Made by a program: the position numbers and the translations under genes. Under the pieces are notes generated by a model, which saw nothing but the letters and a program-made list of their open reading frames with translations, did no database searches and was not told the DNA's origin. A stretch of 64,000 nt of DNA. Origin: Desulfuromusa kysingii (GTDB taxonomy: Bacteria > Desulfobacterota > Desulfuromonadia > Desulfuromonadales > Geopsychrobacteraceae). How positions within the stretch are numbered: the stretch's first letter is position 1; every line of letters starts with the position of its first letter. The stretch spans positions 393,390-457,389 of the forward strand of contig NZ_FNQN01000001.1 in NCBI RefSeq assembly GCF_900107645.1, written 5' to 3'. Of the stretch, positions 1 to 64,000 are shown in pieces.

Positions 1-209
1 CACAACTCGTAGCCATCCATTTTCGGCATCACGATGTCGGACAAGATCAGGTCCGGTTTCTGCTCTCTGACCAGAGTCAGCCCCTCTAACCCGTTTCGCG
101 CCACGTCCACTTGGTAGCCTGCACGAATGAGCCTCCGCCGAATGGTTTCGGCCTGGATGAGACTGTCTTCCACAAGGACAATACGAGTTCCTGTTTGGTT
201 GTTACTCAT
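1..209 (-). CDS. Response regulator receiver domain (partial, runs off left edge)
   Basis: Only the first 69 or so codons are present, because the gene continues past the window start. The visible N-terminus (MSNNQTGTRIVLVEDS) is a CheY-like receiver: acidic pair in VEDS, then the phospho-acceptor aspartate in LILSDIVMPKMDGYEL. It is the last gene seen in the chemosensory operon, starting 6 nt after the cheB stop, and is therefore the likely phosphorylation target of the CheA at 1283-3586. What follows the receiver (stand-alone CheY, GGDEF output as in WspR, or a hybrid kinase) cannot be seen, so the output of the whole system is unknown from this window. The ATG at 209 is the first in frame. 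Confidence 0.9.
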   Translation of the reverse strand, partial: MSNNQTGTRIVLVEDSLIQAETIRRRLIRAGYQVDVARNGLEGLTLVREQKPDLILSDIVMPKMDGYEL

Positions 210-215
210 TGTCTG

Positions 216-1286
216 TCACCTTTTCTTGAAACGTTTGTCATCGGTCAGACGGATAATGGCTTTAGCCATTTCGTCCAACGGAAGAACCTGTTGCACTGCG
301 CCCTGTTCGATCGCCTGTTTCGGCATACCGAAGACAACGCTGCTCTTTTCATCCTGCGCAATAGTGGTGCCGCCTGAGCGGGCGACCTCTAGCATCCCCT
401 CCGCCCCATCGGCCCCCATGCCGGTGAGCAGAACACCAAGGACTCCTCTGCCATAGCGCTGCGCGGCAGACTTCATGGTATTGCTTATAGAGGGGGCGTG
501 CATATCCGTCGGCAGGCCGGGGAACATAACGAATCTGCCGAGATGGTCAAAGCCCAGGTGTTGCCCCTCCTGTGGGAAGTAGACGGATCCGGGTTGTGGC
601 AAGGCACCTTTTTTTGCCAAACTGACTTTCAGGGAGCACGATGTCGAAAGCCACTGCGCCAACCCCTGGATGAAGCCGTCACAAATATGCTGAACACAGA
701 TGATCGGCGCAGGGAAATCGGCAGGAAGCCCGGCGAGAATCTTCTTCAAGGCATTAGGTCCCCCTGTGGAAGCTCCGATGACGATAAGGTTCACCGGCTT
801 TTTTGCCGTTGTCAGTGGTGGAGATGTTGGCAGGGCTGCCAGTTCAGGTCGCGATTTTGGAATGCGACGAAAGACCTTGACCGCGGAGATGATTCTGATC
901 TTGTTGATCAATTTGGCGGCGATGGTCGAAAAATCCTCCTCGGTATTTAATAACGGTTTGTTGATGACATCGAGCGCCCCGGCCTCAAGCAGTTTGAAGA
1001 CATTGAGACTGTCGTCGGCTACTGAAATGCTGACCACCAAGATCGGTCGCGGAAAGCGTGCCATGATCTCACGGGTAAGTTCCAGACCATCCATCTTCGG
1101 CATATGCAGATCGGTACAGATCACCGATGGGGCAAGTTGGGGAATCAGATTCAGAGCCTCAATTCCGTTGTGGGCAATTCCGACGACCTCGATATCAGGT
1201 GCAACGGCAAGGGCCTTATTTATTAAGGTGGTGACAATCAGGGAATCATCGACGAGGAGAACTTTTATGATGGGCTGAGAATTCAC
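216..1286 (-). CDS. cheB: CheB: chemoreceptor glutamate methylesterase / response regulator
   Basis: Removes methyl groups from receptor glutamates (and deamidates glutamines) when phosphorylated, giving adaptation. The 356-residue protein has an N-terminal receiver (D13-D14, phospho-Asp D59 in TDLHMPKMDG, K110) and, after a linker, a CheB esterase domain. The catalytic triad is visible: S173 in GASTGG, H200 in VQHI and the aspartate in LLTGMGADGAEGM near residue 295. Full family length. The start is GTG and overlaps the upstream cheA stop by 4 nt (GTGA), so the two are translationally coupled. It opposes the CheR at 6165-7661. Confidence 0.96.
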   Translation of the reverse strand: MNSQPIIKVLLVDDSLIVTTLINKALAVAPDIEVVGIAHNGIEALNLIPQLAPSVICTDLHMPKMDGLELTREIMARFPRPILVVSISVADDSLNVFKLLEAGALDVINKPLLNTEEDFSTIAAKLINKIRIISAVKVFRRIPKSRPELAALPTSPPLTTAKKPVNLIVIGASTGGPNALKKILAGLPADFPAPIICVQHICDGFIQGLAQWLSTSCSLKVSLAKKGALPQPGSVYFPQEGQHLGFDHLGRFVMFPGLPTDMHAPSISNTMKSAAQRYGRGVLGVLLTGMGADGAEGMLEVARSGGTTIAQDEKSSVVFGMPKQAIEQGAVQQVLPLDEMAKAIIRLTDDKRFKKR

Positions 1287-3586
1287 ACAAGCCTCCTTAG
1301 GGTGTCTAGTAGCACTTTCTGGTCAAAGGTGGGCTTGGTAAGATAGGCGTTAGCACCCACATCCGCGCCTTTTCTCCGATCTTCCTCGGAAGCCAGGGAG
1401 GTGACCAAGATAATTGGCAGCTCGCGATACTTTTTAAGCTGCCGCACTCTGGCGGTCAGGGTCAGTCCATCGATGTTCGGCATCTGCACGTCGGAGACCA
1501 GAGCGTCGACCGGTTGTGCCTTGAGTTTGTCCAAGGCATCCAAACCATCAACAGCAGTGATCACCTGGTACCCGGCTCCCTTGAGAATCCGCTTCATCTG
1601 GGTTCTGGTGATCAGGCTGTCTTCAGCCATGAGGATGGTTTTAGGCTTCGGCGCCTCTTCGGCCTGTGCTTTCTTGGGCACAATCGTCTGATGGCACAGG
1701 GAGTTCAACAACTCCGAAGGGCTGACGATAAGACAAATTTCTCCCGTTTCGAGGAGAGTCGCACCCAAGATATTTCCTGCTTGCTGCAGCAAAGGGTTCT
1801 GTTGTTTCAGTAATACTTCCTGATCCATGAGGAGTTCATCCACGATCAGAGCAAAACGTTCCTCTCCTACGGCACAGGCGATAGCGGGGAGGAGAACGTT
1901 CTCCTCCCCGGGGGCATCGATCTGCGCCTGCTTCGGCACCGAAAAATCGTTGCGCGCAAAATGCATGAGACCGCCGAGTCTGGCGACGGAAACGGCCTCT
2001 CCCTCAAAGAGAATCGATGAACGCCCTTCCATGGTAAAAATTTCACTGCGGTGCACCGGAAAAGTCTTCAGAATTGACTCGGCAGGGATGGCATAAGTTA
2101 GCCCGGAGGCCCGCAGGGTGAGGACCTTGGTCGCGGCAAGGGTCTCCGGTAGCCGCAAGCGCACCATGCAGCCCTGTTGAGGGACCGATTCTACCTCGAC
2201 CTCTCCTTTGAGGCGCTGAACATTGACGCGTACCACCTCAAGGCCGATTCCACGGCCGGAGATGTCAGAGACAAAGGGCGCGGTCGAGAGGGTACTCTCA
2301 AAGATCAGGCTACGCAGTTGCTCGGGCGTCATAGTTGCCAGAACCTCTGGCGGGTGGATCTTTCTCTTGGCGGCCGCGCGGCGAATCGCCTCGACATCAA
2401 GGCCGCGGCCGTCATCCTGCACCTCGACCACCAACTGCGACCCGCTCCGATAGGCCCGCAGCGTAATCGTTCCGACGGGCGGTTTGCCTAGCTGCATCCG
2501 TTCTTCTGGCGGTTCGAGTCCATGATCGAGGGCGTTTCTCATCAGATGCATGAGAGGATCTTTAAGCTCTTCGATAACCCGCTTGTCGGCTGTGGTATCC
2601 CCTCCTTCGACGACCAGTCGTGCCTCTTTGGATTGCTCCCGGGCGAGCTCCTTGACCATGCGTGGAAACACTCGAAACAGAGAAGACAGTGGAAGAAGCC
2701 GCGTAACACGAACGCTCTCCTCCAGCTCTGAAGTTGTGAATTCGAGTTTTGACCGGTCGTCGTACAAGCGGCTTTTCAGCTTCTCCAGCAGGGCGGTAAA
2801 GGATTCGATCTTCTCCTGCGCTTTGGCCGTGGGCGAGGCATTTTTTCTGATCTCCCCAGCCAGTTTGTGCCACTTGTCAAAACCATCCTCCAGGTCGAGA
2901 TGGCGCTGGACGATTCTCTGCTTTATCGCGGTCAGTTCCCTTATCTGGGATATCAGCAGGTCGAGCTTTGAAGTCGCCACCCGAATGTTATCGATCTGAA
3001 AAGGGACGATATTCGCCTGAGCCGAAGGGAAGTCAAATGGCGCGGCTGTTTCGGCTGAATCACCTGTCTCGCGCTGTTGTTCTCTGTTAGCTTGAGCCTG
3101 CATAACAATCAGCTCCGACTCGTCCAGTGATACGGGTGACTCAGGGGGTGGGGGTGGTACGGTGGTGTCCGTCGGTTTCAGCTGCGGAGGTCTGACCTGC
3201 GGCTGTCCAAGAGCCTCCGGCTCGAGCCGGCAAAGCAGATCCGTCACCTTGACATCACAACGAACCCCGGTCAGGGCCTCTTCGACGAGCATTCTGATCG
3301 CCTCCAGGCAATGGTAGAGCTGATCAATGTGAGGGGGCAATAGACGAGTGTTCTGGTTCTTGACTTGGGCGAAGATCTCTTCAAAGCGGTGGGCGAGTGC
3401 TTCGATCTCCGTCAGGCCAAGCATCCGTGCAGCTCCTTTAAGGCTATGTGCCTCGCGGAAGACCTCGTCAGCGGCCTCCTTGTTGCCGGGGTCATTTTCA
3501 AGGATCAGCAGGTCGTCATCGAGCCGTTGCAGATGTTCACTGCTCTCGATCCGGAAAAGTTCACGCATTTCAATGTCTTCAATCAT
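1283..3586 (-). CDS. CheA-type histidine kinase with C-terminal receiver domain (WspE/FrzE-like)
   Basis: Central kinase of the chemosensory operon, 767 residues. Domains in order: HPt at about 1-110 with phospho-histidine H47 in REAHSLKGAARMLG; a proline-rich linker (about 135-160); dimerisation helices; a HATPase domain with N-box LMRNALDHGLEPPEER and G-boxes (DDGRGLD, SGRGIGLEVV); a CheW-like coupling domain; and a C-terminal receiver from about 645 with phospho-Asp in ALVSDVQMPNIDG. I see no clear P2 (CheY/CheB-binding) domain. The CheA-REC fusion is typical of Wsp and Frz systems rather than classical flagellar CheA; the receiver may act as a phosphate sink. Preceded by the MCP gene and followed by cheB with a 4-nt overlap. 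Confidence 0.95.
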   Translation of the reverse strand: MIEDIEMRELFRIESSEHLQRLDDDLLILENDPGNKEAADEVFREAHSLKGAARMLGLTEIEALAHRFEEIFAQVKNQNTRLLPPHIDQLYHCLEAIRMLVEEALTGVRCDVKVTDLLCRLEPEALGQPQVRPPQLKPTDTTVPPPPPESPVSLDESELIVMQAQANREQQRETGDSAETAAPFDFPSAQANIVPFQIDNIRVATSKLDLLISQIRELTAIKQRIVQRHLDLEDGFDKWHKLAGEIRKNASPTAKAQEKIESFTALLEKLKSRLYDDRSKLEFTTSELEESVRVTRLLPLSSLFRVFPRMVKELAREQSKEARLVVEGGDTTADKRVIEELKDPLMHLMRNALDHGLEPPEERMQLGKPPVGTITLRAYRSGSQLVVEVQDDGRGLDVEAIRRAAAKRKIHPPEVLATMTPEQLRSLIFESTLSTAPFVSDISGRGIGLEVVRVNVQRLKGEVEVESVPQQGCMVRLRLPETLAATKVLTLRASGLTYAIPAESILKTFPVHRSEIFTMEGRSSILFEGEAVSVARLGGLMHFARNDFSVPKQAQIDAPGEENVLLPAIACAVGEERFALIVDELLMDQEVLLKQQNPLLQQAGNILGATLLETGEICLIVSPSELLNSLCHQTIVPKKAQAEEAPKPKTILMAEDSLITRTQMKRILKGAGYQVITAVDGLDALDKLKAQPVDALVSDVQMPNIDGLTLTARVRQLKKYRELPIILVTSLASEEDRRKGADVGANAYLTKPTFDQKVLLDTLRRLV

Positions 3587-3606
3587 CCTCAGTCCCTGAT
3601 TGCAGA

Positions 3607-5058
3607 TTACAGCATCTGCTTGAGCTTATCGGTAGTCTCGTTCAGACTCAGGATGCCGACCTTGGTCTGCGAGATCCCCGCCGCGGTTTCATTGGCACCA
3701 TCTTTGATGCTATTGGAGGCCTCAAGGACCTGGCCGAAGGCAACCGACTGTTGTTTGAGATTCAGCAACACTTGCTGCGAGCTGTTATTGATCAGATCGG
3801 AGGTTTCGGAGAGGGTTTCGAACAGCTCCTCGACCGTCTGCACGATGGTGGAGACATTTTCGATGCTCTTGGTTCCTTCCTCGGTTCTCATGATGGTCGT
3901 ATCGGTCGCTTTTTGGATTGCCGAGACGATGCCGGAGACCTGTTCCACTGATTTCTTGCTCTCCGCAGCAAGCTTACGCACCTCGGTTGCTACCACCGCA
4001 AACCCCTTGCCGTGCTCCCCAGCACGAACTGCTTCTACCGCGGCATTGAGGGCCAGCATGTTGATTTGTACCGCCAGGTCTTTGACCAGTTCGGCGATGC
4101 TACCGATCTGTCCGGTCTGTTCGCCCAGTTCGAGGATTTGTTCGGCCACCGCGGTGACCTTGGTGCTGAGCTCGTCCATTGCGGCCATGGCCTTTCGCAC
4201 CGCGACTCTCCCATCTTCGGTCAGCATCGTCCCTTTGCCGGCCAGCTCCGAGGCGGAGGTTGCCTGTTCGGTGGTCTGTCGGGATGAGACGGCCAGTTCC
4301 TCCATGGTGCTGGCTGTTTCTGCGACCATGGCCGACTGCTGGCTGGCTGTCCGCTCATGTTGAACCACCGTTGCGGCTATTTCCGCCGAGGTCGAAGAGG
4401 CGGTGTTGGCTGCTTCGGTGATTGAACTGCTGATCCGGGAGGCGACCCAGGAGCCGATCGCGAGAGCCAGAACGACGGTCAGCAACACTCCGGCAAAGAT
4501 GGAGGTTATCAGTAAAGACGTGGCGCGCTTGATTTCGCTCTTGCTGCGTTGCAGAGACGCCTTCTCGTGGGACTGGTATTCAGTAATGAGGTCGTCAATC
4601 TGTAAAGAGAGGTTGAGCCCGCCATCGGAGGCAAAGCGGATGACCGCCTCATCCTTATTCCCCTCGTCGACGAGGGAAATCATTTGGTGGTTCGTTTCAA
4701 CGGACTTATCCACCAAGTTGAGTATCTTTTGCAGCCGTTCCTTTTGCACCCGGTCGTCGATGCGCCCCACGAGCTGTTGGGATAACTTCCGATAGTGTTT
4801 CTCATTTAGTTCGACGAGCTTGATAAAGTTGTTATCTTGTTGCAACAGGTAGCCACGAGTAGAGCGTGACATGCTGCTAATATCATACTCAAGCTGAAGA
4901 ATTTCGATCATATTCTGGTAGGATTTATCGACCATGACTTCATTTCTGGCCACCGACTGTGCGCAGATATAGACAACGCTAAAAGCGACAATCGCCAGCA
5001 GCAGGGGGATAGTGTAGCCGAGCAGGATACTCTGTTTCAGCCTGAGATTTTTGAACAT
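3607..5058 (-). CDS. Methyl-accepting chemotaxis protein (chemoreceptor)
   Basis: Membrane receptor of the operon, 483 residues from the ATG at 5058. That start is chosen over a longer frame (to 5085) because GAGGAG sits just upstream and the protein then begins directly with the first membrane helix ([20 protein letters not shown]). A periplasmic helical region of about 150 residues follows, resembling four-helix-bundle sensors, then a second membrane helix (about 187-209). The cytoplasmic part holds the conserved hairpin tip ([19 protein letters not shown], then [13 protein letters not shown]). I see no HAMP domain: the receptor coiled coil starts almost directly after the second helix. There is also no C-terminal NWETF-like pentapeptide. 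The ligand is unknown. Confidence 0.93.
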
Positions 5059-5137
5059 GGAGGTCTCCTCTTTAAAGTTGTGCAATATGCAGGTACAGAA
5101 TTCAAGATGCTGATTATGACGGACGATGCTGCGCCCA

Positions 5138-6172
5138 TTATTGTTTTGCTCCCGCCATCAGGCTCAGCTTCTCAAGGATGGGAGGCAATGCCAGAATCGT
5201 CACCGGCCGGTCATCGCAGACAGCGCTTCCCAGGGCATATGTCTCTACCTCTGAGGCAACAGATGCGGGTAACGGAGAGATTTCGGCGGGGGGCAGAGAG
5301 ACGATGTCGTGGATCATATCGATGGCTAACCCGACCGTGAGATGATCGTCGCTGGGCACAATAACTTTGGCCTCATGGGTGAAAGCCCCAGTCGGCATCG
5401 ACAACAACTCCCTGATGTCGATGATGGGCAAAAGGCTGCCCCTGTGGTTCATGATGCCCACCAGATGTTCAGGACAGTTGGGCAGGGGCGTGAGGTTTCC
5501 TATGGAAGTGAACTCACGGACCGCAGCGAGATCGATGCCGAAATATTCTCCGCCCAACGAGACAACGGCCAGCTGGCATGCATCGCGGGCCTCTTCTGCT
5601 TGACTTTTACCGATTAAGCCGAGGGCGCGGGAATGAAACACCGCTCTTTCTTCAGGGGTCAGTTCGGCCAGAGGCAGGAAGTCAGATTCTGGGGACTCCT
5701 CTTCAGAGGCAGACTCAGCGACCAGAATCTCGGCATAGTCGCCCGACACTAGCAAGCGGTTGTGATCAAGAAGCATTACGATCTCATCCCCGACCCGAGC
5801 TTCGCCTCTGATGAAGATGGGGGCATCTCCCTCCTTGCCGGGAAACAGGACCGGGTCGATATCTTCAGGGTCCAGGGCAATGACGTCATGCACATCGTTC
5901 ACCACGATGCCAGTCATCTGTGCGTCGACTTCGATCACCAGAAGGCCATCGGTGAGCCGGTACTTCGCTGGAGGAAGACCGAGGCGCACGCTGAAATCGA
6001 CGACCGGGATGACCCGGCCCCGCAGATTGATGACCCCAGCGATATAAGTGGGGGCTTCTTCGACCCGGGTGATTTCGGGAAGTCGTACGACCTCCCAGAC
6101 CGCTGTTGCATCGATGGCGAACCGGGACCCGTGGAGGTCGAAAACAAAAACGTGTAGTTGTCCCTTATCCAT
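5138..6172 (-). CDS. Coupling protein with two tandem CheW domains
   Basis: The 344-residue protein carries two CheW folds. The first (about 5-150) has [16 protein letters not shown] and [15 protein letters not shown]. The second (about 195-340) has [15 protein letters not shown] and [15 protein letters not shown]. They are joined by an acidic linker ([13 protein letters not shown]). CheW links receptor to CheA in the signalling array; one tandem protein here replaces the two separate CheW proteins of Wsp systems (WspB and WspD). The start at 6172 lies inside the end of cheR (8-nt overlap) with AGGAACGG as ribosome site. The MCP follows after 79 nt. Confidence 0.94.
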
Positions 6173-7661
6173 AAATTCCGTTCCTGGAGGTTAGTTGTTG
6201 CTCAAGGTCTGAAAGTAAGATTTTTGCGTGTTGAAGTAGTTCTCCCGCGGTCATGTCGAGATATGGGGGCATGGGAGATTCTGGAGGCAGCCCTGAGAGG
6301 ATTTCACCAGCGGCAGCCAACATTTTTTGCGCGAGTTTTGTGTCTTGCTCTGTGGCACAAAGGGTGCCGAGTTCAAGATACGCAGCCACATAAGCTGGCT
6401 CCAGATAGATTACTTTTTTCAACAGATTTTTCGCCTCGCTATTGTCCCCGGTTGCCTCGCAAATCTGAGCGCAGAGGAACAGAGGTTCAGGTGCCATGGG
6501 AGCAAGCTCGATGGCTTGCTCGCAACTGCGCAGGGCAGGGGCATACGCTCCCCGGTCCGCATAAGCCTGGGCCGACGTGAGATGGGCCCGGTACTGATCG
6601 GTACCTTCAGTCGCTTCGGGTCTCGCCAGCGACTGGCGCATCGAGGACTGATTCCCTGCCCGACCTGTAGCCGGAGGAATGTTGTTGGAATCCGTGCGAT
6701 AGTTGTCGCTGTTTTTTTTGCCGGTGACGGTTTTCTCGGACCGGGCCTCAGCGTGGGTGGCAGGTCTAAGGAGAGATCTGAGGGGCGCTTTTTTTTGCGC
6801 AGCCGCGGCAGCAACCATGCGTGCGCCGGGGGAGATCTTCTGAAAAATGATCTGATCGTTGATTGTTTTTACCGACAGTCCTACTAAGGCCCTAGGGGAG
6901 AGTTCGCAGTGGCCTGTCAGCAAATAGCCGTCATCGTTAAGCGTGTCGCCAAACCGCTCGACAACCTGATTGACGGTTTTCTCCTCAAAATAGATAAAAA
7001 CGTTCCGGCAGAGGATAAGATCCATGTGATGCAAGCCTGAAGAGTTATCTGGGAAAAGCTCACCGACAAGATTATGGCGGCGGAAACTGACCATGTCGCG
7101 AATCTTCTCAGACAGCGTCCAAGACTCCTTTTTTTGCACAAAGTGGCGCTGCTGCTGGGCGGCGTCCACCATCCGGAACGACCATCGGGAGAACACCCCT
7201 GTGGCCGCCTTTTCGAGCGCTTCGCCATTGAGATCAGTGCCGAGGATAAGCAGATCCCATCGGTCCGCATCTGGCAACAGTTCGCTGAGTAACATGGCGA
7301 TGGAATAAGGCTCCTCACCTGAAGAGCAGCCGGCACTCCAGATGCGCAGACGCCGTTGCGCACGCCGGCGGTTGATGAGTTCCGGAAGGATGTGGTCGCG
7401 AAGGAGTTCGAATTGTGCTCGAATCCGGAAGAAGTACGATTCACCGATAGTCAACAGAGGGGCAAGTTTCTCCCATTCCAGACGACTTGCTGCCGTCGTA
7501 CCGGCCAGCAGCCGGAAATAGTCCTCTTCGGTCGAAACGCAGCTGGAACGGATCCGCGCGAGGATCTTAGAGCTAAAGACCTCGGGATTCCCTTGGTCAA
7601 GGCACAGCCCGGTGCGTTCCCTGACCAAGTCTACAAAATTCTTAAACAGCTGCTCTTCCAT
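6165..7661 (-). CDS. CheR methyltransferase with C-terminal TPR domain (WspC-like)
   Basis: Transfers methyl groups from S-adenosylmethionine to receptor glutamates. The 498-residue protein has an N-terminal helical CheR domain, then the SAM-binding Rossmann domain (RIWSAGCSSGEEPYSIAML; LGTDLNGEALEKA; catalytic-region DLILCRNVFIYF). A charged, low-complexity linker (about 280-355) leads to tetratricopeptide repeats (about 355-450). TPR-fused CheR proteins occur in Wsp and Frz pathways, where the repeats bind partners; this fits a receptor without a C-terminal CheR-tether pentapeptide. It is the first gene of the operon, with AAGGA shortly before the ATG at 7661. Confidence 0.94.
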   Translation of the reverse strand: MEEQLFKNFVDLVRERTGLCLDQGNPEVFSSKILARIRSSCVSTEEDYFRLLAGTTAASRLEWEKLAPLLTIGESYFFRIRAQFELLRDHILPELINRRRAQRRLRIWSAGCSSGEEPYSIAMLLSELLPDADRWDLLILGTDLNGEALEKAATGVFSRWSFRMVDAAQQQRHFVQKKESWTLSEKIRDMVSFRRHNLVGELFPDNSSGLHHMDLILCRNVFIYFEEKTVNQVVERFGDTLNDDGYLLTGHCELSPRALVGLSVKTINDQIIFQKISPGARMVAAAAAQKKAPLRSLLRPATHAEARSEKTVTGKKNSDNYRTDSNNIPPATGRAGNQSSMRQSLARPEATEGTDQYRAHLTSAQAYADRGAYAPALRSCEQAIELAPMAPEPLFLCAQICEATGDNSEAKNLLKKVIYLEPAYVAAYLELGTLCATEQDTKLAQKMLAAAGEILSGLPPESPMPPYLDMTAGELLQHAKILLSDLEQQLTSRNGIYG

Positions 7662-7738
7662 AATCCTTCCGAGAATCTATTGGTTTCTTAAAACCACAAA
7701 AGCAACAAAAAAGCATTTCGAGATCGTCATGAGCTTTC

Positions 7739-7777
7739 GTCTTTTACATCCCCTTGAGAAGGAGAAATGTAAAAGAC
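7739..7777. promoter_or_regulatory. 11-bp inverted repeat upstream of the chemosensory operon
   Basis: Arms GTCTTTTACAT (7739-7749) and ATGTAAAAGAC (7767-7777) are perfect complements around a 17-nt spacer that itself contains CCTT/AAGG. It lies 78 bp upstream of the cheR start. With no T-run after it, an operator or an mRNA leader hairpin is more likely than a terminator. Confidence 0.5.
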
Positions 7778-8205
7778 TGAACATGAACAAGCTATTCGGT
7801 CTAGATAACTACATTTAGAAATATTTTGGGGAGAGAGGGTCAATGAGGGAACAATGTGATTTACCCCCTTCCTCACATGCAGCTTCATTATATTCCAATA
7901 ATAAACAATTGTAAATTTATTTCAGTGTAAAATATATTTACGCAGGTTTTTAACTTCTCTTTCCGGTTGTATTTCAATAGCTTAAATGATGTTTCCATTG
8001 GGCAAATTGTATCAAATCTCTGGAGATTTGTGCTTTGACTCACTCAGATACATGAGAAGAAAGGAACACATAATCCATCTGACCAACACATTCGAAATAA
8101 AATAGAGAAAGTGTTGACCCTTTTGTTTTGTTAGTTGTGGTGTTGCTAACTATCTTGATTGGCAACGGAATATTATTTTGGACCAAGAGAATTTCGTTAT
8201 TGAAT

Positions 8206-8256
8206 TGGCGGGAGAAGGATTGCGGCTTTTATTTTGATTTGTTCCCGCCATTTTTT
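8206..8256 (+). terminator. Hairpin with T-run in a gene-free region (possible small-RNA end)
   Basis: TGGCGGGA (8206-8213) pairs with TCCCGCCA (8243-8250) and is followed directly by TTTTTT. The 29-nt loop is long for an intrinsic terminator. No plus-strand gene precedes it, so if it terminates anything it would be an unannotated transcript. Confidence 0.3.
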
Positions 8257-8447
8257 CTCCCATGCAAACTTTGGGTCTGTGCTAAAATTAGCTCCGTTGC
8301 CTATCTTTTCTCCTTGGAGAATCTGATCTGGAGATAAATAAAAATTATCATTTATTGCGAAACGGTTGCTGCTAAAAGGTTAATATGGCTCTGTTTTTAT
8401 CCCATCAAATAAGAATAAACAGCGGTTAAGTAGTCGCGTTAGCTTTC

Positions 8448-8510
8448 TTGCTCAGAAGGCTTCCTGAGCGATTACCCCTGATGAGCCCAAGCTGATCTGC
8501 TGTGTGGCTC
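8448..8510 (+). promoter_or_regulatory. Structured leader before the DUF1847 gene
   Basis: Two hairpins can be drawn in the 100 bases before the ATG at 8547. The first is GCTCAG (8450-8455) with CTGAGC (8464-8469), extended by a G-U and a T-A pair. The second is GAGCC (8483-8487) with GGCTC (8506-8510), containing an inner AGC/GCT. I do not recognise a known riboswitch class. Confidence 0.35.
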
Positions 8511-8546
8511 GAACTCAATAATTTTGTAGAAAAGGAATGTCTAGCT

Positions 8547-9236
8547 ATGGCAAAAAAAACACCACTACCTACCTGTGCCGTCTGTCCGGTTAATGTCCCC
8601 GAGCGAATTTGTCGCACGGAAAAGGGCAAAGCTCCGAGTAACTGTCCATCGACTCGGTCCATCGATATTGTAAAAGAAACACTGGAAATCCTCAAAGATC
8701 CCGAAGTGATGGAAGCTGTGCGTCAGGCATCAATCCAGGAAGGTGAGGGATATGGGGACAAAGATAAGGGGTATGCTCATATCCGCGCAATCAAGCCCCG
8801 TATTCAGGAAACGGTTGAATTTGCCAAGAAGATGAAATTTAAGCGCATCTGTTTGATCTTTTGCATTGGTATGCGCAAGGAAGCGCAGATTATCCATGAA
8901 ATTTTCACGGTCAATGGCTTTGAGACTATTTCAGTCATGTGCAAGGCGGGGGCCGTTTCTAAGGAAGAAATTGGTTTGTTGCGAGAACAACAGATTGATC
9001 CTGGCAGCTTTGAAACCATGTGCAATCCGATTCTTCAAGCCTTGACAGCAAATTACCATCAATCCGATTTGAATGTTATTTTTGGGCTCTGCGTGGGTCA
9101 TGATGCTCTGTTTTTGAAGTACGCCAAGGCTTATAATACCGTACTAGCTTCGAAGGATCGGCTCTTGGGACATAACCCTTTGGCCGCAATCTATCAGTAT
9201 GATGGTTACTATCGTTATTTGAAAACCCCGCTGTAA
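8547..9236 (+). CDS. DUF1847 family putative metal-binding protein
   Basis: A 229-residue soluble protein of unknown function. It is recognised as DUF1847 by the N-terminal cysteine cluster (CAVCPVNVPERIC, then a Cys in APSNCPS) and the conserved C-terminal blocks (ETMCNPILQA, GLCVGHDALF, KDRLLGHNPLAAIY). The many conserved Cys and His residues suggest metal or Fe-S binding, but no activity is known to me. The ATG at 8547 is chosen because AAGGAAT lies 9 nt upstream and the family N-terminus begins there; the frame extends further upstream without a better start. Monocistronic, with a long possibly structured leader. Confidence 0.85.
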   Translation: MAKKTPLPTCAVCPVNVPERICRTEKGKAPSNCPSTRSIDIVKETLEILKDPEVMEAVRQASIQEGEGYGDKDKGYAHIRAIKPRIQETVEFAKKMKFKRICLIFCIGMRKEAQIIHEIFTVNGFETISVMCKAGAVSKEEIGLLREQQIDPGSFETMCNPILQALTANYHQSDLNVIFGLCVGHDALFLKYAKAYNTVLASKDRLLGHNPLAAIYQYDGYYRYLKTPL

Positions 9237-9327
9237 GGCGATTTTAGGAATATTCTCTACTTGGGTGGTTGAGAACCCGCGGATAACTGGTCTTTGCATG
9301 GATTGACAATGATCGGAGTGTTGGTTG

Positions 9328-11127
9328 ATGAATGAATACGCGCTTCCCGCTATAGCAATTTTGGTCGGTGTTGGTGCTCTGTGCCAGTGGGTTGCCTGGC
9401 GCGTCAGACTGCCTGCGATCATTTTCTTGTTATTGGTCGGTATTCTGGTCGGTCCAGTTCTTAACCTGTTTGACCCTCAACAACTGTTTGGTGAGCTGTT
9501 TTTCCCTTTTATCTCACTGTCGGTTGCCATCATTCTTTTTGAGGGAAGCCTGACTCTGAAATTCAAGGAAATTTTTGGATTGCAGCGGGTGGTCCGTAAT
9601 ATGGTGTCGATCGGTATGTTGGTCACTTGGATGATCACAGCGTTGGCGACCCATTTTGCCCTTGATATTTCCTGGCAGATCTCCTTTCTCTTTGGAGCCA
9701 TCACCGTTGTCACTGGACCGACAGTCATCATCCCGATGCTGAGAACTGTGCGGCCGAAGGCGTCGGTTGCAAATATTCTGCGCTGGGAAGGTATTGTTAT
9801 TGATCCGATCGGCGCTTCTCTAGCGGTCCTGGTCTACGAGTTTATTATTTCAGGGGGGGGGCACGTCGCTTTTGGTCATGCCTTGATGGTTCTCTCGCAG
9901 ATCGTCATTGTCGGGATGTTGATGGGGGCTGGCTGCGGTTATATGTTTGGCTTAGCGTTACGGCGGCACTGGCTTCCCGAATATCTGCATAGCATTGTGA
10001 CTCTGGGGTTGGTTTTGCTCAGTTTTGTCGCTTCGAATATGCTTCATGAGGAATCCGGCTTAGTGACCGTCACAGTTATGGGCATCTGGTTGGCAAATAT
10101 GAAAGATGTTGATACCGACGAGATTCTTAACTTTAAGGAAAGCCTGAGCATTCTTCTCATTTCAATGCTGTTTATCATGTTGGCTGCACGGCTCGAAGTC
10201 GCATCCTTTAAGGCGCTGGGTTGGTCAGCACTATGGGTTTTTCTGGCGATTCAATTTCTTGCCCGCCCTTTGAGCATTGTTGTGTCAACGATCGGTTCAA
10301 CGTTGACCTGGCCTGAGCGGCACCTGTTGGCTTGGATTGCACCACGGGGAATCGTCGCGGCGGCCATTTCCGCTTTGTTTGCCTTGCGCTTGGTGGATGT
10401 CGGTTTTGCTGGGGCAGAGATGCTGGTTCCTTTGACCTTTCTTGTTATCATTGGAACTGTATTGTTGCAAAGTACAACGGCGCGTATTATTGCTCTGTGG
10501 TTGGGGGTTGCAGAACCGGAACCGAAGGGGTTTCTTATTGTTGGCGCCAGCATTGTCGGGCGTGACATTGGTAAAGCGTTGATGAACAGTGGTTTCCGGG
10601 TACAACTTGCGGCAACCAGTTGGGATGATGCGACAACGGCCAAGCTGGAAGGATTACCGACCTACCACGGGAACCTGATGTCAGAGCATGCGGAGCGGCA
10701 CCTGGACTTTGTTGGTATCGGTCGATTACTGGCACTTTCTTCGTATGATAGTGTCAATATGGCGGCCGTTCTCCATTATCGTATGGAGCTGGGAAAAGAC
10801 AATGTCTATATGTTGCAATCTAAGTCTGGCGATGTGGAAAAAGTCAAACAGATACCGGCTTACCGGCGGGGGAAGCTCCTTTTTTCTGAAGGAGTGACCT
10901 ATTCCACCCTGGCTGCCAAGTTGAAGAGCGGCGGCGTCATCAAGGTCACAAAATTGACCGAAAGCTTCAGTTTTGACAATCTTCATGACGTGCATGGTGA
11001 AGATCTTATCCCCCTGTTTGCGATAGACCCACGGGAGAATATTCAAATGTTCACCCAAGAGAAGAGTATCGACCCCGGAGCGGGATGGTCGGTCATCAGT
11101 TTGGTCCCGAATCCATCCCCGTCCTGA
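9328..11127 (+). CDS. CPA1-type cation:proton antiporter with cytoplasmic RCK/TrkA-N-like domain
   Basis: 599 residues. The first 390 or so form about 12 membrane helices of the Na+(K+)/H+ exchanger fold (RLPAIIFLLLVGILVGPVLN; IILFEGSLTL; the exchanger core block GAITVVTGPTVIIPML). The C-terminal 200 residues form a soluble domain with a Rossmann start (GFLIVGASIVGRDIGKAL) and a TrkA-N-like continuation (IGRLLALSSYDSVNMAAVL), suggesting gating by a bound nucleotide. It probably exchanges Na+ or K+ for H+ at the inner membrane. The ATG at 9328 has GGAG nine bases upstream. Stands alone; convergent with glpD. Confidence 0.88.
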   Translation: MNEYALPAIAILVGVGALCQWVAWRVRLPAIIFLLLVGILVGPVLNLFDPQQLFGELFFPFISLSVAIILFEGSLTLKFKEIFGLQRVVRNMVSIGMLVTWMITALATHFALDISWQISFLFGAITVVTGPTVIIPMLRTVRPKASVANILRWEGIVIDPIGASLAVLVYEFIISGGGHVAFGHALMVLSQIVIVGMLMGAGCGYMFGLALRRHWLPEYLHSIVTLGLVLLSFVASNMLHEESGLVTVTVMGIWLANMKDVDTDEILNFKESLSILLISMLFIMLAARLEVASFKALGWSALWVFLAIQFLARPLSIVVSTIGSTLTWPERHLLAWIAPRGIVAAAISALFALRLVDVGFAGAEMLVPLTFLVIIGTVLLQSTTARIIALWLGVAEPEPKGFLIVGASIVGRDIGKALMNSGFRVQLAATSWDDATTAKLEGLPTYHGNLMSEHAERHLDFVGIGRLLALSSYDSVNMAAVLHYRMELGKDNVYMLQSKSGDVEKVKQIPAYRRGKLLFSEGVTYSTLAAKLKSGGVIKVTKLTESFSFDNLHDVHGEDLIPLFAIDPRENIQMFTQEKSIDPGAGWSVISLVPNPSPS

Positions 11128-11195
11128 GTTTCTTTTTTCCCTTCAGGGAAATTCAGATTCACCTGTTATAATGGCGACTTAAGAGCCTCTGTTTC

Positions 11196-12812
11196 CTAAA
11201 GGGCATTATTCAGCCGTTGTGTGGTCCATTGTGTCTCTTCATCCATCCGTTTTTGATCCCAGCCCAGTTCGTTTGCCATAATTTCCAGCACTCTGGTCGC
11301 CGCCAGTTTGCTTGCTTCAGTATCTAATAAAGCCAGAGGGGTCCGACGCGCAAGCACATCAATGACACGTTCGGCCAGTTCAAACCGAGCCGCATAAAGA
11401 ATCTCCGCCTCGATCACAGGGTGATTGTCGACCAATCGTGCGGCATAACCTTCGAGACTGAGGGTGGCAACTTTTGCGGCTTGATCGCCATAGGTCCGAT
11501 TCAGGTAAGCAGCGATGTCAGGAGCAAGATTGTAAGTGTTTATCAGTTCCTGCTCGCCCTGATCATTATAGTTCGCGCTGCCAAGGATCGGCAACTGTTC
11601 CGTTTGGCAGGTTGGTTTCGGTGCCGATAGCTGAAACACTTTGATGGCGTGGTCGACGGTATCCAGTGCCATTTTCCGATAGGTGGTCCATTTTCCACCG
11701 GCAATCGTTAAGAGTCCATCTTCGCTATCTTCGATGACATGATCTCGAGCCAACTTGGCAGTGTCAGCCGCTTTGGGGTCTGAAACCAGCGGGCGGAGCC
11801 CTGACCAGACCGCCTTGATGTCGCTTTTCTCGACCTTCAGGTTGAAATAACGACCGACGTGGCGCAACAGATATTCAATCTCACTCTCCAGCGGCAGTGG
11901 ATGTTCGGTCACTTCTGCGGGTTCATCTGTGGTGCCGACGATGGCGTGATCTTCCCACGGCAGGACAAACAAGACCCGGCCATCTTCAGTCTCAGGGATC
12001 ATCAGCCCTGTATCTGGTGGGGCAAAACGTTTATCCAGAATGATGTGGATGCCGGTACTGGCCGAAAGAATCTTCGCGGCCTGCGGGTTATCCATACTTC
12101 TGATATTGTCGACAAACGGACCTGTGGCATTAATGACCCCACGAGCCTTTATCTGCCAACGCTCGCCGCTCAACGAATCCTCAAGTTCTGCTCCAGAGAT
12201 TTTCCCATCGTTTTTCAGGATGGCAACCACGGCAACGTGGTTACTGATGACGGCACCCTGTTCTTCTGCGGTCAAAGCCAGAGAGAGAGCCATGCGCGCA
12301 TCGTGAAACTGACCATCGTAATAGAGAACCCCAGCCTTTAATCCTTCTGCTTTAAGTCCAGGAAAGCGTTTTAGCGCCTCTTTACGACTCAGCAAGCGGC
12401 TGTGACCGATATTTTGTTTGCCAGACAGGACGTCGTAAAATTTCAGCCCAGCAAAAACGTAAGGGACATCAATCCATTTATAAAGGGGAGTCACTAAGGC
12501 CAGGCGATTGGAGAGGTGACGAGCATTTTTAAGCAGCAGTCCTCGTTCGTGGAGGCCATCCTTCACCAGATTGTATTGCACCCGATCCAGCTTTTTAACG
12601 GCCATTTCCAGATAGCGTACTCCGCCATGGACCAGTTTCGTACTGCGACTGCTGGTCCCTTCAGCGAAGTCATTTTTTTCAACTAATGCAACTTTAAGCC
12701 CTCTGGCCGCAGCATCGAGGGCAACACCACAACCGGTTGCTCCTCCGCCGATAACTAACAGATCAAAGGTTTGCCCATTTTTAAGTTGTGCTAAATTGTT
12801 ATCTCGTTTCAT
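11196..12812 (-). CDS. glpD: Glycerol-3-phosphate dehydrogenase (FAD, respiratory)
   Basis: Oxidises glycerol-3-phosphate to dihydroxyacetone phosphate at the membrane, passing electrons to quinone. 538 residues, usual length. The N-terminal FAD motif is VIGGGATGCGVALDAA, followed by the family signature SSRSTKLVHGGVRYLE, and later GLRPLVSD and TIAGGKWTTYRKM. The start at 12812 is fixed by GGAGGCAG upstream and by the FAD motif position; a longer in-frame extension would run through glpR and is not used. glpR (12862-13650) lies 49 bp upstream on the same strand, so glpR-glpD probably form one transcript divergent from glpK. Confidence 0.95.
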   Translation of the reverse strand: MKRDNNLAQLKNGQTFDLLVIGGGATGCGVALDAAARGLKVALVEKNDFAEGTSSRSTKLVHGGVRYLEMAVKKLDRVQYNLVKDGLHERGLLLKNARHLSNRLALVTPLYKWIDVPYVFAGLKFYDVLSGKQNIGHSRLLSRKEALKRFPGLKAEGLKAGVLYYDGQFHDARMALSLALTAEEQGAVISNHVAVVAILKNDGKISGAELEDSLSGERWQIKARGVINATGPFVDNIRSMDNPQAAKILSASTGIHIILDKRFAPPDTGLMIPETEDGRVLFVLPWEDHAIVGTTDEPAEVTEHPLPLESEIEYLLRHVGRYFNLKVEKSDIKAVWSGLRPLVSDPKAADTAKLARDHVIEDSEDGLLTIAGGKWTTYRKMALDTVDHAIKVFQLSAPKPTCQTEQLPILGSANYNDQGEQELINTYNLAPDIAAYLNRTYGDQAAKVATLSLEGYAARLVDNHPVIEAEILYAARFELAERVIDVLARRTPLALLDTEASKLAATRVLEIMANELGWDQKRMDEETQWTTQRLNNAL

Positions 12813-12861
12813 TTCTGCCTCCCCTGATTTGGGGTTAAAATAATGGCGCATGAAGTCAGCG

Positions 12862-13650
12862 TCATTGTGACTGTTTGTGGCCTGGGGCAACTTTGCTCCG
12901 GACCGTATGGAGGTCGATGTTGTTTTCTGCCAGTAAGGTGACGATATGCTCAGTCGGATAAAGATCGGTGAATAGAGCGTCGATTTGGTCGATACTGCCC
13001 AAGCGGACCATTGCATTACGATCAAACTTAGTGTGATCAGTGGCGAGAAAAACCTGCCGGGAATTTTCAATAATCGCCTGGGCAACCCGCACTTCGTGGT
13101 AATCAAAATCAAGCAAGGTGCCATCAGGATCAATAGCTGAAATCCCGATAATGCCGAAATCAACCTTGAATTGCCGAATAAAGTCGATGGTGGCTTCTCC
13201 GGTAATACCGCCGTCGCGTTGGCGGACGATTCCACCTGCTATAATAATCTCAAAGGTCGGATTGCTACGGAGAATGGCGGCGACATTGAGATTGTTGGTG
13301 ATAATTTTTAAGCCGTTATGATGCAGTAATGCTTTGGCTATTTCTTCCGTTGTTGTGCCAATATTAATAAAGATGGAAGCCCGATCGGGGATGTGGTTCG
13401 CTGTCAGTTTGGCAATCTGTTGTTTCTCTTCCAGATTCATGATCTGACGGGTGCTATATTCAACATTTTCAATGCTTGAGGAAACCCCTGCTCCACCATG
13501 GTAACGGGTGAGGAGTTGTTTGTCACCGAGGCTTTTGATATCACGACGAATCGTCTGTGGGGTGACGTTGAAGTTTTGCGCTAAGGTTTCAATGGTAATA
13601 AAACCTTGTTGTTGCACCAGGGAGAGAATTTCTTGTTGGCGTTGGTTCAT
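12862..13650 (-). CDS. glpR: DeoR-family repressor of glycerol metabolism (GlpR)
   Basis: 262-residue DeoR-type regulator. N-terminal winged helix (QQEILSLVQQQGFITIETLA, then TPQTIRRDIKSL, the DeoR recognition helix) and a C-terminal sugar-phosphate sensing domain (FINIGTTTEEIA; ITNNLNVAAIL; FLATDHTKFDR). E. coli GlpR is released by glycerol-3-phosphate, and the same is expected here. Its place between glpD and glpK and the operator at 13758-13782 support the assignment. It probably controls its own transcription. Confidence 0.93.
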   Translation of the reverse strand: MNQRQQEILSLVQQQGFITIETLAQNFNVTPQTIRRDIKSLGDKQLLTRYHGGAGVSSSIENVEYSTRQIMNLEEKQQIAKLTANHIPDRASIFINIGTTTEEIAKALLHHNGLKIITNNLNVAAILRSNPTFEIIIAGGIVRQRDGGITGEATIDFIRQFKVDFGIIGISAIDPDGTLLDFDYHEVRVAQAIIENSRQVFLATDHTKFDRNAMVRLGSIDQIDALFTDLYPTEHIVTLLAENNIDLHTVRSKVAPGHKQSQ

Positions 13651-13757
13651 ATTGTTTCCAGCTCTTGGCGGTGAAAAAATTGAATGTCTATTTGTTTTTG
13701 TCCTCTGTGAGTTAGATTCAACTTTAGCCGATCTGCAAGGGAAAAACTAACAAAAAA

Positions 13758-13782
13758 TGTTCGAAAGAAAACATTTCGAACA
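13758..13782. promoter_or_regulatory. GlpR operator (inverted repeat) between glpR and glpK
   Basis: TGTTCGAAA (13758-13766) and TTTCGAACA (13774-13782) are perfect inverted copies with a 7-nt spacer. The core TTCG/CGAA matches the half-site TGTTCG known for E. coli GlpR. It sits in the 185-bp divergent region, 53 bp before the glpK start, placed to control both directions. Confidence 0.8.
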
Positions 13783-13835
13783 ATATATTTATTTTATTGT
13801 TGTAATTTGAAGATAAACGAAAAAAGGAGGAATTT

Positions 13836-15335
13836 ATGAGTGTAGGCCATATTCTTGCTATCGACCAAGGGACGACCAGCTCAAGAGCGATGATTTTTTC
13901 TCCCTCTGGCCACTGTGTCGCCGTCGCCCAACAGGAATTTCGGCAGATTTTTCCTCAGGATGGCTGGGTTGAACATGATCCAGAAGAGATCTGGCAGTCG
14001 GTCCTCAATGTTTGTCGAGAGGCTTTGGGGCAAGCGGATGAAAAGGGGATTGATGTCGTCGGCATTGGCATCACCAATCAGCGTGAGACGACCCTTGTCT
14101 GGGATCGTCAAACGGGGCGTCCTTTGTTTAATGCGATCGTCTGGCAGGATCGCCGCACTGCGGACTGGTGTGATCAACTGAAACAGGAGGGGTACGAAGA
14201 TCTGGTCAGAGAACGTTCCGGCCTGTTGCTCGATCCTTACTTCTCGGCAACGAAACTGCGCTGGATTCTCAATCATGTCGACGGGGCTCGTGCGAGGGCG
14301 GAAGCAGGGCAGCTTGCCTTTGGGACGATTGACTCGTTTCTCCTCTGGCGCTTAACCGGAGGTGCAGTCCATGCCACTGACGTCACCAATGCTTCGCGCA
14401 CCATGCTCTACAATATTTATACAGAGCAGTGGGATACCGAACTGCTGGATCTTTTTGGCATCCCTGCGGCCGTTTTGCCCGAGGTGCGCGATTGTGCTGC
14501 TGATTACGGGCTGACGGAGAAACGTTTGTTCCGACAGCGCTTGCCCATTGGTGGCATGGCTGGTGATCAACAGGCTGCTGCGATTGGTCAGGGATGTATT
14601 GAGCCGGGAATGATAAAGAGCACCTATGGAACCGGTTGCTTTATCCTTCTCAATACAGGTAAGCAAGCGTATCAATCGCAAAATCGCCTGTTGACGACAA
14701 TTGCTTATCGTGTTCAAGGGCAGACCTCCTATGCGATAGAGGGTTCGATTTTTGTCGCCGGTGCTGCTATTCAGTGGCTTCGGGATGGCATCAAGTTGGT
14801 GAGTATCGCGGCAGATGTTGAAGGTCTAGCCGGGTCTCTTGATTCCAACCGAGGTGTTTATATGGTTCCGGCTTTTACCGGGCTGGGAGCTCCACACTGG
14901 GATCCGCACGCTCGCGGCGCTATCTTTGGGTTGACCCGAGACACTGGGATCGCAGAGATTGCCCGTGCGACCCTTGAGTCTGTTGGCTATCAAACCTATG
15001 ACCTGATGACCGCGATGCAAGGGGACAGTAAAACGGTGCCCAAAACATTACGGGTTGATGGCGGCATGGCGGCAAATAACTGGTTTTTACAGTTTTTAGC
15101 GAACCTTCTGGATCTCCCGGTTGAGCGGCCCAAGGTGACAGAAACCACAGCGTTGGGGGCGGCATATTTGGCTGGGGTGCAGTTGGGATTGTTTGCATCA
15201 GTTGCTGATATTTGTAACCACTGGGAACGAGATGCCATATTCACCTCGCAACTGAGTCAAACGGAACGGGACAAGTTGTTAAAGGGGTGGCAAAAGGCAC
15301 TTTCCAGAGTTTTAGAGGGGGACAATGGACGGTGA
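13836..15335 (+). CDS. glpK: Glycerol kinase
   Basis: Phosphorylates glycerol to glycerol-3-phosphate with ATP; the product feeds GlpD. 499 residues, the usual length. FGGY-family motifs are clear: ATP-site start [53 protein letters not shown], and the C-terminal [16 protein letters not shown] and [16 protein letters not shown]. Strong ribosome site AAAGGAGG before the ATG. Divergent from glpR across the operator. No glycerol facilitator (glpF) lies next to it, which is slightly unusual. Confidence 0.97.
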
Positions 15336-15401
15336 CCTCTGGAAGTTAAGGTAGAATTCCAACGGCTTGCATCTCTTCCGGGGGACCTTGGCAGATTGCG
15401 A

Positions 15402-15443
15402 CGGTAACAAACATCAATTTTTTGTCGTTGACGCTTGTTACCG
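15402..15443. repeat. 9-bp inverted repeat between convergent glpK and wrbA-like gene
   Basis: CGGTAACAA (15402-15410) and TTGTTACCG (15435-15443) flank a 24-nt loop. It lies in the 133-bp convergent gap and could end transcription in either direction, but neither side has a clean T-run. Confidence 0.35.
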
Positions 15444-15468
15444 CCTGCCATCAAAATGAACGCTGCTA

Positions 15469-16071
15469 TCAGGCTGATTGCTTTTTAGCAATTTCTGCCA
15501 CGTGCTTCCCTTGGAAACGGGCAATGGTTAATTCGTTTGCGGATGGTTGACGCCCGCCATCAGCACCCGCCAGGGTGCTTGCCCCATAGGGTGTTCCCCC
15601 GGTGATTTCAGCCATATTGGTGAGTTCAGGACAAGAGTAAGGGATGCCAACGATGATCATTCCATGATGAAATAATGTGGTATGAAACGAAGTGATGGTT
15701 GTTTCCTGCCCACCGTGTTGGGTGCCGGTAGACGTAAAGACGCTCCCCACTTTGCCAATCAGTTTCCCTGAGGCCCATAACCCTCCGGTTTGGTCGAGGA
15801 AGTTGCGCATTTGCGCGCACATATTGCCGAAACGTGTCGGTGCGCCAAAAATGATGGCATCGTAATCCGCCAACTCTTCAACGGTAGCAACTGGTGCTGT
15901 CTGATCAAGTTTGGCTCCGGCCTTCCGCGCTATCTCTTCTGGCATCGTGTCGGGTACGCGTTTAATGACAACGTCAATGCCTTCGACACTGCCAGCGCCG
16001 TCAGCGATCGCTTGTGCCATGGTTTCAATGTGACCATACATGCTGTAATAAAGAACGAGTATTTTAGTCAT
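15469..16071 (-). CDS. wrbA: WrbA-type NAD(P)H:quinone oxidoreductase
   Basis: Flavodoxin-fold enzyme that reduces quinones by two electrons using NAD(P)H. 200 residues, family length. FMN-site start [16 protein letters not shown], then [21 protein letters not shown] and [11 protein letters not shown], all typical of WrbA. The ATG at 16071 is chosen for its AGGAG upstream and because it begins directly at the first strand; the longer frame adds 12 unlikely residues. Single gene; probable role in quinone or oxidative stress handling. Confidence 0.94.
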
Positions 16072-16155
16072 GTTATAACTCCTTTGCATCTGTGAAATGA
16101 GGATCACTGCCGATGTTAAGCCGATCTAGGGATAATGAATCTTGCACGCAACAAA

Positions 16156-16194
16156 AACGCCGCATCTCTGAAGTTGATTCACAAAAGCGGCGTT
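16156..16194 (-). terminator. Intrinsic terminator of the methyltransferase gene
   Basis: AACGCCGC (16156-16163) pairs with GCGGCGTT (16187-16194). Read on the minus strand the second arm runs GCGGCGTTTTTGTT, giving the T-run needed downstream of the gene ending at 16337. Confidence 0.6.
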
Positions 16195-16336
16195 AATTTT
16201 TGATGTGTTCCTTTTGTCCCACAATATTCCGCTTTTAAGAAGAGATTGCCTTGGGAATGGTGCTCTGTGTCCAAGGTGTCTTCAGTTGGTAACATCTCAA
16301 TTTTAACACTTTGTCGCCGTTTTGACATGGCTTGTT

Positions 16337-17167
16337 TCAGATTTTACTTCCAGCAAGGATAATTTTATTGCTGGAAAAGCGCTGATTAGGATATGAGCGG
16401 GCAGAAGAAATTATCTCTAGTCCGCAGTGAGTCATCAACTTGGTGAGTTGGGCGCGGGTGAAAATTTGCTTGTGACCATAAGGGGCTGTGGAATAAAAAC
16501 CGGGAAGGAACAAGCTGGTTTTTCCGGGGAGATATCGATAGCATCTTTGACTTATGCGGTAGGTAAAACAGCTTCGGGAGGGTGTATCTAGAAATAACCT
16601 CCCGCCGGGTTTGAGTAATTGACACGCTGCTTCCAGTGTCTCTTTCGGAAAATTGACATGTTCGATGACATCCCACAGGGTAATGGCATCAAAATATTGT
16701 TGATAAGTTGTTTGCCAATAGTTATCGTCAACGAGTTCGGCGTGAAGAGTTATTTCCGACATTTTCCGTGCATATTCACGCCGGATGGTGCTGGGCTCAA
16801 TGCCATGACATGATGCTCCCTGCGCATTTAAGAGTAATTGGAACTGTCCCAATCCGGCACCGATATCCAGAACTTTAGCGCCGGAAAGATGCATATGATT
16901 GAGGACAAGTTGTAATCGACTCTGGTGCAGATGAGCGTTTTCATCAGCTCGTGCTTGCAGATATTGCTGATTTTGGCTATTCAGTGGCATTGAATTATTG
17001 CGGTTTTCAGGAGTAGTATCCAGATAATTGAGGAAATGAAAGTCGCAATTGTGGCAGACATAGATCATACTGCTGATGAGATCATAGGTGGCAGCTGCGG
17101 TATGCTGGCCGCAGAGTTTACAGCGTTCGAAATTGTATTCTGATGTCGTCATAGATGACACGATCAT
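16337..17167 (-). CDS. SAM-dependent methyltransferase with N-terminal zinc-finger-like motif
   Basis: 276 residues. The N-terminus has two CxxC pairs (CKLCG, then CHNC) that probably bind zinc. Residues about 90-200 form a class I methyltransferase domain: motif I VLDIGAGLGQFQ, then HGIEPS, the post-motif WDVIEHV and LKPGGRLFLDTPS. This architecture resembles enzymes that methylate sugars or surface components, but no glycosyltransferase is adjacent and the substrate is unknown. The start is uncertain: ATG at 17167 or 17152, neither with a good ribosome site. Divergent from coaE. Confidence 0.8.
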   Translation of the reverse strand: MIVSSMTTSEYNFERCKLCGQHTAAATYDLISSMIYVCHNCDFHFLNYLDTTPENRNNSMPLNSQNQQYLQARADENAHLHQSRLQLVLNHMHLSGAKVLDIGAGLGQFQLLLNAQGASCHGIEPSTIRREYARKMSEITLHAELVDDNYWQTTYQQYFDAITLWDVIEHVNFPKETLEAACQLLKPGGRLFLDTPSRSCFTYRISQRCYRYLPGKTSLFLPGFYSTAPYGHKQIFTRAQLTKLMTHCGLEIISSARSYPNQRFSSNKIILAGSKI

Positions 17168-17236
17168 GATGAATTTTTAAATAAAGTCAAGTACCGGCTG
17201 GTTTTTATGACGCTAATTGCTGGGTGGAGAGATGAA

Positions 17237-17866
17237 ATGGAGGGAAGTGTTTTGGTTCTAGGCATTACCGGAAACATTGCTTCGGGGAAAAGTACGGTGT
17301 CAAAAGAATTGGCCCGTCGGGGTGCGGTCGTCGTGGATGCTGACCAGCTGGCTCGTGAAGTGGTTGAGGCCGGATCCGCTGCCTTACAAAAAATTGTTGC
17401 TGCCTTTGGGACTGAGGTCCTTCAACATGATGGTTGTCTGGATCGGGACAAGCTTGGGCAGATGGTCTTTGCAGACGTGAAAGTCCGGGCTATGTTGAAC
17501 CGGATTGTCCACCCTGAGATTGCGGAGAGGTCCAAGCAACGCCTTCAGGAGCTCCAACAGCGAGGGGATATTCCACTGATTGTCTACGAAGCGCCATTGT
17601 TATTTGAAGTTGGGGCAGAGAGTCGTGTGGATAAGGTTCTTGTTGTTAAGGTTGATCCGGTTGAACAACTGAGGCGGCTTCAGTTGCGCGATGGGTTGAG
17701 TGAGATGGCGGCGAAGGAGCGGATGGCGGCGCAGATGCCACAGTCGCAGAAGATTGCTCGCGCCGATTTTGTGATAGATAATTCTGGTCGTATTGAAGAG
17801 ACTCTGAGTCAAGTTGAACTTCTGTGGCCTAAGCTGGTAGCAGAGGGCCAACCCAAAGCCAGTTAA
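17237..17866 (+). CDS. coaE: Dephospho-CoA kinase
   Basis: Last step of coenzyme A synthesis: phosphorylates the 3'-hydroxyl of dephospho-CoA. 209 residues from the ATG at 17237, chosen because GGAGAG precedes it and the P-loop then starts near residue 10 (GITGNIASGKST); an ATG at 17207 is possible but has no ribosome site. CoaE signatures follow: DADQLAREV, then IVHPEI and YEAPLLFE, and QLRRLQLRDG. Length fits the family. Confidence 0.95.
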   Translation: MEGSVLVLGITGNIASGKSTVSKELARRGAVVVDADQLAREVVEAGSAALQKIVAAFGTEVLQHDGCLDRDKLGQMVFADVKVRAMLNRIVHPEIAERSKQRLQELQQRGDIPLIVYEAPLLFEVGAESRVDKVLVVKVDPVEQLRRLQLRDGLSEMAAKERMAAQMPQSQKIARADFVIDNSGRIEETLSQVELLWPKLVAEGQPKAS

Positions 17867-17971
17867 AAGGGGGCACCGAACATCTCAATTAGAGCGACTG
17901 TTTTGCGCGTTTTACCAACATCTTGTTTTCGATATTTCTCTCGGTGGTCTCCAAATCAGAGGGATCGTGTT

Positions 17972-18763
17972 TTATGATTCAACTGATGTTTCAAAAAAAT
18001 TAATGCATCGTTGTAGGACGTCTTGTTGTTGTGGGTTTTCAGCCGTTGTCAGGACGTGGGGGACATCATCACCATAGCAGTGAAATTGTTTCTGCCTACC
18101 CCCCAATTTTTTGTAAACTTTTTCTGCACTCCCTTTGGCGATTGTTTTATCCCCTGAGGATGCTAGGGTCAGGCTTGGCACTGTGATCTTGTGGATCTGG
18201 CCCGATAATTGTTTGCACAATGTATTGATCTGGGCGACCCCTTTGAGTGGACGACGCTGGTAATAAAATGGTGCTTCTTCCGGGCTGATGGTTTTGTTTT
18301 GGTAAGGGATCAAATAGCTTAACGGGGTGGCAAAAGAGGACAGTGGGTGTTTTAGTTGTAGGAACGGGGAGAGCAGAATCATCTTTTTTAAGGGTTGTTG
18401 GAGTGCTAATTTTAAGGTTAATAATGCTCCTGTGCTCAGCCCCGCCGCGCTGATCTCAAATCCCATCGCCAGTAAAGCCAGGTAGCCCCGTTCGATGGTG
18501 GCGAACCACTCTGTGGCGTGACGTGTCGCCAGATCTTCAGGCGTGGTGCCATGACCAGGGAGGCGGACACCGTAAACAGTGAACTGGTGTTGCAGGAGGA
18601 TCTCGCCGACGGCTGACATCTCTTTGGGGCTTGAACTAAAACCGTGAATGAGCAGGACTGCTTGTCCGTTGGTTTGTGTTGGTGTCAGTAAAAAGGGGAG
18701 ATTTCCTTGGTGGGTTACCCCTTCACGCTGCGCTAGCTCAATTTCTTGTTCAAACCATTGCAC
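17972..18763 (-). CDS. Alpha/beta hydrolase (carboxylesterase / lysophospholipase-like)
   Basis: 263 residues, no signal peptide, so probably cytoplasmic. Oxyanion-side motif LLIHGFSSSPKEM, nucleophile elbow GLSTG (serine near residue 116), acid in SSGDKTIAKGSA and a C-terminal histidine in GDDVPHVLT. It resembles EstD- or monoglyceride-lipase-like esterases; the substrate cannot be told. Starts with GTG at 18763, with GGGAGA upstream. It follows the iclR-type gene but a strong terminator (18791-18815) separates them. Confidence 0.85.
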   Translation of the reverse strand: MQWFEQEIELAQREGVTHQGNLPFLLTPTQTNGQAVLLIHGFSSSPKEMSAVGEILLQHQFTVYGVRLPGHGTTPEDLATRHATEWFATIERGYLALLAMGFEISAAGLSTGALLTLKLALQQPLKKMILLSPFLQLKHPLSSFATPLSYLIPYQNKTISPEEAPFYYQRRPLKGVAQINTLCKQLSGQIHKITVPSLTLASSGDKTIAKGSAEKVYKKLGGRQKQFHCYGDDVPHVLTTAENPQQQDVLQRCINFFETSVES

Positions 18764-18790
18764 GGTTGTGGAAGTCTCCCGACCAATAGA

Positions 18791-18815
18791 AAAGGCTCCC
18801 TATGCAGGAGCCTTT
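18791..18815 (-). terminator. Intrinsic terminator of the IclR-family gene
   Basis: AAAGGCTCC (18791-18799) and GGAGCCTTT (18807-18815) form a perfect 9-bp stem with a 7-nt loop; on the minus strand it ends in CCTTTTC, 26 bp after the regulator's stop. Confidence 0.75.
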
Positions 18816-18840
18816 CGTGAACCATGACGTTATCGGTCAA

Positions 18841-19623
18841 TTATTTTGGGTAACCCAATCGGGTTGAAAGTTCAGCAGCCGCTTTGAGAACCAGTGGCAC
18901 AAGTTCGCTCTCTGTCCGCGCGTTACTGACCCGCATGGTTGGCCCAGAAACGCTGATTGAACCGACAATGCGCCGGGTATAATCGCGGATCGGCGCTGCA
19001 ATACAGCGAACCCCAAGGTCGAGTTCTTCATCGTCAAAGGCATAACCCTGCTCACGGATCTTCGCCAGTTCTGCGCTGATCTCCTCAGGGGTACAGATCG
19101 TTGTCGGCGTGTGCTGGGTGAGCTTCACCCCGCCCAAGAGTGATTCTAACTCTTCCTCAGTCATGAACGCCATATGCACTTTTCCCGCGGCCGTGCAATA
19201 TGCCGGGAGTCTTGAACCGACTCGAGAAACAACCCTGACAGTAAGATTTGTCTCGACAACATCGAGATAGACAATGTGATTTTCTTTGTAGATGGCAACA
19301 TATGCGGTTTCGTTGCAGTCTTCGACGATTTGCTCCAGGATTGGCTTTGCTTGACGCAACAGGCCCATTTGTTTAATAAATGTTTGTCCCAATTCCAGAG
19401 CCTTTAGCCCCAGACGGTAATTTTCAGTCGCCTTGTTCTGCTCAATATAACCACGCGATTCAAGAGTTGCCAATAATCGAAATACATTGTTTTTATGAAG
19501 TTTCAACCGCTTGCTAAGCTCAGTCACACCAAGCTCATCAACATCGTCATGAAATTGCTCGAGTAGATCGAGTGCATGTGAAACTGCTTGAATGATATAT
19601 TCGGATTTATCTTTTTTGACCAT
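18841..19623 (-). CDS. IclR-family transcriptional regulator
   Basis: 260 residues: N-terminal winged helix (AVSHALDLLEQFHD, VTELSKRLKLHKNNVFRLLATLESRGYIEQ) and C-terminal IclR effector domain (ETAYVAIYKENHIVYLD, RLPAYCTAAGKVHMA, GVRCIAAPIRD). IclR proteins usually control a neighbouring catabolic operon by binding a small carboxylate or aromatic, but none is obvious here; the hydrolase downstream is the only close candidate. The regulator's own promoter (19666-19695) with an adjacent inverted repeat is visible, suggesting autoregulation. Confidence 0.93.
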   Translation of the reverse strand: MVKKDKSEYIIQAVSHALDLLEQFHDDVDELGVTELSKRLKLHKNNVFRLLATLESRGYIEQNKATENYRLGLKALELGQTFIKQMGLLRQAKPILEQIVEDCNETAYVAIYKENHIVYLDVVETNLTVRVVSRVGSRLPAYCTAAGKVHMAFMTEEELESLLGGVKLTQHTPTTICTPEEISAELAKIREQGYAFDDEELDLGVRCIAAPIRDYTRRIVGSISVSGPTMRVSNARTESELVPLVLKAAAELSTRLGYPK

Positions 19624-19665
19624 AACTCTTGTATCCCTCTTGTCTCTTGTTGATTAATGGCGCCG

Positions 19666-19695
19666 ATACTAGCCTTGAGAAGATCCTGCTGTCAA
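19666..19695 (-). promoter_or_regulatory. Sigma70-type promoter of the IclR-family gene
   Basis: On the minus strand TTGACA (19695-19690) is followed after 18 bp by TAGTAT (19671-19666), about 43 bp before the start codon. A flanking inverted repeat AGGTA/TACCT (19703-19707 and 19727-19731) lies just upstream of the -35. Confidence 0.65.
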
Positions 19696-19779
19696 GCAGT
19701 ATAGGTATGTTTACAAAGAGTTTTTGTACCTGTTTGCAACTATAGAATGCTGTTCTATTTTTGTCAAACGAAAGTGGTC

Positions 19780-21015
19780 TTAATTTTGATTATTTGTTGC
19801 CGTCACAAGTGGGTTAACTGCAGTTGTTTCTTTCATTAATTCTCGCAAAACGCTGGTGGCGTAACTTCCTTTAGGTAGGCAGAATTTCAGGGTTAAGTGT
19901 TGTTCTCCAAGCTCCTGAACTTTTGCATCAACGATCGGGACTCGCAGTGGACGGCGTTCACCTGTCATGGTTAATCCTTGTGGCAGTTTCCAGCTGTCAA
20001 GAGTTAATCCTCTCTGTTGCAACAAGGTTTCTTCTATTTGACCGACTTCCCCCATGGCAAGCATGACTTTGCTGCCGAATAACGGTGCGGAAGGGCTAAT
20101 CTCAAAGCTACAGACCCGGGGCTGTTCTTTGCTTGCGTTTTCGACCCTGAAGCAGGATCCGTTGCTGTGTTTGACGGCGATATCACCGTCAAACAGTTGG
20201 TCCAGGGTTGGCAGACGCTGAAAAAGCAGCTGGTCAAACAAGAGAGATTGTGACGCGGAGAGATAGAGTCGGAGTAAGTTCCGGGGTAAAGAGGTCACCG
20301 CTGTTTGCATGGATTTGCCATCCAGTAACATCTGTAAGAGACGTCTCTCATCAACCATTTTTTTTGGTAAGCAGGTGATGGCGGCTTGCAATTCACCTTG
20401 CCGATAGAGCTGTGCTGCCCTTTTCCAATCCGGGTTGCGGATCAGTTGTGGATCACCGATAAAGCTATGGCAAAACTGGACGAATTTTTTCTGCAGGAAG
20501 AGTTGTCCAAGTTCTGCTGAGTTGCCGAGAATTCCATAGCGTTGCTCGCCAAAAAAATTGGGAACCCCCCGTTGCTGTAATTGTTTCAGGATCGCTTCGG
20601 CCTGTGGCAGAGGCTGCTTGTGGAGGTGGCGCAGAATAATGGTAAAGCGGTTTCCGGCAAGATGACCGAGGCGGAGTTTGTTGGTATGACGCTCTATCTT
20701 GAGGATTTTTACGTTGTTGATGTTTAACTTGCCAAGTTTGTCAATCTTATTGAAGGGGATGGAGATCATTTGCCGGGTGAGGGCGCGAGCATCTTTTAAC
20801 CCCGCGTAACCGATATCCCGATCTCTGATATTGAGTATTTGGGAGAGATGAGACAAAAGTTCACGGGTGGTCATGGCGGTTTTTTCAACCCAGAGGTAGA
20901 GGTGTTCTCCCTTACCAGAACATGGGTAGAGGGGGATCTCTTCTACCTGAAAATCTTCAGGGGTCTGCTTGTAAGTGCCGCCAATCCCGGGGATGTCTGC
21001 CGTTAACCAATTCAA
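19780..21015 (-). CDS. truD: tRNA pseudouridine(13) synthase TruD
   Basis: Converts U13 of tRNA(Glu) to pseudouridine. 411 residues from a TTG start at 21015. That start is favoured because AAGGA lies 6 nt upstream, it leaves only 2 nt to the trmB stop, and the protein then begins at the family N-terminus; an ATG at 21102 would overlap trmB by 85 bp. TruD motifs: TPEDFQVEE, the catalytic-aspartate block YAGLKDARALTRQ, LGHLAGNRFTIIL, PNFFGEQRYGI. Part of a cytochrome c > trmB > truD run. Confidence 0.93.
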   Translation of the reverse strand: MNWLTADIPGIGGTYKQTPEDFQVEEIPLYPCSGKGEHLYLWVEKTAMTTRELLSHLSQILNIRDRDIGYAGLKDARALTRQMISIPFNKIDKLGKLNINNVKILKIERHTNKLRLGHLAGNRFTIILRHLHKQPLPQAEAILKQLQQRGVPNFFGEQRYGILGNSAELGQLFLQKKFVQFCHSFIGDPQLIRNPDWKRAAQLYRQGELQAAITCLPKKMVDERRLLQMLLDGKSMQTAVTSLPRNLLRLYLSASQSLLFDQLLFQRLPTLDQLFDGDIAVKHSNGSCFRVENASKEQPRVCSFEISPSAPLFGSKVMLAMGEVGQIEETLLQQRGLTLDSWKLPQGLTMTGERRPLRVPIVDAKVQELGEQHLTLKFCLPKGSYATSVLRELMKETTAVNPLVTATNNQN

Positions 21016-21017
21016 TT

Positions 21018-21701
21018 TTAGTCCTTGGCCCAGCGAAGTCTGAACCCTTTGCTGAGGTTGGGTTCTGGAATCTGGAGGCCGGATTTCTTGCAATAGCGGC
21101 ACAGATAGATAGGCTGACCAAGGTCCAGAAAACGTTGCATATATTTCGAAATCGGATAATCGCCGAGATTGTGTGTAAAAGGGGTTGACGCAAGATTTTC
21201 AAAGCGCTGTTCCTGGCTCAGGAGCTCTGCCGCAGATTCTCCATAGTCGGCAAAATCGGTACAAAAATTTAATTGGCCAGCGTCATGTAAACAGTAGAGA
21301 GCCAGATCGAGAAAATCCTGATTCAACAACCTCCGCTTGCGTTGTCTTTTTTTGGGCCAAGGATCGGGACAGTTAATGTAAATTGCGTTCAAACTGTTTT
21401 CTCCCAGATAATTGTGCATCAGGTACCGAGCTTCAATCCTCATCATTAAGATGTTTGTCAGCCCAGAACGCTCAATTCTGTTGCAGGTTTGACGACACCC
21501 TTGGTTAAAGATATCGATAGCAACAAAATTTTGTTCTGGGTGCCGAGCGGCAATCTGTACCACGAAGTCACCGATGCCACATCCAATTTCAAGGGCTAGT
21601 GGGTTATTATTGCCAAACAGGGCGTGGAAACTGCCGGCATCTTTTAACCGTGCTTCGGGGATAAATATCGGTGATGTGATCAAGGTCATTCGTTGGGGCA
21701 T
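21018..21701 (-). CDS. trmB: tRNA (guanine-N7-)-methyltransferase
   Basis: Makes m7G46 in tRNA variable loops with SAM. 227 residues from the ATG at 21701 (AGAAGAG upstream); an in-frame longer start would overlap the cytochrome gene. Motifs: LALEIGCGIGDFVV, the NxxDPWxKKRxxKRR-type block CPDPWPKKRQRKRRL, and CTDFADYGES. A cysteine precedes the usual DPWP. The C-terminus carries an extra CxxC-like stretch (YLCRYCKKSG) that is not a standard TrmB feature I recall. truD follows after 2 nt, so two tRNA-modification genes are coupled. Confidence 0.9.
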   Translation of the reverse strand: MPQRMTLITSPIFIPEARLKDAGSFHALFGNNNPLALEIGCGIGDFVVQIAARHPEQNFVAIDIFNQGCRQTCNRIERSGLTNILMMRIEARYLMHNYLGENSLNAIYINCPDPWPKKRQRKRRLLNQDFLDLALYCLHDAGQLNFCTDFADYGESAAELLSQEQRFENLASTPFTHNLGDYPISKYMQRFLDLGQPIYLCRYCKKSGLQIPEPNLSKGFRLRWAKD

Positions 21702-21723
21702 GGTCTCTTCTTCTCTATCGGGG

Positions 21724-22056
21724 TTAAGGAAGGCTGTACAGATATTCACTGATACGGTCGAGGTCTTCCTCTAATAGCGGTCGGTAACTGGGCATAAATC
21801 CCCCTGTCCTGTCCGCCGGTTCAACAATCAATTGGGCCTTGATTTGTTGCGCTGACATGCGACTGCCAATCTGGGTTAGATCCGCAGCCAGAGATCCCCC
21901 TTCGGCACCGATGGTATGGCAGCCTTTGCAACCAAGGACATTGATTAGTTCCAAGGTCGGGTCGATTTGAGCCGATTTATCCGCAGCAGTCGCCAGAGTA
22001 ACAAGAAATAATGAAGATATTATCAGGACTATGATTTTAAATTGTTTCGTTCGCAC
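21724..22056 (-). CDS. Small exported monohaem c-type cytochrome
   Basis: 110 residues. N-terminal signal peptide (IIVLIISSLFLVTLATAAD) directs it to the periplasm. One haem-binding CxxCH (LGCKGCHTIG near residue 45) and a probable axial methionine in GGFMPSYRP near residue 89 make it a class I small cytochrome c. It likely shuttles electrons, but the partner is unknown. It stands 22 bp upstream of trmB; the pairing with tRNA-modification genes looks positional rather than functional. Confidence 0.9.
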   Translation of the reverse strand: MRTKQFKIIVLIISSLFLVTLATAADKSAQIDPTLELINVLGCKGCHTIGAEGGSLAADLTQIGSRMSAQQIKAQLIVEPADRTGGFMPSYRPLLEEDLDRISEYLYSLP

Positions 22057-22216
22057 TGATTTCTCCCTCTATTTTTATAGCCGCAATTTATACCTTCACT
22101 CTCTCTACATTGCAATCGATTCTGTCTGCTCAACGTCAGTAAATTGGTTGCAATCAATCCAACCGAGGATTAACCTTATCAGGTTGTCTTGTCGAGTCAT
22201 TGTTTAGGAGTAAAAA

Positions 22217-23371
22217 ATGCAAATACCGATTTCGAAACGTGCCAAACTGGTCGAACCTTTTCTGGCAATGGAGTTAATGGAGCGCGCGAAAGAATTAGAA
22301 ACAGCCGGTCAAGATGTTATCTATCTCTGTCTGGGAGAGCCAGATTTTAATACTCCTGCGGCAATTTTGGCAGCAACTGGACAAGCTTTGGCTGAGGGGG
22401 CAACCTCATATACCCATTCTCTTGGTCTGCTGGAGTTGCGCCAAGAAATTTGTCGTCACTATCTTAACTATTATGGCGTCAAGATTGTCCCTGATCAGGT
22501 GATTGTTTCTTCTGGAACCAGTCCCTTAATGCTGCTCCTTTTTTCTACCCTTTTGGATCAAGGGGATGAGTTGATTCTTACCGATCCGGGCTACGCATGC
22601 TATCCGGGCTTTGTGAAATTTTCCGGTGGGGCACCGGTGTTGTTGAAGACCGCAGCCAAAGACGGCTTTCAACCGAAGGTTGATCAAGTTAAGGCCCTGA
22701 TGACTGAGAAAACTCGTGGCTTGTTGATCAACTCTCCTTCTAATCCTGCGGGATCTGTCTTGTCTGGGGAGGAGATGCAAGCTCTGGCACAACTGCCTAT
22801 TCCCATTATCTCTGATGAAATTTATCATGGTTTAACTTATCATGGGGAAGAACGCTGCATTTTGGAATTTACCGAAAATGCCTTTGTCCTTGGCGGATTT
22901 TCAAAAGCATACGCGATGACCGGTTGGCGGTTGGGGTTCCTGATTTCACCTCTGTCTTGTATTCGTACCTTGCAAACGTTGCATCAGAACTTTTTGATTT
23001 GTGCCAACCATTTTGTTCAACGTGGTGGAATTGCGGCACTGCAACAATGTGATGATGAAGTCGACGCTATGCGTTCTGTGTACGATAAACGCCGCATAGC
23101 GTTGGTGGCAGGTTTACGTGAGCTTGGTTTTGGTGTCCATTTTGAGCCTCAAGGGGCTTTTTATGTCCTTGCTGATGCTCGACATATTGATGGCAATTCA
23201 CAAAGACTGGCACTTGATATCCTTGAAAAAACGGGAGTTGCTGTGACTCCTGGAGTAGATTTTGGCCAAGGAGCTGAAGGGTTTCTACGTTTCTCCTATA
23301 CCCGGCCACTGACAGAGATTACGGTGGCATTACAGCGGCTCGGAGTTTACCTGCGACAACGGGGACATTAA
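22217..23371 (+). CDS. PLP-dependent class I/II aminotransferase
   Basis: 384 residues, fold type I aminotransferase of the AspC/PatA kind. Substrate-side N-terminus (CLGEPDFNTP), PLP-contact region (SSGTSPLMLLLF, NSPSNPAGSVLSGEE, ISDEIYHGL), Schiff-base lysine in GGFSKAYAMTGWRLGF near residue 234, and C-terminal FLRFSYTRP. Strong TAGGAG site. The next gene is DAHP synthase, suggesting a role in aromatic amino acid synthesis, though aspartate or alanine specificity is equally possible from sequence. Confidence 0.92.
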   Translation: MQIPISKRAKLVEPFLAMELMERAKELETAGQDVIYLCLGEPDFNTPAAILAATGQALAEGATSYTHSLGLLELRQEICRHYLNYYGVKIVPDQVIVSSGTSPLMLLLFSTLLDQGDELILTDPGYACYPGFVKFSGGAPVLLKTAAKDGFQPKVDQVKALMTEKTRGLLINSPSNPAGSVLSGEEMQALAQLPIPIISDEIYHGLTYHGEERCILEFTENAFVLGGFSKAYAMTGWRLGFLISPLSCIRTLQTLHQNFLICANHFVQRGGIAALQQCDDEVDAMRSVYDKRRIALVAGLRELGFGVHFEPQGAFYVLADARHIDGNSQRLALDILEKTGVAVTPGVDFGQGAEGFLRFSYTRPLTEITVALQRLGVYLRQRGH

Positions 23372-23397
23372 ACGGAAACACATAGATTAACACCTAG

Positions 23398-23420
23398 AAG
23401 GGTGATCTCACCCTTTCTCT
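23398..23420 (+). terminator. Hairpin plus T-run between aminotransferase and aroF (possible attenuator)
   Basis: AAGGGTGA (23398-23405) and TCACCCTT (23408-23415) form a tight stem followed by TCTCTTTTT, ending just before the AAGGAG ribosome site of aroF. It looks like an intrinsic terminator placed in a leader. Confidence 0.5.
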
Positions 23421-23435
23421 TTTTAAGGAGTTTTT

Positions 23436-24443
23436 ATGCTGATTGTTATGCACCATCAAGCCACAAAAGAACAGGTTGATCAGATTATTGCTGCGGTTGA
23501 ATTGATGGGGCTGACTGCCGAACCCATCCCCGGGAGCTTGCGGACCGCAATCGGTGTCCTCGGAAATCAGGGCTATGTCGATGATGCGACTATCCGCACC
23601 TTACCGGGAGTGCGGGAAACAATTCATGTGAGTAAACCATATAAGATGGTGTCGCGTGATTTTCATCCGGTCTCCTCGGTTGTTGATGTCGCTGGTGTCA
23701 AATTCGGTGATGGCCATCTGCCAGTGATTATTGCTGGTCCCTGTTCTATTGAAACTTCAGAGCAGATGTTTGCTGCAGCAGCAGAAGTGAAAGCAGGTGG
23801 TGGTCAGATGTTGCGCGGTGGAGCTTTTAAACCACGTACCGGGCCCCACTCTTTTCAAGGGCTTGGTGTCGAAGGGTTGAAGTATCTGCAACAGGCCGGC
23901 CGTTCACAAGGGTTGCCGGTGGTGACTGAAGTGATGCGGATTGAGCAACTGGATACGGTTTGCCAATATGCTGACATGTTGCAGATTGGTGCCAGAAATA
24001 TGCAAAATTTTGATTTGCTGAAAGAGGTTGGTAAAACCCGCCATCCGGTTCTTCTCAAGCGTGGTATGAGTGCGACAATTGAAGAATTTTTAGCAGCCGC
24101 TGAGTATATTCTTGCTGAAGGTAACCCCAATATTGTCCTCTGTGAGCGTGGCATTCGAACCTTTGAAAAAGAGACTCGAAATACCTTGGATTTATCGGTA
24201 GTGCCGTTGGTTCGTGAGATGAGTCACCTGCCGATCATCGTTGATCCCAGCCACGCAACCGGGAAACGGATGCTGGTGCCGGTTATGAGTAAGGCGGCGT
24301 TAGTTGCTGGTGCTCATGGGGTGATGATGGAAGTGCACCCTAACCCCGCCATGGCTCTTTGTGACGGTGCACAGAGTTTGTCCGGAGCCGATTTTGCAGC
24401 GTTGATGCAGGAAATCAATCAGCTTCTGGACTTTTTGAACTAA
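23436..24443 (+). CDS. aroF: 3-deoxy-7-phosphoheptulonate (DAHP) synthase, type I-beta
   Basis: First step of the shikimate pathway: condenses phosphoenolpyruvate with erythrose-4-phosphate. 335 residues. The first 70 or so form the ferredoxin-like regulatory domain of Thermotoga-type enzymes (MLIVMHHQATKEQVDQII), which can mediate feedback by tyrosine or phenylalanine. The barrel has VIIAGPCSIE, GGAFKPRTGPHSFQG, QIGARNMQNFDLL, VLLKRGM and the metal-binding DPSHATGKR and EVHPNP. Good AAGGAG site. Follows the aminotransferase with a hairpin in between. Confidence 0.96.
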   Translation: MLIVMHHQATKEQVDQIIAAVELMGLTAEPIPGSLRTAIGVLGNQGYVDDATIRTLPGVRETIHVSKPYKMVSRDFHPVSSVVDVAGVKFGDGHLPVIIAGPCSIETSEQMFAAAAEVKAGGGQMLRGGAFKPRTGPHSFQGLGVEGLKYLQQAGRSQGLPVVTEVMRIEQLDTVCQYADMLQIGARNMQNFDLLKEVGKTRHPVLLKRGMSATIEEFLAAAEYILAEGNPNIVLCERGIRTFEKETRNTLDLSVVPLVREMSHLPIIVDPSHATGKRMLVPVMSKAALVAGAHGVMMEVHPNPAMALCDGAQSLSGADFAALMQEINQLLDFLN

Positions 24444-24470
24444 GTGAATTCAGAGGTGTCTGGCTAAAAA

Positions 24471-24506
24471 AAATGCCGGCTGGCTACGTATAGCCAGTCG
24501 GCATTT
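24471..24506. terminator. Strong bidirectional terminator after aroF
   Basis: AAATGCCGGCTGGCTA (24471-24486) pairs with TAGCCAGTCGGCATTT (24491-24506) with one mismatch and a 4-nt loop; A-run before and T-rich sequence after. It serves convergent aroF and the zinc-ribbon pair. Confidence 0.85.
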
Positions 24507-24529
24507 ATTGAGTGCTTATCCCGTAGTTC

Positions 24530-24730
24530 TTAAGCGTGGATGGGCTCAAGGGCAAGATTCCAGTTTTCAATGGCTTCTTCGAGGCTGTCACCTGTTGCCA
24601 TATATTCGCAATCATCATTGTTACAATATATCCCCCAGTTGCTGCGGGGAGCGTAAGAACAGGGGCCAAAAACTTTGACTTGACCACCACATCGACAAGG
24701 AGCAGGTTGTTTGACGTTCAGGTTTTCCAT
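24530..24730 (-). CDS. Small zinc-ribbon protein, Lar-like
   Basis: 66 residues. Pattern CRCGG ... W ... CNNDDC ... EEAIENWN, the layout of the short Lar-type zinc ribbons (restriction alleviation protein family, named from a prophage gene). Whether it has any anti-restriction role here is unknown; many chromosomal relatives have no known function. The ATG at 24730 is chosen for AAGGAAA upstream. It is preceded 27 bp upstream by another tiny zinc-ribbon gene on the same strand, so the two are probably co-transcribed. Confidence 0.75.
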   Translation of the reverse strand: MENLNVKQPAPCRCGGQVKVFGPCSYAPRSNWGIYCNNDDCEYMATGDSLEEAIENWNLALEPIHA

Positions 24731-24757
24731 GATTGATTTCCTTTTCACTGTTGTTAG

Positions 24758-24970
24758 TTAAGCAGCCCAGGTGTAATCATCAGCTTCAACACATTCACTC
24801 TGTCCTTCAATAAACGATAAGAGTTGGGTGTCAACAATCATATCAGCATGACCATGGTTAATTGACCAGCTGCTGTCGCAGGCCGAACATTCAACCAGAC
24901 TCTCGTTGAATTGATCTGATTTGATTTCGAGGGTCATTTGTTCATAGCTACCACAGATTGGACATCTCAT
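24758..24970 (-). CDS. Small acidic zinc-ribbon protein, function unknown
   Basis: 70 residues beginning with a ribbon: MRCPICGS, then VECSACDSSW about 20 residues later (two CxxC pairs). The C-terminal half is acidic without further motifs. Good ribosome site (AAGGATACC before ATG). Pairs with the Lar-like gene downstream. I do not recognise a family. Confidence 0.75.
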   Translation of the reverse strand: MRCPICGSYEQMTLEIKSDQFNESLVECSACDSSWSINHGHADMIVDTQLLSFIEGQSECVEADDYTWAA

Positions 24971-25368
24971 TCTGGTATCCTTTCGCTTATGTAGTTATTA
25001 TTACTTCAAGTTGGTTATTTGCCCTCTCTTGTACTATTTGTCGCTATGCGAAGTCAACAGTAACCGGTTGAAAAACGTATAAATTACACTAGGTTATGTC
25101 GATTTACGTTCTACTGTTCATACTGGCAGTTTATTTGTCTGTTGGCGTAGAGAAGAGAATGGTACGTAAAAGTCTTAACTATTTGTTTTTATTAATAACG
25201 GCAGGGTATACAGCGGTTTTATAGGCGTTTCCTGTAGAATGTGGGGGCGGTTATTCCCCATAAAATTTAGTGTGAAGAGAAAACTTTTAGTTATCCTAAA
25301 CACTCATATATGAATGATCATTGTTGTGGTAAACATAGGCAAGAGGGTTTTCTTGTTTCTGACATTTA
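24971..25368. other. 398-bp gap before priA
   Basis: Contains the promoter region of the minus-strand zinc-ribbon pair, a possible 42-codon hydrophobic reading frame (25096-25224) and the leader of priA. No RNA gene or repeat recognised. Confidence 0.6.
25096..25224 (+). CDS. Possible 42-residue membrane microprotein
   Basis: Reads MSIYVLLFILAVYLSVGVEK, then a basic turn (RMVRKS) and a second hydrophobic stretch (YLFLLITAGYTAVL). Two short membrane helices around a positive loop is a plausible small membrane protein. Against it, the only ribosome-like sequence is AGG two bases before the ATG. No family recognised. Confidence 0.25.
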   Translation: MSIYVLLFILAVYLSVGVEKRMVRKSLNYLFLLITAGYTAVL

Positions 25369-27573
25369 ATGAGGCTTATTTTGTCTGACTTCATTGCTGA
25401 TATTGCTGTTAACATCCCATTGAAACAATTGTTTTCCTACCGGATTCCTGAGTCCCTGGTGTCGTCAACAGACGTTGGAATGCGGGTGAAAATTCCCTTT
25501 GGACGGCGGCTGACAGTCGGATTTATACTCTCGATCAGGAATGGTGATGCTGCTGGCCTCAAGGATCTACAAGGGCTCTTCGAAGACGAACCGATATTAA
25601 GCTCTGAGTTGATCAAGTTGCTACGTTGGGCCGCTGATTACTATTGTCACCCAATTGGACAAGTGGTGCGAACCGCTCTTCCTGCTGCTCTCGGGAATGA
25701 GAAAACGACAGTCAAAATTCGGACAGAGGCTATTTATCAGCCCCTTGATCCAGAGATTAAACTTCGCGGCAAGACGCAGCAAGAACTTTTGACTTTTATC
25801 ATTCAGGAGAAAAGCGTTGGTTTAACCCGCATACGTGAACAATTTTCAGCACCCCATGCTGCTTTAAAGCGATTAGTTGAGGTCGGGGCTTTACAGTGTG
25901 ATGAACGGGAATTGTGTCGCGACCCATTCCGCCTGGATAAACTCCCTGTAGACCAATGCATCACTCTTAACAGCGCTCAAAGTGAGGCCGTTGATAGAAT
26001 TACATCTGCTATTGATGACAATTGTTTTTCTGGGTTTCTGCTCCATGGCGTGACCGGAAGCGGCAAGACCGAGGTCTATCTGCATAGCGTTGATCAATGT
26101 CTTGCAGCTGGCCGACAAGCGCTGGTTCTGGTTCCGGAGATTTCACTAACGCCGCAATTAGTCTCCCGTTTCAGAGCCCGGTTTGAATTAAAAGGGATTC
26201 GAATTGCTGTTTTGCATAGTGGGCTCTCTTCGGGAGAGCGCTATGACGCTTGGCGAGAGATTATGCGTAATCAGATTCAGATTGTGATCGGTGCCCGCTC
26301 TGCCGTCTTCGCCCCATTGCAAAATCTTGGCTTGATTGTGGTTGATGAGGAGCACGAATCCAGCTACAAGCAGGCAGAGGGGTTCCGTTACAACGCACGC
26401 GACTTAGCCTTGGTGCGTGGGCAACAGCAGCACTGTCCGGTTTTACTTGGCAGTGCAACCCCTTCGTTCGCCAGTTATTACCGCAGTGAGCAGGGGGCGT
26501 TGACGCGATTGACTCTGGATAAACGTGTCCACGCCGGGGATTTACCCAAGGTTGAAATCATTGACCTGAAAGAACAGGTCTGTGATGGGGAACTGTCAAA
26601 TGTCCTCATTGAGGCGATCCAACAGGCTCTGGAGCAACAAGAGCAGGTCCTGTTGCTATTGAACCGGCGTGGTTTTGCGCCATTTTTGTTATGCGCTGAT
26701 TGCGGAGAGACTTTCTGTTGTCCCAATTGTGAGATTACCTTGACCTATCATCAGCAGAAAAGAGAACTAAGATGTCACTATTGTGATTATGTCGATGTGG
26801 TACCTGAAAGCTGCCACAAGTGTCAGGGTTTGAATATTGAACCGCAAGGGGCGGGCACTGAAAAGCTTGAAGAGGAATTGGAAAAGTTATTCCCGTCCGC
26901 CCGCATAAAACGCATGGACCGGGATACAACCAGCCGTAAAGGGGCCCATCAAAACATCATGACCGAGATGATGGCGCGCAAAATTGATATTCTTGTCGGA
27001 ACCCAAATGATCGCCAAGGGTCACGATTTTCCCGGCGTCTCTTTGGTGGGAGTGTTAGCCGCAGACAGCACCCTTAATATCCCCGACTTCCGTTCCGGGG
27101 AACGAAGCTTTTCTCTATTTACACAGGTTGCCGGACGGGCAGGACGAGCCAGCGGTGGTGGTAAGGTCTATATTCAATCATACAACCCTGAGCACTATGC
27201 ATTAACCTGTGCCGCAGAGCAGGATTATCACCAATTTTATCTGCAAGAGCTTCCGTTCCGGCAGGAGTTAGGCTATCCTCCTTGTGGTCATTTGGTTAAT
27301 CTGGTTTTCTCTGGGAACAACAACCATCAAGTCCAAGCTGCTGCCAAGCAATTCAGCAGTTTTCTCTTCAGAGTTGCAGGCTCAGTTGAGATCCTCGGCC
27401 CCAGCCCATGTCCGCTCGCACGACTCAGGGGAAAAAGTCGTTATCAAATTTTGTTGAAAGCAGCGGCTCGACCCGATCTGAGGCGGTTATTGAATCGCCT
27501 TGATGAGCAGATTGCGCAACTGCCAAGACAGGTGACGCTGCATATTGATGTTGATCCAATTGACATGTTGTGA
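25369..27573 (+). CDS. priA: Primosomal protein N' (PriA helicase)
   Basis: Restarts stalled replication forks by loading the replicative helicase. 734 residues, family length. N-terminal 3'-DNA-binding domain (IPLKQLFSYRIPE, GMRVKIPFGRR), Walker A GVTGSGKTEVYLH, DEEH box VVDEEHESSYKQ, then the zinc region (CADCGETFCCPNCE; LRCHYCDY; CHKCQG) and helicase motifs (VGTQMIAKGHDFPGV, TQVAGRAGR). The start is uncertain: ATG at 25369 has a poor ribosome site, while TTG at 25381 has TGAGG six bases upstream. mltA and a Nudix gene follow. Confidence 0.96.
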   Translation: MRLILSDFIADIAVNIPLKQLFSYRIPESLVSSTDVGMRVKIPFGRRLTVGFILSIRNGDAAGLKDLQGLFEDEPILSSELIKLLRWAADYYCHPIGQVVRTALPAALGNEKTTVKIRTEAIYQPLDPEIKLRGKTQQELLTFIIQEKSVGLTRIREQFSAPHAALKRLVEVGALQCDERELCRDPFRLDKLPVDQCITLNSAQSEAVDRITSAIDDNCFSGFLLHGVTGSGKTEVYLHSVDQCLAAGRQALVLVPEISLTPQLVSRFRARFELKGIRIAVLHSGLSSGERYDAWREIMRNQIQIVIGARSAVFAPLQNLGLIVVDEEHESSYKQAEGFRYNARDLALVRGQQQHCPVLLGSATPSFASYYRSEQGALTRLTLDKRVHAGDLPKVEIIDLKEQVCDGELSNVLIEAIQQALEQQEQVLLLLNRRGFAPFLLCADCGETFCCPNCEITLTYHQQKRELRCHYCDYVDVVPESCHKCQGLNIEPQGAGTEKLEEELEKLFPSARIKRMDRDTTSRKGAHQNIMTEMMARKIDILVGTQMIAKGHDFPGVSLVGVLAADSTLNIPDFRSGERSFSLFTQVAGRAGRASGGGKVYIQSYNPEHYALTCAAEQDYHQFYLQELPFRQELGYPPCGHLVNLVFSGNNNHQVQAAAKQFSSFLFRVAGSVEILGPSPCPLARLRGKSRYQILLKAAARPDLRRLLNRLDEQIAQLPRQVTLHIDVDPIDML

Positions 27574-27676
27574 TGTTGCGGAATTTTTGAGAAGATTGGC
27601 ACTTGATTTCACTCGTGTATAGGTATTAATGGATAGTGGAGAGTTTTGTTGCTCCGAAAATGAATCTAGGAACGTC

Positions 27677-28861
27677 ATGAGATATTATCTCTTATCACTT
27701 TTGATTATTGTCACCCTTGCCGGCTGTATGGGGAAGCCTGCGGTTCAGGTTCCCCCTGCTCCTGAAATTGAGTTTGAACCTCTGAAGCCGGTGTCCTGGG
27801 AGCAGGTTGATGGCTGGTTGCTCGACCGTCCTGCGGCGGCTCTTGTGGCCTTTCAGCAAAGTTGTAAGGCGATTGGCAAGCGGGACATGTGGCAACAGGT
27901 ATGTGCTGAGGCCATCAAAATTTCGACACCGGGGGAGAAGAATTCCCGTGACTTTTTCGAATTGTACTTCCAGCCTTACCAAGTTCGTAATGCTGATGGC
28001 AGTGACGATGGAATTATCACTGGTTACTACGGACCAGAGTTAGAAGGCAGTCGAACGCCGACAGAGGAATACCGGTATCCACTCTATAGGCTGCCTGATG
28101 ATATGTTGATTGTCGACCTGGATGAAGTTTATCCCGAACTGAGCAAATATCGACTCCGGGGACGTGTTGTCGGTAATCGGGTGGTTCCATACTTTGATCG
28201 TAGTGAGATCGACGCAGGTAATGATCCTCTTGCCGGACAGGAACTGTTCTGGGTGAAAGATCCTGTCGATCTTTTTTTTCTCCACATCCAGGGTTCAGGA
28301 CGGATACGGTTACCTGATGGTGAGCTGGTGATGGTTAATTATGCCAACCAGAACGGTCATCCCTATCGCTCTATTGGTAAATTATTGTTGGAACGCAATG
28401 CCATGACCCGAGACCAGATGTCGATGCAGAATATCCGCAGCTGGGTTGCCGAGAACCCGGAAGCGGGGAAACAACTGTTGGCAGAAAATCCCAGTTACGT
28501 ATTTTTTCGGGAACTCTCCGCTGAATTTCAATCCCCTCCGGGAGCACTGGGAGTTCCGTTGACTGCATTACGCAGTCTGGCTGTTGATCCCCGCACGATT
28601 CCGTTGGGTGCCCCGGTTTTTTTATCAACAACTTTTCCGGGAACCGATTTCCCTTTGAAACAACTGATGGTTGCTCAAGATACCGGTGGTGCAATCAAAG
28701 GAGAGGTGCGGGCGGACTTCTTTTGGGGGATGGGGAATGACGCCGGGGAAATTGCTGGAAGAATGAAGCAAGATGGACGCCTTTGGGTGTTGTTGCCTAA
28801 AGAAGAGTTGCAGCAAAGTCGATCTGAAAGTGCAGCATTAGATAATGGAATAATCAATTGA
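27677..28861 (+). CDS. mltA: Membrane-bound lytic murein transglycosylase A
   Basis: Cleaves peptidoglycan between MurNAc and GlcNAc, forming 1,6-anhydro ends. 394 residues from the ATG at 27677 (AGGAACGTC upstream). The protein starts with a lipoprotein signal (YYLLSLLIIVTLAGC), so it is anchored in the outer membrane. MltA barrel motifs: GIITGYYGPELEGS, FFLHIQGSGRIRLPDG, and the C-terminal 3D domain with catalytic-region QDTGGAIKGEVRADFFWG. Ends overlapping the Nudix start (TTGA). Confidence 0.94.
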   Translation: MRYYLLSLLIIVTLAGCMGKPAVQVPPAPEIEFEPLKPVSWEQVDGWLLDRPAAALVAFQQSCKAIGKRDMWQQVCAEAIKISTPGEKNSRDFFELYFQPYQVRNADGSDDGIITGYYGPELEGSRTPTEEYRYPLYRLPDDMLIVDLDEVYPELSKYRLRGRVVGNRVVPYFDRSEIDAGNDPLAGQELFWVKDPVDLFFLHIQGSGRIRLPDGELVMVNYANQNGHPYRSIGKLLLERNAMTRDQMSMQNIRSWVAENPEAGKQLLAENPSYVFFRELSAEFQSPPGALGVPLTALRSLAVDPRTIPLGAPVFLSTTFPGTDFPLKQLMVAQDTGGAIKGEVRADFFWGMGNDAGEIAGRMKQDGRLWVLLPKEELQQSRSESAALDNGIIN

Positions 28862-29298
28862 AACCTGAACCCAAACATCTTCTGGTCGTGAGTTGCCTGA
28901 TTCGCAACCCACAGAATCAACTGCTTCTGGTAAAGCACCATATTCGCGGTTGGGAATTGCCACAAGGCAAGGTTGAAGAAGGTGAAAATCTTATTTTTGC
29001 TCTCAGTCGAGAAGTGCTGGAAGAGACGGGCGTTACGATCAGCCACGCCAAGTTAGCGGTGATCTGGTCCAAGGTCTCTGCTCCGGCGGCGCTGATTTTT
29101 TGCTTTAATGCCCACTATGCGTCAGGAGAGTTGACCCCGAGCGAGGAGACCCCTGGCGTTGAATGGTGTAGCGAGGCAGAAGCGGGACGTCGGGTTTCAC
29201 ATCCGGCTAACCGGGATCGGATTATTTCGATGTTGGAGTCCGATGGCTCCTTACAGTTCCGCAGCTATGCCACCGGTCCCTATCGGGTCCTCAACTGA
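28858..29298 (+). CDS. Nudix hydrolase
   Basis: 146-residue enzyme that cleaves a nucleoside diphosphate linked to another group. Nudix box GKVEEGENLIFALSREVLEE (then TGV) is complete. The start is TTG at 28858, overlapping the mltA stop, so translation is likely coupled. Substrate not predictable; the N-terminus (SCLIRNPQNQLLLVKH) resembles MutT/NudG-like housekeeping members. The last 19 bp overlap the end of the convergent tolC-like gene. Confidence 0.9.
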   Translation: MKPEPKHLLVVSCLIRNPQNQLLLVKHHIRGWELPQGKVEEGENLIFALSREVLEETGVTISHAKLAVIWSKVSAPAALIFCFNAHYASGELTPSEETPGVEWCSEAEAGRRVSHPANRDRIISMLESDGSLQFRSYATGPYRVLN

Positions 29299-30869
29299 CC
29301 TAGATTAAACTCATCTCTCATCACCCTTACCCCGCGACGGTCAAGCAGACTTCCTTCCGCAAGATACAATTTCACCAAAGCAATGCGATAGTTAATGATC
29401 GCCTCGATTTCGGCAATCTGAGTTTGTAGCAGGTCACGTTGTGCCTGAGCGACCAACAGAGCGGTGCTGGTTCCGACATCAAAACGTTCCTGTTCGGCTG
29501 CCAGTGTCTGCTCCTGAAAGAAGCGGCTGGCACGGCTTGCATCGATTTGTTGCCGTGATCGTTCAAGTTCATTAAGGGCCAAGCGCACATCAAGATGCAC
29601 CATCTGTCTGAGATTGGCTATCGCATCAAGTGCTTGCTCACGCGAGACTTGCGCGGCAAGATTTTCGGCCTTGGCCTTGCGGTTGCCCAGCAGATAATTG
29701 AGTCGCAGCCCGGCTGTAAAATCATACTTGTTGCCATCCATTGATCGAAACGAATCGTTGAAGTTGTCATCAAATCCAGTTTTTCCCAAAGAGATAAAAA
29801 AGTCGAGCCGCGGAAGAATGCCATTGCGGGTGGCGACAGTTTCCAGCCTTCTCTGCCGCAAGCGCAGTCGAGCTTCATTGAGGTCGGAACGCGATTGCTC
29901 TGCCAATTGCAGGCGGTCTTTCAGGTCAGTGATGGGTTGCGGGGAAAGCCGCGGGTCACTGATGGCGTTAATCTGTTGGTCAAGTCGTCCCTCTGGATTG
30001 GGGTTGATTCGTTGCAGGAGTTGCAGGCGCCGTTGTTCCAGGAGGCTGTAGGAGTTGATCAAAGCCTGCACCCGCAACGCTTCTTCGGCCTTTGCTGCAG
30101 CCACCTCGATCTCGGGGAGAAGACCGACTTCAATGCGCAATTCAACCTCTTTACGCTGCTTCCTGGCGACAACCAGAGACTCTTCAAAGATGGCAATTTC
30201 ATCTTTTGCCAAAACATAATTCCAATAGGCTATTTCGGTGTCGGCTAACAAGGACTCACTGAAACCGCGGAGTTCATGGATGCTGGCAAGGGCATCGATT
30301 TCAGCTTGGTGAACGCTGACGAGGTTGACGGCAGAACCGAACCCACGCAGCAGCGATTGGGTTACACTCAATCCCAGGCGGGCGCTTTGCTGCTCCGGTT
30401 CCTGATCAGAGCGACTGCGTTCCTGAGACAGGCTGGCTTCGATGGTTGTACCTGTTGGCAATAGTTTCCGTAACCCCGCTATGGCGGTAAAATCATCCTC
30501 CACGGCGTCATACTTGGAGTTGCTGGAACTTGAAGTCTCCTCTGTCTGTTCCTTGAAGTAATCGATCTCAGCAAACAATTCCGGGTCAAAGATCCCCTGC
30601 TCTATCTGGGTAAATGTTCCGGTAATGACCGGGATATGATGTTGTACCTGAAGATCACGATTATTCTGCAGCGCAAGAAGAACGGTCTGTTCCACTGACA
30701 GTTCAAGGGTCTCCGCGGCTGATGGTGTCGGTTGAACCATGTCTGCGAGCGAGGTCTGGTATTGCAAAGGATTGTCAGCTGATGCTGCAGCGTTGCCGAG
30801 GTGTGGCAGCAGAAAACATAACAGGAGGCTGAAGGGAAAGAATAGTTTGCCGGGGCTGCAATATTTCAC
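29280..30869 (-). CDS. TolC-family outer membrane efflux protein
   Basis: 529 residues. Signal peptide ([20 protein letters not shown]), then two outer-membrane-efflux repeats rich in long helices ([36 protein letters not shown]). It forms the outer-membrane channel for the RND pump encoded upstream. Begins with GTG overlapping the RND stop (GTGA). Its 3' end overlaps the convergent Nudix gene by 19 bp. Confidence 0.93.
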
Positions 30870-33800
30870 TGCTCAGCTCCTTTGCTTTCGGGGTGGAACA
30901 AGGAATACACCGCAGGGATGAGGACTAGCGTGATCAAGGTCGATCCTGTCAAGCCACCGACGACAGCTCGAGCCAGAGGAGCTTGCGCGTCTGCGCCCTC
31001 GCCAATGCCGAAAGCTAAAGGGAGGAGCGCCAGAATTGTCGTGAGTGTCGTCATCAGGATCGGTCGTAACCGCCGTCTTCCCGCTTCAGCGACGGCGTCA
31101 TTGATTGCCATGCCGCTACGATGCAATTGCCCCGCTTGATCGACCAGAAGGATGGCATTGTTGACGACGATCCCTCCTAGCATGATACAGCCGATGTAGG
31201 ACTGTAGGTTCAAAGTGGTGTTCGTCAGGAACAAGATCACCAGTACGCCAACAGCGGCGACTGGAACTGAGGCCATGACAACAATCGGATCGCGCAATGA
31301 TTCATATTGACAAGCCAGAACCATATACACAAGAAGCAAGGCCAAAAGCAAGGAGGTTACCAGTTCGCCAAAGGCTTTCTGCTGTTCTTCAAAGTTTCCG
31401 GCAACAGCAAGGTTATAACCCACCGGACGGGGGATCTGATTGAGGATCTCTTGGACTTCGGCAGCGACCGACCCCAGATCGCGGTCGGCGACATTGGCCT
31501 GAATTGTAACCAATCGTTGCTGATCTTTCCGGTCGATCACGATCGGACCATAGCTGGATTGGCTGGTGACCAGATTGCGTAACGCAACTTGGTCACCTGT
31601 CGGAGTCGTCAAGGTCAGGTCGAGGATCTCCTCGATGGAGCGTTGCTCGACATCTTTGAGTTGCACAAAAATGCGATAAGAATTTCCTTCGGAACGAAAA
31701 TCCCCAGCCTTAGCCCCTGCCACCGATGTTTCGATGATTTCTGTGACGTCACGGATACTCAGCCCAAGGTCAGCAACCTTGTTCCGATTGATGCGAATGT
31801 CCTGTTGCGGGATGCCGGCTTCGCGACTGGTTTCGATATCGGTCAGACCGGGAATATCGATGATCATCTGCGCGACTCTGGCTGCAAGAGTATCGAGGGT
31901 GGGAAGATCGACGCCACGAATTTCTATCGTCAATCCTTCGACCCCGCCAAGAATCCGTTGGAGCAGGAACTGCCCCTGCGGTGCCCGCGTGCGAATCGTC
32001 ATCCCTGGAATTTTACCCGTGAGCTGACTGCGCAAATCATTTGCGATTGCGGTGTTACTGCGTTGTCGCTGAGATGCAGGAAGCAATGACAGGCGGATTT
32101 CGCTTTTTGCGGCATCGCTGGGGCGCCAACCAGAGGAACCGACACTAATGACCGAAGAGATCGCCTCTGGTACGGCGGCATAGACAACCTTTTCCATCTT
32201 ACTGGCCTGCTGATCAAGTAGCTCGAGGCGTGTACCGATCTCCATTTCTCCACTGACCCGAACTTCCCCTTCATCACTGGGTGGCATGAACTCAGTCCCG
32301 ATAAACGGGAGTAGCAGCAGGCTGAGACCGAGAATGGTCATGGCAATGAAGACGGTGCGTAGGCGGTGACGAAGGACGCGCCGGAGAAGATTCCGGTAGG
32401 TGGTGTCCAACCCTTTGAACAGTGCATCTGACCAGGCAATTGAGCTCTCGATCCAGACTGGCCGACGGGCACTCAGTTGTTCGGGGGTCTCCAACAGGCG
32501 CGAGGCCAGCATTGGCAAGAGGCTGAGTGAAACCAGCAACGAGCAAATCAGCGAAAAGATGATCACAAAAGAGAGTTCCTGAAAAAGTACCCCTGCGACG
32601 CCGCGAACAAAAATGAGTGGCAGGAAAATGACCAGAGTAGTGATGGTGCTGGCGACAATAGCCGGGCCGACTTCGCGAGCACCTTCAATCGCAGCGGTCT
32701 CCGGTCGTTCACGGTTCTCATTGCGTCTGCGGAAGATGTTTTCGAGGACCACCACCGAACTGTCGACCATCATCCCCACGCCGAGAGCCAGACCACCCAG
32801 AGTCATCAGGTTCAGGGTGAAGCCGCCGAAATAGATGAGGCTGAAGGTGGCAATCACCGAAATGGGGATCGCCAGAGAGATGACCAAGGTTGAGCGGATG
32901 TTACGGAGAAAAAACAACAGCACCAGAATCGACAGACCACCACCATAGAAGACCGACTGTGCGACGTTGGCGATGGAGCGTTCGATGAAATTCCCCTGAT
33001 TGATAACCGGAATAATGTGAATCTGGGGGAAGGAGCTGTTTACTGCAGCGATTTCGTCAAGGATGGCTTTCGCCACTTCCACCGTATTGGCATCGGCCTG
33101 CTTGCGGATCGCGACACGTAGACCGCGTTCACCATTGACCCGGACAATCCGCCGTTTCTTTTCATAGGTGTCGCGTACGCTGGCTATCTGACCGAGAGTC
33201 ACCGCAGCTCCTTCGCGTTGAAAGATCACCGTATTACGGATCTGATCAAGGCCGGTGAATTCGGCGGGCGCGCGGAGAGTCACTTCGTAGGAACCCTGCT
33301 CAATCTTACCGGCTGGCAGATCGAGGTTAGCGTTGCGGACAGCCTGTAGTATCTGGTCGAGGGGGATGGCGAGGGCTTTGAGTTGGTCCGGGTCGAGTTC
33401 AACCCGCACTTCGCGCTTGAATTCTCCCCACAAGTCAACCTGGGCAACCCCCGGCAAACGTCCGAAACGGTAGCGGACTTGATTATTGACCAGTTCGGTC
33501 AGTTCAACTGGATCCAGCTTACTGGAGATGCCGAGGATAACCACCGGGAAACTGGCGACGTCAAATTTGCTGATCCGGGGTCGTAAAACATCGTCGGGGA
33601 GTTCGTTGATCTCATTTTCAAGGATGGATCTGACATCTTGAGCGGCCGTGTCAATGTCCGTTTTCCAGCCAAAACTGACGCGGACGGTGCTGCTCCCCTC
33701 GGATGATTGAGAGGTCATCTCTTCGACTCCAGGGACGGTGGCCACAACCTCTTCGATGACCTGAGTGACCAACCGCTCCATGACTTCCGGACTTGCCCCT

Positions 33801-33955
33801 TGATATTCAGTGCGGATGGTTAAGGTTGGCAATTCGATATCCGGAAGCAGATCGATTTGTAGCCGACTGAGTGAAAATATCCCGAGAATCACCACAATTA
33901 GGGTGACCATGGTGGTAAAAACCGGACGCTGGACACTGAACTGGGGAAGATTCAT
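30866..33955 (-). CDS. RND multidrug efflux pump, HAE1 family (AcrB/MdtB-like)
   Basis: Inner-membrane proton-driven exporter, 1029 residues with the usual 12 membrane helices and two large periplasmic loops. N-terminus [20 protein letters not shown]; the proton-relay helix [20 protein letters not shown] carries the expected aspartate in the MVD position; second-half helix repeats [23 protein letters not shown]1 assignment rests on the hydrophobic residues replacing the charged heavy-metal set. The start overlaps the adaptor stop (TAATG). Substrate range unknown. Confidence 0.95.
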
Positions 33956-35154
33956 TAGCGTGAATCCTTTTGTCCAGTCTTTAACGACTGGTCGGAGGGG
34001 ATGCTGATTGTTGCGTTATCATCGAGCATGTGTTGCCCTAAGGTGACAACCTGTCCGGTGATGTTTTCGCCGCTCACCTCAACCCGATCTCCATCACGAA
34101 TCCCGACAATGACCTGGTGCCATTGAACTGAGCTGCCATCCGCATTGACCAGAAAAATCCCGGTTTGATTATCACGCGTGGCTAAGGATTGCTCCGGGAC
34201 AATAGTGACATTGGTTTTTTGATCCAGAACGACAGTGGCACGGATAAACATGCCAGGTTTGAGGCGTTGTTGTGGATTGTCGATAGTCAGCTCAACCCGA
34301 GCCTGACGGGTGGCCTGTTTGAAGATTGGTGCGATGCGTTCAATCTGCCCGAGGAATTCTTCATTGGGAAAGGCATCCGTGGTTAAAACCGCTTTCTGCC
34401 CGGGTTGCAACAAACCATAGTCACGTTCCGCAACAAAAACGACCCCAGTCATCGGATCCAACTCGACGATCCGCAGCAACGGGGTGTTGACCGCCACCAT
34501 TTCCCCCTCATCAACATAGCGCTCGGCGACGATTCGCTGTCCGTTACCGCCGCTCCATCCAGCTGTGATCTGGGTATAGCCCAATCGCGTGAGTGCTGTT
34601 TCAAGGGCAGATTCAGCATAGCTCACCTCTGCTTTGGCAACTTCGACTTTGACCTTATTCGTTAGCTGATTGGCAGTCGCTACATCAAGCTGTGATTCTG
34701 ATGCAACCCCCCTTTGCTGCAGGGTCTTGATCCTTTTAAGTTCGCGGTTTGCGATCCCTTCTGCGCTGCGTGCTTCAGCCAGGTTAGCTTTGGCTACCGC
34801 CAGAGTTGCCCGAGCCTGGTCGACCAACTGGACGTATTCGTCGTTATCCAGCGCCCCCACGATCTGGTCACGTTTGACCGCATCTGAAATGTTGACACTT
34901 AGTTGCTCGACTCGACCCGCGACTTTCGGGGCGACAATGAATTCGGCCCGAGGTTCAAGGGCGCCGCTGAAGGTGCGACGCAGATCGATGGATCCAACTT
35001 CGACCGGTCTGACCTCGACCGGGATATTCCGGACTTTGTTGCTATTGTTCCCCGATTTATTGTCTCGTGGGGAGTTGTTTCCAGCCCAGAACCATGTCAT
35101 GAGTCCGGCTGCGAGGGCGATGAGAAGGAGGCTTTTTGTCGCGGTGATTTTCAT
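33955..35154 (-). CDS. RND efflux periplasmic adaptor (membrane fusion protein)
   Basis: 399 residues joining pump to TolC channel. N-terminal membrane anchor ([16 protein letters not shown]), then the lipoyl/hairpin/barrel order of adaptors: [26 protein letters not shown], helical hairpin, [20 protein letters not shown] and the C-terminal barrel. ATG at 35154 is preferred over 35160 because AGGA is then 8 nt upstream. First gene of adaptor > RND > tolC operon. No regulator gene is adjacent. Confidence 0.93.
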
Positions 35155-35236
35155 CGTCATAATCCTGAGTCAGAGGTGCAATCAAATAATATAATTTTCG
35201 AACTTGTCAGCATAAAATAAATTGCTATGTAAACGC

Positions 35237-35253
35237 TCAAGAATAATTCTTGA
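35237..35253. promoter_or_regulatory. 17-bp palindrome in the efflux/aceE control region
   Basis: TCAAGAAT-A-ATTCTTGA is perfectly symmetrical. It is 83 bp upstream of the adaptor gene start and about 70 bp from the aceE promoter, so it may be a repressor site for the efflux operon. Confidence 0.5.
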
Positions 35254-35306
35254 TGGACGTAGAATATAAAGGAATCGTTAGAAATAAACATTATAAAAAC
35301 CGATTG

Positions 35307-35336
35307 AGGCCACTGGTGATATAATCATTATGGCCT
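35307..35336 (+). promoter_or_regulatory. aceE extended -10 promoter overlapped by an inverted repeat
   Basis: TGATATAAT (35317-35325) is an extended -10 element without a good -35. It lies within AGGCCA (35307-35312) ... TGGCCT (35331-35336), with an inner TGAT/ATCA, the position expected for a repressor operator. TTTT follows, so a terminator hairpin is the alternative reading. Confidence 0.5.
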
Positions 35337-35505
35337 TTTACATCGATCACATAAAGATAGCCGAATTAAAAGTCTGTGGTCATGGTTTGACGTTATTACA
35401 TCGACACCTTGTTAATTATTTATGAGAGAAACTGACAGGGTGAAGATAATTGTGTATTATTTTAGTCAGATTTTAGCACTGCTCATGTCAAAGGAGTTGA
35501 TATAT

Positions 35506-38190
35506 ATGACCGTAGATAATTCGCAAGATATAAAAAAAATTCTCGATATTGAAAATAAGGAATGGCGAGAATCGCTTGATTATGTTCTCAAAGAGCAGGG
35601 ACCCGAACGGGTCCGGCAGCTGCTCAGGCAATTGCAGATCCGGGCCCAAGAACAGGGGGTGAGTATCCCCTTTACTGCCAATACCCCATATATTAATACC
35701 ATTCCCCATACCCGCGAGCCGAACTTTCCAGGTAACAGAGAGTTGGAGCGGCGGATTAAGTCGATTATTCGCTGGAACGCAATGGCAATGGTCGTACGCG
35801 CGAATCGTGAGTCCGATGGCATCGGCGGGCATATTTCCACCTATGCCTCCGTTGCCAACCTATGGGAAGTTGGTTTTAACCATTTCTGGCGTGGTCGGAC
35901 TGATGATTTTCTCGGTGATATGGTTTATTTCCAAGGACATGCGGCGCCCGGAGTTTATTCCCGGGCTTTTCTAGAGGGGCGTCTTACCGAACAGGATTTA
36001 AGTCATTTTCGCAATGAACTTAATCCTCAGGGTGGTTTGTCTTCCTACCCCCATCCGTTCCTGATGAAAGATTTCTGGGAGTTTCCGACCGTCTCAATGG
36101 GATTGACGGCGTTAACAGCCATATATCAAGCCCGGTTCAATCATTACCTCGTGGATAGAGGATTACGTAAGTCAAGTGGGCGCAAAGTTTGGGCCATGTT
36201 GGGTGATGGTGAGATGGATGAACCCGAATCTTTAGGGGCGATCACTCTGGCTGCACGGGAGCATCTGGATAATCTGATCTTTGTTGTCAATGGCAACCTG
36301 CAACGGCTTGATGGCCCGGTCCGTGGCAATGGCAAAATCATTCAGGAACTTGAGGCGGCATTTCGTGGTGCTGGCTGGAATGTCATTAAGGTCATCTGGG
36401 GGAGCGACTGGGATCGCTTGTTGGATGAAGACAAGTCAGGGCGTCTGGTGCAGCGGATGGACGAGGTCCTGGATGGTGAAATGCAACGTTACAAGGCGTC
36501 CAGTGGTGCTTTTGTGCGCAAGGACTTTTTTGGGAAATATCCTGAGTTATTGCAGCTTGTTGAAAATTATACTGACGAACAGCTAGGACGTTTAACCCGT
36601 GGTGGCCATGATCCGGTCAAAGTTTACGCGGCCTATAAGGCGGCGGTTGAACATAAAGGTTCACCAACGGTTATTCTGGCGCAAACAATTAAAGGTTATG
36701 GGCTTGGTGAAGCCGGTGAAGGCAAAAATATTACCCATTCGCAGAAAAAGCTCAATGAGGAGGAATTGAAGGAGTTTCGGACCCGCTTCAATATCCCCAT
36801 CAGCGATGATCAGATCGCCCAGGCTCCCTGTTATAAGCCTGCGGAAGACAGTCCGGAAATGAAATATTTGAAACAGCGTCGCGAAGTTCTGGGGGGCTGT
36901 TTGCCGAAACGTTTTGACGGTAGTCAACCGATGGCGTGTCAAACCGACTGGTTAGTGCAGGATTATCTTGCTGGTTCTGGCGAGCGTGAATTGGCCACCA
37001 CCATGGTTTTTGTCAATCTGTTGGCCAAGCTGTTGCGTGATCCTGAACTGGGTAAATTGATCGTTCCTATTGTTCCTGACGAGGCGCGTACTTTTGGGAT
37101 GGAGTCGTTGTTTCGGGAGGCCGGGATCTACAGCCATACCGGGCAGCTGTATGAGCCGGTTGACAAAGGGAATTTGCTTTTCTACAACGAGAAAAAAACC
37201 GGAGCGATCCTCGAAGAGGGGCTGAGTGAAGCTGGTTCTATGGCCAGTTTTATTGCTGCAGGAAGTGCTTATTCAAACAATCAGGTGCAGACCATTCCGT
37301 TCTATGCTTTTTATTCCATGTTTGGCTTTCAGCGGGTTGGTGATCTTATCTGGCAAGCCTGTGACAGCCGCGCCCGTGGCTTCTTGATCGGCGCGACTGC
37401 TGGTCGGACGACACTCGCAGGAGAAGGATTGCAGCATCAGGATGGCCACAGTCACGTCCTCGCCCTTGCGCCGACTAAGGTCAAAGCCTATGACCCCGCT
37501 TTCGCTTATGAGTTAGCGGTTATTGTGCACGAAGGACTCACCCGGATGTATTGCAATCAGGAAGACTTGATCTATTATCTGACGGTGATGAATGAAACCT
37601 ATAAAATGCCGCCCATGCCAAAACAAAAAGGGGTTCGCGAGGGGATTTTAAAGGGGATGTATCGCTTCCAGTCGACGCAAATCAAGGGGGGAAAATCTAA
37701 GGTTCATCTCCTTGGTAGCGGGGCGATTCTTAATGAAGTGATTAAAGCACAAAGTCTGCTTGAAACCGATTTTGGGATTGCTGCAGATGTTTGGAGTGTC
37801 ACCAGTTATAAAGAGCTCTACCAGGATGCGATAGAAGCCGAGCGCTGGAATCTTCTTCATCCTAAAGGGAAAGCCAAAAAGCCGTATGTCAGCCAATTGT
37901 TAGAGAAAGAACAGGGTGTTTTTGTGGCTGCATCGGATTATATGAAGGTTCTTCCGGCCTCGGTTTCTCAGTGGTTCCCGGGTCCTGTTCACTGTTTGGG
38001 AACAGACGGCTTTGGTCGGAGTGACAGTCGCAGTGCTCTGCGTAATTTCTTTGAGGTAGATGCTCGTTATGTTGCTATTGCAGCACTTTCGCAGCTGGTG
38101 AAAACCGGTGATATCGATCAGTCTATTTTACTAAAGGCAATCAAAGATTACAAGATTGACCCCGATAAATTAAACCCTCACAACGATTAG
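35506..38190 (+). CDS. aceE: Pyruvate dehydrogenase E1, homodimeric (AceE)
   Basis: Decarboxylates pyruvate using thiamine diphosphate and acetylates the E2 lipoyl group. 894 residues from the ATG at 35506 (AAAGGAG nine bases upstream). E. coli-type AceE features: DGIGGHISTYASVANLWEVG, VYFQGHAAPGVYSRAFLEGR, the ThDP motif GDGEMDEPES with VNGNLQRLDGPVRGNGK about 30 residues later, and the central EGLQHQDGHSHVLA. First gene of the E1-E2-E3 operon. Confidence 0.97.
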   Translation: MTVDNSQDIKKILDIENKEWRESLDYVLKEQGPERVRQLLRQLQIRAQEQGVSIPFTANTPYINTIPHTREPNFPGNRELERRIKSIIRWNAMAMVVRANRESDGIGGHISTYASVANLWEVGFNHFWRGRTDDFLGDMVYFQGHAAPGVYSRAFLEGRLTEQDLSHFRNELNPQGGLSSYPHPFLMKDFWEFPTVSMGLTALTAIYQARFNHYLVDRGLRKSSGRKVWAMLGDGEMDEPESLGAITLAAREHLDNLIFVVNGNLQRLDGPVRGNGKIIQELEAAFRGAGWNVIKVIWGSDWDRLLDEDKSGRLVQRMDEVLDGEMQRYKASSGAFVRKDFFGKYPELLQLVENYTDEQLGRLTRGGHDPVKVYAAYKAAVEHKGSPTVILAQTIKGYGLGEAGEGKNITHSQKKLNEEELKEFRTRFNIPISDDQIAQAPCYKPAEDSPEMKYLKQRREVLGGCLPKRFDGSQPMACQTDWLVQDYLAGSGERELATTMVFVNLLAKLLRDPELGKLIVPIVPDEARTFGMESLFREAGIYSHTGQLYEPVDKGNLLFYNEKKTGAILEEGLSEAGSMASFIAAGSAYSNNQVQTIPFYAFYSMFGFQRVGDLIWQACDSRARGFLIGATAGRTTLAGEGLQHQDGHSHVLALAPTKVKAYDPAFAYELAVIVHEGLTRMYCNQEDLIYYLTVMNETYKMPPMPKQKGVREGILKGMYRFQSTQIKGGKSKVHLLGSGAILNEVIKAQSLLETDFGIAADVWSVTSYKELYQDAIEAERWNLLHPKGKAKKPYVSQLLEKEQGVFVAASDYMKVLPASVSQWFPGPVHCLGTDGFGRSDSRSALRNFFEVDARYVAIAALSQLVKTGDIDQSILLKAIKDYKIDPDKLNPHND

Positions 38191-38199
38191 AGGAGAACT

Positions 38200-39549
38200 A
38201 TGTCACTAGAAATTATTGTCCCCGAGGTCTCTGATGGTGTGACTGCAGGAACGGTGATCGCAATTACCGTTGCGGTGAATGATCAGGTGGAAGAGGATCA
38301 GACCTTGCTGGAGCTGGAAACCGATAAGGCTGTTGTTGCGATTCCATCCCCGGCGGCTGGGGTCATCTCCGCGATCAAAGTGGCGGAAGGGGATAGCGCC
38401 GCTGTTGGTTCGGTTATTATGGTACTGGAGCCCGTCAATTCTGTAGCAGAAGAGCCAGTGAGCTCTGTCGAAGATGCTGCTGAAGTGGCGCCACCACAGG
38501 CAGAGGCTCTTCCGGTTGAGCCAGCATCGACATCGGCTCCTCTCGAAGTTGACCCTTTGCCTCCGGCAACGGATCAACATGTGGCTGATGAGGTTGATCT
38601 GGTCAGCGTGCGTCGAGATCATCTGGTTGCTCCTGCGGCCCCGTCGGTGCGCCGCATCGCCCGTGATCTAGGGGTTGATATCTATCAGGTCCAAGGGACG
38701 GGAGCTGGCGGCCGTATCAGCGAAGATGACGTGCGCCTGTTTGTGCGTGAAACCATGCAGCGGGTCACTGGTGGACAATCAACGCTGGCCGTTACTGGTG
38801 AATTCCGTGGACTGCATGCCCAACGGCCGCTGCCCGACTTTAGCAAATGGGGAGAAGTGTCACGCCAACCGCTCTCTCGTGTACGTGAGTTGACTGCTGA
38901 TGCCATGGGCTATGCCTGGTCAACTATCCCCATGGTGACCCAATATGACAAAGTGAGGGTCTCAGGGATTGAAACTTTCCGGCGTGATTTTAATTATGCA
39001 GCTAACGGTGAGAATAAACTGACCATGACCGCAATTCTGGTCAAAGTCTGCGCTGCAGCACTGACCGCATTTCCGCAATTCAACAGCAGTCTGGATCTGG
39101 CGAGTAAAGAATTGGTGCTGAAAAAATATATCCATGTTGGCGTCGCTGTTGACACCCCCGGAGGCTTGTTGGTGCCGGTGATCCGCGATGCAAATCAGAA
39201 AGGGATTGAGTCTTTAGCGCTGGAATTGAACCAACTGGCAGTGAAGACCCGCGAAAGAAAAATAAGTCCAGCTGATCTGGAAGGTGGAACTTTCACCATC
39301 AGCAATCTGGGTGGGATCGGCGGTACCTCGTTCACACCCATCGTCTATGCACCTCAGGTTGCGATCCTTGGGGTCTCGCGGGCGGAGACTGAGCCGCAAT
39401 GGAACGGTCAGGAATTTGTCCCCGAGAAGGTGATGACTCTATCGTTGACTTACGATCATCGCGTCATCGATGGTGCAGATGGTGCCCGCTTCCTGCGTTG
39501 GATCTGTGAAGCTATTGAAAACCCTCTCAACCTGGTGATGAAGGGGTAG
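38200..39549 (+). CDS. aceF: Dihydrolipoamide acetyltransferase E2 (AceF)
   Basis: Core of pyruvate dehydrogenase, transfers acetyl from lipoate to CoA. 449 residues. One lipoyl domain (1-80) with lipoylated K43 in ETDKAVVAI; a long Ala/Pro/Glu linker; the E1/E3-binding domain (VRRIARDLGVDIYQVQGTG, about 148-185); and the catalytic domain (about 225-449) ending with active-site DHRVIDGADGARFLRW. E. coli has three lipoyl domains, this one has one, common elsewhere. AGGAGAA before the ATG, 9 nt after aceE. Confidence 0.96.
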   Translation: MSLEIIVPEVSDGVTAGTVIAITVAVNDQVEEDQTLLELETDKAVVAIPSPAAGVISAIKVAEGDSAAVGSVIMVLEPVNSVAEEPVSSVEDAAEVAPPQAEALPVEPASTSAPLEVDPLPPATDQHVADEVDLVSVRRDHLVAPAAPSVRRIARDLGVDIYQVQGTGAGGRISEDDVRLFVRETMQRVTGGQSTLAVTGEFRGLHAQRPLPDFSKWGEVSRQPLSRVRELTADAMGYAWSTIPMVTQYDKVRVSGIETFRRDFNYAANGENKLTMTAILVKVCAAALTAFPQFNSSLDLASKELVLKKYIHVGVAVDTPGGLLVPVIRDANQKGIESLALELNQLAVKTRERKISPADLEGGTFTISNLGGIGGTSFTPIVYAPQVAILGVSRAETEPQWNGQEFVPEKVMTLSLTYDHRVIDGADGARFLRWICEAIENPLNLVMKG

Positions 39550-39553
39550 ACTC

Positions 39554-40960
39554 ATGAATCAAGCAGAAAAGAAAATTGATCGCACTCAACTGGTTGTTAT
39601 TGGGGCTGGACCTGGAGGCTATGCAGCTGCGTTTAAGGCTGTGGAGTTGGGGCTTTCTGTAACCCTGATCGATCCCGAAATCAATCCTGGAGGGGTCTGT
39701 CTGCATCGCGGATGTATCCCCTCAAAAGCGCTGTTGCATGTCGCTAAACTTGTTTCAGAGGCTGAAGAATCCGAAGCAATTGGGGTCAGGTTTGTAAAAC
39801 CAACAATTGATGTTGCGCAGGTTCGCGATTGGAAGAATGGGGTCGTGGAAACATTGACTGGTGGACTGGGAAATAAAGTGAAAAAGCTGAAAATTACCTA
39901 CTTGCGTGGCACAGCGCAGTTTAAGGATTCCCACACATTAAACCTGTCGCTGGTCGATGGTGTAACTAGAGAGCTAGCTTTTGACCAGGCAATCCTGGCG
40001 ACTGGTTCCCGTCCGATCATGTTGCCGAACATCGCAGCAGACAGTCAACGCATCATCGATTCGACTGGTGCCCTGGACTTGGTTGATGTCCCAGAATCTT
40101 TATTAGTCATCGGCGGCGGCTATATTGGTTTGGAATTAGGGTCGGCATATGCTGCGATGGGCAGCAAAGTCTCGGTGGTAGAAATGACCAACGGCCTGCT
40201 GCCAGGTTGCGACCGGGATCTGGTTTCGGTTTTGAAGCGTAGATTGGAGAAAAAATTTGCTTCAATTTTGCTCAATACCAAGGTTGTCGACCTCAAAGAA
40301 CAAAAAGGCTCGGTGCAGGTGACTCTGGAAGATAAGCAAGGAGAACAGACGAGCAAGCGGTTCAAAAAAGTTTTAATTGCCATAGGTCGAAAACCTAATA
40401 CTGAAAGCCTGGGACTTGAAAATACAACTATAGTAAAGGATAAAAAGAATTTTATTGTCGTCGATGGACAGCAACGTACGGCCGAGCCGCACATCTTTGC
40501 GATTGGTGACATTGCTGGTGAACCAATGTTGGCTCACAAAGCATATGCCGAAGCCAGTGTTGCAGCAGAGGCGGCGGTCGGACGTAAAGCCGTTTTTGAT
40601 CCTCGGGCGATTCCTGCTGTCGTTTTCACCGATCCTGAAATTGCCTGGTGCGGCTTGACAGAATCTGCAGCACGGGAGCAGAAGATAAAAATTAAAACCG
40701 CTAAAATTCCTTGGCGCGGAAATGGTCGAGCGTTGACCCTTGGACGAGATGATGGAATGACAAAGTTGATCGTTGATCCAGAAACGGATCGCCTGCTCGG
40801 GATGGCGGTTGCCGGACCGGGAGCCGGAGAATTAATCGCCGAAGGGGTTGTGGCGATGGAGATGGCTGCTGTCAGTGAGGACCTGCGCCAGTCAATTCAC
40901 CCGCACCCGACTTTGTCAGAGACGGTTTTTGATGCCGCTCAGATGTTTTTTAAACCGTGA
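39554..40960 (+). CDS. lpdA: Dihydrolipoyl dehydrogenase E3
   Basis: Reoxidises dihydrolipoate with NAD+. 468 residues. FAD-binding VVIGAGPGGYAAAFKA, redox disulfide C49/C54 in GGVCLHRGCIPSKALLH, NAD domain VIGGGYIGLELGSAYA, second FAD contact HIFAIGDIAGEPMLAHKA, and the catalytic His-Glu pair in SIHPHPTLSE. Starts 4 nt after aceF, completing the operon; a strong terminator follows. Confidence 0.97.
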   Translation: MNQAEKKIDRTQLVVIGAGPGGYAAAFKAVELGLSVTLIDPEINPGGVCLHRGCIPSKALLHVAKLVSEAEESEAIGVRFVKPTIDVAQVRDWKNGVVETLTGGLGNKVKKLKITYLRGTAQFKDSHTLNLSLVDGVTRELAFDQAILATGSRPIMLPNIAADSQRIIDSTGALDLVDVPESLLVIGGGYIGLELGSAYAAMGSKVSVVEMTNGLLPGCDRDLVSVLKRRLEKKFASILLNTKVVDLKEQKGSVQVTLEDKQGEQTSKRFKKVLIAIGRKPNTESLGLENTTIVKDKKNFIVVDGQQRTAEPHIFAIGDIAGEPMLAHKAYAEASVAAEAAVGRKAVFDPRAIPAVVFTDPEIAWCGLTESAAREQKIKIKTAKIPWRGNGRALTLGRDDGMTKLIVDPETDRLLGMAVAGPGAGELIAEGVVAMEMAAVSEDLRQSIHPHPTLSETVFDAAQMFFKP

Positions 40961-40994
40961 TTTAAGCAGATATTTACGAACTAACCTGTGGTCT

Positions 40995-41024
40995 TAAAAG
41001 CTGAGAAAATTTTCTCAGCTTTTA
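40995..41024 (+). terminator. Perfect 30-bp palindromic terminator after the PDH operon
   Basis: TAAAAGCTGAGAAAA and its exact complement TTTTCTCAGCTTTTA form a continuous palindrome 35 bp after lpdA, ending in CTTTTA. Confidence 0.75.
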
Positions 41025-41144
41025 TCCGTTGGCCCTGAATCAACGATGATATTCTGGGTTATTTGCCGTTGAAGTAGCAGGTCAAAATGGTCTGAATCGG
41101 GGTTAAGTTTGGAGCAATACTGCTGTCAGTGATCGGGAACATTT

Positions 41145-43721
41145 ATGACCGAACCGAAAAGCAAGCCGGGGGAAAAGAACAATACCGCAAATAAACTGGG
41201 GACTTTCTCAGGAGTTTTTACCCCCAGTATCCTGACGATACTGGGCATCATCCTTTTTATGCGTCTGGGTTATGTGGTTGGAGCGGCCGGCCTTCGGCAA
41301 GCGTTGTTGATTCTCCTGATTGCCAATACTATTTCTGTTCTTACGAGTCTATCGCTTTCAGCGATCGCAACCAATCTAACAGTTCGTGGTGGTGGCGACT
41401 ATTACTTGATTTCACGAACCCTGGGCTTTGAATTTGGTGGTGCACTGGGACTGGTGTTGTTTCTCGCTCAATCTGTTTCAGTGGGGTTTTATTGTATTGG
41501 TTTTGGTGAGGTCGTTGCTGGACTGTTAGGGGGCAGTGAAACCATAGCTCAGTTTATCGCTCTCTTTGCCATTGCCGCGTTGTTCTCTCTGGCGTGGAAA
41601 GGCGCTGATTGGGCGACCCGCTTCCAATATGCCGTCATGGGAATTCTCTGCCTGGCAGTCCTCTCATTTTTTATTGGTGGCGTTTTGAACTGGAATGCGG
41701 ATCTGTTGCAGACCAATTGGTTGCCAGCGGCTGACGGTCCGGGTTTCTGGGTTTTGTTTGCTGTTTTCTTCCCTGCCGCGACTGGTTTTACTCAGGGTGT
41801 GAGTATGTCCGGGGATTTGCAGGATCCGGGAAAAAGTCTGCCATTGGGAACCTTTCTTGCCGTTGGCGTCTCTATCCTGGTCTATCTGGTTGCCGCAATT
41901 TTGTTTGCCGGGAATTTACCCCAGGATGTCCTCAGTGGTGATTTTCAGGCGATGAATCGGGTTGCAATCGTTCCATTTCTCATTGTTGCTGGAGTGTTCG
42001 CCGCGACCCTCTCGTCGGCTATGGCATCGTTTTTAGGGGCGCCACGGATACTTCAATCTATGGCTGCTGATAAAGTCTTTCCGGTGTTGAACCTCTTTGC
42101 CAAGGGGGTTGGCCCAGCGAACAACCCACAACGTGCGACTCTATTTGCCGCAGCGATCGCGGTACTGACCGTCGGTCTGGGCAATCTAAATCTGATTGCC
42201 AGGGTGGTGACGATGTTCTTCCTGATATCTTATGGACTACTCAATTACGCGACCTATTTTGAAGCACGGGCAGCCAGCCCCTCGTTTCGTCCCCGCTTCA
42301 AATGGTTTCATCAACGCGCCAGTTTCGCCGGGGCTCTAATCTGTCTGTTTGTCATGCTTGCCATCGACTGGAAGTCTGGCGCATTGGCTGTGGCAGTGCT
42401 TTATAGTCTTTATCAGTATCTAAAGAGAACTTCCAGCACGAGTCGTTGGGCTGATAGTCAACGTTCATACCATCTGCAACAGGTTCGTGAGCATCTGCTG
42501 CAAATTTCGCGTGAACTGGAACATCCACGCGATTGGCGCCCACAAGTTCTGACTTTTTCTGAAGACCGTGAGCGTCGGATAAGGTTATTGAAGTTTTCAT
42601 CTTGGATGGTGGGTAAGAGTGGTTTGATTACTGCTGTCCAAATTCTTGAAGGGAAAGGCGCGCAACAAATACGGTTGAAAAATGAGGCAGAAAACGAACT
42701 TTATCAAGATATTGCTGATTCCGGTGTGCAAGCTTTCCCGTTGGTCGTGAACGCGCCTTCTTTTGAGGTGGGTAATCAACTGCTGTTGCAAACTTTCGGC
42801 ATTGGACCGCTACGAGCCAACACGATTCTGCTGAACCATCACGGGGTTTATGCGCAGCGGTTTTTTAGCGCTCATTTTAAACGTTTCGGTCAAAACCTGC
42901 GCACCTCATTGCGGCTGGGATATAATCTTGTCGTGCTCGATGCTTTGGAAGAAGAGTGGCAAACGTTGGAGCGACAACCGGCTAACGAGCGTTGCATCGA
43001 TATCTGGTATCAATCCGGGAACACAGGTTCTTTGATGCTGTTGTTGGGCTATCTTATGACCCGTTCAGACTTCTGGAGCCATGCTCGATTAAGAGTGTTG
43101 GTCGCGGAACAGGATGACAACGCAGAGGCCACAAAGGAAAATTTGCGTCAGGAACTTGAACGGGTGAGGATCACCGCCGAAGCTGTAGTTGTCAAAGATT
43201 GCAGTGCTGCAACTATCATTGCTTCTTCTGCCGATGCCAGTCTGGTCTTTTTACCCTTGGCCCTGAAAGAGGGGCGAATTATAGACAGTACGGGAGAGAT
43301 GGTTGACAACCTGTTACCAAATCTTCCTTTGGTCGCTCTAATCGTCGCTGCTCAACAGATCGATTTAGATGCTGAACCGGAGTCTGGTGCTGCTGGCTTG
43401 TTGGCTGACGCTGAGGACGCTGTTGCCGCTGCGCAAAAACGACAACAGTTGGTTGATGAAGAAATTGCGGAACTGAATGCAGGCTTAGAGAAAACATTGA
43501 CTACGTTGATTGCAGCGCGCAAGGATGGCAACGAAGAAGAAGCTAAAACTCTCTACGCCGATTTAGCCAAGATACGGCAACAACTTGATAAGGCAACACG
43601 TCGCTCTGCCAAGGCTGATAGCAAACTTGAACAAGACAAGGAACGTCTGGAGAAGCTACGTGAAGAATACCACCTGAACGAATCGACTGAAGAGGACGCG
43701 GAAGACAAGAACCTGCCATGA
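41145..43721 (+). CDS. APC-superfamily transporter, cation-chloride cotransporter (SLC12)-like
   Basis: 858 residues, with about 12 membrane helices in the first 450 or so. The start (GVFTPSILTILGIILFMRLG) and the block RGGGDYYLISRTLGFEFGGA match bacterial relatives of Na-K-Cl / amino acid cotransporters. The cytoplasmic C-terminal half resembles the SLC12 regulatory domain (LNHHGVYAQRF, DIWYQSGNTGSLMLLLGYLM). The final 120 residues, roughly from residue 740, are a highly charged probable coiled coil with an acidic end. Substrate is not decidable; potassium/chloride or amino acids are candidates. Monocistronic; convergent with marC. Confidence 0.85.
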   Translation: MTEPKSKPGEKNNTANKLGTFSGVFTPSILTILGIILFMRLGYVVGAAGLRQALLILLIANTISVLTSLSLSAIATNLTVRGGGDYYLISRTLGFEFGGALGLVLFLAQSVSVGFYCIGFGEVVAGLLGGSETIAQFIALFAIAALFSLAWKGADWATRFQYAVMGILCLAVLSFFIGGVLNWNADLLQTNWLPAADGPGFWVLFAVFFPAATGFTQGVSMSGDLQDPGKSLPLGTFLAVGVSILVYLVAAILFAGNLPQDVLSGDFQAMNRVAIVPFLIVAGVFAATLSSAMASFLGAPRILQSMAADKVFPVLNLFAKGVGPANNPQRATLFAAAIAVLTVGLGNLNLIARVVTMFFLISYGLLNYATYFEARAASPSFRPRFKWFHQRASFAGALICLFVMLAIDWKSGALAVAVLYSLYQYLKRTSSTSRWADSQRSYHLQQVREHLLQISRELEHPRDWRPQVLTFSEDRERRIRLLKFSSWMVGKSGLITAVQILEGKGAQQIRLKNEAENELYQDIADSGVQAFPLVVNAPSFEVGNQLLLQTFGIGPLRANTILLNHHGVYAQRFFSAHFKRFGQNLRTSLRLGYNLVVLDALEEEWQTLERQPANERCIDIWYQSGNTGSLMLLLGYLMTRSDFWSHARLRVLVAEQDDNAEATKENLRQELERVRITAEAVVVKDCSAATIIASSADASLVFLPLALKEGRIIDSTGEMVDNLLPNLPLVALIVAAQQIDLDAEPESGAAGLLADAEDAVAAAQKRQQLVDEEIAELNAGLEKTLTTLIAARKDGNEEEAKTLYADLAKIRQQLDKATRRSAKADSKLEQDKERLEKLREEYHLNESTEEDAEDKNLP

Positions 43722-43844
43722 GAGGCTAGAGATTATGGGCGCGTAAGGGGAGGAAATCTTCTCAAATTTTAGAAATTACCTTGCATTCTTTGCCAACTAA
43801 ATACCGATATTCTCGTTGCTTATGATTATTACCCGGTTGCTGGA

Positions 43845-44477
43845 TCAGGCAAGACCAGGTAAAAGTATGACTAACCCAGAAGTAATCATTTGGATCCCAA
43901 TGGCCGCAAGGAGTAACCCCATTATTCTGGTCGAAATATTCAATCCGGTGACCCCTAGCTTTTTGCCGATGGGTTCGGCAAGACTTAAAGCGAGCAAGAC
44001 GACCAGAGCTGCAGCGACAGCACTGACACTGAGAAATATCCGTCCACTCAGATGGACCATTTGATGAGCGTCAGCAATCACTAAACTGATCGCCCCAGGA
44101 CCTGCCAACAGTGGAATAGCAAGAGGAACAACGGCGATACTTTCCTTATTGTTGGCCTCTTCCGCCTCATGGAGAGTTTGTTTTGCCTGGCTCTGTTTGG
44201 CGTGGAGCATGGATATCGCCATTAAGAGGATCAACAGACCGCCTCCCGCGCGGAATGCCGGGATACTAATCCCGAAAAAGGTCAAAATTGTTTCGCCGCA
44301 CCAGATGGAAAGCAATAAAATCAAGGCCACAGAGAGGGCACTGGTGCGTGCAATTTTGCGGTACTCTGGCGCAGTCTTTTCGCCGCAGAGCGATAGAAAT
44401 ATTGGAATCGCCCCTAACGGGTTGATAATTGCGAGTAAACCGATCAGGGCTTTGGTGTAGAGGGCATATTCAGACAA
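43845..44477 (-). CDS. MarC-family integral membrane protein
   Basis: 210 residues with six predicted membrane helices (LIGLLAIINPLGAIPIFLSL; RAGGGLLILLMAISMLHA; VPLAIPLLAGPGAISLVI). The family (UPF0056) was once linked to multiple antibiotic resistance, but its function is unproven. Start is TTG at 44477 with AGGAA seven bases upstream; no in-frame ATG close by. Not linked in operon with the cls gene on the same strand (226-bp gap). Confidence 0.88.
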   Translation of the reverse strand: MSEYALYTKALIGLLAIINPLGAIPIFLSLCGEKTAPEYRKIARTSALSVALILLLSIWCGETILTFFGISIPAFRAGGGLLILLMAISMLHAKQSQAKQTLHEAEEANNKESIAVVPLAIPLLAGPGAISLVIADAHQMVHLSGRIFLSVSAVAAALVVLLALSLAEPIGKKLGVTGLNISTRIMGLLLAAIGIQMITSGLVILLPGLA

Positions 44478-44702
44478 TTTTTTAATTCCTCTTCAGGTTA
44501 TGTCAGTAAAACACAGAAAATCTAAGTGGCAGGCTTTTAACCTTACTTTTAAGAAAGAGCCGTTGATCGAATCCGGCAAAAGTCTGAACGTGAAGTTGCT
44601 AAAACTCATAACAATTCTGATCCCGCTCATGATAACACTCTCCCGTGATGTTTCGGCCAAGGATTCACTTCATTGTCTGCTTGGTTTAATGATCATTGAC
44701 CT

Positions 44703-46097
44703 CTAAAGCATTGGTGCCATCATACGAATGATTCCTTCAAGCAGGTCGCGGAAAAGGCCCGCCTGTCCAATACCGTGACGACAATGACAGGTCAGGTCTT
44801 CAATCCATGCTTCTATCTGTTTGACCTCTGTTTGGCTATAGAGCAGTAGGCCGGTTTCGTAGTTGAGAAACAGACTCCGCATATCAAAGTTGGCCGAACC
44901 AATGACCGCGAGGAAAGTATCAGCTAACAGCGCTTTTCCATGTAACATTCCACCTTGATAAAGTAAAACCTGTCCACCAACTTGTTGTAATTCACGTAAG
45001 TAGGGCCCACGTGCCATATCGGCGAATTTGTGGTTCGAGATTTCTGGTAATATGACCCGCACATCGACTCCACGGTGTACGGCTAGTTGTAATGCTTGAG
45101 CTAAAGCGGCGTCAGGAATGAAATAGGGAGTGACAATCCAGAGACGTTCTGTGGCCTGAAATGCCGCTGATATCAGTGCCGAGTAGAGGGGATCACCGCT
45201 GACGTCGGGTCCAGAGGGGACAACTTGAACTGTGGCATCGCCGATCACTGGAACATTCATTTTTGCAGGATTTATGGTTGAGCCGGATAATTGCTTCCCT
45301 GTGGCGAATTGCCAGTCAGAGCTGAAAATATCAATATAATGTTGGGTCGCTGGCCCCTCCAGGATAAAAGAGAGGTCGCGCCAGCGGTGCGGATCATAGG
45401 TTGGACCAATATATTCGTTGGCAATGTTGGTACCACCGGCCCAAATGCGACAGCTATCAGCGATGACGGACTTGCGATGGTTGCGTAAATTGGTACGACC
45501 ACGAAAAGGACGATGCATAACCGGCATAAAAAAGGCAATCTTTCCACCTGCAGCGGTTAATGGAGCCAGATCTTTTCTATGCGTATGCAGGGAACCGACA
45601 CCATCAAGTAAGACTCGAACCTCGACCCCGGCAGCCGCGCGGCGAGAGAGTCGATCAATAATGTCCCTGCCCACCTGATCTGGATGCAGAATAAAAGTAC
45701 TCACCCAAAGGTGTGTGGTTGCCTGTTCAATGATTTCCACCAGTGCAGCATAACCCTCTTCACCAGAGCCCAGTAGCTGCAGTTGATTACCGGTGACAGC
45801 GCCGGGGAGACCATAAGAACGCATTAACCGATCAATATCGGGGATCCCCTTTTGTAATGTCAGCGATTGCTCCGGGAGTTGTAGGTTTGTTTTGCTGGCG
45901 GCCAAACTGCGCATCTTGCGACCACCTAGCATCAGGAACAGGGGGATGCCTAAATAGGGTATCAGGATGATACTGAGCAACCAAGCCAGAGATCCCGCTG
46001 GTGAATACCGTTGTCGAATCATTTGCGCTATCACCGGTAGGGCCAATAAAAAGCCAAGCAGTAAGACAACATGGGTTAATAGCCAAGACATCAACAT
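44703..46097 (-). CDS. cls: Cardiolipin synthase (phospholipase D type)
   Basis: Joins two phosphatidylglycerols into cardiolipin at the inner membrane. 464 residues. Two N-terminal membrane helices, then two HKD catalytic motifs: HRKSVIADSCRIWAGGTN and HGKALLADTFLAVIGSANFD, in the ClsA layout. ATG at 46097 with AGGATT upstream. It lies 40 bp downstream of mprF on the same strand, so both phospholipid enzymes are probably co-transcribed. Confidence 0.95.
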   Translation of the reverse strand: MLMSWLLTHVVLLLGFLLALPVIAQMIRQRYSPAGSLAWLLSIILIPYLGIPLFLMLGGRKMRSLAASKTNLQLPEQSLTLQKGIPDIDRLMRSYGLPGAVTGNQLQLLGSGEEGYAALVEIIEQATTHLWVSTFILHPDQVGRDIIDRLSRRAAAGVEVRVLLDGVGSLHTHRKDLAPLTAAGGKIAFFMPVMHRPFRGRTNLRNHRKSVIADSCRIWAGGTNIANEYIGPTYDPHRWRDLSFILEGPATQHYIDIFSSDWQFATGKQLSGSTINPAKMNVPVIGDATVQVVPSGPDVSGDPLYSALISAAFQATERLWIVTPYFIPDAALAQALQLAVHRGVDVRVILPEISNHKFADMARGPYLRELQQVGGQVLLYQGGMLHGKALLADTFLAVIGSANFDMRSLFLNYETGLLLYSQTEVKQIEAWIEDLTCHCRHGIGQAGLFRDLLEGIIRMMAPML

Positions 46098-46137
46098 AAG
46101 AATCCTGAAGTAAAAGAAAACAATCTTTCTTGTCTGC

Positions 46138-48705
46138 TTATTTTATGAACACCCCTTTGACTCCACCGCTGATCAAAGAGGTGACATTTGTCAGGATCCG
46201 AGGTAACGCCAATCCTCCTGGACACGCTAGGTAACGGGGAGACCAGACGGGTTTGTACTTTTGTTTATACTCACGTAACCCTTCAAAATTGTAAAAATGC
46301 TCACTTTTACTGAAAATAATCGATCCGATCCGGTTCCAAAGGGGGGCGAAAGATCTATTTTCCAAGCCGGATAAGGGAGCCATGCCAAGATTAAAAGATT
46401 GAAAGCCTTGTTCCTTCCCCCACAGCATCAAGTTGGTAAACAGGTAGTCCATGATACTGCGTGGCGCTTGAGGACTGTAACGCATTAGATCAATTGAAAG
46501 CTCGGTTTGGTTTGCTCCCAGCCATAGATTGGCAAAAGCGACAATTTCCCCTTCTTGTCTGATTATAGCAGCAGGAAAATTCAACAAATAGCTTTCATCG
46601 AAGAATCCCAGAGAAAAACCTTTTTCCCGAACACTCTTTTCTTTAAGCCAAATATCAGATATGCGACGTAATTCCGGTAAAATTTCGTTGATTCTGTCTG
46701 CCGGATAAACTTCAAAAGAGCTTCCTTCCTTATTGAGATGTCGATATGTATAGCGCAAACCTTTGCGCTCTGATCCTTCCAGTGAAAAATTGACGAGAGG
46801 AACACTTGCCTGCTCTCCAAGCTTGAATAACGTGAGTCCCATGTCGAGGTAAATAGGCAACATCTGGGTCCCAACTTCGTAGAAAATTGTTTGTCCCCCG
46901 TGGCGTTCAACCAGTTCACGGTATGTCCAGGCTAGCGCCTGAGCCTCCTCGGGAGGACCGATTGGATCCCCCATTGCGATCCATGAATTTCCTGCGACGC
47001 CGTACATAACAAAACTGTTCTGTTGCTCATTAAACAACAGGGTTTTGTCCCCCAGGAGTGCGAGGTTGGCTTCCGTTAAAGGGGATTGGCTGACAATTTG
47101 TCGTGCTTGATTCAATTCCTCAGCGCCAGGTTCAACGGGATCCTTCGGTGCTGTTCGTAGCAATCTGGCAATGGCAAGGACGAGGAGGAGAATGACCGCA
47201 CCCACCGTAGCCCGAAGAAATCTTGGCGCCCCACCATGGAGGGTGAATTGCCACCAGAGTTGATTGGAATAGTCGACGTGCTTATAAGTAAAAATTCCAA
47301 GCCAGATCGAGCTTCCTAAGACCAGTAGAACCGTTACATTCCAGCCTAGGGTAAATGTTTCATTGAAAAGAGATGTTTTCCGATAAAAATGCGCTCGACA
47401 GGGGAGTAAGGCAACAAGCATAAGCCCCAGCAAAGCTGCTTGTTCGTAGTTTCCCCCTTTTAGCAACGATAGCAGACTTCCGGCTGCAAGCAGAATTGCG
47501 GTTAACAAATACGCAGCATCGAGCCGTCGTTGCAGTCCCCGCGCCAATAACAGAAGTCCGACTCCGACGAGACTGCTAAGAAAGTGTGATAATTCGATCA
47601 CGGGCAGAGACAGAATATCCTTGAGCCAGTTCAGGCGCCCCGGAGCCGCCGGGGTAACGCTGGAGAACAGTAGCAGGGCGCCAGAAGTTAAGGTTGTTGC
47701 CGCCAAAAAAAGGGGTATAGCCGTGCGCCCAAATTGTCCTGCAAAGACAAGCGCTTTCGAAACTTGAGTCCTCTTCTGTAACAGTTCGCTTCCTGCGAGC
47801 AGCAGCGCCGCCAAGGTGAGAGGCAACAGGTAATAAATACCCCGGTAGACCAACATAGATCCCAGTAACGCATCTGCCGGGATGCTCGGAGCTGAGAGGA
47901 GAATCATCGATTCGAACACTCCTAACCCTCCTGGGACGTGGCTGATCAATGCGACCACCTGAGCCAAAAGAAAAATCCCCAGAAACTGAACCAGTGATAT
48001 TTCTGAGTTCTCAGGCAGAAGCACATACAGGGCGCAACCGGCCAGCATCCAGTCCAGGGAGCCAATCAATAACTGGATCCAGGCGGTGGACATTGACGGC
48101 AGCTGTAGTTCCCAGTTCTGGAAGTGAAAGGGGGTTTTTCTGCACCAGACTGTCAGCAAATAGCTGATGACCAACACCGCTAACAAATAACCAATCGGGC
48201 GAGTGGAATGGAGCGGGATATGCTTTAGTATGGGGATTGATGCCGGTTCGTAAATAAATACAATACTCCCAATGGCGCCAATTCCCAGCCAAAATGTCAG
48301 CACCGTAAAGGCAACCAGCTGGGCAATGCGTTCTGCTGATAAACCCCATGAGGAGTAGAGCCGGTAGCGGATTGAACCGGAGGTTAAAAGGGACAAACCA
48401 ATCGTATTGCTGAAGGCGTAGCTGATAAATGACACAAAGGTCACTTTCGCAATACCGATCGGATTTTTAATATACCGGATCGCTAGGTGGTCGTAGCTGG
48501 TCATGACCAAGTAGCTTAATATTGTAAAGCCAATAGACAGGACAATATCTGCAAAGGGGATTGATCTGAGATTTTGCAGGATTTGGTGGTAGTGAAATTG
48601 CCGTAAAGAATTGTGCAGCACCCAGATTGCTGCGGTAAAAAGCACCAAGATAATCAAGGGCGACAACTTACGGGTGACCAAAGAGAGTTTTTTTAACACT
48701 TTCAT
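46138..48705 (-). CDS. mprF: MprF-type phosphatidylglycerol lysyltransferase/flippase
   Basis: Adds an amino acid (usually lysine, from aminoacyl-tRNA) to phosphatidylglycerol and flips the product, lowering surface negative charge and giving resistance to cationic peptides. 855 residues: about 14 membrane helices over the first 510 or so (including GGLGVFESMILL of the flippase), then the soluble synthase domain (VMYGVAGNSWIAMGDPIGPP; HLNKEGSSFEVYPA; ELSIDLMRYSPQAP; FNLGMAPLSGL). AGGAGCG before ATG. Whether lysine or alanine is used cannot be told. Confidence 0.92.
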   Translation of the reverse strand: MKVLKKLSLVTRKLSPLIILVLFTAAIWVLHNSLRQFHYHQILQNLRSIPFADIVLSIGFTILSYLVMTSYDHLAIRYIKNPIGIAKVTFVSFISYAFSNTIGLSLLTSGSIRYRLYSSWGLSAERIAQLVAFTVLTFWLGIGAIGSIVFIYEPASIPILKHIPLHSTRPIGYLLAVLVISYLLTVWCRKTPFHFQNWELQLPSMSTAWIQLLIGSLDWMLAGCALYVLLPENSEISLVQFLGIFLLAQVVALISHVPGGLGVFESMILLSAPSIPADALLGSMLVYRGIYYLLPLTLAALLLAGSELLQKRTQVSKALVFAGQFGRTAIPLFLAATTLTSGALLLFSSVTPAAPGRLNWLKDILSLPVIELSHFLSSLVGVGLLLLARGLQRRLDAAYLLTAILLAAGSLLSLLKGGNYEQAALLGLMLVALLPCRAHFYRKTSLFNETFTLGWNVTVLLVLGSSIWLGIFTYKHVDYSNQLWWQFTLHGGAPRFLRATVGAVILLLVLAIARLLRTAPKDPVEPGAEELNQARQIVSQSPLTEANLALLGDKTLLFNEQQNSFVMYGVAGNSWIAMGDPIGPPEEAQALAWTYRELVERHGGQTIFYEVGTQMLPIYLDMGLTLFKLGEQASVPLVNFSLEGSERKGLRYTYRHLNKEGSSFEVYPADRINEILPELRRISDIWLKEKSVREKGFSLGFFDESYLLNFPAAIIRQEGEIVAFANLWLGANQTELSIDLMRYSPQAPRSIMDYLFTNLMLWGKEQGFQSFNLGMAPLSGLENRSFAPLWNRIGSIIFSKSEHFYNFEGLREYKQKYKPVWSPRYLACPGGLALPRILTNVTSLISGGVKGVFIK

Positions 48706-48802
48706 CGCTCCTTGTTTTTTTATCTGTAAGGGGTTGCTGCTGTCACCAGGATTTCTCGCTAAAGCTGAAGATTTCCCAGAATTGAAAAAATATTAACTAC
48801 GG

Positions 48803-49669
48803 TTATTTATGCTGGTATGTCGAGATGTCCAGAAAATTGCCAATCAATCGGTTAACCTCAGGGGCACGGGTAAAGATGGTCATGTGGCCACCATCCGGGA
48901 TGATAGAGAGTTGTCCCTTTGGTAAACTACGGGCCATTTGTTCTGCATGATCAAGTGTAATCAGGTCATGTTCCCCAACAATAACAAGGACTGGTGTGTC
49001 GATTTTACGCAAATCTACCGATTTCAATTGCGGAGAAGTCTGCCATAATTTTCTAATCCGGGTTTCAAGTTGATCAAGGCGATCGCCCGCGCCGGTCCAC
49101 CAGCGGTAAAACCAGTGGGTCAACCCGCTACTCCTGACTTGACCATCAACCTGGGCGGCGAGGGTGAGTCCGGAAGGATCTGAGTTGCCGCTGACCGCAA
49201 TGATTCTTTGGACGCGTTGCGGCCAGTCAAGAGCCAGTAACATTGCGGTGTTGGCTCCATCGCTCCAGCCGATGATGTCCGTTTTCTGAATGCCAAGTTG
49301 ATTGAGAACCTGAATGGTGTCAGCAGCCAATAATCGATAACTCAGTTCCGAGTCACCCAACTCGGACTCACCATGCCCCCGAGTATCCAGTAAGATGACC
49401 TGGCGGCCAGAATTCACCAGCCATGGAACCTGAGAAAACCAGATGAGCCGATGACTCAATCCTCCATGAAGGAGCAGGATCGGCAACCCGGAACCATAGG
49501 TGACGTAGTGAATATTGGCCTCTCTTGAAACGATATTCCCTTCTGTCGCTGCTGCTGTTGTCCGCCACCAGAGATAGTAGGCCAGATTGATTGTCATCGG
49601 TTGCAATAACCACAAAGCGATGACCAATATGACCACGACAATGGTTGAAAAAATAAGTAGCCATTTCAC
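48803..49669 (-). CDS. Membrane-anchored alpha/beta hydrolase
   Basis: 288 residues. A single N-terminal membrane helix (WLLIFSTIVVVILVIALWLL) tethers the enzyme. The hydrolase core has LLLHGGLSHRLIWFSQV, nucleophile GWSDG (serine near residue 142), acid in VGEHDLITL and histidine in DGGHMTIF. No lid or cofactor features to name a substrate; haloperoxidase-like or esterase. GTG start at 49669. Upstream of mprF on the same strand with a 97-bp gap. Confidence 0.83.
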   Translation of the reverse strand: MKWLLIFSTIVVVILVIALWLLQPMTINLAYYLWWRTTAAATEGNIVSREANIHYVTYGSGLPILLLHGGLSHRLIWFSQVPWLVNSGRQVILLDTRGHGESELGDSELSYRLLAADTIQVLNQLGIQKTDIIGWSDGANTAMLLALDWPQRVQRIIAVSGNSDPSGLTLAAQVDGQVRSSGLTHWFYRWWTGAGDRLDQLETRIRKLWQTSPQLKSVDLRKIDTPVLVIVGEHDLITLDHAEQMARSLPKGQLSIIPDGGHMTIFTRAPEVNRLIGNFLDISTYQHK

Positions 49670-49772
49670 GTTATCTCATGCCCATCACCCTGTGATTTAA
49701 ACGTTATCCAACGAGTCCCGAATCAATCTGGATAAGTTTCATAGCAATTGTTTGGCGTATTGAGGGGAGACA

Positions 49773-50177
49773 TTAATTCTCCATCAGCCAGCTCAACGCA
49801 TCTGTTTCATTGCCAAAATATTTGATTTCACCAGAAATAAACCATGAACCAATTTTGGCGGCCATTTCTTGCCAGTGTTTATTGCCGTATATGGCTATTT
49901 TCCCGAAGTCATTTTTATGCTTTAAGCCTATTTTGAAATCATCCCATGCTGCTCTTGCTTCCCATCCATCCATGTCACTGATATCAACGATAGCTTTCAC
50001 TTTGGGTTCTTTGACTTCACTTAACGCCGCGTCAATCATTGGTGTGATCGTCTCGTAGTCGGCATGAGTCAGTTTTCCGACCACTCGAAGTGAGAGAAAA
50101 ATGTGAATTCCAGACCTCTCGATACCAATTGACAGGCCATGTTTGGTTATTTCTTTACCGGTTTCTTTGTTGAGCAT
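49773..50177 (-). CDS. SpoIIAA/STAS-like domain protein
   Basis: 134 residues of the SpoIIAA-like family (formerly DUF3478): the N-terminal half has a STAS-like alpha/beta pattern (VVGKLTHADYETITPMID; KVKAIVDISDMDGWEARAAW) and the end has ISGEIKYFGNETDALSWL. Members bind lipids or hydrophobic partners in some cases, with no established enzymatic role. Strong GGAGGG ribosome site upstream of the ATG. Alone in its transcription unit. Confidence 0.82.
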   Translation of the reverse strand: MLNKETGKEITKHGLSIGIERSGIHIFLSLRVVGKLTHADYETITPMIDAALSEVKEPKVKAIVDISDMDGWEARAAWDDFKIGLKHKNDFGKIAIYGNKHWQEMAAKIGSWFISGEIKYFGNETDALSWLMEN

Positions 50178-50557
50178 AGCATTCGCCCTCCTTGAGAGCT
50201 GTCTTGATGAAAAATTTGTGCGGGTTGAAAGGTGATGAATCAGGGCTCTTCAACTTTTGAGTTTGGAAGCCTTGTCCATTCCCTTTAGTTCACTAATATT
50301 ATACAACGTTATTCTTGCGGTAAGGTTTCCGAGATATTACAAATTTGTAACTTTTTTGTAGATTTGCGCCGCTGATGAAAGGCCAAGACGGAAATGATGT
50401 GAATGGTGGGAGGGGTTTTTAGCGATGTTTCAGAACCCCAGCTTTCGATGATGTTGCCGATGAAAGAGGTCTGGATCGTATCGGTGGCAATGTTGTCGAT
50501 GTAAATATAGAATAATTGTGGTTTAAAAGCGGATACCATATATGCGGGGTGCAGCTG
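50178..50557. other. 380-bp gap with palindrome and hairpin
   Basis: Contains a 14-bp perfect palindrome (50337-50350) followed by a T-run and a GGGGTT/AACCCC hairpin (50412-50439) that may end the hydrolase transcript on the minus strand. A 76-codon open frame on the minus strand (50309-50539) has no ribosome site and no recognisable features; I do not call it a gene. Confidence 0.5.
50337..50350. repeat. 14-bp perfect palindrome followed by T-run
   Basis: TTACAAATTTGTAA reads the same on both strands and is followed by CTTTTTTG. Possible operator 160 bp upstream of the SpoIIAA-like gene, or a weak AT-rich terminator on the plus strand. Confidence 0.4.
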
Positions 50558-51040
50558 TCATTTCTGTTCGTTAACGGTGCGTCTGATCTCAGCAACTGCA
50601 CAGAGAATCTCTTCAATACTGTTGCTGAGACGGTGATCGTCATTGACTGTCCTTAACCGCTCACCAAAGGGGTGACTCGCTTCTATGGGGACCACATCAT
50701 CCTCGATTCCATGGATAACAATGGTCGGGGGTAAGTTGTCCAGATTCAGGTCCGCGCTTGTCGGTCGATGAATAGCGGGGGCACAGAGAACCAGCCCAGC
50801 GACCTGATCCGGGTGGGCATTTTGGAGTCGTAACGCCATCAAGCCTCCCATGCTTGATCCAACGACAAGGAACGGACCGGTTTCGTGATTGATAACTTCG
50901 GTGATGATTTTTAACCGTTCTGTTTCATCTTTGATCCCGCGACAATCGGGAGCCAGAATGTCACCGAACATCGCTTTAAGTGCTTGATACTTATGTCCAT
51001 GGGGCCCGGATTCCAGGCCGTGAAGAAACATGATTTTCAT
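50558..51040 (-). CDS. YqiA-like small alpha/beta hydrolase
   Basis: 160 residues, short single-domain esterase of the UPF0227/YqiA kind. Starts directly with the oxyanion strand (IMFLHGLESGPHGHKYQAL), nucleophile GSSMGG, acid in GIEDDVVPIEAS and histidine in NDDHRLSNS. Probably cytoplasmic; acts on an unknown ester or thioester. TGGAG before the ATG. Confidence 0.85.
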   Translation of the reverse strand: MKIMFLHGLESGPHGHKYQALKAMFGDILAPDCRGIKDETERLKIITEVINHETGPFLVVGSSMGGLMALRLQNAHPDQVAGLVLCAPAIHRPTSADLNLDNLPPTIVIHGIEDDVVPIEASHPFGERLRTVNDDHRLSNSIEEILCAVAEIRRTVNEQK

Positions 51041-51154
51041 ATTGATCTCCAGATGATGTTGGCTTGAGAAAAAGTTGAGATTTTTTCGACCGTTGATTCG
51101 CCATTCAGCAGTTCTATCCCGGCTATGTGGCTAAAAATATCCTTCGAACGGATG

Positions 51155-52141
51155 CTATAATGTTCCTGTCGTCAATAACAGTCCGGTGACCAGTGCCAAC
51201 ACGACCCGGTAATACCCAAAAATGGCGAGGCCATGTCGGTTAAGGTAACTGACCATCCATTTGACGGAAAGAATTGCGGCAAGGAAAGCGAAGATGACGC
51301 CGACAGTCAAGGATAGAACGTCAAAGGTTTGCAGCATGATTTGACCATGTTTAAGGGCATCATAGCAGGTGGCGGCACTGAGGGTGATCAAACCGAGTAA
51401 AAAGCTAAACTCTACAGCGGCAGAGAGGGATAGTCCTACCAGTAGACCACCGACAATAGTGACCAGACTTCGACTGACGCCGGGCCACATAGCAATACAT
51501 TGGATGAAGCCGATAATCAGAGCCATCTGCCAGGTTAACTCGATGATAGACCGACCACTTTCGGTCTGCCGGCCGCCTCTTTTCTGGTTCCAACGACTCA
51601 CTGCAAGGATGGCTAACCCACCAACAAACCAGGCAATAACCACCGGCCAGGTGCCAAAAAGATAAGATTTAATGAGTTTATTGAAAAGTAGCCCGATCAC
51701 AGCAGCAGGGAGAAAACCGGCAATAATATTAATAAAAAGTTTGCGCCCTTCGATATCTTTGCCCAGCAACCCGCGGACCATCTGTTTTACCCGGCGGAAA
51801 TATAATCCCAAAACGGCGATAATAGCACCGATTTGGATGCAGATCGTATAGGCGTCTGTCGCTTCTTTGATTGCCGCCAGCTGTGCGTCTGTTGCCGAAT
51901 CATTCTCACCAATTCCCATAATCCGTTGAGCCAGCAGCAGATGTCCGGTGGAGCTGACCGGCAGGTATTCTGTCAACCCTTCGACGATGCCAAGAATGGT
52001 GGCCTGACCTAGAGTGAGAATCTGCTCCTCTGATGGCTTTGTTGGCACGGTGGTCTCTGGGGTTGCAAAACTGCTGCTAGCCAGAAAAATGCAACAACAG
52101 GCAAGCAGGAGACTGATGATGAGGTGATTTTTGTGAAGCAT
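51155..52141 (-). CDS. uppP: Undecaprenyl-diphosphatase UppP (BacA) with N-terminal signal-like extension
   Basis: Dephosphorylates undecaprenyl pyrophosphate to recycle the lipid carrier for peptidoglycan and O-antigen; overproduction gives bacitracin resistance. Catalytic motifs: ILGIVEGLTEYLPVSSTGHL and WPGVSRSLVTIVGGLLVGL. Multiple membrane helices. At 328 residues it is longer than the usual 265-280 because of an N-terminal stretch (HLIISLLLACCCIFLASSSFA, then a Thr/Pro/Glu-rich linker) that looks like a cleavable signal peptide. Confidence 0.94.
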   Translation of the reverse strand: MLHKNHLIISLLLACCCIFLASSSFATPETTVPTKPSEEQILTLGQATILGIVEGLTEYLPVSSTGHLLLAQRIMGIGENDSATDAQLAAIKEATDAYTICIQIGAIIAVLGLYFRRVKQMVRGLLGKDIEGRKLFINIIAGFLPAAVIGLLFNKLIKSYLFGTWPVVIAWFVGGLAILAVSRWNQKRGGRQTESGRSIIELTWQMALIIGFIQCIAMWPGVSRSLVTIVGGLLVGLSLSAAVEFSFLLGLITLSAATCYDALKHGQIMLQTFDVLSLTVGVIFAFLAAILSVKWMVSYLNRHGLAIFGYYRVVLALVTGLLLTTGTL

Positions 52142-52411
52142 AATTTATGATCTCGACGATTTGGGTTGAGAAATAATATCAATGCGAAAGGCTACGATAA
52201 AAAAAGGTAAGTTATCATGGTTGTAAAAAACAGTACAGTCACCGTCGCTCATCAACATGGATTGATCAGCAAATTATAAGAAAAATATTACTGTTATGGT
52301 CTTATATTATTCTCAAGATGATGTATACTTCAAAACTTATGACTCAACATGTAGTGTTTTTTCACTCATTTATTATTTACAACCATAATCGTCGGGAGAG
52401 GAAGTTGTCAT
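52142..52411. other. 270-bp divergent region between uppP and nrdA
   Basis: AT-rich, no gene. It carries the nrdA promoter region and two NrdR-box-like sequences described separately. Confidence 0.6.
52311..52357 (+). promoter_or_regulatory. Candidate tandem NrdR boxes upstream of nrdAB
   Basis: ACTCAACATGTAGTGT (52342-52357) matches 13 of 16 positions of the NrdR consensus ACACWATATATWGTGT as I know it. A weaker copy (10 of 16) lies exactly 31 bp upstream (52311-52326), the usual three-helix-turn spacing. Located 55-100 bp before nrdA. Confidence 0.45.
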
Positions 52412-54691
52412 ATGGCCAAACGTTACCGTGTTATCAAGCGGGATGGGGAATCCGCTGCACTGGACATAGCAAAAATTCGCAAGGTTATTCAATGGGCTGC
52501 AGAGGGGCTGGATATCAATCCGATTGAGTTGGAATCAAACCTGGAGATTCATTTTCGCAATAATATGACCACGGGGGAAATCCATGAAACCGTCATCGAG
52601 ACATCGTTACGGCTAACCTCTATTGAGGAGCCGGATTGGCGGATCCTGGCAGCCCGTTTGAAGCTGGTTGATTTTTACAAACGGGTCCACATGGCCCGGG
52701 GGATTCCTTACGAATACCGCTACCCCAGTTATTGTCAGACGGTGAAAGATTTTGTTGCTAAGGGGATCTATACTCCTGTGCTGCTGGAGAAGTATGCAGA
52801 CAAAGATCTCCATAAAGCCGGACAGTTTTTACAGCAGGATTACGACTATGACTACGATTTTGCCGGGATCAGCCTACTGATCAAACGTTATATGCTCGAA
52901 TATGAAAATCAGGTCATCGAGATGCCTCAGGAAGCGTTGTTGACGATTGCATTGTTGATTGAACAGAATCAGCCGCAAGAAATCCGCCTGCAGCGGGTGC
53001 GCGATACCTACAGTATGTTGGCCAGACGTAAAATTTCTCTGGCAACGCCGATCCTAATCAACCTGCGTAAACCGAACGGCAATCTGTCCAGTTGCTTTAT
53101 CACCGCCTTTGACGATGATACCAACAGTATTTTTCATACTTTTGAGCAGGTCGGTCAGATCAGTTCTGGTGGCGGTGGTGTTGGTGTCAGCATCAGTCGC
53201 ATTCGTTCACAGGGGGCGCGAATCCGCAACTCTCTCGGTCGGGCTGGTGGCGTCGTGCCAAATATTCGCGTTGTTAACGATATCGCCCTGTATTTTAATC
53301 AAGGTGGGAAACGGGCTGGAGCGGTCACTGTCGCTTTGGATAGCTGGCACCTGGATATGGAAGATTTCCTTGAGTTACAAACCGAAAATGGTGATCAACG
53401 GCGCAAGGCTTATGATGTGTTCCCACAGGTTGTGGTTTCTGATCGGTTTATGCGTGCGGTCGAACATAGCGAAGACTGGTACCTGTTTGATCCCCATGAA
53501 ATTCGCAGCAAATACCAATATGAATTGGCTGATTTGTGGGGTGAAGAGTTTGAGACAGCGCTGGATCATCTTTACACCGAGGTCGATGAGGGTCATATCG
53601 AGCTGTTTGAGAAGGTCAATGCTAAGGATCTTTACAAGCAGATCATGAAGGTACAGATTGAGAGTGGTATGCCTTATATCTCTTTTAAAGATACCATCAA
53701 TCGGGCCAATCCAAACAAACATATCGGCATCATTCCCTGCACAAACCTCTGTGTCGAATCCTTCTCGGTGGTTAAGCCGACCAGAATTGGACCACAGCGG
53801 TTTGAGAATGGCAGCATTCACCGGGATGTGGAGCCGGGGTTGGTACATACTTGTAATCTAGTTTCTCTTAATCTGGCCAATCTTGAAGATGATGAGTTTT
53901 CAAGCGTCTGTGAAACGGCTGTGCGCATCCTCGATAACTGTATCGATATCACTGATGTCCCAGTCGCCGAAGGGCAGCGACACAATGAGCTGTTACGGAC
54001 TATCGGCGTCGGCTTGATGGGGTTGGCTGATTATCTGGCGCGTCGTGATATCCCTTATATCGGGGCCACTGATGCAGTGGATAAACTTGCAGAAGAGTTC
54101 GCCTATCATTGTACGTCGGCAAGCTGTAAACTGGCAGAGGAGCGGGGTGGTTATCCGCTGTTTGCGGGGAGTGACTGGTCGCAGGGGTTAATCCTTAGCC
54201 GTGACCGCAGTTGGTTTGCGGAGCATGCAACTCTGGATTGGGACACATTGTTCGACCGGATTGCCAAGTATGGCATCCGTAACAGCCATATTACCGCAAT
54301 TGCACCTAATACCAGCAGTTCGATTGTTCAAGGTTGTACCGCGAGTATCTTGCCCATCTTTAGCAAGTTTTATATCGATAATAACAGCAATGGTAATGTC
54401 CCGATTGTGCCACCGTACATTAAGGAGAAGCTCTGGCACTATCAGGAATCAAAGCATATTGATCAAAAAATTATTGTTGACCTCGTGGCGCGATTGCAAA
54501 AATACGTGGATACTGGAATCTCGATGGAGCTATTGTTCAACCTGAATAAAAACATCACCGCTAAGGATATATATGAAACTCACATGGATGCCTGGAAAAA
54601 AGGGTGTAAAGCGATTTATTATACCCGCAGTATCCAGAAAAATAGCAATATCGCTTCGGTTAAGGATGAATGTCTCTCCTGCGCCGGATAG
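52412..54691 (+). CDS. nrdA: Ribonucleotide reductase class Ia, large subunit
   Basis: Reduces ribonucleoside diphosphates to deoxy forms. 759 residues. N-terminal ATP-cone (YRVIKRDGESAALDIAKIRK) for activity control. Active-site cysteines: first pair member in GNLSSCFITAFD, thiyl-radical cysteine region CTNLCVESFSV; tyrosine relay in KAIYYTRSIQKN; C-terminal redox pair CLSC near the end. The radical comes from the NrdB subunit, which needs oxygen to form, so this is the aerobic enzyme. Ribosome site GAGGAAG. nrdB follows 41 bp later. Confidence 0.96.
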   Translation: MAKRYRVIKRDGESAALDIAKIRKVIQWAAEGLDINPIELESNLEIHFRNNMTTGEIHETVIETSLRLTSIEEPDWRILAARLKLVDFYKRVHMARGIPYEYRYPSYCQTVKDFVAKGIYTPVLLEKYADKDLHKAGQFLQQDYDYDYDFAGISLLIKRYMLEYENQVIEMPQEALLTIALLIEQNQPQEIRLQRVRDTYSMLARRKISLATPILINLRKPNGNLSSCFITAFDDDTNSIFHTFEQVGQISSGGGGVGVSISRIRSQGARIRNSLGRAGGVVPNIRVVNDIALYFNQGGKRAGAVTVALDSWHLDMEDFLELQTENGDQRRKAYDVFPQVVVSDRFMRAVEHSEDWYLFDPHEIRSKYQYELADLWGEEFETALDHLYTEVDEGHIELFEKVNAKDLYKQIMKVQIESGMPYISFKDTINRANPNKHIGIIPCTNLCVESFSVVKPTRIGPQRFENGSIHRDVEPGLVHTCNLVSLNLANLEDDEFSSVCETAVRILDNCIDITDVPVAEGQRHNELLRTIGVGLMGLADYLARRDIPYIGATDAVDKLAEEFAYHCTSASCKLAEERGGYPLFAGSDWSQGLILSRDRSWFAEHATLDWDTLFDRIAKYGIRNSHITAIAPNTSSSIVQGCTASILPIFSKFYIDNNSNGNVPIVPPYIKEKLWHYQESKHIDQKIIVDLVARLQKYVDTGISMELLFNLNKNITAKDIYETHMDAWKKGCKAIYYTRSIQKNSNIASVKDECLSCAG

Positions 54692-54732
54692 TATTTGGTT
54701 GAAAGAGAAAATTGTAACAGGGAGGAAAAATC

Positions 54733-55770
54733 ATGGAACCAAAAAGGCTATTTAATCCTGAAGGGGACGACTCTCTTGAAAGCAGACGGATTATCGGCGG
54801 CAATAGTACAAATATTTTCAACCTGAATAATGTCCGTTATCAGTGGGCGAATAAGCTTTATCGCAATATGATGGCTAACTTTTGGATTCCTGAGAAAACG
54901 GATCTTTCCAGCGATATTGAACCTTATAAACATCTGACGGTGGAAGAGCGGCAGGCGTACGATGGAATCCTCTCTTTTTTGATTTTCCTCGATAGTATCC
55001 AGACCAATAACCTGTCGAATATCAACGATTATATCACCGCTCCAGAAGTCAATTTGTTGCTAGCAATTCAGCAGTATCAGGAAGCGATTCATAGTCAGAG
55101 TTATCAGTATGTTGTCGAATCGATCATCCCGACTGACAGGCGTAATTCCATCTATGACAAATGGCGCACCGATAAGGTTTTATTTGAGCGGAATAAATAT
55201 ATTGCCCAGATTTACCAAGACTTTATCGATGACCCAGCGGAAAAAAAGTTTGCGAAAGTTCTGATTGCCAATTATTTGCTGGAAGGGTTGTATTTTTACA
55301 ATGGTTTTAACTTCTTTTACAACCTGGCCAGCCGGAACCTGATGTTGGGAACTTCGGAGATCATCCGTTATATCAATCGTGATGAACTGACCCATTGTGT
55401 GATGTTTGAATTTATCGTGCGAGAAATCCGCGAACTGGAAGCCGATTATTTCTCTGTTGCAGAGGTCGAAGAGATGTTCCGTTTTGCCGTCGATCAGGAG
55501 ATTTCCTGGACCAACCATATCATTGGAGATGGGATCCTCGGAGTCAGTGAAGCGACGACAGAAATGTACACCAAGTGGTTGGCAAATGAACGCTGGAATA
55601 AACTCGGGTTCGGCGGAAAACTCTATGAAGGATTTGACAAAAACCCCTATAAACATTTGGAAAAACTGGCTGATACCGAAGGCGAAGGCGATGTTAAAAG
55701 TAATTTTTTCGAATCGACTGTATCGGCTTACAATCAATCTTCAGTCCTGGATGGTTGGGATGATTTTTGA
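54733..55770 (+). CDS. nrdB: Ribonucleotide reductase class Ia, small (radical) subunit
   Basis: 345-residue di-iron protein supplying the tyrosyl radical. Iron ligands and radical tyrosine are visible: helix with DGILSFLIFLDS, the EAIHSQSYQYV block (Glu, His and Tyr at the spacing of E. coli E115, H118, Y122), the LLEGLYFYNGF helix, and RDELTHCVMFEF. C-terminus NQSSVLDGWDDF, acidic and aromatic, fits the peptide that docks to NrdA. Strong GGAGG site. Tyr retained, so not a Mn/Fe Phe-type variant. Confidence 0.96.
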   Translation: MEPKRLFNPEGDDSLESRRIIGGNSTNIFNLNNVRYQWANKLYRNMMANFWIPEKTDLSSDIEPYKHLTVEERQAYDGILSFLIFLDSIQTNNLSNINDYITAPEVNLLLAIQQYQEAIHSQSYQYVVESIIPTDRRNSIYDKWRTDKVLFERNKYIAQIYQDFIDDPAEKKFAKVLIANYLLEGLYFYNGFNFFYNLASRNLMLGTSEIIRYINRDELTHCVMFEFIVREIRELEADYFSVAEVEEMFRFAVDQEISWTNHIIGDGILGVSEATTEMYTKWLANERWNKLGFGGKLYEGFDKNPYKHLEKLADTEGEGDVKSNFFESTVSAYNQSSVLDGWDDF

Positions 55771-55985
55771 TTGATTTATTTGCGGGGGCCGATATCCTGA
55801 TAAAACAGTTATCTTTTAGAACCAGTGTGTGATTTGGATCTGAGCGGAATTTAGCGTTTGCTCTGGTCCGGAAACCGTCAGTTGCTAATTGAAACAACAA
55901 CACGACTTTCTCCTAGTACTGTGGTCGTTATATGGTCATAATAATCTGATTTTTTCAAACAATCTCATCACAGAAAGCAATCGCC

Positions 55986-56411
55986 ATGGGTTTAAATAAC
56001 AAAGAGAATGAAAAAGCAGAATTTATTATCTGGACTGAAAAATACAGCGTGGAAAACACGGTACTCGACAATCAGCATAAATATTTGATTAAAATTATAA
56101 ATAACCTTTATAACGGCACCCATGGAGATGAGGGTCAATATAATGTAAAGACCATTATTGACGAGCTATGGCGATATACCGATGTCCACTTAAAAACAGA
56201 AGAAAAAATGTTGCAGAACATTAACTATCATCAGTTGGATAGCCATATTCAGCTACATGGGGAGATGGTCGAAAAAATAAAATCCTGGAATTTAACTTCA
56301 GACTGTAATGAAAAAGAAGAACTGACTGCCCTTCTGGATTTTTTAAAGAAATGGTGGACGAATCATATTTTGATTGAAGATCATAAATATGTTGAATTCA
56401 TGCAAAGCTAA
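55986..56411 (+). CDS. Bacteriohemerythrin
   Basis: 141-residue di-iron, oxygen-binding four-helix protein. Ligand pattern is complete: His in DNQHKYLIKIIN, HLKTEE (HxxxE), HIQLHGE (HxxxH) and HILIEDHKYV (HxxxxD). Such single-domain proteins store or sense O2 in microaerophiles and anaerobes. Ribosome site weak (AGAAAG). The diguanylate cyclase gene is convergent immediately downstream, and nrdAB lies upstream. Confidence 0.93.
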   Translation: MGLNNKENEKAEFIIWTEKYSVENTVLDNQHKYLIKIINNLYNGTHGDEGQYNVKTIIDELWRYTDVHLKTEEKMLQNINYHQLDSHIQLHGEMVEKIKSWNLTSDCNEKEELTALLDFLKKWWTNHILIEDHKYVEFMQS

Positions 56412-56447
56412 GGGTTGGTCAGATGAAGCAACCGTCAACCCTTTAGC
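56406..56447. terminator. Hairpin between hemerythrin and diguanylate cyclase genes
   Basis: AGCTAAGGGTTG pairs with CAACCCTTTAGCT (one bulged T), loop 18 nt, in the 63-bp convergent gap. Likely a bidirectional terminator; no clean T-run. Confidence 0.5.
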
Positions 56448-56474
56448 TGTATCCCCATCGCAGCATAAACAGAA

Positions 56475-58091
56475 TTAATCGACCGCAAACGTTAAGGTGT
56501 TTTTCCCTTTGTTTTTAGAGCTGTACATGGCTTTGTCAGCAGCATCGAGTAATCCTTCTAGGCTGGTTCCATTTTCGGGATAGATACTGATTCCAATACT
56601 CACACCGATATGAGCTTCCGACTTTTTAAGAATAAAAGGATCCTGAAAGGTTTTAAGGATTTTCTCCGCCAGCAATTGAACGCCGGAGATGTCTTGAATC
56701 TCAGGAAGTAACACTGCGAACTCATCCCCACCCAAGCGGGCCACAGTATCAGAAGCACGACATTTGGCTTTAATCCGTTCACCGACAGCCACAAGCAGAT
56801 CATCTCCTGCGTCGTGCCCGAGGGTATCGTTGACAGCTTTAAAGCCGTCTAGGTCCATATACATCACCGCAGCTTTACGCTGATAACGTTGACAGCGATA
56901 CAGCACTTGCTGCAAATGCTCAAACAGCAGAGCCCGATTTGGTAATCCGGTCAGTAAGTCGTAGTGGGCCATCGCAAATAGTTTTTCCTGGTAAAACTTT
57001 CTTCGCGTCATTGATTGAGCAAGGAACCAACTGCCAACCATAATGATGATCAAAACTCCTCCCCCCAGCCAGAGAATTTGCCAGAGCAATGGCGATTTTA
57101 TCGCTGCTAATTTTTCTGCGGGAATGAAAGACATCAAAATCCAGAAATATTCAGTGTCAGTCTCCATTCTTTCAGATGCGGCCATCCGTTCTGAGAAAGT
57201 CGTTGCTGCTCCAACCGCTGCGTTCAGTGGGCTGAGTTTGGTAAAAGTATAGACACCATCGTCGGTTTTGATCTGTCCAGACGAGGATGTCTGCATCTTT
57301 TGCCATAGGTCCAGATGCTGTGGCAAAAAGCATTGTTTGTCATTCGGGTTGATCATAAAGCCCCATTCCCGCTCTGAGTCGGGATGTGACAGAAAGTAGC
57401 CATCTTGATTCAACAGCATGATGTCACCGTAGGCGATTAAAGACATCGACTTGATCAGCTTTAAGTAATCTTCACCAAGATAATTGAGGAGTACAATTCC
57501 CTCTTTGGTCCCTGAATCATCGAAAACCGGTGTGCCGAAACGCAACATGGGTTTATAGGGGACCTCAATCGCACCATATTCGACATTTAAGTCAAACGGC
57601 GAAATATACACCTCATTTTTTGCCAGCTTGAATGACTCGGCAAAGTAATAACGGCTCAGTTTGTTCTGCAGTTTTTCTGGATTAATCAGAACCGGGTTGC
57701 CGTTGTTGTAGTTGACGCGAAGAATCTCATTGCCCTGGGCATCAATATAACGAATCTGGTCATACCTTTTTTTCTGGGCGGAAAAAGCGAGTATTCCTCG
57801 TTTAAGGTAATCAAGATCTTTTGTTGAGGAAGGCGCATAACAATTGTTTGAGCTGCCTTGATCAGCCAGAAATAACAGGTCCGAAACCACTGTTGAGAAA
57901 TGTTCTCGGGATAGATCACGCTCGTGATTAATGTAATATTGTTCTTTTTCCAGCAAACTCATTTCGCTGTCGTGGACGCTCGAATAATAGAAGGAGAACA
58001 GCATTCCTCCCAAGATGAGGGAAAGGCAGGGAAATATAATGATAAAGAGCTTTATCGTTTTTTTAAACAGCTCCTCTTTTCCTCTGAGCAT
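56475..58091 (-). CDS. Diguanylate cyclase with periplasmic Cache sensor (GGDEF)
   Basis: 538 residues. N-terminal membrane helix (LFIIIFPCLSLILGGMLF), a periplasmic double Cache domain (about 40-320), a second membrane helix (LLWQILWLGGGVLIIIMVGS), then a GGDEF domain with the active signature ARLGGDEFAVLLPE and the linker HYDLLTGLPNRALLFEHL. The product-inhibition site RxxD is present five residues before GGDEF (RASD). It therefore makes cyclic di-GMP in response to an extracellular small molecule, possibly an amino or carboxylic acid. Convergent with the hemerythrin gene. Confidence 0.94.
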   Translation of the reverse strand: MLRGKEELFKKTIKLFIIIFPCLSLILGGMLFSFYYSSVHDSEMSLLEKEQYYINHERDLSREHFSTVVSDLLFLADQGSSNNCYAPSSTKDLDYLKRGILAFSAQKKRYDQIRYIDAQGNEILRVNYNNGNPVLINPEKLQNKLSRYYFAESFKLAKNEVYISPFDLNVEYGAIEVPYKPMLRFGTPVFDDSGTKEGIVLLNYLGEDYLKLIKSMSLIAYGDIMLLNQDGYFLSHPDSEREWGFMINPNDKQCFLPQHLDLWQKMQTSSSGQIKTDDGVYTFTKLSPLNAAVGAATTFSERMAASERMETDTEYFWILMSFIPAEKLAAIKSPLLWQILWLGGGVLIIIMVGSWFLAQSMTRRKFYQEKLFAMAHYDLLTGLPNRALLFEHLQQVLYRCQRYQRKAAVMYMDLDGFKAVNDTLGHDAGDDLLVAVGERIKAKCRASDTVARLGGDEFAVLLPEIQDISGVQLLAEKILKTFQDPFILKKSEAHIGVSIGISIYPENGTSLEGLLDAADKAMYSSKNKGKNTLTFAVD

Positions 58092-58384
58092 AGAACATTA
58101 TCCTTCTTTATGATTGCCCCTCTATTGGGCTTGTCGGTCAGTATAGAGATACATAATGTGAGGATTACAACCTAATGTCAAAACTATTTCTTAAAAAAAT
58201 CCAAGAAGGTAGTGGTCCTGGTGCTGAGATGCGACTGTTGTCGATGTTTTATCGTGGATCTTTGTTGGGAATAGCGGTAGCTTATTGATTGTTCATTGAA
58301 TGCTATTTATGTTGAGCGGTAAGAATGGATTATTTTTACCGTTGCAACGAGGATGGTTTAGAGCAGGTCTCTTGAGGAAACTCT
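58092..58384. other. 293-bp divergent region before the hybrid kinase
   Basis: Promoter region for cyclase and kinase genes. A 37-codon frame (58175-58288, MSKLFLKKIQEGSGPGAEMR then LLSMFYRGSLLGIAVAY) has GAGG 12 nt upstream of its ATG; too short and isolated to call. No repeat or RNA recognised. Confidence 0.5.
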
Positions 58385-61042
58385 ATGCAAAAGCAGCAAG
58401 AGGAACTATTTAAAGTCTTTTTTGACAATCAAGTTGTCGGGATGATGAAAGTCGGTGCTGAGGGACAATATCAGCATGTCAACAAGCATTGGAGCGAAAT
58501 GATCGGTTATTCGGTTGAAGAGCTCTTGTCGATGAATGTTAAAGCGATAACTCATCCTGACGATTTACCCCGGCAAACCCTCTTTGATTGCGAACTTGAG
58601 GAGGGGACACGAACTTCATATCGGATGGAAAAACGCTACTTGTGTAAGTCTGGGGACGTCCTCTGGGGTGATCTCTCTGTCACCGGGGTCTATGACGCTC
58701 AAGGGACAATGACTGGAATGGTTGAGCTCATTCTCGATATTACTGAGAAGAAGGCTGCAGAGAAAAAACTGGCGATGGTGGAAGAATGGCAACGAACGCT
58801 GTTGAATGCCTCGCCTGACATTATCTGCTTTAAAGATGGAGCAGGACGTTGGTTGCTCGCCAACGAAGCTGATCTGAAATTGTTTCACCTTGAAGGAGTC
58901 GATTATCAAGGCAAAACGGACGTCGATCTGGCACCGTACAGCTCTTTTTTTTCTGCGACCTTTATGAATTGTGCCGCAACGGATGAAAAGGCTTGGACGG
59001 CTGATGGTATTTCTATTGTTGAAGAAATCATTTCGACGCCCGATTGCGGCGAAAAAACCTATGAGGTCATTAAACATCCACTGTTTTATCCGGATGGTCG
59101 TCGCAAGGCTTTGGTTGTTCTAGGTCGGGATATCACCGCTCGAAAAAAAGCTGAAGAGTTGTTGCGGGAGAGTGAAGCAAAGTTCCGTTCCCTGCTTGAC
59201 AGTCTTGAACACATCCCGATCCGTGGTTATGACTCTCAGCGCAAAGTTATTTACTGGAATACCGCTTCTACAGAGGTCTACGGATTTAGCAGGGAAGAGG
59301 CATTAGGCTGTAAGATGGAGGATCTCATTATCCCTGAAAAATTACAGGAGGAGATCGTCGCTGCCGTTGACAGTTGGAGAATGCGTGGTGCGGCTATCCC
59401 ATCGCAAAAATTAGTCCTTTGTGACAGAGATGGCAATGATGTTCCAGTTTATTCTTCGTATATTTTTCATCAAACCGACACCGGGGCGAAAGAGTTATTC
59501 TGTGTTGATATCGATCTGCGTACTCTACACAAGGCGGAAGACCGCTTGCGACGGCTGGCCGCGGCGGTTGAGCAAACGGGAGAAACCATTGTTATTACTG
59601 ACACTGATGGAATTATCGAATATGTGAACTCTGCATTTACTGCGGTCACAGGATATTCCCGCGCCGAGGTTCTCGGCAAGAACCCCAGATTGCTTAATAG
59701 CGGTGAACAGGACGCTGCCGTTTATATAGAACTGTGGGCGACAATTACCCGGGGATATACCTGGAAAGGGCAGTTTGTTAATAAAAAGAAAGATGGCAGC
59801 CGGTTCGTGGAAGCCGTAAGTATTTCCCCGATAGTTGATGAAGTTGGAACAATTGTCAACTTTGTGGCTACAAAGCGGGATATCACCGAGCAACTGCGGA
59901 CAGAAGAGCTGTATCGACAATCGCAGAAAATGGAAGCAGTTGGACAGTTAGCCGGGGGGATAGCGCACGATTTTAATAACATGCTGGCGATTATCCTCGG
60001 TCAGGTCGAGATCGCTTTTATGAAAACATCATCCAATGATCCTCAGTATAAACGTCTGCTCGAGATTCAGGTCGCGGCCAATCGTTCTGCTGAACTGACC
60101 CAGCAATTACTTGGTTTTGCCCGCAAACAACCCAGTAATCCACAGGTTGTCAATATAAATGATGAAGTGACGACTGTGCTGCAGATGTTGAAACGGGTGA
60201 TTGGTGAGCATATTGATCTCCTCTGGCGACCTGGTGAGGAGCCGTTGTTTGTCTCGATCGATTCAGGCCATTTGGGACAAATTTTGACAAATTTGGTTGT
60301 CAATGCCCGGGATGCGATTGCCGGGTCGGGTACCATTTCAATCTCTACCTCCAGCTGTTGTCTTGATGAAGCCTATTGTCTACGGCATCCAGAAAGTCAT
60401 CCTGGCGAATATGTGGAATTGAAAATCAACGATAATGGTTGTGGTATGTCCCCAGAGGCGCTTGAAAAGATTTTTGAGCCGTTTTTTACCACGAAAGAAC
60501 TCCATAGAGGGACCGGCTTAGGTCTGTCGATGGTGTTTGGCTTAGTTAAGCAGAACAACGGTTGCATCACTGTTGAAAGTACTTTAGGTCAGGGATCGTT
60601 GTTTAGTCTCCTTTTCCCGCGGACCTCAAAAGCGGCACAACGACCGCAATCAATAGAGAACAGCATCTTGGTGCGTGGCACTGAAACGATTCTGGTGGTA
60701 GAGGATGAGGCGGCACTTCTCGATATCACTGTCGCAATGTTGACAGAAGCTGGATACGTTGTCCTCTCTGCGCAAGGGCCAAGGGAGGCGATCCGGGTGG
60801 TCGAAAAATTTAATCCACCGGTGCACCTTTTGTTGACCGATATTGTCATGCCTGAAATGAGTGGGGTCGAGCTCAGCGCTCAGCTTGAAGAAAAACGACA
60901 TGAGTTGAAGACACTGTTTATGTCGGGCTATAGCCAGGACAACCTGACTCAACATCGAAGAAAAGGGGAAGATTTACTACAGAAACCTTTCACCGCACAT
61001 CAGTTGACCCAAAAAATCAGAGAAGTCCTAGATCACGAGTAG
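58385..61042 (+). CDS. Cytoplasmic hybrid histidine kinase with four PAS domains and receiver
   Basis: 885 residues, no membrane helix. Four PAS domains in series (about 5-125, 135-250, 265-385, 390-510); the first and last have PAC endings ([21 protein letters not shown]). Then HisKA with phospho-histidine in [16 protein letters not shown], HATPase ([45 protein letters not shown]) and a C-terminal receiver ([10 protein letters not shown]; phospho-Asp in [12 protein letters not shown]). Input is intracellular (redox, small ligand); the output partner is not adjacent. TTGAGGAA before the ATG. Confidence 0.93.
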
Positions 61043-61116
61043 GACAACGTGGCGCTCATAACCGCAGAGATATCAGCGGGTCACGCAGATATTTGGGCGC
61101 TGATACTGTTCGCATG

Positions 61117-61148
61117 AAAGGGCCGGTATTGAAACCAGCCCTTTTTTT
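61117..61148 (+). terminator. Intrinsic terminator of the hybrid kinase gene
   Basis: AAAGGGC-C-GGT pairs with ACC-A-GCCCTTT around a 6-nt loop, followed by seven T in total. Confidence 0.8.
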
Positions 61149-61159
61149 ATCGTCGAAAA

Positions 61160-61768
61160 CTATCCGCTGGTTGACATCATACTTTCAGGCTTGATCATTG
61201 CTTCGATCTCCAGACCGATCTGAATCTCATCGCCGACAATCACACTGCCGGTTTCAGTCAGTTTGTTCCAATTTAAACCAAAGTCCTTGCGGTTAAGCAT
61301 CCCGGTGGCCTCGAATCCGGCCCTGAGCTTGCCATCTGGACCAGCCGTTGTTCCAAGGAAACTCCCTTGCAACATAATTTCTTTGGTGACACCTTTTATT
61401 GTGATCTCACCCAGGACAATGATATTGTCCCCGCTACCGGTGATGCTCTTGCTTTTGAAATGGAGCTGTGGATGGTTGGATGCGTCAAAGAAATCGGCAC
61501 TGCGCAAGTGCTGATCGCGTTTTTCGATCCGGGTATCAATGGATGCTGTTTGAATGGTAGCTGCTGCAGAGATCAAGGTCCGGTTATCTGGGTTAGCTTC
61601 AATGATTCCAGTAAAATCGGTGAAGTTTCCTCGCACCTTAAAAACAACCAGATGCTGAACCGAGAAGTGAATTTGTGTATGAGCGCTGTCAACTTGGAAC
61701 CTTGCGGCAAAAGAGGTTGAACAGATGAACAGCAGCGTAAGAAAGGTTAAACCTATTTTTTTATTCAT
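61160..61768 (-). CDS. YceI-family periplasmic lipid-binding protein
   Basis: 202 residues with a signal peptide ([17 protein letters not shown]). The mature part is a YceI beta barrel: [80 protein letters not shown]. The family binds polyisoprenoid-like lipids in the periplasm; precise role unknown. Convergent with the hybrid kinase. Confidence 0.94.
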
Positions 61769-61858
61769 AGAAATTCTCCCTATAACGAGTTAGGGGCTAA
61801 AGATTACCTTTTTGGTAGTATATCATATTGTCAGCCGTTGGAGATAAGAAGGAACAGT

Positions 61859-62305
61859 ATGAAAATATGGATTGATGCAGACGCTTGTCCGAAGCCGATA
61901 AAAGAACTTCTCTATCGCGTTGCAGAGCGCAAGCAAATTATCTTGACACTGGTTGCCAATCGTTCATTGGGGCACCCTACTTCAATGTGGATTCGTTCCA
62001 TTCAGGTTGGTTCCGGGGCAGATGTCGCCGACCAGGAGATTGTCCGCTTGTTAGAGGTTGGTGATCTTGTTGTCACCGCGGATATCCCTCTCGCCGCTGA
62101 GACCATCACTAAGGGGGGCCATGCACTCGATCCTCGCGGGATTTTTTTCAGTGAAGATAATATCCGCGAAAGACTCTCAGTGCGTAATTTTATGGATGAT
62201 TTACGTTCTAATGGGGTTGAAACTGGAGGACCTGCAGCGTACAGCCCCAAGGACAAGCAGAAGTTTGCAAATGAGTTGGATCGTTTCCTGACACGACAGA
62301 GATAA
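61859..62305 (+). CDS. YaiI/YqxD family protein (DUF188)
   Basis: 148 residues from the ATG at 61859 (AAGGA five bases upstream). The family has a PIN-like nuclease fold: [19 protein letters not shown] at the start and [19 protein letters not shown], then [15 protein letters not shown]. Aspartates D5, D7 and the later DxxLA set may bind metal, but no activity is established. Divergent from yceI. Confidence 0.9.
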
Positions 62306-62311
62306 TAGTGT

Positions 62312-62755
62312 TTATCTGAGACCCAGAGTCCCGAATATCTTTCCCAGAGCGCGGTTAATAGGGTGGTTTCTTTTGAGACTTTTAAAGACGGGTGGCTTGC
62401 GCAGGCCCAGTTTTTTAAATTCATCAATAATCAAAGGGTTCGGACTGGCAATAAGCCCTTGACGAAAGGTCTTGATGGCCTTGCTCTTGTCCCCTGACAA
62501 TAACAGGATTCGCCCTAAAATAAGGTAATGAAGGGAATTGTTGGGTTCGTGTTTGATCGATTCACGACAGATTTTTGTTGCTGAATGGATGCGGCCTTGC
62601 CCTTTTGCCAAGCAGTAAGCCAAGTAACTTTGTAGCTCAGGTGTGTTTCGATGTTCAGAAACCTGTCCGAGAAAAACCTGAGCCGAATGAATATAGCCCT
62701 TTTCAGCAGCTTCAATCCCTTTTAGTAATAAATCGTCAAGCTGGTCTGGACTCAT
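62312..62755 (-). CDS. Small TPR-repeat protein
   Basis: 147 residues, mostly two to three tetratricopeptide repeats: LLLKGIEAAEKGYIHSAQVF, SYLAYCLAKGQGRIHSATKI, HYLILGRILLLSGDKSKAIK. The end is basic (KPPVFKSLKRNHPINRALG). Probably a scaffold; partner unknown. ATG at 62755 with AAGGAAA upstream. It lies 122 bp downstream of the shikimate kinase on the same strand, with a probable terminator between. Confidence 0.82.
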   Translation of the reverse strand: MSPDQLDDLLLKGIEAAEKGYIHSAQVFLGQVSEHRNTPELQSYLAYCLAKGQGRIHSATKICRESIKHEPNNSLHYLILGRILLLSGDKSKAIKTFRQGLIASPNPLIIDEFKKLGLRKPPVFKSLKRNHPINRALGKIFGTLGLR

Positions 62756-62826
62756 CAAGATTTCCTTTTGTAACGTATTTTGCGTTTATCCGTTGGCAAC
62801 AACTGATTGTAGCCTATTTTAAAGCA

Positions 62827-62860
62827 AAGGTTGGAATAATTTCAATCGCGCTTCAACCTT
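62827..62860 (-). terminator. Probable terminator of the shikimate kinase gene
   Basis: AAGGTTG (62827-62833) pairs with CAACCTT (62854-62860); on the minus strand it continues into TTTGCTTT. Imperfect, 20-nt loop. Confidence 0.4.
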
Positions 62861-62876
62861 CTTTTGGGAAATGTGG

Positions 62877-63401
62877 TTATGATGAAGGTGACGCCCATGT
62901 TTGGAGTAATTTTTTTTCTATTTTAGCTGCAACCTGCTCGGCGTTCTTGTCATGACTCGATATTGTTATTTCCGCAAACTTTTCATACAAAGGGGTCCGC
63001 TCCAGATAAAGGTCCTCAAAGGTTTGTCCCTTAGCCATCACTAAGCCCCGTTGCCCCATATCGGCAATTCGCTGCTGCAGCAGCAGAAGTGGAACGTGGA
63101 TGTATGTCAGGCAACCGCTATCAGCTAACTTTTCCATCCCATTTGTGCTGTAGATAACAGATCCCCCTGTCGCAATAACGCTCCGCTCCGCATCCAATTG
63201 CAACAATATTTGCTCCTCAATCTGTCGGAAATGTTGCAGACCATGTTGGTCAATGATCTGTTGTAGGCGACGTTTTTCCTGAATTTGAATCAGGAGATCC
63301 GTGTCAATGAAATGAAAGCCAAGCCTTTTAGCTAAGATGACACCGATAGTGCTTTTTCCCGCACCTGGCATACCAATTAAGATGACGTTGCTTTTTTGCA
63401 T
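62877..63401 (-). CDS. aroK: Shikimate kinase
   Basis: Phosphorylates shikimate in aromatic synthesis. 174 residues from the ATG at 63401, chosen because AGGGAAAT precedes it and the P-loop GMPGAGKSTIG falls at the family position; a longer frame to 63476 is unlikely. Other motifs: FHFIDTDLLIQ, the substrate-site ATGGSVIYS, and a lid region (QRGLVMAKG). The lid and the usual FRxxE block (HFRQIEEQILLQL) are somewhat divergent, so a related small kinase cannot be excluded. Confidence 0.85.
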   Translation of the reverse strand: MQKSNVILIGMPGAGKSTIGVILAKRLGFHFIDTDLLIQIQEKRRLQQIIDQHGLQHFRQIEEQILLQLDAERSVIATGGSVIYSTNGMEKLADSGCLTYIHVPLLLLQQRIADMGQRGLVMAKGQTFEDLYLERTPLYEKFAEITISSHDKNAEQVAAKIEKKLLQTWASPSS

Positions 63402-63631
63402 TAATTTCCCTTTGTATTGAATTATAATGACTTGATTGTATTCTATGAAATAACTTGAAAGCTTGGATTGATGCAACGCTATAAAGGAAAACCTTGTTGG
63501 TTATTCAGTAAGTCATATCAAGTTTTCTGCAGAATAAATTAAAATAGTAATTTCAAGAAAATTGAACAATATATGTTATATGAACATACTATCAAGTTCT
63601 TTAGATGGTTTTATGATGCTTGGAGGCTTTT

Positions 63632-63874
63632 GTGAATAAAATAAATAATGATGCGGGGATGCCCATTGCTATAACTCTTGAGCCGGGAACTTACTACCGT
63701 TGTACCTGTGGCCAGTCCGAAAGTTTACCTTTTTGTGATGGCCACCATCTGGGAGGAGGGGAGAAACCGCTGCGGTTTGAAGTGAAAACCCGTAAGAAAG
63801 TTTATTTATGCAGTTGTGGCAAGAGCAAAAACCAACCCCATTGTGATGGCAGTTGTGGTGTTTCTCTTGCTTGA
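63632..63874 (+). CDS. CDGSH-type iron-sulfur protein, two motifs
   Basis: 80 residues with two CDGSH-like 2Fe-2S centres: YRCTCGQSESLPFCDGHH and YLCSCGKSKNQPHCDGSC (CxCxxSxxxPxCDGxH type; the second ends in Cys-like instead of the usual His). The start is GTG at 63632, with GGAGG five bases upstream. Such small tandem proteins are redox or Fe-S transfer factors of unknown partner. Monocistronic, followed by a strong terminator. Confidence 0.9.
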   Translation: MNKINNDAGMPIAITLEPGTYYRCTCGQSESLPFCDGHHLGGGEKPLRFEVKTRKKVYLCSCGKSKNQPHCDGSCGVSLA

Positions 63875-63897
63875 TGTTGCCACTGCCGGTTGAAAAG

Positions 63898-63930
63898 GTC
63901 GGGCCCGGATGAAACCAATCCGGGCCCGAC
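63898..63930. terminator. Strong bidirectional terminator between convergent genes
   Basis: GTCGGGCCCGGAT (63898-63910) pairs perfectly with ATCCGGGCCCGAC (63918-63930), 7-nt loop. It lies between the CDGSH gene and the gene entering from the right. Confidence 0.8.
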
Positions 63931-63934
63931 TTCG

Positions 63935-64000
63935 TTATTTTTCCAATGGTTTGTGACAGAACCACCAGTCATAACATTCGTATTGTTCTTTCCGTTTAGC
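63935..64000 (-). CDS. C-terminal end of a gene running off the right edge
   Basis: Only the last 21 codons are seen: a frame open to the edge, ending YDWWFCHKPLEK and a TAA at 63935. Support for its being a gene is the strong terminator that follows at once on the minus strand. The aromatic, Cys/His-containing tail is not enough to name a family. Confidence 0.55.
   Translation of the reverse strand, partial: AKRKEQYECYDWWFCHKPLEK

Follow-up and report, generated by a model that had tools for sequence, protein, structure and literature searches.

LysW/ArgW carrier proteins and Trm112 are small zinc ribbons that serve partner enzymes, and in LysW it is the C-terminal glutamate that carries the substrate. 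Proteins of the Lar/RalR type (PF14354, TIGR03655, phrog_599) are small four-cysteine ribbons with a downstream helix that ends in WN, and RalR, the Lar protein of E. coli, has been reported as a DNase (PMC4147584). VdcD, the zinc-ribbon subunit of vanillic acid decarboxylase, is described as an allosteric activator of VdcC that contacts its partner through its C-terminal tail (PMC8379154). For the single-domain zinc-finger micro-proteins of Haloferax, conditional phenotypes are reported for 12 of 16 deletions (PMC6562870).

We analysed a 64 000-nucleotide stretch of the Desulfuromusa kysingii genome (hereafter the window), which holds two adjacent genes, P2 and P1, encoding members of this known class of small zinc-ribbon proteins. 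Computation establishes both as conserved genes under selection and linked as a pair that is restricted to one family of sediment bacteria. P1 shares with Lar and RalR the four-cysteine ribbon and the helix ending in WN, but has a CxC first and a CxxxxC second knuckle, misses both Lar cut-offs and is paired with P2. P2 resembles VdcD in its small size and in the same zinc-cysteine positions (3, 6, 28 and 31), whereas its tail is acidic (SFLE..SEcVEaDDY) and that of VdcD is proline-rich (PMC8379154). The Haloferax micro-proteins, likened here by description, also consist of one zinc finger in under 70 aa; they are archaeal, and the abstract of that study mentions no such pair (PMC6562870). Among the open-access literature matches listed, the titles and the starts of the abstracts do not name the pair. 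The sequence-only reading had proposed that the pair would be uncharacterised, in agreement with the lack of a named family for either gene.

The layout of the locus is given in table 1. Both open reading frames expected from that reading are present on the minus strand, co-oriented, with 66 and 70 codons, a spacing of 27 bp and good, purine-rich ribosome sites. The genes are transcribed in the reverse of their coordinate order, so that the gene said to come first and to look like Lar does look like Lar but is the second to be transcribed, behind the 70-codon P2. The two cysteine pairs claimed for each protein are likewise there, although those of P1 (CxC..CxxxxC) are not the usual CxxC knuckles. 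An alternative GTG start of P1 is also open and would give 72 aa.

Table 1. Features of the P2–P1 locus; positions are those of the window.
Feature	Coordinates	Strand	Description
DAHP synthase gene	23436-24443		flanks the pair on the P1 side; converges on the pair
Hairpin and T-run	24466-24506	.	likely terminator, 3' of P1, common to the converging DAHP synthase gene
P1	24530-24730	minus	66 aa Lar-like zinc-ribbon protein; second gene
P1 ribosome-binding site	24739-24745	minus	AAAAGGA, read from sequence
P2	24758-24970	minus	70 aa acidic zinc-ribbon protein; first gene of the unit
P2 ribosome-binding site	24978-24983	minus	AAAGGA, read from sequence
Leader element	24998-25018	minus	anchor [AG]GTA lies 34-41 nt upstream of the P2 start
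Putative promoter	25031-25057	minus	TTGACT (25052-25057), poor -10-like TAGTAC (25031-25036), spacer 15; by eye
priA	25369-27573		flanks the pair on the P2 side

Upstream of P2, a TTGAC[AT] box was read by eye in all 10 pair loci with enough upstream DNA (10 of the 11 loci used for the leader comparison; the G020 contig begins too close). A consensus promoter scan of the window found none in this upstream region. The [AG]GTA anchor of the leader element lies at the distance given in table 1 in 11/11 pair loci examined, from the 13 that exist (G024 and G037 were left out). As a signal for shared regulation of P1 and P2 the element was rejected: it scored well in only one of seven genes encoding P1 alone (from eight unlinked genes, with G034 left out) and two of 16 encoding P2 alone. 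In the P2-alone genes of L105 and L070 it beats 99% of shuffles. The hairpin behind P1 has a z-score of −4.37, with none of 200 shuffles folding as well; a terminator pattern scan of the window did not list it, and an Rfam search of positions 23400-25500 gave no match at E ≤ 1.

P1 and P2 are unrelated to each other, with no similarity between their profiles, and each belongs to an unnamed family. The P1 cysteines C12, C14, C36 and C41 are invariant in 19 sequences (an alignment without L063, which is identical to L060, and without the fragment L089), and in the predicted model (pLDDT 81.5) the CxC and CxxxxC knuckles form a ribbon, with a SLEEAIxxWN helix behind it. The net charge of P1 is −5. 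Its neighbours in VIA-align were mostly dsRNA-binding domains, at Z-scores of 4–6 (up to 5.8) that lie below the tool's trusted level. These neighbours make it possible that P1 acts on nucleic acids. A search of solved structures gave no P1 relative at E ≤ 10.

In P2, cysteines C3, C6, C28 and C31 (CxxC..CxxC) are invariant in 74 sequences, the window's included; W35, H39 and a tail around S52-F53 and E59..V61-E62..D64-D65-Y66 are conserved, giving an acidic C-terminal motif of the form SFL..SE.VE.DDY. These 74 were drawn from 80 found; the fragment L107, L118 (start unclear) and four Geomonas loci (L142, L144, L151 and L161), which share 65 to 71 of 74 residues with a kept locus, were set aside. 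Its net charge of −11 (family median −9) makes P2 very acidic, which hints at protein partners. The predicted model (pLDDT 76) has two β-hairpins and a low-confidence tail. The top Foldseek rows were VdcD chains (E 0.5, non-significant), with RPB9 lower and also non-significant; VIA-align placed unrelated lectins on top (Z-score 4.2), followed by ribbons of RPA12, NrdR, Trm112 and TFIIS at 3–4 and VdcD rows at 3.2–3.3. No row for P1 or P2 in the VIA-align lists reached a Z-score of 8, and the absence of a family from these lists excludes nothing. Among solved structures P2 found only chance-level rows (best E 0.084). Both proteins are predicted to bind zinc.

The window's P2 reaches no Pfam or NCBIfam cut-off, and the matches of its relatives are weak (best E 4.5e-5); P2 is a member of a family without a name. 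Profile comparisons used a second alignment of 27 P2 sequences, without the two-ribbon L084, fragments (L067 and the second copy in L060), L086 (70/72 residues as in L070) and matches above E 1e-16. Seven of these 27 match LysW weakly (best 8.5e-5) and five match Trm112, also weakly (best 9e-4). A role for P2 as a LysW carrier was rejected, as none of the 74 sequences ends in E and the window's P2 scores 15.9 of the 75 bits set as cut-off. Some P2 relatives in the same set have matches among phage protein families whose function is unknown (phrog_6504 in four, best 2.8e-7; phrog_10268 in nine, 3.8e-5; phrog_10675 in 10, 1.4e-4), so a distant viral link is possible. We rejected a phage origin on the lack of a close viral relative: tblastn against phages yielded nothing for P2 and one stretch for P1 (39% coverage, E 0.9), and three scans of viral contigs confirmed no relative of either protein. 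The C-terminal half of a related family of two-ribbon proteins (L075:5026-5406, L084:4906-5295 and L085:4773-5270) also resembles P2, SFL..VE.DDY tail included; these proteins measure about 126–129 aa in L075 and L084 and form a longer open frame in L085.

At E ≤ 0.01, a search of 98 related genomes detected P2 relatives in 67, of which 60 reach 2e-10 (a count that includes G026 and G081, where the protein is of the two-ribbon form), and P1 relatives in 23, with 21 strong matches (E ≤ 6e-21) once the weak ones in G062 and G075 are kept out. G015 has P2 only as the two-ribbon form. P2 is present without P1 in 46 of the 67 P2-positive genomes (40/60 at E ≤ 2e-10). All 21 P1-positive genomes have P2, versus 46 of the 77 P1-negative ones (naive p 1e-4), although this co-occurrence does not count as evidence on its own in a set of genomes that share ancestry, include several incomplete ones and, in 13 cases, have the two genes physically linked. 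In a phylum-wide sample of 297 genomes (E ≤ 1e-6), P2 was detected in 10, including one outside the class, and P1 in two, counting the window's own genome. A P2 profile scan of named genomes confirmed 100 relatives, the best 80 of which give 79 loci, with Geomonas, Geotalea, Citrifermentans, Geobacter, Desulfuromonas, Desulfuromusa, Geopsychrobacter and Pelovirga among them; Pelovirga terrestris carries the pair and Citrifermentans bremense P2 alone. Both genes are under purifying selection: from 10 genome pairs and two genes (20 comparisons), the seven with finite dS above zero gave dN/dS values of 0.04–0.12, 12 were dS-saturated with dN of 0.07–0.27, and one pair was identical. Relatives keep the reading frames, so the conservation of P1 and P2 is more than chance.

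P2 lies directly upstream of P1 in the same direction in 13 of the 21 strong P1 genomes, the window's included, and the two are apart in the other eight. The gap is 20–40 bp in 11 of the pair loci and 186 bp in two closely related ones (L063:5745-6344 in G017 and L060:4962-5561 in G024), each of which also carries a decayed second pair. Remnants of both genes of this second copy were found by search in G017, and in G024 the P1 remnant was seen by eye; since the decayed copies hold both genes, P1 and P2 were duplicated together, probably once. Among the named loci (best 80 of 100 relatives), 12 have a P2 with 61% or more identity to that of the window; P1 adjoins it in 11, and no P1 was seen in the twelfth, L105. 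All 11 coincide with contigs already counted among the 13 pair loci, and therefore add names rather than independent cases. The neighbourhood search thus bears out the suggestion of a conserved pair for 13 of 21 P1 genomes, within a single family. The same reading had allowed that the genes might not be conserved together or might be common unrelated ribbons, and this is half true, given the eight unlinked genomes and the frequency of P2 without P1. The pair is real but confined to one bacterial family, where a widespread gene is linked to a lineage-restricted partner.

The 13 pairs sit in eight different neighbourhoods. The window's pair lies between DAHP synthase and PriA genes; others are found with HI0933-like (G002), DUF218/Band 7 (G003) and MsrAB/DsrE (G001) genes, with a glycosyltransferase/HHH context in two g5 genomes, and next to an fn3 protein in G008 or a threonine dehydratase-like gene in G020, the other side being a contig end in both cases. 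The gene flanking the G020 pair is paralogous to the ilvA found in genus g4, and in five g4 genomes the pair adjoins ilvA and, where the contig reaches, ygiQ (in G035 with an extra gene between). The DAHP synthase–priA interval (24444-25368 in the window) varies within the genus, as judged from the 10 of 14 genomes that could be resolved: in five congeners the two genes are adjacent, 19–114 bp apart, with no pair between them (one of these, G002, has the pair elsewhere), and in four the interval holds, by eye, whole or part of a set comprising a methyltransferase, formate-THF ligase (fhs), threonine dehydrogenase (tdh) and Kbl.

Paired and unpaired sequences split at 100/100 in the P1 tree (20 of 21 sequences, G034 left out), and in the P2 tree the paired sequences group at 98/99 together with one unpaired sequence, L105 (12 of 13 pair loci; the G037 contig starts inside P2). 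Judged from these trees, the linkage looks like a single origin. In four of the eight unlinked genomes (G015, G022, G025 and G032) P1 is near ilvA, and G022 and G025 have P1, ilvA, ygiQ and biotin carboxylase on one contig; in genus g4 the pair lies between ilvA and ygiQ, with carboxylase genes next in G016 and G023. A local rearrangement near ilvA/ygiQ that joined P1 and P2, followed by movement as a block, would account for the data.

The likeness to Lar invites the explanation that P1 is an anti-restriction protein (or DNase) of the Lar/RalR type and P2 its helper or antitoxin. The likeness itself holds up: 18 of the 19 P1 members hit phrog_599 with E ≤ 0.1 (the best at 8e-5), and profile–profile comparison with Lar gave a probability of 77.8% over 30 columns, aligning the second knuckle and the helix (SLEEAIxxWN in P1, AxxxWN in Lar), with the P1 first knuckle reading CxC against CPxCG (CxxC) in Lar. 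The P1 arrangement has a parallel in another Lar-like family of relatives (L228:1492-1704, L229:1492-1701 and L231:1450-1662), which has a CPWCGE first knuckle, a second knuckle that is CxxxxC in L228 and L231, as in P1, and CxxxxxC in L229, and a helix of the form WC(D/E)(S/N)(V/L)..A...WN; L228 passes the Pfam Lar cut-off. P2 too matches the Lar model weakly (8/27 members, best 4.5e-5). The window's P2, however, scores 20.2 bits against a cut-off of 39.6, with the likeness confined to the CPxCG ribbon, and the window's P1 gave no match to PF14354 or TIGR03655 at E ≤ 10 in Pfam or NCBIfam; PF14354 matches appear in four of 19 P1 members, with a best E-value of 0.039. Charge is not decisive, since RalR has +5 and P1 −5 but five of the seven Lar-like proteins compared are acidic. 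The anti-restriction function that the sequence-only reading had offered as one possibility fared less well. The window's genome contains no PF14354 match at E ≤ 0.001, and the check for restriction systems proposed there found type I HSDR_N in 13 of 21 P1-positive versus 53 of 77 P1-negative genomes (p 0.60, weak HSDR_N matches counted). A search of defence models with P1 and P2 gave no match better than E 0.014 (PDC-S64 with P2). The missed cut-offs, the lack of an HSDR_N association and the housekeeping flanks leave an anti-restriction role unsupported. A toxin–antitoxin module was rejected on joint occurrence: the two genes are apart in eight of 21 P1-positive genomes, and P2, which lacks P1 as a companion in 46 of 67 genomes, is no dedicated antitoxin. 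We regard an anti-restriction P1 with P2 as its helper or antitoxin as unlikely.

P2, and hence the pair, might instead serve, as an accessory zinc-ribbon subunit, the biotin-dependent acyl-CoA carboxylase that adjoins it in many genomes, a proposal for which VdcD offers a precedent. P2 is tail-to-tail with a gene for a divergent 975-aa biotin carboxylase/BCCP protein, 95–360 nt apart, in 29 of 37 same-order P2-positive genomes outside the pair's family (P2 at E ≤ 2e-10, matched by hand; for example L068:4518-4730, L069:5262-5477 and L071:4982-5197) and is beside biotin carboxylase in 25 of the 79 named loci from the best 80 of 100 relatives. Yet the two genes are convergent and not co-transcribed, the synteny block runs further, and the genome of the window has its carboxylase on a different contig from the pair. 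Carboxylase co-occurs with P2 in 57 of 60 P2-positive versus 24 of 38 P2-negative genomes (p 8e-5), but this is nearly matched by the control ilvA (55/60 versus 23/38, p 5e-4) and partly by ygiQ (58/60 versus 31/38, p 0.026), so that a carboxylase partnership, although it was the leading candidate for the target of P2, remains a guess, and we consider it very unlikely. Less probable still is a composite in which P2 is a free-standing allosteric subunit of this divergent carboxylase of Desulfuromonadia-type bacteria and P1 a Lar-like second regulator of the same complex, drawn from anti-restriction proteins, the two being welded into a small cassette that travels through the genome as one block. 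A quite different account, doubtful but to be taken seriously, gives P1 and P2 separate household roles (zinc or redox buffering, for instance) and makes them neighbours by one accidental rearrangement. The eight genomes where they are apart, the position of P1 near ilvA in half of these, the shared contigs of G022 and G025 and the g4 arrangement between ilvA and ygiQ all agree with such a local event. An accident fits less well with a pair that has held together while moving into seven other contexts, and with the joint duplication seen in G017 and G024.

Our preferred reading, put forward tentatively and at somewhat less than an even chance, is that the locus is a two-gene unit encoding unrelated, protein-binding zinc-ribbon accessory factors, in which P1 joined P2 once and stayed. 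A self-contained unit with its own leader and its own terminator would encode P2 and P1. Through its TFIIS/RPB9/VdcD-type ribbon and acidic tail, P2 would dock on a protein or enzyme complex of the cell and modulate this target, on the model of VdcD activating VdcC; no UbiD-type gene was present among the 20 neighbour proteins scanned. P1, the Lar-like ribbon-plus-helix protein, would have come to lie beside P2 a single time, in the common ancestor of a single family, and then been kept there, and the two may interact. The role of accessory factors fits the small size of the proteins, the acidic tail of P2, the housekeeping surroundings and the VdcD precedent. In favour of a bond between the two genes, the linkage is intact across eight flanking contexts while the DAHP synthase–PriA site varies; on the other hand, a block of approximately 500 bp can move as a unit without any functional bond.

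Very small zinc proteins often go without a name, and here are two unnamed conserved families, one of them widespread in its order. Until a partner is found the pair is of modest interest. The presence of a Lar-like P1 among housekeeping genes is a caution against naming proteins as anti-restriction factors from motifs, and the natural pairing of P1 with P2 provides an interaction that is open to test.
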